IMG/VR virus record: IMGVR_UViG_3300042691_018498
Coordinates: 1-32,287 of that record
DNA from: a virus
Direction: 5' to 3' (one strand)
Length of the DNA stretch: 32,287 bases
Positions 1 to 32,287 of the stretch are shown in pieces; the first letter of the stretch is position 1, and each line of letters opens with the position of its first letter. The translations under genes were made by a program, and so were the position numbers. The notes under the pieces are model-generated. The model saw only the letters and a list, made by a program, of their open reading frames with translations. It made no database searches and was not told where the DNA came from.

Positions 1-2
1 TT

Positions 3-362
3 ATTCAGAAGTGTCAACAAGAACTTTACAACACCACACAGGCCATGGTTTCAGCAGGCACACTCACACCAGAAATATTCAAGAAGGTCAAAAAGCCTTT
101 TGCTGATACCCTGTATCAATTGGGCGTAAAAGACTGCGATACCTATTTGCCAAGTGACGAAGAAGTCAAGGCCATGATTGATCAAGCACAAGAAGCTGCC
201 AAAACACGTGAGCCAAGTGCAGAAGACAAACAGCGTCTATCAGTAGCCAACCTAAACGACACCAAGGCCAAACAAATTCAAGCAGAAGTTGCAGGCGAGG
301 ACGCAGAAAGCCAACTGGACTTTATGTCAATGGCAGCAGGCGACCCCAAAGTTTATAGTTAA
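3..362 (+). CDS. Portal protein, C-terminal end (5' truncated by window)
   Basis: The frame is open from base 3, so the first ATG (45) is internal and the gene begins outside the window. About 119 residues remain. They carry a segment reading LGVKDCDTYLPSDEEV followed by an acidic, glutamine-rich helical tail. Such a Gly-(V/I)-Lys-Asp...Tyr-Leu-Pro segment before a charged tail is what I recall from the C-terminal end of short-tailed phage portals. The following order (small ORF, scaffold, major capsid) is the classical portal-scaffold-capsid arrangement and supports the call. The portal is the dodecameric ring at the packaging vertex through which TerL pumps DNA. The body of the protein is not visible, so the call rests on the tail motif and on context. 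Confidence 0.6.
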   Translation: MQKCQQELYNTTQAMVSAGTLTPEIFKKVKKPFADTLYQLGVKDCDTYLPSDEEVKAMIDQAQEAAKTREPSAEDKQRLSVANLNDTKAKQIQAEVAGEDAESQLDFMSMAAGDPKVYS

Positions 363-382
363 GATTTTACCAAGGAAATGAC

Positions 383-724
383 ATGATAGATGACGCAACC
401 GTAGAAGCGTTTAACACACGCTTTACAGTGGACCTGAACAATTACAAAAAGTTTACACCAGCACAAAGGGATCAAGCCAAGAAGTATGGAAGTGACGCAG
501 AAGCACTGTTAAAGAACCGTGAACTGGCTCTCTTTGTGCACCACTTCAAGTTTGATCTCGCAGACAGTTTGATTCTAATACAATCACACACTGCAGATGA
601 CAATGCTAGAAGAGTAGCAGTGGCCAATCAACTGGCAGGCATGGATGCGTTTATTGCCAGTCTAAAACGTGCTGTGATGATGCGCAACAGAATACTAGAA
701 TGGGAAGCAGGCCAAAATCAATAA
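383..724 (+). CDS. Small conserved-type phage protein between portal and scaffold
   Basis: The product has 113 residues and is predicted to be almost wholly alpha-helical, with no signal peptide or membrane segment. A Shine-Dalgarno AAGGAA lies 5 bases before the ATG, which supports this start. The central part (LALFVHHFKFDLADSLILIQ) is hydrophobic and amphipathic, and the ending is basic then acidic (MMRNRILEWEAGQNQ). It lies 20 bp after the portal gene and is presumably co-transcribed with it. I do not recognise a named family. Its position suggests a minor head or assembly factor, but that is inference only. Confidence 0.75.
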   Translation: MIDDATVEAFNTRFTVDLNNYKKFTPAQRDQAKKYGSDAEALLKNRELALFVHHFKFDLADSLILIQSHTADDNARRVAVANQLAGMDAFIASLKRAVMMRNRILEWEAGQNQ

Positions 725-746
725 TCGTGTGTTTTTGACACATTGA

Positions 747-753
747 CTAAATA
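747..753 (+). promoter_or_regulatory. T4-late-like promoter motif CTAAATA upstream of scaffold/capsid genes
   Basis: CTAAATA is followed by TCC, close to the T4 late promoter TATAAATA core. It lies in the 76-bp gap between the 113-residue ORF and the scaffold gene. Using T4 late geometry (core at about -12 to -6), +1 would be near 759. That gives a leader of about 42 nt containing the scaffold ribosome site AAGGA. A TTGACA at 735-740 is only 7 bp away, so this is not a spaced sigma70 promoter. Confidence 0.55.
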
Positions 754-800
754 TCCTTACAACGGTAACCGAAAGGCCCGATTTGCAACAAGGAATTTAA

Positions 801-1955
801 ATGACAACCATGATCACGCCTAATAGTCCTGACCCAGTGACTACGGCCAATGACAACCCAGCAGTCCCAAGCCTGGACTCAATTGCACAGAAGATGACCG
901 CCATGCGAGAGCAGACAGAGCGTAATCTACTTCGTGCTACCGAGCAGACTGCAACAGGAATAGAAGAGGAATCTTCCGAGCCTGTGGCACCCGATAGTGA
1001 AGTGCCAGAAGTTGCTGATACTGAAGATGTAGAATATGCAAGCGACGATTTGACCGCTGACGCCCCTGAAGAGGTAAGCGCAGATGAATCAAATAGCTCA
1101 GCAGATGAACTGATTGACTTTATTGAATTTGCAGAGACTAACCCCAATGCCAAGTTCAAGTTCTTGAAGAACGGTAAAGAAGTCGTTATTGATGCCAAGA
1201 AAGCCGCTGCTATACTAGGTCAAGGTGGAGCAATACACGAAGAAGCACGCCAGTTAAAGGTTGAACGAGCAGAGTTTGATGAATATCTTCAAGCTCAGCG
1301 AGCACAACAAGAAGGACTAACACTGGCTATGGAGTTTACGGTAGAGCCACGCTTGCAAGCTGCCTACGATGAGATTGTGAAAACGCAAGGTTATCAGACC
1401 ACGTTCGAACAACAACTTGCTGCCACGCAAGATCCTGGACAACGTGCCAGAATTGAAGTGAGTATGAGACAGAATGAGCAATACATTCGTCAACAGCAAA
1501 GTGTTATTGGACAACTGAAACCAGCAGTGGATCAATTTCGACAAGTTCGTAGAAATCAAGTAAGCGAAAGATTAGACGCCGCACGTAAATCGTTCCAGGA
1601 CAAGGAGTTGAGAAACGAATATGTCTACAACGAATTACGCGACAAGGTGTCAAAGGTTTGGCCTGAAGCTCGTAGCGAGATTATCCCTGGTATTGCCAAT
1701 ATTGATTTGATCAGTTCGGATGAGAATTTACTAGCCCTGGTGAGAGATGGATTGAAATACAGATCCAAACCTACCACAAAGTCAGCAGGCAGCTCAATGG
1801 CAGCCCTGACACAGCGCAGAGGTTCATCAACCACGAACAGATCAAGTGAAGATGGCATAAACAAACTTCGTGAACAAGCCAAAGCCGGCGATAAAAAAGC
1901 CGGAGACAACCTACTGGTGCAGCGTTTACAACAAATACGCGGCGGCAGAAGATAA
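801..1955 (+). CDS. Putative scaffolding protein
   Basis: The product has 384 residues and no hydrophobic segment. The N-terminal 110 residues are acidic and low in complexity (many E, D, S, A). A short globular patch follows around residues 115-150 (FLKNGKEVVIDAKKAAAIL). Residues 150-300 form a long charged helical, likely coiled-coil region rich in Q, R and E. The last 90 residues are basic and end in RLQQIRGGRR. Acidic N-terminus, central coiled coil and basic C-terminal capsid-binding tail is the usual build of scaffolding proteins. The gene sits directly before the capsid gene. The start is supported by AAGGA 7 bases upstream. Scaffolds diverge rapidly in sequence, so the call rests on composition and position. 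Confidence 0.65.
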   Translation: MTTMITPNSPDPVTTANDNPAVPSLDSIAQKMTAMREQTERNLLRATEQTATGIEEESSEPVAPDSEVPEVADTEDVEYASDDLTADAPEEVSADESNSSADELIDFIEFAETNPNAKFKFLKNGKEVVIDAKKAAAILGQGGAIHEEARQLKVERAEFDEYLQAQRAQQEGLTLAMEFTVEPRLQAAYDEIVKTQGYQTTFEQQLAATQDPGQRARIEVSMRQNEQYIRQQQSVIGQLKPAVDQFRQVRRNQVSERLDAARKSFQDKELRNEYVYNELRDKVSKVWPEARSEIIPGIANIDLISSDENLLALVRDGLKYRSKPTTKSAGSSMAALTQRRGSSTTNRSSEDGINKLREQAKAGDKKAGDNLLVQRLQQIRGGRR

Positions 1956-1979
1956 TAGCCAACATTCAAGGAGAATAAA

Positions 1980-3152
1980 ATGGCAGAAATTACAACAAGT
2001 CAAATTGGTAACGGTACTACAGCATATGGCAGTGACATCGTTGTCAAGGATCTGGATCTAGACGTATCCAATCGTGTCAAAGACGACACACCCGTGCTCA
2101 ACATGTGTATGAGCAAAAAACGCAAGGTCAATAGTACATTGCCTTTGTGGACAGATGACATCTATCGACTACCTGCTGCTCAAGCTGTGGACGAAGGTGC
2201 CGCAGTGTCAACATCAAACGCTGAGTCCAACTCACGTTACAACTTGGGCAACTACACACAGATTTTCCAGACAACTATTGCTGCTTCTGGAACAGCTCGT
2301 GCAGTTATGCAGGCCGGTGGTGATCCTCAGGCTTACCAGGAAGTAAAACAACTGATCGAACTCATGTTTGACGTTGAAATGCAATTGGTTCGTGCTGACC
2401 AAATTGGTACACAATACTCAGGTCAATCTGGTACTGCTATTACCAACCCAACAACTGCTCAAACAGGCGGTCGTCGTATGGGCTCATTGAATAGTTTCGC
2501 AGGAACACATTCTTTCAACCCAACCAATGCTGGCACAGCCAACATCACAACCAACACCAACAACGCAAGTTCTGACTCCAGCACTGCCAACGTTGGTAAC
2601 CTGAACATCAGCGCCAATGGTACTGAGTTCTACACTGGTACATTTACTAACCAATTGTTCCAGCCTGTGTTGTACAAGCAATTGGTTACAACTGCTGAAC
2701 AGCGTTACAATGCCAAGATCCGCACAATGGTTGTTCCAACCAGCCTGCGTACCATGATCTCTGACAACATTGTGAACTCTAACACCAGCATCAACCGTCG
2801 TAACGTTGAGCGTGGTGACACAATCCAAACTTATGAAGGCGACTTCAACTACACATACGAAATCTATGATTCTTGGATCATGGACTCAGCAGGTGTAAGC
2901 GATCAGATCTACTTCATGAACGAAGATGTTCTACAGTGGGGTAGCTTGCGTGATCTTGGACCCAACAACGAAGTGTTCTCAAATGCAGATGCTTCATTGG
3001 ATCAGTTCTTGATGGAAGGCACATTGATTGTGCGTAACCCAGCAGGCGTAGGCGTATTACACAACATCAGTGCAACTGGTGCTGCCGTATCTGGCCCACG
3101 CACAAGCACATTCGTACAGCGTGTGAACTTTGGAGCAGGCAGCACTTACTGA
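1980..3152 (+). CDS. Major capsid protein, DUF5309/SU10-type HK97 fold
   Basis: The product has 390 residues. The N-terminal part has the pattern of the DUF5309 (SU10-like) capsid family: a disordered start, then DTPVLNMCMSKKRKVNSTLP and LWTDDIYRLPAAQAVDEGA. The C-terminal half carries the family-like block in which a peripheral strand ends in TYEGDFNYTYEIYDSWIM, followed by MNEDVLQWGSLRDLGPN and ending in LIVRNPAGVGVLHNIS. Residues 150-215 are rich in N, T and S and may be a surface insertion. A strong ribosome site, AAGGAGA, precedes the ATG by 5 bases, as expected for the most abundant virion protein. A clean intrinsic terminator follows 27 bp after the stop. Family assignment is from pattern memory, not a profile search. 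Confidence 0.85.
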   Translation: MAEITTSQIGNGTTAYGSDIVVKDLDLDVSNRVKDDTPVLNMCMSKKRKVNSTLPLWTDDIYRLPAAQAVDEGAAVSTSNAESNSRYNLGNYTQIFQTTIAASGTARAVMQAGGDPQAYQEVKQLIELMFDVEMQLVRADQIGTQYSGQSGTAITNPTTAQTGGRRMGSLNSFAGTHSFNPTNAGTANITTNTNNASSDSSTANVGNLNISANGTEFYTGTFTNQLFQPVLYKQLVTTAEQRYNAKIRTMVVPTSLRTMISDNIVNSNTSINRRNVERGDTIQTYEGDFNYTYEIYDSWIMDSAGVSDQIYFMNEDVLQWGSLRDLGPNNEVFSNADASLDQFLMEGTLIVRNPAGVGVLHNISATGAAVSGPRTSTFVQRVNFGAGSTY

Positions 3153-3178
3153 TCTCAGTAGTGTTTGATGCAAACCAC

Positions 3179-3198
3179 AAAAGGGCTTCGGCCCTTTT
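3179..3198 (+). terminator. Intrinsic terminator after the capsid gene
   Basis: A perfect 8-bp stem has arms AAAAGGGC (3179-3186) and GCCCTTTT (3191-3198) closed by the very stable TTCG tetraloop. The U-run is the end of the stem itself, so it could work in both directions. It separates the capsid transcript from the following gene, which has its own promoter motif at 3231. Confidence 0.85.
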
Positions 3199-3230
3199 GC
3201 CTTGACTTGCCCGCGTATTTTAGGATGCCA

Positions 3231-3237
3231 CTAAATA
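3231..3237 (+). promoter_or_regulatory. T4-late-like promoter CTAAATA placing +1 at an ATG
   Basis: CTAAATA lies 33 bp after the capsid terminator. Exactly five bases (CTTGC) separate it from the ATG at 3243. With T4 late geometry the predicted +1 is 3243, so the mRNA would be leaderless. No Shine-Dalgarno is visible before that ATG, in keeping with this. Confidence 0.6.
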
Positions 3238-3242
3238 CTTGC

Positions 3243-3830
3243 ATGAGCGATGATTTAAACAAACCCGAATATCTAAACGATACTGACCCAGAAAAGAACT
3301 ACGATTACTGGCGTCAGGACCATGGTGGCATGATCACCAACCACAATGGTATGGCTGATTCGTTGTTGAAAAACGACAAATTATACAATGCCATGAAAGG
3401 CGACTGGAAACGCACCAGCCTAAGCGGTAGCCAAAACATCATAACCACTACTGGTCGTGAAGATGGCAAGTTCTACATCAAAAGAGAACAAAAAAACGCA
3501 GAAGCTGTGGCTCGTAGATGTCAGGCCTATCGCAAAGCAGTGGAAGCAGGACACAATGACCCACTTGCACCCATTGGTGATGATGGTAAACTCACATACA
3601 AATGGATGGACTTGCCCAATGTTGTAAGCATCCGTATTAGCGATCAGTATTTTGGTGGCATGCCCTGGTCAGCCATCAAACACGACCGCAATCTAAAAGC
3701 ACAATTCTACAAGGTAGTAGAACGCGAGTACAATCAGTACGTGTGCTACCCAGGCGGAAAGCTGCCTATACCTGTTGATGTGCCTTATCCCACACGAGCA
3801 GGCGAAAAACGCTTTTTCCAAGGACACTAA
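3243..3830 (+). CDS. Uncharacterised phage protein between capsid and adaptor genes
   Basis: The product has 195 residues from the ATG at 3243. An in-frame ATG at 3165 is rejected because the terminator at 3179-3198 would then be coding. The protein is hydrophilic and rich in D, N, K, Y and W, with no membrane segment. Distinctive stretches are NYDYWRQDHGGMITNHNGMA near the start and VCYPGGKLPIPVDVPYP near the end. I do not recognise the family. Its position between capsid and neck genes suggests a virion or head-completion protein (inference). The start has no Shine-Dalgarno and is preceded at five bases by CTAAATA, which predicts a leaderless transcript. The next gene starts 3 bp after its stop. 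Confidence 0.75.
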   Translation: MSDDLNKPEYLNDTDPEKNYDYWRQDHGGMITNHNGMADSLLKNDKLYNAMKGDWKRTSLSGSQNIITTTGREDGKFYIKREQKNAEAVARRCQAYRKAVEAGHNDPLAPIGDDGKLTYKWMDLPNVVSIRISDQYFGGMPWSAIKHDRNLKAQFYKVVEREYNQYVCYPGGKLPIPVDVPYPTRAGEKRFFQGH

Positions 3831-3833
3831 AAA

Positions 3834-4823
3834 ATGTTTGTACTACCCACAGGCGATGCTCTCGTATCTTATATCAAGGACTTTACTGGTTCAACCAATG
3901 ACGCTGAAGTCAAGCAGTGTATCTTTCTAGCAGAATTATCAATGCGTAACGTTGAACTGCCGGCCTTGCGTTCAGATCCTTATGCTCCAGAGAACATTGG
4001 TGTGGCTGACTCAGAAGGTTACATTCCCATTCCAGACGACATGAACAAGCCCATCTTGTTCTTCAAGCAAGGCAACCCAGGCGGACAACAGTCAAGCCAA
4101 ACAGGTCCTTGGATTGTGTATGATCGTATTGGCGACAGAGACATCATCACACAAGGCATGATTGCTCAACTATATCTTTCACCTGTGAACGTGCCTGCTG
4201 TGATCCGCGGCAAGTTCTCAGAAGTGGCAGACAAGTATCATTTCTTGCCTTACATTGCCGAAGGTGACCTAATCAACTTGTACTACTACAAGGCCTGGCC
4301 TTTGTTGTTTGCTCCTGTAGAAGATCAATTGATTTCAACCACAGGCACAGTGGGGTCTATCGTGGGCGCAACAAGCCCTTGGCAAGCCACCATCACAGGC
4401 ATGAGCACCACAACAGGTCTTGCTCCTGGCGATATCATCACAGCTACCAATGGTTCAGGATCATTGGGCGGTTCAGGTGTGTACACAGTGGACACTGTTG
4501 TGAGCAACACCTCAATCACATTTGTGGCCACAGGCGGAACCACTCCCACTGCAGGAACTATAACCAATATCTACTTGGCTGATCAGACCATACAATCAAA
4601 TGCTGTGCTACAGACCTGGCCAGAAGGCTATGTGTATGCCACCTTGAGAGAATACTACATCAAACGCCACAATCCAGAAGATGCTGCGGTATACGGAGCC
4701 AAGTTTGACAACGCTTGGAATCAAGTAGAAGATCAAAACAACAAAGGCAAGTGGTCAGGCGGACACACACGCTTTACATCAGTATGGCAGCCCCGCCAGT
4801 ATCGCCAATACAACATCAAATAA
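3834..4823 (+). CDS. Head-tail adaptor-like (neck) protein with an Ig-like insert
   Basis: The product has 329 residues. Its outer parts resemble adaptor proteins that bind beneath the portal: helical starts with acidic turns, a central segment KYHFLPYIAEGDLINLYYYK, and a terminal helix pair WPEGYVYATLREYYIKRHNP with EDAAVYGAKFDNAWNQVE. The core is interrupted at roughly residues 167-248 by a T/G/S/V-rich beta segment (TGLAPGDIITATNGSGSLGG to SITFVATGG). That segment has the look of the small Ig-like domains found on phage surfaces. The ribosome site AAGGA lies upstream in the end of the preceding gene. The adaptor role is inferred from gene order and helix pattern. A generic structural protein is the alternative. 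Confidence 0.6.
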   Translation: MFVLPTGDALVSYIKDFTGSTNDAEVKQCIFLAELSMRNVELPALRSDPYAPENIGVADSEGYIPIPDDMNKPILFFKQGNPGGQQSSQTGPWIVYDRIGDRDIITQGMIAQLYLSPVNVPAVIRGKFSEVADKYHFLPYIAEGDLINLYYYKAWPLLFAPVEDQLISTTGTVGSIVGATSPWQATITGMSTTTGLAPGDIITATNGSGSLGGSGVYTVDTVVSNTSITFVATGGTTPTAGTITNIYLADQTIQSNAVLQTWPEGYVYATLREYYIKRHNPEDAAVYGAKFDNAWNQVEDQNNKGKWSGGHTRFTSVWQPRQYRQYNIK

Positions 4824-4835
4824 GGACACGCCAAG

Positions 4836-7457
4836 ATGTCAACAACTTCAAGTAAAAATTTTACCACACTGTATTCTGGTGCTGGATCAGTAGTACCACA
4901 AGGAGCCTATGGCAATGCCAATGTGGTAAGTCTACTGGCAGCAGGCACAGATGGTGGCAACACAGTAAGCAATATCATTGCCACAGGCAATGTCACAGCA
5001 AGTTATTTTATTGGTAATGGTTCGCAGCTAACAGGAGTGGTTGGCACATACTCAAACGCACAAGTCAGTGCGTTTTTGGCATCTGGAACCAACACAGGCA
5101 ACATCATAACTGCTGGCAATATTAGTGGTGCATATGTTCTAGGCAACGGCTCACAACTTACTGGACTGCCTGCCACATACTCAAATGCACAAGTCAGTGC
5201 GTACCTGGCATCAGGCACCAACACAGCCAACATTGTTACTCAGGCCAATGTGGTAGGTGCATTTTTAACCACATCAGGAGCCAACGGCAATATTCAAGGT
5301 GCCAACTACATCAGCGGTAATGCGTTTATTGGCAACACAGTTAGTGTTGCAGGCAACGTCACAGCAAGTTATTATATTGGTAACGGCAGCTTGTTAACTG
5401 GCATTGCCAGCAGCACGTACGGCAATGCCAATGTGGCCAACTTCCTGGGCAACGGTTTTGGTAGCAACACCATAACCACCACTGGCAACATCACAGCAGG
5501 CAACATCAACACTGCCAACTATGTGGCATTTGGAACCACAGGAGCACAAACCACTGCTGCCACAGGCCAAATGTTCTGGGACGCAACAGAGCAAACTGTT
5601 AGCCTGGGAATGAACAATGGTGTCACACAGCAGATTGGTTTAGAAAACTACATTCTTGTCAAAGCATCAGCCACAATCTCTAATGGTCAAGTGGTGATGT
5701 TTACAGGAGCCGCAGGAGACAATGTTCAGGCAGCACCAGCAGATACCACAAGTGTGGGATTCAGACCCGAATATATCATTGGTGTGGCCACTCAAGACAT
5801 TGCCAACAATGCGTTTGGTTATATCACCACATTTGGCAAAGTGCGAGGTCTCAATACCTTGGCTTATACCGTGGGCGACATCCTGTGGGTCAGCAACTCC
5901 ACACCAGGGGCTCTCACAGCCACACAACCTACAGATCCCAACTATCAGATCGAAGTTGCCGCAGTGACCAAGGTGTCAGGTGGTGATGGACAGATTCTTG
6001 TGCGTGTGACACCATTTAATGGTCTTGGCAGCCTGACAGATGTGACCATTACAACTCCTTCAACAGGACAATCTCTGGTGTATTCTGGCAATGTCTGGGT
6101 GAATGCCAACATATCTGCTGCCAACATCACAGCGGCTGGTAGCAACACACAGATCCAGTTTAATGATTTGGGTGTGCTGGGTGCCAATGCCAACTTGGCA
6201 TACGACAAAGCCACAAACACATTCAGCACTGGCATAATCACAGCCACAGGCAACATCAACGGTGCCAATCTTGTGGCGTCAGCCAACCTCACAAGCACAC
6301 AACAAACCATTGTGGGCACTGGCAACATCACAGGCGGCACCGGCAATATTATACTGTCTGGTAAAAACATTGCCACAGACATGGCATTCAATCCAGATGG
6401 TGGCAATGCTACCAATGCTGCCTTGTCACGCATCAACGTAGGCACAGGTTGGCTTGGCAACATCACACACAGCACCAACCAGAATCGCTTGGTGGTGCAG
6501 GACACATTTAATCGCACCAACACAGGCACAGCAGTGCAGTTGTTTGCGTCAGACCCAATTGTTAATCTAACAGGCAATGTCACAACTAATTCGTTCCGTG
6601 TTCAGGCAATAGGTGGACGAGTGCGAATTGGTGGTGGATCAGCAGCCAATACTATTCAGTTAACTGGTGGTGCTGGCGTAATTGGTTCTATAGCCGCACT
6701 ACAACCCAACATTGATGTGGGCAATGTATCACCATACAACCTGGGCAACACCACTGTGAGTCACGCCACACTTAATGGTGGATTTATCACAATGTATCAA
6801 GGCAGTTTGTTAGGCAATGCTTATGGCATGATACCTGGTGCACTTGCTACTTCTACTGGCAATGCACTTGCCGCAGGCAACATTACCAACTACATAGGCT
6901 TTGCCAGCCAATTGGGTGCAGCACCTTTTACAACAGGCAACGTGTATGCTTTCTATCACGCTAATGCTGCAGGTAGTGCTCAAGCATTAGCCACAGGCAT
7001 AGGCACAGCCAACGCGGTTCGAACAGCCGCCAATTACTATGCGTTTAGAAATGATGATCTTGTGGCACAAGTGCAATTGGGCAGTTTGCGCAACTATCAC
7101 GAATATCAGTATTCAACTGCCACATCTGGCACAGTGAACATTGACAAAAACAATGCGCAGATTCAATACATAGCACCCACTGCCAATGTCACCATAGGCG
7201 ACTTCCAGAATTTTGTGACCACAGCCAGCAACAGTGTTAGCAATATCAATCAGACTGACACAGTTACCTTGATCATCAAGCAAGGTGCTACACCTTATTC
7301 TGTGTTCATGCCCACAGGCAATGCCGCAATCAAGTATGCATCAGGCAACAGCACAGTGGGTGTGACTGCCAACGCTGTGACAATGATATCTGTATCAGCA
7401 GCCAATGTGGCAGGTGCTGCCTTGTACATGGTCACTGTATCACCGGAGTTTACATAA
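4836..7457 (+). CDS. Large repeat-containing tail fibre protein
   Basis: The product has 873 residues and is very rich in N, T, G and A. Modules of the type SYFIGNGSQLTGV recur at residues 57, 99 and 179, each followed by TYSNAQVSA or TYGNANVA and GN(I/V)T tracts. This pattern suits trimeric beta-helical shafts. Residues 270-395 form a different domain (YILVKASATISNGQVVMFTG, then FGYITTFGKVRGLN) that I have seen in many phage fibre proteins. The last 350 residues are again beta-rich and probably form the distal part. The start is supported by AAGGA 10 bases upstream. The stop overlaps the next start (TAATG). The role is host attachment. The receptor cannot be told from sequence. Confidence 0.8.
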   Translation: MSTTSSKNFTTLYSGAGSVVPQGAYGNANVVSLLAAGTDGGNTVSNIIATGNVTASYFIGNGSQLTGVVGTYSNAQVSAFLASGTNTGNIITAGNISGAYVLGNGSQLTGLPATYSNAQVSAYLASGTNTANIVTQANVVGAFLTTSGANGNIQGANYISGNAFIGNTVSVAGNVTASYYIGNGSLLTGIASSTYGNANVANFLGNGFGSNTITTTGNITAGNINTANYVAFGTTGAQTTAATGQMFWDATEQTVSLGMNNGVTQQIGLENYILVKASATISNGQVVMFTGAAGDNVQAAPADTTSVGFRPEYIIGVATQDIANNAFGYITTFGKVRGLNTLAYTVGDILWVSNSTPGALTATQPTDPNYQIEVAAVTKVSGGDGQILVRVTPFNGLGSLTDVTITTPSTGQSLVYSGNVWVNANISAANITAAGSNTQIQFNDLGVLGANANLAYDKATNTFSTGIITATGNINGANLVASANLTSTQQTIVGTGNITGGTGNIILSGKNIATDMAFNPDGGNATNAALSRINVGTGWLGNITHSTNQNRLVVQDTFNRTNTGTAVQLFASDPIVNLTGNVTTNSFRVQAIGGRVRIGGGSAANTIQLTGGAGVIGSIAALQPNIDVGNVSPYNLGNTTVSHATLNGGFITMYQGSLLGNAYGMIPGALATSTGNALAAGNITNYIGFASQLGAAPFTTGNVYAFYHANAAGSAQALATGIGTANAVRTAANYYAFRNDDLVAQVQLGSLRNYHEYQYSTATSGTVNIDKNNAQIQYIAPTANVTIGDFQNFVTTASNSVSNINQTDTVTLIIKQGATPYSVFMPTGNAAIKYASGNSTVGVTANAVTMISVSAANVAGAALYMVTVSPEFT

Positions 7458-8233
7458 TGTTAGGAGCCGCAAGAACTGCCTGGGATGCCCGTGCATGGGC
7501 TCCTACTGGCACACCATTTGATCCACAAGCACGTAGAACCACTGCGGCTGCCACACTCAGCACATTCACATTCTCTGGACTTAATGGTGCCAATTACTCC
7601 ACGTCAAAAGCACAGTTTGGTGCTGGCAGCCTGGACATCACAGGATCAACTCAGATTATACAAAAGACCAGTTGGTCAGGACCATTCCCATCAGGTACAG
7701 GTGATTTCTGCATTGAAGGTTGGGTATGGGTTCCGTCAGGTCGTGGTTCAGCCTCAACAGGCGATCCTATTTGTAATAATCAAACAGGTGGCTTGTGTAT
7801 TCGATTTGGACAAGGTTACAACACAGGCGGATTCAACTATCTAAGTTTGTTTGCACGTGGTCAAGCAGACTTGGATTACGCTGCCATTACTTGGCCCACT
7901 GACACTTGGGTGCATTGGGCAGTGCAACGCAAATCAGCCACAATGAGTTTTAGAGCCAATGGCAACAAACTCACCATATCTGGTGGGTCAGGCGGCGGAG
8001 CCCGAAACTTTGCTGCCGCAAGCAATGCCACACTGTCAATAGGATCATACAACAATGGTGGCTCAACAGACGAAACAATGAAGTCCTGGTTGGATGAAGT
8101 TTGTGTCAGCAACTCATGGCGTTATGATGATGCCTATTCAACCTACACCATTCCCACAGCAGCATTTAATGTGGACACTATTACTGATATGCTGATCCAC
8201 TTTGATAGTTCATTAACAACGGCGGCTTCATAA
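7457..8233 (+). CDS. LamG/concanavalin-like jelly-roll tail protein
   Basis: The product has 258 residues. After about 35 residues the sequence follows the Laminin_G_3/concanavalin A-like pattern. The FCIEGWVWVPSGRG strand comes first. Next come a glycine-rich strand pair and WPTDTWVHWAVQRKSATMSF. The closing motif is MKSWLDEVCVSNSWRYD. Such domains bind carbohydrate or act as fibre tips. The start codon overlaps the stop of the large fibre gene, and the stop overlaps the next ATG, so the three are translationally coupled. That favours a tip or chaperone-like partner of the upstream fibre (inference). No signal peptide is present. Confidence 0.75.
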   Translation: MLGAARTAWDARAWAPTGTPFDPQARRTTAAATLSTFTFSGLNGANYSTSKAQFGAGSLDITGSTQIIQKTSWSGPFPSGTGDFCIEGWVWVPSGRGSASTGDPICNNQTGGLCIRFGQGYNTGGFNYLSLFARGQADLDYAAITWPTDTWVHWAVQRKSATMSFRANGNKLTISGGSGGGARNFAAASNATLSIGSYNNGGSTDETMKSWLDEVCVSNSWRYDDAYSTYTIPTAAFNVDTITDMLIHFDSSLTTAAS

Positions 8234-8436
8234 TGTATAGAGTAGAACTACCAGAACCAGGACATTATCACAATCTTGATCTAACAGAACAAGAATTTGT
8301 CAACATCACAACAGGTGTGGACACCACACTTGGTATAGCTGTATGGAATCCTGAAACAGATGCCTATGTAAGCAACATCACAGCAGATGAGGCCGTGGTT
8401 TTGTATCCTGTGTGCTGGCGTGAGATATATCCTTAA
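8233..8436 (+). CDS. Small fibre-operon protein of unknown function
   Basis: The product has 67 residues, is acidic and is predicted to be beta-rich. It reads LDLTEQEFVNITTGVDTTLG then NITADEAVVLYPVCWREIYP. The ATG overlaps the preceding stop (TAATG), giving translational coupling with the LamG-like gene. I recognise no family. Small ORFs in this position are often fibre-assembly or fibre-associated proteins, but nothing in the sequence proves that. Confidence 0.65.
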   Translation: MYRVELPEPGHYHNLDLTEQEFVNITTGVDTTLGIAVWNPETDAYVSNITADEAVVLYPVCWREIYP

Positions 8437-8445
8437 GGACAACAC

Positions 8446-8583
8446 ATGATTGAAATTGAAGGCGGAATCACAATTGGACCTGGTATATTGATTGGACCAA
8501 AGAACGCAATACCCACGGATTTTATCACTGAAGATTCTAATTTTCTCATCAGTGAAGACGACAAAAACTTTATTGAGGAATAA
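8446..8583 (+). CDS. Tiny ORF (45 residues) with GPGILIGP hexapeptide-like turn
   Basis: This is a short gene between two fibre-operon genes. The ATG at 8446 is preceded by AAGGA six bases upstream, and the stop is only 3 bp before the next gene's ATG. The product begins MIEIEGGITIGPGILIGPKN and ends with a very acidic tail (SEDDKNFIEE). The alternating G-I/P-G pattern recalls beta-helix turns. The good ribosome site and tight packing make it likely to be translated. Function is unknown. A small fibre-associated or trimerising peptide is one possibility. Confidence 0.6.
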   Translation: MIEIEGGITIGPGILIGPKNAIPTDFITEDSNFLISEDDKNFIEE

Positions 8584-8586
8584 GTT

Positions 8587-9918
8587 ATGAGCAACGTTAA
8601 ATTTACTCAACTACCTGACCTAGCACAAGGTAGTATCACAGGCACAACAATTGTGCCTGTTGTGGAAGGTGGAGTCAACTACACAGTGACCACTGCCAAT
8701 TTACAAAGCTATGTAAATTCAACCACAGGCAACATCACAGGCGGCAACATACTAACTGGTGGTGTTGTGTCAGCAACAGGCAATGTCACAGGCAGCAACT
8801 TGAACACATCTGGCATTGTGAGTGCCACAGGCAATATCACAGGTTCGTATTTTCTGGGCAACGGATCACAACTGTCTGGCTTGCCTGCTACCTATTCTGA
8901 TTCAAATGTTGCAACATTCTTGTCAGCATTTGGTGCCAACACCATAAGTTCAACTGGCAACATTACCACCACAGCCAACATTGCAGGCAGTTATGTCCTG
9001 GGCAATGGATCACAGCTCACAGGATTGCCAGCCAACTATGGCAATGCCAATGTGACGTCGCTTATGGCTGCGTTTGGATCAAATGTCATAAGTTCAACAG
9101 GCAACATTACCACAACTGCTAACATTGCAGGTGGATATGTTTTAGGCAATGGAAGTTTGTTGACAGGTCTTGGCGCAACTTACAGCAACTCCAATGTGAC
9201 CGCATTGTTGGCAGCATTTGGATCAAACACAATATCCAGCACAGGCAATATCACTACCACAGCCAATGTGGCAGGTGGATTCTTTCTGGGCAATGGATCA
9301 CAGCTCACTGGCATCACTGCTACCAGCAGTTATGGCAACGCCAATGTTGCCACACTGTTGGCAGGATTTGGATCCAACAGCATATCAACCACAGGCAATG
9401 TCACAGCCACCAACTTTGTTGGTAATGGTGCAGCACTAACAGGCATAGTGGCCAGTGCTGGAACTTTTATTGCCAATGGCGGAACCTATGCCAATGCCGT
9501 GACTGCCAATGGTCTGTTGAAGTTGGTTGCTGCCAATACTGCCAGCGGGTTTGATGGTGCTCAGATTACAGTTCAGGACAATGGCAATGGTGGCAATATT
9601 GTTATCAATGCAGCTTTGGGTACAGGCGGCGGATATATTATACTGTCAGGCACTAGTAGATTTAATGCATTGACATCAACAACAGGTGCAATTGTTATGT
9701 CAGGCGGTCAAATTGACGCAAATACTGTGGTAACGTCTACTGTTACTGCCAGCAGTTTATTAAGAGTTCCCACATTTACTATTGCAGCCAAACCAGCATC
9801 TGGTCAAGCAGGTGCAATCATCAGCATTACCAATTCACCCACACAAGCAGGTAAAATGGCCTACTGGAGCACCACATCCAGTTCGTGGAGATACATTGCA
9901 GATGACACAGCAGTTTAA
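8587..9918 (+). CDS. Second repeat-containing tail fibre protein
   Basis: The product has 443 residues. The N-terminal 45 residues (FTQLPDLAQGSITGTTIVPV) resemble the attachment end of phage fibres. Residues 87-278 hold four 48-residue modules built on GNGSQLTGL plus AFGSNTISSTGNITTTAN, with a degenerate fifth. Residues 290-443 are a beta-rich end. The modules match those in the 873-residue fibre, so both probably form similar trimeric shafts and may exchange segments by recombination. The ribosome site is weak (GAGGAAT overlapping the stop of the tiny ORF). The likely role is attachment, with this protein either a second fibre or a proximal partner. Confidence 0.75.
   Translation: MSNVKFTQLPDLAQGSITGTTIVPVVEGGVNYTVTTANLQSYVNSTTGNITGGNILTGGVVSATGNVTGSNLNTSGIVSATGNITGSYFLGNGSQLSGLPATYSDSNVATFLSAFGANTISSTGNITTTANIAGSYVLGNGSQLTGLPANYGNANVTSLMAAFGSNVISSTGNITTTANIAGGYVLGNGSLLTGLGATYSNSNVTALLAAFGSNTISSTGNITTTANVAGGFFLGNGSQLTGITATSSYGNANVATLLAGFGSNSISTTGNVTATNFVGNGAALTGIVASAGTFIANGGTYANAVTANGLLKLVAANTASGFDGAQITVQDNGNGGNIVINAALGTGGGYIILSGTSRFNALTSTTGAIVMSGGQIDANTVVTSTVTASSLLRVPTFTIAAKPASGQAGAIISITNSPTQAGKMAYWSTTSSSWRYIADDTAV
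8845..9420 (+). repeat. Four tandem 144-bp coding repeats in the second fibre gene
   Basis: Four in-frame copies of about 144 bp begin near 8845, 8989, 9133 and 9277. Each encodes a GNGSQLTGL-type motif followed by (Y/S)GNANVTSLMAAFGSN and ISSTGNITTTAN. Copies differ by many substitutions, so they are old rather than freshly slipped. Related modules at 4836-5500 encode the shaft of the larger fibre. Confidence 0.8.
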
Positions 9919-9927
9919 GGAATAACA

Positions 9928-12138
9928 ATGGCACAAATACGCAACCCGCTAGATGAGATTAGACTCCCATTTGCAAAAATGACATTCTCACCTGACGTGC
10001 CTTCAACAGCCCTGGGTCCCAATGAATACAATGACGGACAGAACGTGGAAACAGACGTGCGCGGCATTAGATCAATGTCAGGCGATCAAGCCATCATTGA
10101 TGCCTTGCCAGCAGGATCAGGTGCTCCCACATTTGTCACAGGTGGCTTTAGAGCAGATGGCAACTTCTGGTTTGTGGTGGCAACCACAGCAGTGGGCGCT
10201 CAACCTGGCAGATATTATGCCTGGGACGCAACCAACCAGACCTGGGACAACATCACTCCCACAGATACAGGATTTGATGCCAGTGGCTATGCACAAAACA
10301 CCAACATCACAGAAGCCTGGAACGGCAATGTGTTGTTTTTGAATGATGAACACAATCCACCCTTGGTATGGTTGGACACACCGGGTGCCATACTCACAAT
10401 GTACAGCAATGTTGTGCCAATTGATGTGGATGATATTGTGCCCAATGGTGTAAGTACCACAAGCAAGATTGTTTCATTCAGTGGCGTGATTGAAGTCACA
10501 GGTTCCAGCATTACAGGTACCACATTGACCATTGGATCCATTGCATCTAATACTCCACCAATCACAGTGGGACAATACATATCAGGTGGCGGCATTGCTG
10601 CAGGCACCAAGATTGTGAGCAACATTGCAGGCACAGGTGATGGATCAACCTGGACTGTGAATATCAGTCAAACCACTGGCACTCTGGGCACAAGTTACAT
10701 AACAAACTGGAACGGCGCACCTTTTGCAGTGGGTGGATCAGTTGTGATTACCAATGCCAATCCAAGATACTACAATGGCACATGGCCTGTGACTGCGTGT
10801 GATGTGACCACAGTGACCATCACATGTGACATTACAGATGCTTATGGATCAGGTGCTAGTGTTGCACCTTTGTATGCCTGGAACTATGATCCCAATTGGT
10901 CAGGTGTGTATGCCAAGTTCATGCGCTTGTACAACACACCCAACGTGGGGTCAATACTTGTGGCAGGCAACCTAACAGCAACCAATGTAAAAACTTCAGA
11001 TACGGAACTGTATCCTGTTACTGTGCAATGGAGCCAGTCATTTGGATTGAATCAAGCACCTATCACTTGGCAGCCAACAGTGACCAATGTGGCCAATCAG
11101 TTAGAAGTTCCGCTTCGTGGGCCAGCACTAGATGCGTTTCCTTGTAATGGACAGTTCTTCCTGTGCTCATACTGGGATACTGTGGTTTTTAGTCCAATCA
11201 ACTATTCAACAACATCAGCACCTATCTTGGGTGTGCGTCAATACAATCAAGGTCGTGGCTTGCTATCCAGCAACTGCTGGGCCAACACAGACAAATTGGT
11301 GTATGGCGTGGATGCACGTGACATCTGGGTGTTTGACGGTCAAGACTTTCAGGGCCTAGGCAATCAGCGTGTGAAGAACTGGTTCTATGACCAATTGGAT
11401 CCACGCTATTATGATCGTGTGTTTATGGAAGTAAACTCACAACGTAGCCAAGTAGAAATCTATTACACAGCAAGAAACAAAACAGTTGATGATGGTGTGC
11501 CCAACAAAATGATTTCATATCGTTATGATTTGGACTGCTGGAATGCACCAAGAGATGTTTCAGACGCCACATTCTCATGTGAATCACCTATTTGGCAATA
11601 TGATAATCCAGATTGGGTAGCAGAACTTGGATCACGCACTGTGGTGTATGCTAGAGGCATTGCAGAAAGTCAACTGATACAAAAAGATCAAGGCTACAAG
11701 TTCCTCACAAGCAATGTGAACCCCAACGGCAACATTGCCAGCACATTCCGCAGAGACAACATCAAGCTGTTGAAAGATTACTCTGGCAAACTAATGGTAC
11801 ATCGTATCTTGCCTGAAGTGGTAAATCTGGGTGCTGATCCTTTTACTGAATACGATGAACGACCAATTGATCCTGCAGATCCTGCATACACAGCCAACAA
11901 AGGCAATATCACTGTCACAATAGAAGGTGCCAACTCAGTGGGTTCAGCACCAGCAGCCAAAACACCTGTGACAATTCCTGTGGATGCTGATGGCAGTGCC
12001 AGTAAAAATCCCTGGGCACAGATCAATCAAAATGCATTCCGCGTTAATTCAATTGAATTGACCAACACCTCAAACACCAGTGTTTGGATGTGTTCTGCAA
12101 CCACGTGGCAAATCACACAAGTTGAGGATGATCGTTAA
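9928..12138 (+). CDS. Tail nozzle-like protein (P22 gp10 / T7 gp12 type) with two Ig-like inserts
   Basis: The product has 736 residues. The start MAQIRNPLDEIRLPFAKMTF and the later block from VYGVDARDIWVFDGQDFQGL to NQRVKNWFYDQLDPRYYDRV, VEIYYTAR and ISYRYDLDCWNAPRDV resemble the beta-propeller nozzle proteins of short-tailed phages. In those, a repeated YNY...W strand pattern builds a ring at the tail end. Residues about 186-313 are a different beta-rich insert, with two Ig-like parts (the second reads GGSVVITNANPRYYNGTWPV). The ribosome site AAGGA precedes the ATG by 8 bases. The stop overlaps the next start (TAATG). Nozzle identity is inference from pattern and gene order. Confidence 0.65.
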   Translation: MAQIRNPLDEIRLPFAKMTFSPDVPSTALGPNEYNDGQNVETDVRGIRSMSGDQAIIDALPAGSGAPTFVTGGFRADGNFWFVVATTAVGAQPGRYYAWDATNQTWDNITPTDTGFDASGYAQNTNITEAWNGNVLFLNDEHNPPLVWLDTPGAILTMYSNVVPIDVDDIVPNGVSTTSKIVSFSGVIEVTGSSITGTTLTIGSIASNTPPITVGQYISGGGIAAGTKIVSNIAGTGDGSTWTVNISQTTGTLGTSYITNWNGAPFAVGGSVVITNANPRYYNGTWPVTACDVTTVTITCDITDAYGSGASVAPLYAWNYDPNWSGVYAKFMRLYNTPNVGSILVAGNLTATNVKTSDTELYPVTVQWSQSFGLNQAPITWQPTVTNVANQLEVPLRGPALDAFPCNGQFFLCSYWDTVVFSPINYSTTSAPILGVRQYNQGRGLLSSNCWANTDKLVYGVDARDIWVFDGQDFQGLGNQRVKNWFYDQLDPRYYDRVFMEVNSQRSQVEIYYTARNKTVDDGVPNKMISYRYDLDCWNAPRDVSDATFSCESPIWQYDNPDWVAELGSRTVVYARGIAESQLIQKDQGYKFLTSNVNPNGNIASTFRRDNIKLLKDYSGKLMVHRILPEVVNLGADPFTEYDERPIDPADPAYTANKGNITVTIEGANSVGSAPAAKTPVTIPVDADGSASKNPWAQINQNAFRVNSIELTNTSNTSVWMCSATTWQITQVEDDR

Positions 12139-13322
12139 TGGCACAATATCCTATTGAAGTTGATGACAGTCAGGCTATCAATGAAGCAGTAAATTACCTG
12201 TTGAGTGGTCCAGCAGGTCTTGGACAAAACTTTCAAGGCTTTTCAGCATACCTGCCAGCATACATTCGGCCCAGCACACGACAGCCGTTTATGTTGCCCA
12301 TTGACACCACCCTGGTTCCTACCTGGGCATTTGCCTGGACCATCACAAACATAACCTTGGTGGGATCCAATCCCACACAGTTTATACAAATTGATTTTAC
12401 ACCCAGCACTGCACTAACTGATCCACCATTTGAATATGGCGATAGAGTTTTTGTAACAGGCGTCAATCCCAGTTTTTACAACGATCGTTACAGAGTATTG
12501 AGTTGTACTACCAGTTCAATGATTGTGTTTCCTACCAAAGACTACACCTGGCTCCCTTATGTGTCAGGTGGCACTGTGGGTAGAGATTGGTATGATGTGG
12601 CCACATCTACAGATTGCAATGCACGAGTTACTGTGTTGGGTCCAACTGATCAAGTGTTTGTCACAGCACAGTTAATTGCTGATATTGAATACACTGCCAG
12701 TATGGCCAGTAACTTTGAAATTCTAGTGCAGATCAATAGACTAACTGGATTTCCCACAAACGTGGCTGGCGACAACGATTATGTGTTTAGCAACAGTAGT
12801 ACTGTGACTGAACGTAGATTTGCTTATAGTGTTTCTACTGATGGCACAATATCAGATCTAGAAACAGTTTTTACCACTGCACTAGACGGACCAAATTTAG
12901 ACTTTGGTTATTACTGGTACATCCTTGACGTGACCTTTGTAAAAACAGGATTGCAATTGTTGTCTGGTGCTGTTGGCGGTGTGTCATTCAGTGGCGATGC
13001 TATTACTACAACAACAACATACAGTGGCTTGTCACCTACAACTGTCACAGGCGCAGGCACAAGTGCTGTGGTTGATGTGGACATAGACACTGATTCAGAT
13101 CAACCATACAGTGACGCTAATACTACAATAACCATTGTCAGTGGTGGATCCGGATACAACATTGGCGACGAATTGCTCATACCAGGCAACAGTTTGGGTG
13201 GAGCAACACCTGCCAATGACATGACCTTGATTGTGACATCAGTTGATGATCCAGGTGATGCACTGCCAGGTAACGTTGTGGCCAAACTGCGAAGTTTGAC
13301 TGCACAATCCATCAAGCAATAA
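12138..13322 (+). CDS. Tail structural protein with Ig-like and GGSGY-type adhesion domains
   Basis: The product has 394 residues and overlaps the nozzle-like gene by TAATG. The N-terminal 60 residues look helical (SQAINEAVNYLLSGPAGLGQ). Residues 66-152 include GDRVFVTGVNPSFYNDRYRV, clearly related to the Ig-like insert of the preceding gene. Residues 330-368 hold SGGSGYNIGDELLIPGNSLG then ATPANDMTLIVT, a short beta module I associate with marine phage surface proteins. Overall it is a virion protein of the tail, perhaps a collar or fibre anchor. I know no specific family name for it. Confidence 0.65.
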   Translation: MAQYPIEVDDSQAINEAVNYLLSGPAGLGQNFQGFSAYLPAYIRPSTRQPFMLPIDTTLVPTWAFAWTITNITLVGSNPTQFIQIDFTPSTALTDPPFEYGDRVFVTGVNPSFYNDRYRVLSCTTSSMIVFPTKDYTWLPYVSGGTVGRDWYDVATSTDCNARVTVLGPTDQVFVTAQLIADIEYTASMASNFEILVQINRLTGFPTNVAGDNDYVFSNSSTVTERRFAYSVSTDGTISDLETVFTTALDGPNLDFGYYWYILDVTFVKTGLQLLSGAVGGVSFSGDAITTTTTYSGLSPTTVTGAGTSAVVDVDIDTDSDQPYSDANTTITIVSGGSGYNIGDELLIPGNSLGGATPANDMTLIVTSVDDPGDALPGNVVAKLRSLTAQSIKQ

Positions 13323-13342
13323 GCCTCAAAAAAGCCCCAGCG

Positions 13343-13349
13343 GTAAATA
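13343..13349 (+). promoter_or_regulatory. T4-late-like promoter GTAAATA placing +1 at an ATG
   Basis: GTAAATA is followed by exactly five bases (TTACT) and then the ATG at 13355. That is the same core-to-ATG spacing as at 3231-3243. No -35 box and no Shine-Dalgarno are visible, so a leaderless transcript is predicted. Confidence 0.55.
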
Positions 13350-13354
13350 TTACT

Positions 13355-13711
13355 ATGAAAACACCCAAAATAAAAGTCAAGTTTCCGCCAGTAGGCGCAC
13401 AGTATGCTCGTCAAGGCATGAATCAACAACAACAACTGGTCAAGAATCCAGTCACACGTGATCAAGCCACAGCAGAAGCCGAGCAGGCTATTCGAGCCAG
13501 TGGTATGCCTGTGGAGATGTTTGTGGAGATTGGCCGCTTGGCTGAAGCAGCAATCATGGACAAAAAGAAATATCCTGAATTTGTAAAATACATGGTAGAC
13601 AAGCGATTGGAAACTGCTGAAGATTTAAAAAAGCCTGACTTTCAAATGATGAGCACCATGGTTGTGCTGGGCAAGGTGGCTGAGCAAATGAACGCACCTG
13701 CTGCGGAATAA
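13355..13711 (+). CDS. Uncharacterised helical protein at head of ejection-protein operon
   Basis: The product has 118 residues, with a basic proline-containing N-terminus (MKTPKIKVKFPPVGAQYARQ). The rest is helical, with EMFVEIGRLAEAAIMDKKKY and DFQMMSTMVVLGKVAEQMNA. No signal or membrane segment is present. It begins 33 bp after the tail gene and is the first gene behind a TAAATA motif. The start has no Shine-Dalgarno, which fits leaderless initiation. Its position ahead of the giant internal protein suggests a chaperone or small virion component (inference). I do not recognise the family. Confidence 0.7.
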   Translation: MKTPKIKVKFPPVGAQYARQGMNQQQQLVKNPVTRDQATAEAEQAIRASGMPVEMFVEIGRLAEAAIMDKKKYPEFVKYMVDKRLETAEDLKKPDFQMMSTMVVLGKVAEQMNAPAAE

Positions 13712-13720
13712 GGAACAACA

Positions 13721-16700
13721 ATGTTAACACAGGACCTGGCTCAACAATTACAATCTCAAGGACGTGGTGGCGACACTATACTTGCGCACATCACACCTGA
13801 AGAAGCACAATTGCTTGAATCACGTGGTGGTTCTGGAACTATCAATCCTGACACCGGCCTGCCAGAATTTGGCTTTTTCTCAGACCTATGGCGCGGCTTC
13901 AAGAAAGTTGTCAAGAAAATTGCCCCAATTATCATGCCGGCAATTGCTATCTTTGCACCCACACTGATTCCTGCTATTGGTACTTGGTTGGGTGCCAGTG
14001 CTGCCACTGCCTCAGTAGTGGGGGCTTCAGCATTGAGTGCAGGTGTGACCCTGGCAGCAGGTGGTAGCCTAAAAGAAGTACTAACTTCTGCTGCACTTGC
14101 TGGTGCCACAACTTTCATTACTCCTGTTATTGGCAACGCACTGAGCAAGACAATCACATCTGTTACAGGCACTGCAATTTCAGCAGGCACTGCCAGTCTA
14201 ATTGGATCTGCTGCTGTTACAGGTGGTATGGCAGCCATACGTGGCGGATCACTCAAACAAGTACTGGCAGCTGTGGCCACAGGTGCTGCATCAAACTATC
14301 TAACAAATCTTGCCAGTCAAGCTGTGGCCAAGGTCAACTCAGCCATGGCGTCTGGCGATATCAAAACAGTAAATCAGAAAGGCATGGATGATGCTGTGTT
14401 CTTGGCATCTGATGCTGCTCAATTGAAAGCAGCCGGACTTTCTGAAGCACAGATTGCTGCCACACTTCGAGCCACAGGTGTGAACCAAATTGTTGCTGAA
14501 ACTGCTGCTGCTGGTGTATTCCAAGGCAAAGACACAGACATTGTTGCTTTTAACATCGCTGCTGCCAATCCCAATGGTGTGTATGGCACAGGCAAAACAG
14601 GACAGACACAAAGTATCACAGCAGGCAACAATCTTGAAACACTGCAACGTGCAGAAGATTCTGTGCTGATTGCCGAAGATGCCACACAACTAAAAGCACA
14701 AGGCCTCACTGCAGCACAGATCAAAGAAACTTTGATGGCCACAGGCGTGAGTGAAGCAGTGGCATCAACTGCTGCCAACAACGCAGGCCGTCTAACCAGC
14801 ACTGCTCTAGCCAACTCGTTACAAACAACCTACGCCAATGTAGGCAAAAACTTGTTTGGATCTACAGAAAACGTGGTGGGTCGCAATCTTGGTGAAAAAC
14901 TCACAGCAGAACAAACAGAAGCCTATCGTGCGCTGCCTTACAAAGCGTCAATTGATTCAGGTGCAATCACTGCGGCAGATGCCAATGTGCTCAAAGCCAA
15001 TGGTTACACTCCTGAACAAGTTGCCTCGCTGACCACAGCAGGCTATTCAGGTGCGGATCTTGTGGATCTTGCGTCAACAGGGGTGACCGCTGCCACATTG
15101 ACCACAATGAGCAACACCAAGATTCCAGAAAGTTCAATCAATGATTTGTTTCGTGCTGGTGCCTCAGCCAATGACATTGCGTCAGTGAGCAAGAACTTGA
15201 TTGACACAGGACGGTTGAGTGTTGCCAGTGCTACCAACATCCTAGCTAGAGATTTTGATTATAATTCTATCAACGGCCTGGTAACCAAAGGCATCAACGT
15301 AGACACTGTGGCCAAATCAGGACTCAGTGCCAACACTGTCAACCTCATGGCTAACTATGGTGTTAACCTAAACAATGTGCTGAATGCCATTGAAAATGGC
15401 AAATACACAGCAGACTCTGTAAATGGACTTGCTACCAGTCGCAACATCAGCGGCTTACAGGCTGTGAGCACATCAGGTGCTGTTACTGCTGTGAAACCTG
15501 GTGGCAACACTGCCACAACAGGCAGCACTACCACAACTGCTGTGGATCCCTACGCAGGTGTTGTTCAATCAGGCACAGTTACCTCAGCAGAAGCCAATGT
15601 GCTGCGAGCCAACGGATACACTGCTGGCGACATTACAAAATTAACTCAATTGGGCTACTCAGGCGCTGATCTTGTGGACATGGCATCAACAGGTGTGTCT
15701 GCTGGCACACTGACCAGCATGGCCAACACACAGTTTGCTGAAAGTCAAATCAATGATCTATTCCGTGCAGGTGCCTCAGCCTATGACATCAGTACTGCTT
15801 CAAATCTTGTGAATGCCAACAAACTGTCAGTAGGCACAGCAGAAAAACTCTTGTTCAAAGATCTAGACAGCAATACCATCACCAACTTGACCTCTCGTGG
15901 TGCTGCTGACCTAGCAGCCAACAGCACATTGAGCAAGGCTGCGTTGACTACCATTGCCAATAATACCACGCTTGACCTGGGTAAAATCACAGCATTACAA
16001 GCTGCTGGCACCAATGTTGAGTCCTTGCTGAGCAAGAATGATGTTGCTGGTGTGAACCGATTGATCTCCAGCACACCTATTGTGCGTGATGCTTCTGGAC
16101 AATACCGTGTGACCACAATGGATGAGTTCAACCAACAGTTTAAAGCACAGTCATCTGGTGTACTTGCTGAAGACCTCAAGTTTATTGCTCAAGACGCTGC
16201 CAACTTGCGAGCACAAGGCCTAAATCAAGCACAGATCAAAGCAGTGCTCATGGCTGACGGTGCAAGCGAAGCTGCTGCCCAGTATGCAAGTAGTTTTGCC
16301 AATCAAGGACTCAGTGCTGAACGCATTGAACAAGAAATACGTGGCCGTAATGTGACTTCAGTGTATCCCACTGTTACTTCTACAACAGACACAGGATCAG
16401 ACATTACTGCTTTGAGATCTTATGGTCAAGGTGACACACCTGGACAGGTCTCGCGAGGCGCAGATGGCATAGATTATCTTACCTTAGACAACGGTAAAGT
16501 TGTGCGATTGAATGAATATCAAACAGCACTGGCATCAGGCAAAACAATCACCATTGATGGTCAGGTGAATACTCAGTATCGTGCTGATATTGGGGGTACA
16601 CCTAAATATTTTGGAATGCCAGGTGCTGGCACTCCACCTGCTGGTTACGAAGTTGCCAAGCCAAGTGATGTGTTTGGACCTGCTGACACCAATAGTGCTT

Positions 16701-18079
16701 CAAATCCATTTAAAGCAGGAACGTATTATGATTCTCAAACCAACACATGGTATACTCCTAAAACTGTTATTACCAACGTACCTGACGGCACCAGCACAGG
16801 CACAGGCACAGGTGGCGGTGAAGGATCAACTGGCAGTAACACAGGCACCAACATTGGCGGCGGCACTGGCACAGGAAGCGGTGGAGGCACTGGCACAGGT
16901 TCTGCTGACGCAGGCACTGGAACAGGCGGTGGAGGCACAGGCACAGGTGCAGGCACTGGCGGCAGCGGAACAGGCATTGACGCAGGCGTAATTGGCACTA
17001 TCACACCAATTGTGCCTGGCGGCACCAAACCAGGTGTTGTTACAGGTCCTGTAACTCCAACAGGCGGCAATACTACAGGAACAACAAATGGAAATACTAC
17101 TGGCACAACAAATACAGGTACTACTGTCATTGGTGGTGTTGTTGGTGGCACAACTGGTAACACCGCAACAGGTGGAAACACAGGCGGAACCAGTGGCAAT
17201 GCAGTTGTTGTAGGTAACACAGGTGGCACAGGTGGCAATGCAGTTGTTGTAGGTAACACAGGTGGCACAGGCGGCAATGCAGTTGTTGTAGGCAACACAA
17301 CCGGAACAGGTAACACAATTACAACTGTGCTGACTCCAATTATTCCAGGTGGCAACACAGGTACAACAGGTGGCAGCAACGTGTCAATAATTGGTAACAC
17401 AAGCACAACAGGTGGCAATGCCAATGTTATAATTACAGGAAATACTGCTGGCGGCAATGCAAATGTTACAACTATAGGAAACACTACTGGTAACACTGGT
17501 AATGTGATTATCATTGGAACAGGTGGCAATGGCAACGCTAATATTGGAAATATTGGTGGCACAGGCAATACCACTGGCAATGTCACAGGCAATATCACAG
17601 GTAATACCACAGGCAATGTCACAGGAAACATTACAGGCAATACCCTTGGCAATGTCACAGGCAACATCACAGGTAATACCACTGGCAATGTCACAGGCAA
17701 CGTCACAGGTAATACCACTGGCAATACCAGTGTTACAGGCAATGTGGTGATACCTATAACACCAATTATTCCTACAGATCCTTGGACTCCAACACCATTT
17801 ACACCACTGCCATTCAAGACTTTGCCAGACCTAAAACTGCCAGGCTTGAATCCAGGATTCATTGCTCCAGAACCTTATTATCAAAACACAAATCAAGTGC
17901 AGAGCAAGTTCTATTATGGACCTCGACCATATCAACCAGGGCCCACGTTTGATCAAGCCTTGTACAATCAGGTGCCTGCACCTGTCACGCCATGGGGACT
18001 GCAAAAGATGTACACCCCTGAAGATCTTGCAAAATACTATGCAGATCAACAAGTCACAGGGCCTGTGGTGCCTAGATGA
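13721..18079 (+). CDS. Giant internal virion/ejection-type protein (1452 residues)
   Basis: The N-terminus holds AHITPEEAQLLESRGGSGTI then NPDTGLPEFGFF, a motif I recall from phage internal or tail proteins. A basic stretch (WRGFKKVVKKIAPIIMPAIA) leads into a long alanine/glycine-rich hydrophobic region, residues about 66-200, that could insert in a membrane during DNA ejection. Three copies of a roughly 39-residue helical repeat follow (type DATQLKAQGLTAAQIKETLM), near residues 229, 320 and 820. A module of about 115 residues is duplicated (YSGADLVDLASTGV and YSGADLVDMASTGV). Residues about 1025-1345 are glycine/threonine/asparagine repeats. The end is proline/tyrosine-rich (YYGPRPYQPGPTF). 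AAGGA lies 8 bases before the ATG. The ejection role is inferred from composition and context. No lytic-enzyme motif was seen. Confidence 0.65.
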   Translation: MLTQDLAQQLQSQGRGGDTILAHITPEEAQLLESRGGSGTINPDTGLPEFGFFSDLWRGFKKVVKKIAPIIMPAIAIFAPTLIPAIGTWLGASAATASVVGASALSAGVTLAAGGSLKEVLTSAALAGATTFITPVIGNALSKTITSVTGTAISAGTASLIGSAAVTGGMAAIRGGSLKQVLAAVATGAASNYLTNLASQAVAKVNSAMASGDIKTVNQKGMDDAVFLASDAAQLKAAGLSEAQIAATLRATGVNQIVAETAAAGVFQGKDTDIVAFNIAAANPNGVYGTGKTGQTQSITAGNNLETLQRAEDSVLIAEDATQLKAQGLTAAQIKETLMATGVSEAVASTAANNAGRLTSTALANSLQTTYANVGKNLFGSTENVVGRNLGEKLTAEQTEAYRALPYKASIDSGAITAADANVLKANGYTPEQVASLTTAGYSGADLVDLASTGVTAATLTTMSNTKIPESSINDLFRAGASANDIASVSKNLIDTGRLSVASATNILARDFDYNSINGLVTKGINVDTVAKSGLSANTVNLMANYGVNLNNVLNAIENGKYTADSVNGLATSRNISGLQAVSTSGAVTAVKPGGNTATTGSTTTTAVDPYAGVVQSGTVTSAEANVLRANGYTAGDITKLTQLGYSGADLVDMASTGVSAGTLTSMANTQFAESQINDLFRAGASAYDISTASNLVNANKLSVGTAEKLLFKDLDSNTITNLTSRGAADLAANSTLSKAALTTIANNTTLDLGKITALQAAGTNVESLLSKNDVAGVNRLISSTPIVRDASGQYRVTTMDEFNQQFKAQSSGVLAEDLKFIAQDAANLRAQGLNQAQIKAVLMADGASEAAAQYASSFANQGLSAERIEQEIRGRNVTSVYPTVTSTTDTGSDITALRSYGQGDTPGQVSRGADGIDYLTLDNGKVVRLNEYQTALASGKTITIDGQVNTQYRADIGGTPKYFGMPGAGTPPAGYEVAKPSDVFGPADTNSASNPFKAGTYYDSQTNTWYTPKTVITNVPDGTSTGTGTGGGEGSTGSNTGTNIGGGTGTGSGGGTGTGSADAGTGTGGGGTGTGAGTGGSGTGIDAGVIGTITPIVPGGTKPGVVTGPVTPTGGNTTGTTNGNTTGTTNTGTTVIGGVVGGTTGNTATGGNTGGTSGNAVVVGNTGGTGGNAVVVGNTGGTGGNAVVVGNTTGTGNTITTVLTPIIPGGNTGTTGGSNVSIIGNTSTTGGNANVIITGNTAGGNANVTTIGNTTGNTGNVIIIGTGGNGNANIGNIGGTGNTTGNVTGNITGNTTGNVTGNITGNTLGNVTGNITGNTTGNVTGNVTGNTTGNTSVTGNVVIPITPIIPTDPWTPTPFTPLPFKTLPDLKLPGLNPGFIAPEPYYQNTNQVQSKFYYGPRPYQPGPTFDQALYNQVPAPVTPWGLQKMYTPEDLAKYYADQQVTGPVVPR
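17195..17311 (+). repeat. Three tandem 39-bp coding repeats
   Basis: Units start at 17195, 17234 and 17273 and are nearly identical at DNA level. Each encodes the 13-residue GNAVVVGNTGGTG. Copy similarity is high, which suggests recent slippage expansion. They lie in the low-complexity segment of the 1452-residue protein. Confidence 0.85.
17576..17719 (+). repeat. Four tandem 36-bp coding repeats
   Basis: Units start at 17576, 17612, 17648 and 17684. Each encodes GNVTGNITGNTT or a close variant, and a partial fifth unit follows. The same GNVTG/GNITG words are common in both fibre genes, giving short DNA identities across about 12 kb. Confidence 0.85.
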
Positions 18080-18109
18080 TGCTGTTAAAGGACTAAAAAC
18101 ATGAACCAA

Positions 18110-18116
18110 CTAAATA
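18110..18116 (+). promoter_or_regulatory. T4-late-like promoter CTAAATA before ejection genes
   Basis: CTAAATA lies in the 59-bp gap after the giant protein gene. Predicted +1 is 18122, which gives a 17-nt leader carrying AGGAGA before the ATG at 18139. No -35 element is visible. Confidence 0.55.
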
Positions 18117-18138
18117 TTAAATCGCTAGGAGATACACA

Positions 18139-18855
18139 ATGAGTTTTGGAAAAAGCGGAGGCACTCAGGTTACTACACCTGAATTGACTCCAGAACAACG
18201 TCAACAAATAGATGCACAAAATCGTTTCTTTACAGAAACTATTGCTCCTACATACCAACAGGCTGTAAAAGGCGCAACCAGTTTGTATGAACAAGGATCG
18301 CCAGGTGTAACTAATGCAGCACAAAACTTGGCTGGCTACGGTCGTCAAGCACAACAAACACTGGGAGAAACAGGCGAATCAGCCTTGCGAACAGGTGTTG
18401 CTGGATTACAAAGTCTGTTCACACCAGAATATGAACGCAATCAAATTTCAGCAGCCATGGGGCCAGCACAGCAACAATACATGCAAAACATAGCTCAACA
18501 AGAAGCACAGTTTGGTGGTTCTGGTAACCTAGGATCAGCCCGTCAAGCACTTGCTGGACAACAACTGGCAGGTCAAAACGCTGCATTGCAGGCACAAACA
18601 GCCGCACAAATTCAACGAGATATTGCGGCACAACGAGCCGGAGTTGGATCAACACTGGCACAACTGGGTCAAGGTGGCTTGGGTCAAGGACTTGGTGCTG
18701 CTGGTCAAGTTGTGGGTGCCTCAATGGTTCCACAAGATCTTTTCAACAAGTATGCTTCAGTAATCTTTGGAGCTCCTGCTGCCAGTTATAATCTTGGACC
18801 AGTGGGCGAAAACAAATCTGGATCAAGTTACAATTTTGGTGCCAAGTTCCAATAA
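18139..18855 (+). CDS. Putative internal virion/ejection protein (Q/A/G-rich)
   Basis: The product has 238 residues and is rich in Q, A and G. It starts MSFGKSGGTQVTTPELTPEQ and contains long helical glutamine-alanine tracts (LAGQQLAGQNAALQAQTAAQ). It ends with NKYASVIFGAPAASYNLGPV and a serine-glycine tail. I recall this 'phage helical Q/A-rich body plus FG(A/T)P(S/A)ASYN tail' build from structural or DNA-transfer proteins of short-tailed phages, but no profile was run. The start is supported by AGGAGA 8 bases upstream. The next gene begins 9 bp later, so it is co-transcribed with two further ejection-type genes. Confidence 0.6.
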   Translation: MSFGKSGGTQVTTPELTPEQRQQIDAQNRFFTETIAPTYQQAVKGATSLYEQGSPGVTNAAQNLAGYGRQAQQTLGETGESALRTGVAGLQSLFTPEYERNQISAAMGPAQQQYMQNIAQQEAQFGGSGNLGSARQALAGQQLAGQNAALQAQTAAQIQRDIAAQRAGVGSTLAQLGQGGLGQGLGAAGQVVGASMVPQDLFNKYASVIFGAPAASYNLGPVGENKSGSSYNFGAKFQ

Positions 18856-18864
18856 GGATTATCT

Positions 18865-21147
18865 ATGGCCATGTACAACTACACACCTAACACCAATTAT
18901 TACGGTGCTGACGAAGAAGAAGAACGCCGACGTCGAGAACAAGAACAACTGGCTGCTGATGATGCTGCTCGTTTGGCAAAAATACAAACACCTGCACCAC
19001 CCATGGTTGAACAAGCAGGTGTTCCTGTTGCTGGCGCTGTTGCACCTGAGCCAGAACCTATAAAACAAACAATCACATACGATCCTGTGTCAGGTGAGCA
19101 ACGCATGAAGATTGAAGGCAATGCACGTGACCTGTCAGCAGAAAATCCTCTGACACCCACACTCACCATGCCTGGCGCAGTAAGTCCAGAACAGATGGCA
19201 CAGCAACAAGCTGCTGCTGAACAACAACAACGCGAAGCACAACAGGCACAACAACAACAAGTTGTTGAACAACAACAACCTGTAATTCCGCCTGAACAAG
19301 CACAACCTGCGGCCGCGCCAGAGATGCCTCAACTGCCGCAGCCAGGTCCAGGAGTGCAAGTTGCTGGTCCAGCACAAATGCCAACAGCACCAGCACAACC
19401 ATACACAGGTCCTGGTCAAGGAGAAGAAGCGCAAACAGTAGGACAAGCACAATTTGCGCCACAACAACCACAACAACCTGAACAACCACCTGCTACAGAT
19501 CCTATAGCAATGTTTACTTCTGCTGTGGGCGACACTGCAAAACTGTTGCAAATTTACAACGACAAAAATCAACCACCAGAATTGAGACGAATGGCTGGTC
19601 GTGAAGCCAGCCGTCAGTTGAAAGCAGAAACTGAACAAGTTGAGGCTGAAAACAAAGTCAAAACCATGACGCCCAATGAAGTGCAGCGAGAACTACGCAA
19701 GTCAGATGAAGAAGGCTCCTGGACCAAACGTGTGATATTTGGCCTGCTGAACATGCAAGGTGCTATGGCAGCAGAAGATGCCAAACTGGGCATTGGCGCA
19801 AAGTTTCAATCTATCAATCTAAATGGTGTGCCTGTTGAAATCAAAATGCGGGCTGATGGCAAGGCCATGGAAGGCTACAATGCTCAAACACTTGAACCTC
19901 TGAGTAAGAAAGAACTTGTGGCAGCAGCGGCTCAAATGACCACACTCAAAGGTGCTGAACAAGGCGCACAAGTGTACATGGATCCAAGCGGCACAGTCAA
20001 AGGCACATATGTGCTAGAACGCAGACCAGGACAAACTCCTGTTTACAAAGAAGTTGGCAGTGGCAGAATTGCATCTGGTACAGAAAGTGCAGCACTACGA
20101 CAAACAGGTGTGCAAGGCACCTTGGCTGATCAAAGTTCAAGACAACTACAAGAACTACAAAACAAATTGGCATTTGCTGGTCCTACTGCATCAGCCACTG
20201 AAATTGAAAAGATCTTTGGTGAATCAGAAGCCAGATTTGGTCCGTTGCCAGAAGACTACAAAGCACGAATTCGTGGCGGTGCTCCTAGACCAAACGTGGC
20301 TGCGGCACCAACAGGTGCTGCTCAAGCACCAGCAGCCGCACCTGGTGCACCTGCAGGTCAAGCACAAGCACCAGCACAAGCACAAACACAACGAGCACCT
20401 GCTCCTGTCACTGCTCAGGCAGCCCCAGGTGGTGGTGTGCGACTGAGTGTGGTGCCAGGTGGCACTCCAGGAGCAAGAGAAAGCGCAATGCGTACCAACG
20501 AAGCTGCGGCCAAAGAACGCATACAAACTGGTGAATCTATACCAAGAGAGTTTATCAAACTCAACACCAAAGCAGCGTCTGACGCAGCCGCTGCTTCTGC
20601 CAGCGCACCACAGTTGTTGAGCACTATTGATAGAATTAGTAGAACACTGGAACAGCGTCCAGACTTTGCTAACTCGTTACAATCACCAGCATTTACTGCG
20701 TTTGTGGTAGCACAAGACTCAGAAAAACAAAAACGTCTAGAAGACCTAAGCAATGCTGCACGTATTAGACCTCAAGACAAAACAGAGTTTCAGAGCCTGG
20801 TCAATGATCTACGCAAGCTAGAAGTGGCTGGCATTACACAAAGTGGACTCACAGCAGCTCAGTTGAACACTGAACGTGAAAGCCAACGAGTTATTGATGC
20901 TTTGGCAGCAAACTTGCGTAACACTCCACAAGCTGCTAGAGCACAGGTCGAAGTTGCTCGAGCACAGATTCTGTATAACCAACGCTTTGCTCGTTATTTG
21001 GCAAATGCTGATCCCACACAGAATCCTGCCTTGCTTCGCAGCCGATTTGATGACACCATTGGTGACAAGATTTATCAAGACTTGGTGCCTCGACTGGAAG
21101 CTATCAAACGCGGCGGCGGTGTAGTGGACTTTAGGAGTAACCAATAA
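18865..21147 (+). CDS. Large putative internal virion/ejection protein (760 residues)
   Basis: The first 20 residues are aromatic and asparagine-rich (MAMYNYTPNTNYYGADEEEE). Residues about 20-210 are low-complexity Q, P, A and E. Residues 210-460 look globular and helical (MFTSAVGDTAKLLQIYNDKN, then WTKRVIFGLLNMQGAMAAED, a possible short membrane-active helix). Residues 460-525 are again A/P/Q-rich. The last 230 residues are helical (PQLLSTIDRISRTLEQRP onward). This is the build of ejectosome proteins. The ribosome site AAGGA lies 6-7 bases upstream. The stop overlaps the next ATG (TAATG). No lysozyme, transglycosylase or protease motif was found by eye, so the biochemical activity is unknown. 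Confidence 0.6.
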   Translation: MAMYNYTPNTNYYGADEEEERRRREQEQLAADDAARLAKIQTPAPPMVEQAGVPVAGAVAPEPEPIKQTITYDPVSGEQRMKIEGNARDLSAENPLTPTLTMPGAVSPEQMAQQQAAAEQQQREAQQAQQQQVVEQQQPVIPPEQAQPAAAPEMPQLPQPGPGVQVAGPAQMPTAPAQPYTGPGQGEEAQTVGQAQFAPQQPQQPEQPPATDPIAMFTSAVGDTAKLLQIYNDKNQPPELRRMAGREASRQLKAETEQVEAENKVKTMTPNEVQRELRKSDEEGSWTKRVIFGLLNMQGAMAAEDAKLGIGAKFQSINLNGVPVEIKMRADGKAMEGYNAQTLEPLSKKELVAAAAQMTTLKGAEQGAQVYMDPSGTVKGTYVLERRPGQTPVYKEVGSGRIASGTESAALRQTGVQGTLADQSSRQLQELQNKLAFAGPTASATEIEKIFGESEARFGPLPEDYKARIRGGAPRPNVAAAPTGAAQAPAAAPGAPAGQAQAPAQAQTQRAPAPVTAQAAPGGGVRLSVVPGGTPGARESAMRTNEAAAKERIQTGESIPREFIKLNTKAASDAAAASASAPQLLSTIDRISRTLEQRPDFANSLQSPAFTAFVVAQDSEKQKRLEDLSNAARIRPQDKTEFQSLVNDLRKLEVAGITQSGLTAAQLNTERESQRVIDALAANLRNTPQAARAQVEVARAQILYNQRFARYLANADPTQNPALLRSRFDDTIGDKIYQDLVPRLEAIKRGGGVVDFRSNQ

Positions 21148-21935
21148 TGGCCAAAGAAATTATACTGGAAGACGGTCGCACAGCACTGTTTGATGATGAT
21201 GCCTCTGAACAAGAAATTGAACAGAAACTACAATCACAAAACCTCAAGCGTCAAACAGCACCTGCACAATCACAACAGTATGCCAGTGTACCACAACTGG
21301 GTCCTGTGGTGCCTGGCATGGCAAGTGCAGCCAATAGCGCACTATTTGGTGTGCCTGAAATAGCAGCCCGAGCCATGGGCGGCGGCAACTACATTGATGC
21401 TGTGCGTGAACAATATCCCATGGCCACCACAGCAGGTGATGTGGCTGGACTTATAAATCCTTACAGACTGGCTGCCAAAGTTGGACAAGCCGGGGTTAAA
21501 CGTTTGATGACTTCAGGTCCAAATAAAATGGATACTTTTAATGCCCTAAGCAGGTCAGACGACGCCAACCGTGCAGCGGCACAAGCCGCACAAGCAGTGC
21601 CTGGATTTGGTCAAACAGTTAAAAATATAGCACAACGTACAGCAGGCGTAGGCACAGGTATTATGGGTGCTCAAGCAGGTGCTGCTGCCTTGGGTGGTGC
21701 TAGATCTGAAAACTACGGAGCCGGAGCACAGCAAGGCGCACAGACATTCCGCACTGCGGCCATCAACGCACCTGGTATATCCTTGGTTCCTGGTGCACAA
21801 GGCACAATTGGTGCTGTCACAGGCGTTGTGCCCGGTGTGTTGGGTGCTGGCTCAGCAATGGCTAATTATTTGAGTATTGATGAAATGATCAGACAAGAAG
21901 CTGCCAAACGAGTTTTACAAAGACCACAACAATGA
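21147..21935 (+). CDS. Putative internal virion/ejection protein (262 residues)
   Basis: The N-terminal 35 residues (MAKEIILEDGRTALFDDDAS) form a short beta-alpha start of a type I have seen in phage virion proteins with an exposed 'LEDG' head. The rest is alanine/glycine-rich with hydrophobic stretches at about 50-75 and 155-245 (GVGTGIMGAQAGAAALGGAR, TGVVPGVLGAGSAMANYLSI) that could be membrane-active. AGGAGT lies 8 bases before the ATG. It overlaps the genes on both sides (TAATG and ATGA), so it is translated as part of the ejection-protein block. The function is assigned only by composition and operon context. Confidence 0.6.
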   Translation: MAKEIILEDGRTALFDDDASEQEIEQKLQSQNLKRQTAPAQSQQYASVPQLGPVVPGMASAANSALFGVPEIAARAMGGGNYIDAVREQYPMATTAGDVAGLINPYRLAAKVGQAGVKRLMTSGPNKMDTFNALSRSDDANRAAAQAAQAVPGFGQTVKNIAQRTAGVGTGIMGAQAGAAALGGARSENYGAGAQQGAQTFRTAAINAPGISLVPGAQGTIGAVTGVVPGVLGAGSAMANYLSIDEMIRQEAAKRVLQRPQQ

Positions 21936-22363
21936 CCACCAAAGAACAACTAAACCAAGTATTCTGTGACAATTTTGTCACATACTATCGCAGCCACACA
22001 GCACATGTGAACATCATGGGTCGCAACTTTCGATCAGATCACAAACTGCTACAGGGTGTGTATGAACGACGTCAAGCACAGATTGATGTGCTTGCAGAAC
22101 TCCTGCGTACTCTAAATGCGTTTATGCCGGTGAGCATTACAGAAGTGTTGACCTGCAGCGAGATATCAGATTCTGACATAGAAGGAGACGCAGATGAATT
22201 ACTCAACTCGGTTCGTGATGATTTGGAACAGCTCAAAGGCTGCTATGAAGAACTCATGGCAGTGGCTGACGAAGAAGGTCACGCGGAAATAAGCAACTAC
22301 GCACAAGATCAAATTTTGGACATTGCCAAGTCAATCTGGATGCTGAATTCTACCTTGGACTGA
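21932..22363 (+). CDS. Dps-like mini-ferritin
   Basis: The product has 143 residues and is helical. The second helix region reads YRSHTAHVNIMGRNFRSDHK and is followed by ERRQAQIDVLAELLRTLN. This matches the Dps signature H-(W)-N-x-x-G-x-x-F-x-x-x-H...D-x-x-x-E. H25, H37, D52 and E56 occupy the same spacing (12, 15, 4) as the inter-subunit ferroxidase ligands of Dps proteins. The C-terminal part (EISNYAQDQILDIAKSIWML) matches the last helix with its usual W-M-L. Dps family members are commonly about 150-180 residues, so this is slightly short, and it lacks a lysine-rich tail. The ATGA overlap couples it to the ejection genes. Iron oxidation or DNA protection is inferred, not shown. Confidence 0.75.
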   Translation: MTTKEQLNQVFCDNFVTYYRSHTAHVNIMGRNFRSDHKLLQGVYERRQAQIDVLAELLRTLNAFMPVSITEVLTCSEISDSDIEGDADELLNSVRDDLEQLKGCYEELMAVADEEGHAEISNYAQDQILDIAKSIWMLNSTLD

Positions 22364-22445
22364 TTCCAAAAACCTTGAAAAAAGCCCGCCAAGCGGTGCC
22401 GCTGTGCCAGGGTTTTGATCGCAAAATGTCAGTCCAGCACCCTGG
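22356..22445. repeat. Nested inverted repeats in convergent intergenic region
   Basis: Three arm pairs nest inside one another. The outer pair is TGGACTGA (22356-22363, covering the stop of the Dps-like gene) with TCAGTCCA (22429-22436). The middle pair is CAAAAACCT (22367-22375) with AGGGTTTTG (22409-22417), with one mismatch. The inner pair is AGCGG (22392-22396) with CCGCT (22399-22403). A competing pair, CCAGGGT (22407-22413) and ACCCTGG (22439-22445), is also present. This could be a structured 3' end, a compound terminator or a small RNA. Confidence 0.5.
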
Positions 22446-22460
22446 GTAGCAGGAACACAA

Positions 22461-22490
22461 AATAAAACCACAAGATCTGTGGTTGTTTTA
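22461..22490. terminator. Bidirectional intrinsic terminator between convergent gene blocks
   Basis: The stem AACCACA (22466-22472) pairs with TGTGGTT (22478-22484), with loop AGATC. It is flanked by A-rich AAAATA on the left and TGTTTTATTT on the right, so both strands end in a U-rich tract after the stem. It lies between the plus-strand ejection operon and the minus-strand island and overlaps the stop codon of the minus-strand GNAT-like gene. Confidence 0.75.
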
Positions 22491-22970
22491 TTTCAGGCGT
22501 CGATATGCGTATGAGCCACGCACATCATATCCGCGACCAGCGTGTATACGTAAAAACGCTGCCTGATCTCCACGCACAGTGCTGGAGCATATGACAGGCA
22601 CCCCACACAACGCAGCCCAGGTTTCCCAAAGATCAATCATGTCTTGAATCAGTCGGATTCTTGTTCTTGTACTCAGTGCCAAATCCACGTGTGCCATTTT
22701 GATCACTACCATCTCATCATCCGACCAAGGTGCTCGTTGATTGCGTTCTGCCCAGGTGTAGGCAACCAGTTGATCTTGCTCTGTTCGTGCAACACTGATC
22801 AATTGTGACAGGGGTGAATAGAACTGTTGTACCACAGCCACAGTGATGTTGCGGCTGTAGGCAATGGGGTCTGGTGTGAAGATTTGGTCAATCTCTGACT
22901 CAAAGTGATCCTGTGCCATTCGCACAATGTCTGGCACATCACCGCCGTGTGCTGGTCTCCAATTGATCAC
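22488..22970 (-). CDS. GNAT-like acetyltransferase-fold protein
   Basis: The product has 160 residues. The N-terminus INWRPAHGGDVPDIVRMAQD matches the first strand and helix of GNAT proteins. The middle DQLVAYTWAERNQRAPWSDD suits strands 2-3. The C-terminal half, MIDLWETWAALCGVPVICSS then FLRIHAGRGYDVRGSYAYRR, matches the usual last helix and the 'GF...y.r' strand, here GYDVRGSYAYRR. The acetyl-CoA pyrophosphate loop (Q/RxxGxG/A) is not clear, so catalysis is uncertain. Phages do encode GNAT-like proteins of unknown target. It is the last gene of the minus-strand island and overlaps the upstream gene by ATGA. Confidence 0.6.
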   Translation of the reverse strand: MINWRPAHGGDVPDIVRMAQDHFESEIDQIFTPDPIAYSRNITVAVVQQFYSPLSQLISVARTEQDQLVAYTWAERNQRAPWSDDEMVVIKMAHVDLALSTRTRIRLIQDMIDLWETWAALCGVPVICSSTVRGDQAAFLRIHAGRGYDVRGSYAYRRLK

Positions 22971-23287
22971 TGGTAATGTTCCCGGATGCGTTGTCCGTGT
23001 AGCCTACGTGTGATTATTTCTATGTTGTTCACGGTCCAAGAACCCTCAATGTCCCGACGAGTCATACACAAGCACGTGGCAGCACGTCCACGATTGGCCC
23101 AGTACGGCAGCCAAGCATCACGCCATTGCTCCCAGGTCAACTGCCAGTCGTCTCCACGCAGGCGTGAAGTCACACGATGATAGCCAAAAGCAATATACAT
23201 TCTATGATGTTCAGGGTCTGGTCCAGAGAACCATTGAGTGGTGGCAGCACCTCGAGGGCGGCCTACAGGGCGTCGGGTTGTATCCAT
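22967..23287 (-). CDS. Phage protein with AT-hook-like start, possibly a DNA-binding accessory
   Basis: From the ATG at 23287 the product is 106 residues. A GTG at 23335 would add 16 residues but overlap the neighbouring ORF by 73 bp. The N-terminus RRPVGRPRGAA contains the AT-hook core GRPRG. The rest follows a pattern I recall from an unnamed phage family: DPEHHRMYIAFGYHRVTSRL, then LTWEQWRDAWLPYWANRGR, then MTRRDIEGSWTVNNIEIITR. The last segment resembles the R-x-D-x-x-G-x-Y/W-x-x-x-N-(V/I) block of some HNH-associated proteins, but HNH catalytic residues are not evident. The minus-strand AT-hook suggests DNA binding. No Shine-Dalgarno was seen at either start. Confidence 0.55.
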   Translation of the reverse strand: MDTTRRPVGRPRGAATTQWFSGPDPEHHRMYIAFGYHRVTSRLRGDDWQLTWEQWRDAWLPYWANRGRAATCLCMTRRDIEGSWTVNNIEIITRRLHGQRIREHYQ

Positions 23288-23463
23288 ATGGGGGTCAAAA
23301 AGTCTGGTGCGGCGTGGTGTATCACAGTGTTCCACTTGGGATCTGTGAATTCTATCAAGGTGTCAAGGTCCTGATTTTGGCCCAGGCTGTGCCAGGCTGT
23401 GTCTGGAATGTTCAAATCCCAAAAGTCTGGCCAGGCGTCAATGCTCAACAAATAATAGGTCAT
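23263..23463 (-). CDS. Small acidic/aromatic ORF of unknown function
   Basis: The product has 66 residues and is rich in D, W, P and L. It begins MTYYLLSIDAWPDFWDLNIP and ends LTPIWIQPDAL. The composition looks protein-like and not like a shadow, and the plus strand has no convincing gene here. The frame is open for about 12 more codons upstream of the ATG. The ribosome site is weak. It overlaps the start of the AT-hook-type gene by 25 bp, as in compact phage operons. No family was recognised. Confidence 0.45.
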   Translation of the reverse strand: MTYYLLSIDAWPDFWDLNIPDTAWHSLGQNQDLDTLIEFTDPKWNTVIHHAAPDFLTPIWIQPDAL

Positions 23464-23502
23464 ATCAATAAAGGTGTCGGCAGTCAGGGATTGGATGACA
23501 GG

Positions 23503-23736
23503 TTACCATGGCGATAGTAATCTTTCAAACTTGAAAGGATCTGACCCTAACACTTTACCTTTAGGATAGATGGAGCACCAATCTTGCTCTGCGTTTAAAC
23601 TCAGCGTCGCGATTGACACCAAGTTCCTCACTGCCGACGTTGTATTTAGTACCAGTGGCGTAGAACCCACACAAACACAGGCAAAACTGATCACTACTTC
23701 GCTGCCAGAAACTATTGCTTTCTGTGCGATTGTCAT
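23503..23736 (-). CDS. Small ORF at the head of the minus-strand island
   Basis: The product has 77 residues. The first 30 are hydrophobic (VVISFACVCVGSTPLVLN) and could be one short membrane segment. The end is soluble, SLNAEQDWCSIYPKGKVLGS then FKFERLLSPW. Forty bp separate it from the next minus-strand ORF. No Shine-Dalgarno precedes the ATG at 23736. A minus-strand CTAAATA lies inside the ORF (23649-23643), so translation from an internal start giving only the C-terminal 38-40 residues is possible. Family unknown. Confidence 0.4.
   Translation of the reverse strand: MTIAQKAIVSGSEVVISFACVCVGSTPLVLNTTSAVRNLVSIATLSLNAEQDWCSIYPKGKVLGSDPFKFERLLSPW
23643..23649 (-). promoter_or_regulatory. Minus-strand CTAAATA motif inside the minus-strand island
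   Basis: Read on the minus strand this is CTAAATA, identical to the plus-strand late-type motif. It would drive the downstream minus-strand genes (66-residue ORF, AT-hook-type gene, GNAT-like gene). No ATG sits at the expected +1, so this copy is less convincing than those at 3231 and 13343. Confidence 0.3.
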
Positions 23737-23743
23737 ATATACT
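23715..23743 (+). promoter_or_regulatory. Candidate sigma70-like promoter for the hairpin-rich gene
   Basis: TTGCTT (23715-23720), a 17-bp spacer, then TATACT (23738-23743, five of six matches to TATAAT). The -35 box is weak (three of six). Start of transcription would be near 23750, giving a leader of about 17 nt with GAAAGGG before the ATG at 23767. The element overlaps the 5' end of the divergent minus-strand ORF. Confidence 0.45.
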
Positions 23744-23766
23744 ACACTATGAAAGGGTCGTAATCT

Positions 23767-24534
23767 ATGACAAACAGCAATGATACTCCGCGAGAACTAT
23801 ATACTCGCTCGCGAGAACAATATAAAAATAAAAATATAAAACAATATATCTCGCTTGAGAGCGAAGATAGTATCGGGGATATGGTCTCTAAAGAGACCAG
23901 CCTACTGGCCCAGAGGCAAGCCTCTGCTCCCGTGGCATTTGTCTCTGACAAAATCTCCCTTGAGTCAGCGACGTCGTCGCCGGGAAGTCAAGGGGCAGAG
24001 GAGGGTAATGTTATTAGCCCGCGAGAACTATATACTCGCTGGTCAGGCATCAGTGTGCATCACGTGCGCAGTGTGAAAGGTGTAAAGATTGGTATCTCAC
24101 TACAGCGTCCAGAATGGGTTGCCCAGGCACGCACACTGCAGATCACAGCAGAACTCAAACGCTATGATCGCCTGCGTGAAGTGCGACCCCTGGCAGATGA
24201 TTCAGAGTTCTTCTGTGAGTATCTAGCAGGTGTCAAACAAGTGCTACACACCAACCAGGATAGATCAGCGTGTCTGGGTCGAGCACATCAGCGTGGTGCT
24301 CGCAGAGCCTGGATACAGGACACCCTGGTGTTGGCCCACCTGCGTGAGGGCAAGATTAACGCAGTCACCATGTACATCGAAGGCGAGCAGTTGATCATAC
24401 CAATGGATCATGACATGAGCGAGCAACAAACACGAGTGTATCACTCCACAGGCATACACGGACACCTGGTGTTCAATCGCCGCAGTCCCAGAATAGATGA
24501 TTTACCCTTAACTCAACCAGGAGCATTCCGATGA
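23767..24534 (+). CDS. Unknown protein whose 5' coding region is a chain of hairpins
   Basis: The product has 255 residues from ATG 23767, with GAAAGGG 10 bases upstream. Residues 8-92 are low-complexity (S, E, Q, A) and are encoded by the hairpin array. The heptapeptide PRELYTR occurs at both edges of that segment, so the ancestral protein may have read PRELYTRWSGISVHHVRSVK directly. From residue 90 on the protein looks normal and globular (AELKRYDRLREVRPL, RRAWIQDTLVLAHLREGKIN, MYIEGEQLIIPMDHDM). I recognise no family. Translation could instead begin inside or after the array. In-frame ATG 23881 and downstream GTG codons exist, and an AGGAGGG lies at 24000-24005. The stop overlaps the next ATG (ATGA). 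Confidence 0.6.
   Translation: MTNSNDTPRELYTRSREQYKNKNIKQYISLESEDSIGDMVSKETSLLAQRQASAPVAFVSDKISLESATSSPGSQGAEEGNVISPRELYTRWSGISVHHVRSVKGVKIGISLQRPEWVAQARTLQITAELKRYDRLREVRPLADDSEFFCEYLAGVKQVLHTNQDRSACLGRAHQRGARRAWIQDTLVLAHLREGKINAVTMYIEGEQLIIPMDHDMSEQQTRVYHSTGIHGHLVFNRRSPRIDDLPLTQPGAFR
23788..24040. repeat. Hairpin array bounded by 22-bp direct repeats (in-frame 231-bp insertion)
   Basis: A 22-bp sequence at 23788-23809 recurs exactly at 24019-24040, 231 bp (77 codons) apart. Its core CGCGAGAACWATATA also occurs at 23810-23824. Hairpins in order are: GCGAG/CTCGC (23790-23808); TCGCT/AGCGA (23851-23864); GGTCTCT/AGAGACC (23883-23898); CCAG/CTGG (23897-23908); CAGAGGC/GCCTCTG (23911-23926); TTTGTC/GACAAA (23938-23952); CCCTTGA/TCAAGGG (23957-23994), enclosing GCGAC/GTCGC (23968-23980); and GCGAG/CTCGC again (24021-24039). 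A 34-bp A/T-only-like stretch lies at 23817-23850. All stems listed are perfect. Confidence 0.85.
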
Positions 24535-24737
24535 CACAACGACTAAACGACACCGCAAGAAGCATCAATCACGCTGTTTGGGAACAGCGACGCCACTCAC
24601 CCAGTGTGGTCACCACTGCTCGCTGGCACGAGGAGTTTATAGCACAGGGTTTGGATCGCAGTCAGAGTTTTGCTCAGTATCGCAAGATGCGTATGCGTCA
24701 GTGGCGTCAGGCACAGCGCGACAAGAAGAAAAAATAA
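24531..24737 (+). CDS. Small basic protein coupled to the hairpin-rich gene
   Basis: The product has 68 residues, is strongly basic and is helical. It starts MTQRLNDTARSINHAVWEQR and ends RMRQWRQAQRDKKKK. The start overlaps the upstream stop by ATGA, so it is translated by coupling. The poly-lysine end suggests nucleic acid binding, but no family was recognised. The last 101 bp are overlapped by a possible minus-strand ORF. Confidence 0.6.
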   Translation: MTQRLNDTARSINHAVWEQRRHSPSVVTTARWHEEFIAQGLDRSQSFAQYRKMRMRQWRQAQRDKKKK

Positions 24738-24852
24738 GTGGCCGCCAGGTGTGTAAGAACTGTTGAACCTCCAGATCCAAGGGAACAGTAAGGCTCACGC
24801 TCTGTTGCCAACCAGATTTAAGGCGTCTGTAGGTAGTGCGGGTCTGTCTCAT
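24637..24852 (-). CDS. Possible leaderless minus-strand ORF (71 residues)
   Basis: The ORF begins MRQTRTTYRRLKSGWQQSVS, continues LTVPLDLEVQQFLHTWRPL, and runs antisense into the end of the 68-residue gene. The first 40 residues come from an otherwise empty 175-bp gap and look protein-like. The ATG at 24852 follows a minus-strand TAAATA by exactly five bases, the same geometry as two plus-strand genes. The C-terminal part, rich in S, D, N and C, is antisense to a coding region and may be fortuitous. The 5' ATG at 24858 is an alternative start. Confidence 0.3.
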   Translation of the reverse strand: MRQTRTTYRRLKSGWQQSVSLTVPLDLEVQQFLHTWRPLIFSSCRAVPDATDAYASCDTEQNSDCDPNPVL

Positions 24853-24857
24853 AGACA

Positions 24858-24863
24858 TATTTA
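24858..24863 (-). promoter_or_regulatory. Minus-strand TAAATA motif five bases from an ATG
   Basis: On the minus strand TAAATA is followed by TGTCT and then ATG (24852), which reproduces the spacing at 3231 and 13343. It lies in the 175-bp gap 24738-24912, where the plus strand has no gene. Confidence 0.35.
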
Positions 24864-24887
24864 ACAACCCTGATAATCCAATACAAT
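24860..24887 (+). promoter_or_regulatory. Weak sigma70-like promoter before the packaging module
   Basis: TTTAAC (24860-24865) and TACAAT (24882-24887) with a 16-bp spacer lie 25 bp before the ATG at 24913. TACAAT matches TATAAT at five of six positions, while the -35 box matches at three. The rest of the 175-bp gap (24738-24912) shows no plus-strand gene. Confidence 0.35.
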
Positions 24888-24912
24888 CATATATAACCAA
24901 AGGAAACACACA

Positions 24913-25278
24913 ATGGGACAAGCAAGACTACGTGCCAAGGAAATAGCAGAGATCAAGCGGTGGGGCGGTCGTCTGATTGACACACCTGAGAAGACCCGGC
25001 CAGTGATGTTTAGAGCAGGCGATGACATGTGGATGATAACTGACGGGGAGTTTGGCGCAGAGCTTGCTCAAGCACATGAACTCAAACATCCCATAGAAGT
25101 GCAAGCAGCCATGGCACGGTTAGCACTTATAGCAGAACGGTCAGGACTAAAGGAAGCGGAATGTCAGCAGTGGTTTATGTTGCAACTCAAAATCTATGCT
25201 GACGCAAAATTAGCAACTCCCATGCCAAAACCCATTGTATTTGCGCAGTCGCTAAATATGAATAACAATCAGAAATAA
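24913..25278 (+). CDS. Uncharacterised phage protein (MGQARxRA start)
   Basis: The product has 121 residues. The N-terminus MGQARLRAKEIAEIKRWGG is a start I have seen on unnamed phage proteins. The middle holds PVMFRAGDDMWMITDGEFG, and the rest is helical (EVQAAMARLALIAERSGLKE). No membrane segment or catalytic motif is visible. AAGGA lies 9 bases upstream. The end of the gene contains the CTAAATA motif that may drive the following methyltransferase. It is the first gene of the plus-strand packaging block. Function unknown. Confidence 0.7.
   Translation: MGQARLRAKEIAEIKRWGGRLIDTPEKTRPVMFRAGDDMWMITDGEFGAELAQAHELKHPIEVQAAMARLALIAERSGLKEAECQQWFMLQLKIYADAKLATPMPKPIVFAQSLNMNNNQK
25252..25258 (+). 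promoter_or_regulatory. T4-late-like CTAAATA before the ParB-methyltransferase gene
   Basis: CTAAATA lies inside the last codons of the preceding gene. Predicted +1 is 25264, giving a 31-nt leader with AGGAAAAG before the ATG at 25295. No -35 box is visible. Confidence 0.45.
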
Positions 25279-25294
25279 TCAGATAGGAAAAGAT

Positions 25295-26689
25295 ATGAAC
25301 ATAGTAATGACACCCATCAACGACATCAAACCCTACGCCAAAAACCCGCGTAAGAATGATCGTGCTGTGGCCACAGTGGCCAACTCAATCGAGCAGTATG
25401 GATTCCAACAGCCCATCGTGGTGGACCGAGACCATGTGATAGTGGTAGGACACACGCGATATCGTGCGGCACACAAACTAAACCTCACCCAAGTGCCAGT
25501 GATTGTGGCGGACACACTTACAGACGAACAGGTGCGAGCCTACAGACTTATGGACAACCGTAGCAACGAAAACGCACAGTGGGACAACAATCTGCTGATG
25601 GAAGAACTTCAGGAAATGCTGGACGGTATAACCATTCAAGATGTGAGTTATCAGTCGGGATTCTCAGAAAGCGAACTCAACCGCCTGTTCAGCAGTGATC
25701 ACGACTTACTGGATCAGGTGCGCGATGTACTCACGCCCGAAACCTATAGTGAGTCAGGCGATGTATGGGTCCTGGGTCGCCATCGCATAGTGAACGGCGA
25801 CTCAACCGCCGCGGACACAGTGGCAGCACTGTTAGGCACAGAAAAGATTGATCTAGTGTGGGAAGACGCTCCTTACGGTGTGGCATACCAGACGCCCAAT
25901 GGTATCAATCACTCCAAAGAGTATAGAGAACTCACCAATCATCTTATCGCCAACGACTCATTGAGTGGCGAAAAACTAGACGCATTCCTGGACGCACATC
26001 TCCGAGCAGTGATGCCTTACGTAAAACCTGGAGCCAGCCTGTACTGGTGTCATGACATTAGATACAATCATCAGTTCAAACAAGTGCTGGAAAAGAACAA
26101 CGTACACATAGCAGACACTCTGATCTGGCGCAAGAACAACGCCAGCACCTGGCTTACAGACTACGCCAAATACTACGAGCCCATTATCTACGGCTGGAAG
26201 TCAGGAGCAGAACACTCCTGGTACGGCCACAAGATGCATCCCAACGCATTTGACCTAGACGATCTAGAAAAGAAAACACCCGCACAATTGATCAAGATTA
26301 TTCGAGACTTTGACACCAACTATCAAGAGTTCAAAAAAGAGCCACGCAAAACAGCCAGGCTACATCCCACAGTCAAACCAGTGAAACTGATAGAGTATCA
26401 CATGATCAACAGCAGTCAGGTTAATGACATAGTGTACGATGGCTTCTCAGGATCAGGATCAACCTTGATGGCAGCAGAGATATCAGGTCGCTGTGCTCGC
26501 TGTGTGGAACTGGAGCCCAAGTTTGTGGACGTGACCATACGACGCTGGCAAGAGCTAACAGGCCTACAGGCAGTGAGAGAGAGTGATGGTGTGCTGTGGG
26601 ATGACTTGGCCAATCCAGAACCTTTCGACCGTGATCAGGCCCTACACAACAACATGACAGAACTATTTGATCTGCCCACAGGAACCTAA
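25295..26689 (+). CDS. ParB-like nuclease/DNA methyltransferase fusion (beta-class)
   Basis: The product has 464 residues. Residues 1-90 are a ParB/Srx-type domain (DIKPYAKNPRKND, IVVDRDHVIVVGHTRYRAAH). Residues 155-460 form an N6-adenine/N4-cytosine methyltransferase in beta order. Motif IV comes first (IDLVWEDAPYG, residues 186-195) and motif I is near the end (YDGFSGSGSTLMAAE, 381-395), after HPTVKP. The motif IV tetrapeptide is DAPY rather than the usual DPPY. ParB-methyltransferase fusions are frequent in phages and usually have no partner nuclease, acting in self-protection or packaging. The target sequence cannot be read from the protein. AGGAAAAG precedes the start. The stop abuts the next ATG. 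Confidence 0.85.
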   Translation: MNIVMTPINDIKPYAKNPRKNDRAVATVANSIEQYGFQQPIVVDRDHVIVVGHTRYRAAHKLNLTQVPVIVADTLTDEQVRAYRLMDNRSNENAQWDNNLLMEELQEMLDGITIQDVSYQSGFSESELNRLFSSDHDLLDQVRDVLTPETYSESGDVWVLGRHRIVNGDSTAADTVAALLGTEKIDLVWEDAPYGVAYQTPNGINHSKEYRELTNHLIANDSLSGEKLDAFLDAHLRAVMPYVKPGASLYWCHDIRYNHQFKQVLEKNNVHIADTLIWRKNNASTWLTDYAKYYEPIIYGWKSGAEHSWYGHKMHPNAFDLDDLEKKTPAQLIKIIRDFDTNYQEFKKEPRKTARLHPTVKPVKLIEYHMINSSQVNDIVYDGFSGSGSTLMAAEISGRCARCVELEPKFVDVTIRRWQELTGLQAVRESDGVLWDDLANPEPFDRDQALHNNMTELFDLPTGT

Positions 26690-27235
26690 ATGGACGCACA
26701 ACAACTACAACAAGAACTTGAGCGAGCCGCAACCAGTCTTCTCACGGACGATGAGATAGTAAAAAGCCTGGGCATAACACAGACACAACTGAATCGAAAC
26801 TACGCTGTGGTGGAACGAGCACGCCTAAAGCTAAAACAAAAGCTCAACGCCAAACGCATTAACGACGCTGCTCAGGGACCAGGTGCTGATCAACTGGTGC
26901 AAAGCATACCCAAAAGCCGTGCTGGAGGACGTAGACCAGGAGCAGGCAGACCAGCAGGCAGTACCAACAAGATATCTATACAAAGCATATTGACCAGCGT
27001 GTACAGCCACACAGGTGAAAATCTAGAAGATCTCATAGCACAAGGCTATGCAGAAAGCATAGAAAACAACGACCGTAATACTCGTCTACAATACGAAAAG
27101 ATGTTTCTGGGCAAAGTAGTAGGAGATCGAGTCAACGTAGAACACTCAGAAGATCCACAGCAACTGGAACACAAGCAAGCAGCATTCAGAGAAGCACTAG
27201 CCAAACTTAACGAAATTGCCACCTCAACTAAATAA
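26690..27235 (+). CDS. Probable terminase small subunit
   Basis: The product has 181 residues. Residues 10-65 resemble a helix-turn-helix region (LTDDEIVKSLGITQTQLNRN, ERARLKLKQKLNA). Residues 87-108 carry a basic GRRPGAGRPAGSTNK hook, and the C-terminal half is helical (YEKMFLGKVVGDRVNVEHSE). An HTH followed by a GRPxGS hook and an oligomerisation helix is common in small terminase subunits. The gene lies about 3.3 kb upstream of the large subunit, in the same direction. It could instead be another DNA-binding accessory protein. The ATG directly follows the preceding stop. Confidence 0.55.
   Translation: MDAQQLQQELERAATSLLTDDEIVKSLGITQTQLNRNYAVVERARLKLKQKLNAKRINDAAQGPGADQLVQSIPKSRAGGRRPGAGRPAGSTNKISIQSILTSVYSHTGENLEDLIAQGYAESIENNDRNTRLQYEKMFLGKVVGDRVNVEHSEDPQQLEHKQAAFREALAKLNEIATSTK
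27228..27234 (+). promoter_or_regulatory. T4-late-like CTAAATA near a start without Shine-Dalgarno
   Basis: CTAAATA overlaps the stop region of the small terminase gene. The ATG at 27243 lies eight bases after it. With T4 late spacing +1 would be 27240, leaving only a 3-nt leader, and no Shine-Dalgarno is visible. Confidence 0.5.
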
Positions 27236-27242
27236 TCGTACT

Positions 27243-27404
27243 ATGCCACTGATCAAATCACAATCCATGAAGGCCTTCAAGGAAAACATTAAAAAGGAAG
27301 TAGCTGCCGGTAAGCCCACCAAGCAAGCCGTGGCCATTGCCTATGCTACAAAACGTGCGGCTGGTACAACAAAGACTTCGAAGTCAAAAGGAAAAACTAA
27401 ATGA
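27243..27404 (+). CDS. Small lysine-rich phage protein
   Basis: The product has 53 residues from the ATG at 27243. A TTG at 27216 in the same frame would overlap the preceding gene and the promoter motif, so it is rejected. It is very basic: MPLIKSQSMKAFKENIKKEV, then AGKPTKQAVAIAYATKRAA and a lysine/serine/threonine tail. Small proteins with the GKPxKQAVAIAY core are common in phage genomes and have no known function. The charge suggests DNA or RNA contact. The stop overlaps the next ATG (ATGA). Confidence 0.7.
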   Translation: MPLIKSQSMKAFKENIKKEVAAGKPTKQAVAIAYATKRAAGTTKTSKSKGKTK

Positions 27405-27865
27405 AACCCAATTCAAAAACACAGAGTGATACCACACTCAAGTTTGACGGTGCTGAACGTGAAACCACTGGCCGTGTACGTGCTGGTGTGCATGTGAACA
27501 AATGGAGCGGTCATCTTAATGATGGCAGGCTTGTGAACAAAGGTCGTGGACCCACAGTGGGCAACAACGGCATGTGCGACACGCCCAAGAACCTTGGTGC
27601 CTCAGTTACCAAAGACGCACACTCTCGTGCTCCTGTAAGTGCAGTACCAAGCCTGCCCAAGCAAGGCTCAGTGCGTGACAACATCAACCGTGGAGCACAA
27701 GTGCGTGGTTCCGGAATGACTGCTGTGAAGAAGCCTTCCAATCCTGATTCAATCCGCATTGGTCAAGGTGGTGGCACAAGCTATGGTGCAGTTACCAAAG
27801 GCTCACGTCCAGTGGCTGCTGGTTCAACTGGCGGCATCAACTACGGCCCCAAGAGCCAATACTAA
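27401..27865 (+). CDS. Glycine-rich protein with RGPTxGN motif
   Basis: The product has 154 residues and is basic and disordered-looking, rich in G, N, S, T and K. Around residue 48 it contains VNKGRGPTVGNNGMC, a motif that recurs twice in the 108-residue gene at 28226. The C-terminus GTSYGAVTKGSRPVAAGSTG then NYGPKSQY is aromatic-terminated, like a peptide tail. AAAGGAAAAAC precedes the ATG. It overlaps the lysine-rich gene. No named family was recognised. A small virion or capsid-associated protein is possible. Confidence 0.65.
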   Translation: MKPNSKTQSDTTLKFDGAERETTGRVRAGVHVNKWSGHLNDGRLVNKGRGPTVGNNGMCDTPKNLGASVTKDAHSRAPVSAVPSLPKQGSVRDNINRGAQVRGSGMTAVKKPSNPDSIRIGQGGGTSYGAVTKGSRPVAAGSTGGINYGPKSQY

Positions 27866-27875
27866 GAGATAGACT

Positions 27876-28226
27876 ATGAGTATACCATTTTCCCCCGTGG
27901 GTCCTTCAATCATTGCTGCCTACGCAGATGATTCAACTGACACTGCCATCACCATCACACCAGGTTCAGCAGGCTTGCCCAATGTGCTTTACTGTGTGAA
28001 CGTGGACACAGCCAATGTGGTTGTGGTCAACACTTCATTTGACGCACTGGACACCAATGCCAGTATCCCCACATCAGGTGCCAATGGTGTCGGTGTTGTG
28101 ATTGGTCCATCAAGCACAGCAATGATTCGACTGCCACAAGTGCCTTATGTGTCAGGCAACCTTTATGTGTCAGTGGCAGGTGATTCAGCCACTGGCAACG
28201 TATTCATCACACCCGGAGTAGTATAA
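27876..28226 (+). CDS. Beta-rich small structural-type protein
   Basis: The product has 116 residues, rich in V, T, S, A and N, with alternating hydrophobic strands (LPNVLYCVNVDTANVVVVNT, GVGVVIGPSSTAMIRLP, SGNLYVSVAGDSATGNVFIT). This is the look of an Ig-like or decoration-type beta sandwich. It sits between the two RGPTxGN genes and is coupled to the second by TAATG. The ribosome site is weak (AAGAGA). A capsid decoration or fibre-related role is inference only. Confidence 0.6.
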   Translation: MSIPFSPVGPSIIAAYADDSTDTAITITPGSAGLPNVLYCVNVDTANVVVVNTSFDALDTNASIPTSGANGVGVVIGPSSTAMIRLPQVPYVSGNLYVSVAGDSATGNVFITPGVV

Positions 28227-28552
28227 TGAGAACATCAACAACCAATATGAATGCCAAGAGCATCAATCAGAAACGTGGCCCCACAACAGGCAACACCAAC
28301 ACAGGGTCAAAACGTGCTGACTTCATGAGCGAGAAGGCCAAGTCAGGATCAGAGAAATCTGCCCTGGCTGATATGGTAACAGACGCTGTGGCACGCCGTG
28401 GCGAACTAATGAGATCAGTAAGAGATCCAGCAGTGGAGCCACTCAAGCCCAAGGTCAATGTTGGTCGTGGTCCTACCAAAGGCAACGCTGGCCGACAACA
28501 GAAGTCAGCAGCAGCCCGCAAGGGTGCGCTAGGCGCCAGTTCCGGTTATTGA
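28226..28552 (+). CDS. Basic disordered protein with two RGPTxGN motifs
   Basis: The product has 108 residues, high in K, S, R and G. It carries NQKRGPTTGNTNTGSK near residue 15 and NVGRGPTKGNAGRQQK near residue 80, matching the motif of the gene at 27401. Between them is a short helix (SALADMVTDAVARRGELMRS). The end is GALGASSGY. The shared motif suggests the two proteins bind the same partner or descend from one gene. Its start overlaps the upstream stop, and a strong terminator follows. Confidence 0.65.
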   Translation: MRTSTTNMNAKSINQKRGPTTGNTNTGSKRADFMSEKAKSGSEKSALADMVTDAVARRGELMRSVRDPAVEPLKPKVNVGRGPTKGNAGRQQKSAAARKGALGASSGY

Positions 28553-28561
28553 TTAACCCCC

Positions 28562-28596
28562 ACTTGGGCACACAAGGGTGTGCTCAAGTTTATGTT
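28562..28596 (+). terminator. Intrinsic terminator inside the packaging module
   Basis: A 12-bp stem ACTTGGGCACAC (28562-28573) pairs with GTGTGCTCAAGT (28578-28589), with one G-T wobble and loop AAGG. It is followed by TTTATGTT. It ends the small-gene block 27243-28552. The next gene has its own ribosome site but no clear promoter, so readthrough may be partial. Confidence 0.7.
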
Positions 28597-28612
28597 CTGA
28601 CAAGGAAAAGAT

Positions 28613-29404
28613 ATGAACAACAAACCTAAACCCACCCCCGCAGAAAACATCTGGGATGACGCTGTAGAACCTGCAGTGCCCTCTGAACCAGAAGCCCGAC
28701 CCACCCGAGTCAAGAAGCCATCAGAGCCCGCACCTGTTGATCGTGAGTTCGATATCGAAGGTCTAATGACTGACTTTCCCACAGCCAAGGACCTTGAACG
28801 CTTTGTGTACGACGAAACAGGCATTGTGCTGAACCTTAAAGGTCGTGCCAACAAACTCAAATATCAAATAGCCATGGACACACTCAACGGTGTGAACGTG
28901 GAAGAGAAGTATATTGGACGAGACAATCCTTACCTGGACAAGACTGACCTTGTGCCTGAAGAGCCTCTGAAAACTCTGCCTCCCAAGGATGCTTCAATCC
29001 CAGGTCGTGATCAGATTCAAAATGAATTCTTCACTGCGTTTGTGCCACACTCGGATAGTGAATATCACTCACAAGGTCGCAAGATGCACTGCACGTTTAA
29101 GAAGTACAAGAATGGCATGATCACCTATGAAGTGATTGGACCCATTGAGCCACGCCCTTATGGTGAAAAAATTGACAAGTGGGGCAAGGTTCGTCCTGAG
29201 ATTATCAAGTGGGTAGATCCGCGCACAGGTGAACAAATTGTGCAACGCACTGATGGCACACTGACTCCTATTGGACGACGCTTGCGAGCCATGATGCAGA
29301 CCTTCCGTTACAACACAACCAATCAATGGGTGCGTTATGTGGATCGTGACTTCATTAGCCTGGATCACAAGGCAGCCATCAACCCCTGGGAACTAGATGA
29401 GTAA
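28613..29404 (+). CDS. Uncharacterised phage protein (263 residues)
   Basis: The first 45 residues are disordered and proline-rich (ENIWDDAVEPAVPSEPEARP). Residues 50-85 form a helical block (AKDLERFVYDETGIVLNLKG). From 140 on the sequence is beta-rich with many charged residues (KYKNGMITYEVIGPIEPRPY, MMQTFRYNTTNQWVRYVDRD). No catalytic motif was recognised. AAGGAAAAG precedes the ATG. The end overlaps the next gene by 8 bp. The position between terminase genes suggests packaging or head completion, without proof. Confidence 0.7.
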   Translation: MNNKPKPTPAENIWDDAVEPAVPSEPEARPTRVKKPSEPAPVDREFDIEGLMTDFPTAKDLERFVYDETGIVLNLKGRANKLKYQIAMDTLNGVNVEEKYIGRDNPYLDKTDLVPEEPLKTLPPKDASIPGRDQIQNEFFTAFVPHSDSEYHSQGRKMHCTFKKYKNGMITYEVIGPIEPRPYGEKIDKWGKVRPEIIKWVDPRTGEQIVQRTDGTLTPIGRRLRAMMQTFRYNTTNQWVRYVDRDFISLDHKAAINPWELDE

Positions 29405-29717
29405 TCCCACACCACAAGTTCGTGATGGTATGATCCACGCTGCCCAACAGGCCCGAGCAGTGGATGATACCAAGATCCTACAAAAGGTCAATGCTGTGAA
29501 TCGTGAAGCGTTTACACAACGCTTTCCCAATCAGATTGAACATCACATGCGACTGATCTCTGAACGGCTGCAAGGCTGTCTAACCAAGCCTCATGGCTTT
29601 GTGCTGGATCACCCTGACTCCTGGCCAGCCTCAGCAGATGAAATCTTTGCTCTAAGCCACGCACTCAAAAATCTAAATGAAGTGCGTAGAGACTGGCGCT
29701 TACCAGATCCTGAATAA
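29397..29717 (+). CDS. Uncharacterised helical phage protein (106 residues)
   Basis: The product is soluble and mostly helical (GMIHAAQQARAVDDTKILQK, NQIEHHMRLISERLQGCLTK, EIFALSHALKNLNEVRRDWR). The start overlaps the previous gene by 8 bp and the stop overlaps the methyltransferase ATG (TAATG), so it is translationally coupled on both sides. No family was recognised. Confidence 0.65.
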   Translation: MSNPTPQVRDGMIHAAQQARAVDDTKILQKVNAVNREAFTQRFPNQIEHHMRLISERLQGCLTKPHGFVLDHPDSWPASADEIFALSHALKNLNEVRRDWRLPDPE

Positions 29718-30508
29718 TGTTTCCATACATAGGCGGCAAGGCACATCACATACGGCACCTGGATCGCATATTTCCACTTGACCCCGTACACACATTTGTA
29801 GATGTGTTTGGTGGAGCAGGCTGGGTCACTGTGCGTAGCCAGGCCAGTCAACGAGCACACCATCGTGTTTACAATGACGCCAATCCACACCTGGCCAACA
29901 TCTTCCAATGGTTCAGCACTGACCCTGGGGCTGTGCTGGCACAACTTGAAGCCTGGCCACAGCAAGATGCCCAGTTGTATCGACAGTTCCAGCAAGACAT
30001 CTTTGGTAGCAATCCAGAACCATTGAGTCTAATCACAGCAGCCAAATACCTTTACATTGAGGTTCAGAGTTTCTCTGGCAACACTCTGGGACTGAACTCA
30101 AGTGTGTATTTTGACAGCATCCATACCATCAATCCTCTAATCAAGAAACTACAACACGCACCAACCTTGCGCAGTCTTGGCGGCATTGATCGTGTAACAA
30201 ACCTGGATTGCTGTGAACTCATTGATCAACTGGACTCACCTGACACCTTTTTCTATTGTGATCCACCTTACTATTCCAAAGAGCACTACTACACACACGC
30301 CTTTGGACGTGACGACCACAAGGCCCTGGCCACAAAGTTAAAGCAGTGCCAGGGTCGTTGGGCATTGAGTTATTATGAATTTGATGAACTCAATCAATGG
30401 TTCCCGCGTGATCAATACACCTGGCACACCTACTCAATCAGCAAACAAAGTTCAAGCCGACGCAACAAAACACGCGGGCAGGAAGTGGTCATAACCAACT
30501 ATGCTTGA
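29717..30508 (+). CDS. D12-class (Dam-like) DNA adenine methyltransferase
   Basis: The product has 263 residues, close to Dam at about 270-280. The motif order is alpha-class: PYIGGK (3-8), a SAM-binding FVDVFGGAGWV (27-37), YNDANPHLANIF (52-63) and the catalytic DPPYYS (182-187, after FFYC). The C-terminus (SSRRNKTRGQEVVITNY) matches the usual basic ending with EVVITN. D12 enzymes methylate adenine N6, often in GATC. The target here is not shown. No restriction partner is adjacent, so it is probably an orphan protecting phage DNA. It overlaps the terminase gene by 8 bp. Confidence 0.9.
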   Translation: MFPYIGGKAHHIRHLDRIFPLDPVHTFVDVFGGAGWVTVRSQASQRAHHRVYNDANPHLANIFQWFSTDPGAVLAQLEAWPQQDAQLYRQFQQDIFGSNPEPLSLITAAKYLYIEVQSFSGNTLGLNSSVYFDSIHTINPLIKKLQHAPTLRSLGGIDRVTNLDCCELIDQLDSPDTFFYCDPPYYSKEHYYTHAFGRDDHKALATKLKQCQGRWALSYYEFDELNQWFPRDQYTWHTYSISKQSSSRRNKTRGQEVVITNYA

Positions 30509-32111
30509 TCCTGTGATCCTCATGCGTAGAGCCCTGCGCTGGGTGCTGGACCAACACGACATAGCACCAGAAGCCTGGCACACCATGCCCACCAACACAC
30601 AGCAGCACCTGCAAGAACTGGTGATTGCTGTGGCTGATGACATGCGCTACAATGGTCTCAAATACTTTAGACCTTTTGAACACCAAAAGAAGTTCTTTAC
30701 CACCACTACAGATCGTAGAGGCATTCTTGCTGCCAACAGGATTGGTAAAACAGTGAGCACCTGTTATGAAACAGCCTACCATCTCACAGGCTTGTATCCA
30801 GACTGGTGGCAGGGACACAGATTCGACAAGAGTATTACAGTTATGGTGGCAGGTGAAGGCTGGAGTCAGGTTGCGCTGGTGCTACAACAAGAGTTGCTGG
30901 GCACACCAGATGTAAAACTGCGTGATCAACTGGGCACAGGAGCCATACCCCGAGACTGCATTGTGGTTGATACCATGCGCGGTGATGGAGCCAATTGTAT
31001 TGGTGCTGAGATACGCCATGTGACAGGATCAAAAAGCTACCTGTTGTTTGCCAACTACACACAAGAGGTGCGACAACTACAGGGTTTCAAACTGAACCTT
31101 GCGGTGTTTGATGAACAGCCACCAGATGACTTCTTCTCTGAGATAGTCACACGTACCGCCACCACACAGGGCATGGTCATGTGTTCATTCACACCACTCA
31201 AGGGTCTCAATGGCTTGGTATCAAAGTTCTGGAATAGAGAAGAAGGCTATGACTATGTGCGTGTGGCCTGGGATGATGTGCCTGAATATGATCCCTGGGG
31301 CGAACCATTCCTACTACAAAGCACAAGAGATCAACTGGAACGCGACTACCTACCACACGAGCGTGAAGCACGTATGCAGGGCAAGCCCATTCAGGGCAAA
31401 GGTGCTGTGTTCCAGGTACGTGAATGGCCCACCTACCGGCCGTCAGAGATTGACTTCCGCAGCCTGCCCAACATACATAGAATCATTGCCTTGGACTTAG
31501 GCTTGGTCAACGACAAGACAGTTATCACACTCATGTACTGGGATCCTTATGAACGCACAGCATATCTACACAAACAGATCTTGGTGCAGGGCATTGAAGA
31601 GGCTGTGCCCACACAGTATATCAACCATTTACTTCGTCCTGAAGTGTTTGGCACTCCTATTGTTCTACCTGCTGACGCATCAACTGCTGGCAGATACACC
31701 ATGAGTGCCAGTTCCATAAGAGAACTATTCGAATCATACGAACTCAATGTGTATAGCAAGGCCATTATGAATCCGCCTGACTCAGAAGGCCGTGTGACCA
31801 ATCACAAAAGCTATGGCATAAACCAAATGCGTCAGATGCTGGAAGTGGGCAGCCTAATGGTCAACGAGAACTGTGTGGACTTCCTGCGTGAAGCACAGAA
31901 CTACTATGTGGACAGCCAAGGCAGGTTCTCTGACCCAGATGACTGTATTGATTCAGCAAGATATGCTATACTGGGATGTCTCAATGGGTTGGCAGAACCC
32001 TGGGACAATCGCTCACCCCAACAACGCATGGCAGCACAGCGAGATCGTTATGTGCGTAGAGATGAATCTACCAAGCCAGCGTGGAAACGCTCTTACTCAC
32101 CGGATGCTTAA
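30501..32111 (+). CDS. terL: Terminase large subunit (packaging ATPase/nuclease)
   Basis: The product has 536 residues, a typical length. The ATPase domain has a Walker A-like AANRIGKT (77-84) and Walker B LAVFDE (200-205), followed by the coupling SFTPLKG (229-235). The RNase H-like nuclease has ALDLG (D332), LPADAS (D392) and DPDDCIDSARY (D481/D484), placing the expected metal ligands in order. It pumps DNA into the prohead through the portal and cuts concatemers. The start overlaps the methyltransferase stop by 8 bp. An internal ATG at 30525 is less likely because the coupling favours 30501. Confidence 0.9.
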   Translation: MLDPVILMRRALRWVLDQHDIAPEAWHTMPTNTQQHLQELVIAVADDMRYNGLKYFRPFEHQKKFFTTTTDRRGILAANRIGKTVSTCYETAYHLTGLYPDWWQGHRFDKSITVMVAGEGWSQVALVLQQELLGTPDVKLRDQLGTGAIPRDCIVVDTMRGDGANCIGAEIRHVTGSKSYLLFANYTQEVRQLQGFKLNLAVFDEQPPDDFFSEIVTRTATTQGMVMCSFTPLKGLNGLVSKFWNREEGYDYVRVAWDDVPEYDPWGEPFLLQSTRDQLERDYLPHEREARMQGKPIQGKGAVFQVREWPTYRPSEIDFRSLPNIHRIIALDLGLVNDKTVITLMYWDPYERTAYLHKQILVQGIEEAVPTQYINHLLRPEVFGTPIVLPADASTAGRYTMSASSIRELFESYELNVYSKAIMNPPDSEGRVTNHKSYGINQMRQMLEVGSLMVNENCVDFLREAQNYYVDSQGRFSDPDDCIDSARYAILGCLNGLAEPWDNRSPQQRMAAQRDRYVRRDESTKPAWKRSYSPDA

Positions 32112-32112
32112 A

Positions 32113-32287
32113 ATGACCCTATTAGAAACTTACGAAAAATTACTAGAAGAACTTGCCATACCCCTGGGTGGCGAGATGGTGTTTCGCTTTTGCGACAAAG
32201 GACACAACCATTCATATCTGCCATTCTATCAGGGCTATTTTGAACCCAAGAAACAACAGGCAACAATCATAGAGATTGGTGTGATGA
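32113..32287 (+). CDS. Class I SAM methyltransferase-like protein (3' truncated by window)
   Basis: The 58 visible residues begin MTLLETYEKLLEELAIPLGG and contain DKGHNHSYLPFYQGYFEPKK followed by ATIIEIGVM. 'DKG.nHSYlp.Y...f', a helix and then '(I/L)LEIG(V/I)' is the beginning of the family of class I SAM methyltransferases seen in sugar or antibiotic pathways and in some phages. The glycine loop that should follow (GGS) lies outside the window. The ATG is 1 bp after the terL stop, so it is co-translated. A role in modifying surface sugars or DNA is unknown. Confidence 0.6.
   Translation, partial: MTLLETYEKLLEELAIPLGGEMVFRFCDKGHNHSYLPFYQGYFEPKKQQATIIEIGVM

Follow-up and report, generated by a model that had tools for sequence, protein, structure and literature searches.

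The window, a 32,287-nucleotide stretch that makes up a 32.3-kb record of an uncultured freshwater/marine bacterial virus, encodes a true Dps/mini-ferritin of 143 amino acids. Its gene (dps) stands at one place, the end of a late morphogenesis operon, in every informative contig of the virus clade. We consider it probable that the protein is a late-expressed ferroxidase, which clears Fe(II) and peroxide while virions are being assembled. Dps genes have been described in Lactobacillus phages (PMC6669764) and in gut 'Gratiaviridae', 'Flandersviridae' and others (PMC8008677), so the mere presence of a Dps in a phage is no novelty, and the role proposed in those papers is the same as the one preferred here. 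The new observation is the clade-wide, fixed place of dps as the last gene of the virion operon.

Identity, predicted fold and ferroxidase residues

The dps gene (21932..22363, plus strand) starts with ATG. Its product matches the Pfam Ferritin family (PF00210) at E=9.7e-15, with 55.2 bits against a gathering cut-off of 24.5, and PHROG 3636 (phrog_3636, labelled 'DNA binding protein') at E=1.6e-27. When solved Dps proteins were searched with phmmer, the matches covered the open reading frame end to end, with CAIP as the best (1.3e-15) and HP-NAP at 2.7e-14. The protein scores far under the curated cut-offs of the NCBIfam Dps equivalogs and is thus a remote Dps, outside the named NCBIfam subfamilies. 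Three trivial explanations were rejected: a chance open reading frame or chance His/Asp/Glu spacing by the profile and Dps matches and by conservation in relatives, a truncated gene or pseudogene by the open reading frame in relatives, and host contamination by the occurrence of dps in 25 viral contigs sharing the capsid gene.

The AlphaFold2 monomer model, made with an alignment of 29 relatives, has a pLDDT of 94.4 and a pTM of 0.89. Helices are predicted at residues 3-28, 36-60, 69-75, 87-115 and 118-142, forming a four-helix bundle with the short extra helix in the BC loop (69-75) that is typical of Dps. The best Foldseek matches in the PDB are all Dps proteins (HP-NAP, TM 0.91). VIA-align gave Z values of 20-21 with an rmsd of about 1.5 Å over 142 residues for Dpr, Listeria Dps and MrgA, with HP-NAP in the same Z range, and 19.6 for Agrobacterium Dps; these are far higher than the Z of 13-14 that unrelated helical bundles can reach. 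The initial annotation had read the product as a Dps-like mini-ferritin from the DNA letters, and this reading agrees with the family profiles, the solved Dps matches and the predicted fold: the ferritin match lies above its cut-off, and the monomer model is a four-helix bundle and not another fold.

Among known proteins, the best sequence matches are Helicobacter cinaedi CAIP (5lbh), HP-NAP (3t9j/1ji4) and TpF1 (2fjc), short Dps proteins without long tails (E 1e-15 to 1e-13, about 28-32% identity over the full length). They share the length and the ligand positions of the phage protein, whereas they are bacterial genes without phage context, and CAIP and HP-NAP have HWN where the phage Dps has H(V/I/L)N. 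The dodecameric Dps proteins of Listeria innocua (1qgh) and Agrobacterium tumefaciens (1o9r) have similar folds (Z 19.6-20.9) but only 22% and 17% identity, respectively, and the fifth ligand of the Listeria protein, D47, is absent in the phage Dps. The closest viral structure match is an uncultured Caudovirales Dps (A0A6J7WGJ1; 42% identity, TM 0.96). Lactobacillus phages Iacchus, Bromius and Semele, Synechococcus phage S-EIV1, Aeromonas LAh phages and Kuravirus SU10 (gp67) also encode Dps proteins, with the same four ligands where aligned, although their identity to the window Dps is about 30% or less.

The spacing of H25, H37, D52 and E56 (12, 15 and 4) is that of the aligned CAIP and HP-NAP, and the E. 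coli Dps counterparts are H51, H63, D78 and E82. Across 49 distinct relatives, with identities down to 37%, all four residues fall within the 19 invariant positions (hypergeometric P=2e-4, the chance of the quartet falling in the invariant set under random placement). A wider alignment of ten phage Dps proteins, unrelated phages included (S-EIV1, Lactobacillus, Aeromonas and SU10 phages; 13-39% identity to its first row), leaves only Met1, one Phe and the four ligands as invariant columns. The initial annotation had placed these residues at the exact spacing of Dps ligands, which the CAIP and HP-NAP alignment and the invariance confirm. Its phrase 'all four ferroxidase residues' is right for the quartet but leaves out the usual fifth ligand, the position of which is occupied by Q41 here.

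The fifth ligand is D67 in E. coli and D47 in Listeria, and is common but not universal. Position 41 is Q, G, E, K or A across the 49 relatives. Since CAIP has Q and HP-NAP has E at this position, the absence of the fifth ligand is not decisive for Dps membership, and because CAIP is itself a solved Dps with Q there, the loss need not abolish activity. The ferroxidase Trp (E. coli W52) is not kept either, being replaced by V, I, L or A in the clade. With the D67 and W52 equivalents missing clade-wide, the kinetics could differ from those of E. coli Dps. Position 126, whose counterpart in the HP-NAP alignment is an acidic residue close to the three-fold pore, is acidic (D/E) in 48 of the 49 relatives.

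Gene position and distribution in the clade

The start codon of dps overlaps the upstream stop codon TGA (21933-21935) in an ATGA motif (21932..21935, plus strand), indicating translational coupling. The upstream gene (21147..21935, plus strand) encodes a fast-evolving, Ala/Gly-rich late protein of 262 amino acids with no family match. In nearly all relatives with flanking sequence, the stop of the upstream gene lies between 18 bp before and 4 bp inside dps. As the last rightward gene, dps is followed by an inverted repeat (22462..22495) that is terminator-like on both strands by consensus match, with a z of only -1.7, and then by leftward genes. The convergent open reading frame of 160 amino acids (22488..22970, minus strand) is next after dps in relatives and has a homologue elsewhere in the genome of the sister-clade phage MW202484. 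A leftward frame usually follows dps in the relatives, and a rightward one is found in exceptions such as loci L123, L019 and L002.

The SU10-type major capsid protein (1980..3152, plus strand) is the marker of the virus clade, the terminase large subunit is encoded at 30501..32111 (plus strand), and a fragment that matches the MW202484 portal lies at the left end of the window. Position and the SU10-type capsid gene give good support to a late morphogenesis operon overall. The late virion operon, the ATGA coupling and the terminal place of dps had all been proposed from the window letters, and the flanks of the relatives show the same arrangement. The 1452-, 238-, 760- and 262-aa genes upstream of dps gave no informative Pfam or PHROG match, and none matched an internal virion protein of SU10, so that the 'ejection operon' of the initial annotation is a putative label only. 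A search with the 262-aa protein returned two loci only. The BLAST grouping of these upstream proteins is a weak link, because it partly reflects Ala/Gly/Pro-rich composition.

We collected 31 contigs of at least 20 kb with a related capsid gene. Dps is encoded in 25 of them, including all 17 of at least 30 kb. Five of the other six end short of the expected site and the sixth (G018) begins about where dps would end; as none of the six reaches the site, dps is present in 25 of 25 informative contigs, and in all of these at one place. The sister clade, represented by MW202484, has a capsid with 61% identity to that of the window clade and shares homologous late genes with the window, among them those for capsid, portal and terminase. 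The late operon of MW202484 terminates in other genes, and a ferritin domain was found in none of 29 near-complete sister-clade contigs of 38-45 kb. Thus, dps was either gained and kept in the window clade or lost by the sister clade, and from the comparison of these two clades a gain is the simpler reading.

Three genomes (G015, G013 and G009, dps loci L143-L145) have capsids 89-92% identical to that of the window, with Dps proteins only 37-38% identical. The divergent Dps occupies the same slot and keeps the quartet, indicating that the Dps function and not one particular sequence is maintained. This divergence would be explained if a foreign Dps had replaced the original one, or if a single branch had changed fast. 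Neither the Dps alignment nor the capsid protein revealed bacterial or provirus relatives in the genome contigs. At two loci (L034:865-1419 and L035:376-930), the encoded Dps is extended at its N-terminus by an acidic stretch of about 40 residues.

Possible role of the phage Dps

Phage Dps genes are usually regarded as optional auxiliary genes. Here, every informative clade member has dps in a single position that closes the morphogenesis operon, and the sister clade lacks it; this pattern points to selection for iron and ROS control at assembly. We hypothesize that the subunits would assemble into a dodecamer, as in other Dps proteins, with twelve ferroxidase sites at the two-fold interfaces, each likely built from H25 and H37 of one subunit and D52 and E56 of its neighbour. 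Fe(II) would be oxidized at these sites with H2O2 as the preferred oxidant, and the ferric oxide would be stored. Because dps closes the late operon and is translationally coupled, it is likely expressed during genome replication and packaging. The lowered free Fe(II) and peroxide could then reduce Fenton damage to the phage DNA in the dying host. This action probably proceeds without DNA coating, by analogy with the tail-less Dps proteins of Listeria and Agrobacterium; the latter is described in its structure-entry title as protecting DNA without binding it. The 29 sister-clade genomes, which manage without Dps, count against this explanation, and a Dps of the host's own could make the phage protein redundant.

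An alternative is that the protein mainly binds and condenses DNA in the manner of E. coli Dps, reshaping host or phage DNA. The PHROG 3636 label and most annotations do read 'DNA binding protein'. However, the window Dps has a pI of about 4.4, the 49 relatives range from 4.1 to 4.8 with a net charge of -12 or lower in all, and Lys/Arg-rich tails are found at neither the N- nor the C-terminus, since the model has helix A starting at residue 3 and helix D running to 142. E. coli-style coating is unlikely for an acidic protein without tails, and sequence and model alike disfavour protection through direct DNA coating. What is conserved is the ferroxidase quartet and not a basic patch, and we regard a mainly DNA-binding role as very unlikely. 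Slightly less credible still is an iron carrier or store, not a protectant, that would supply the infected cell or make iron-rich virions in the manner of the 'Ferrojan horse'. Dps proteins store iron and the quartet is conserved, but the Ferrojan idea is about iron carried in phage tails; no feature of the dps locus connects Dps with the tail, and none of the genes near dps was recognised as serving iron uptake or release. The clade-wide loss of the D67 and W52 equivalents would fit a Dps fold that has lost catalysis and now serves as a structural protein. We give this reading the least credence, given that the four primary ligands are invariant in the 49 relatives (P about 2e-4) and in the ten remote phage Dps proteins.

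The Dps might instead be a virion component, with dodecamers or subunits in the head or portal region that shield the genome after packaging or accompany the DNA into the next host. The gene is the terminal one of the virion operon, coupled to the late Ala/Gly-rich protein and kept at one place clade-wide. Several uncultured phage proteins with the database name 'Prohead protease' also contain a Dps-fold domain: the BFVD entries A0A6J7WPK9, A0A6J7XDU5 and A0A6J7WIS1, which come from uncultured Caudovirales and are 333-763 aa long, match this fold. They may be fusions of Dps and protease, and such fusions would place a Dps inside the prohead. Yet the 143-aa protein has no conserved tail or targeting extension, and the assembled dodecamer, at about 9 nm, would not fit through the portal channel. 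In the isolate phages examined, moreover, dps lies in replication or metabolism regions or by other auxiliary genes, unlike the window gene at the virion operon end. We consider a virion location possible but unlikely; the literature searched held no paper on Dps in phage virions. A more specific proposal, to which we assign a somewhat lower probability, is that dps is a fixed virion-assembly gene whose ferroxidase cage is made with the virion and packed in or on it, where it would protect the encapsidated DNA or, when the next host is entered, detoxify iron and peroxide.

Other genes of the window and its relatives

The window also encodes a DNA methylase with a fused ParB-N domain (25295-26689) and a D12-class (Dam-type) adenine methyltransferase (29717-30508). 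No DNA polymerase or helicase was recognised among the window genes scanned, and searches for tRNAs and Rfam families gave no match in the window. In the relative L002, the gene before dps encodes a late-operon protein of 805 aa, open at its N-terminal end, that stops 8 bp before dps at 2428. A DPAAGDG stretch in this protein resembles an adenine-methyltransferase domain. At 4836-9918 of the window, two proteins of 873 and 443 aa with weak matches to chlorovirus glycoprotein repeats flank a concanavalin A-like lectin-type protein, and this stretch, which is variable among relatives, is likely the tail fibre or receptor-binding region.
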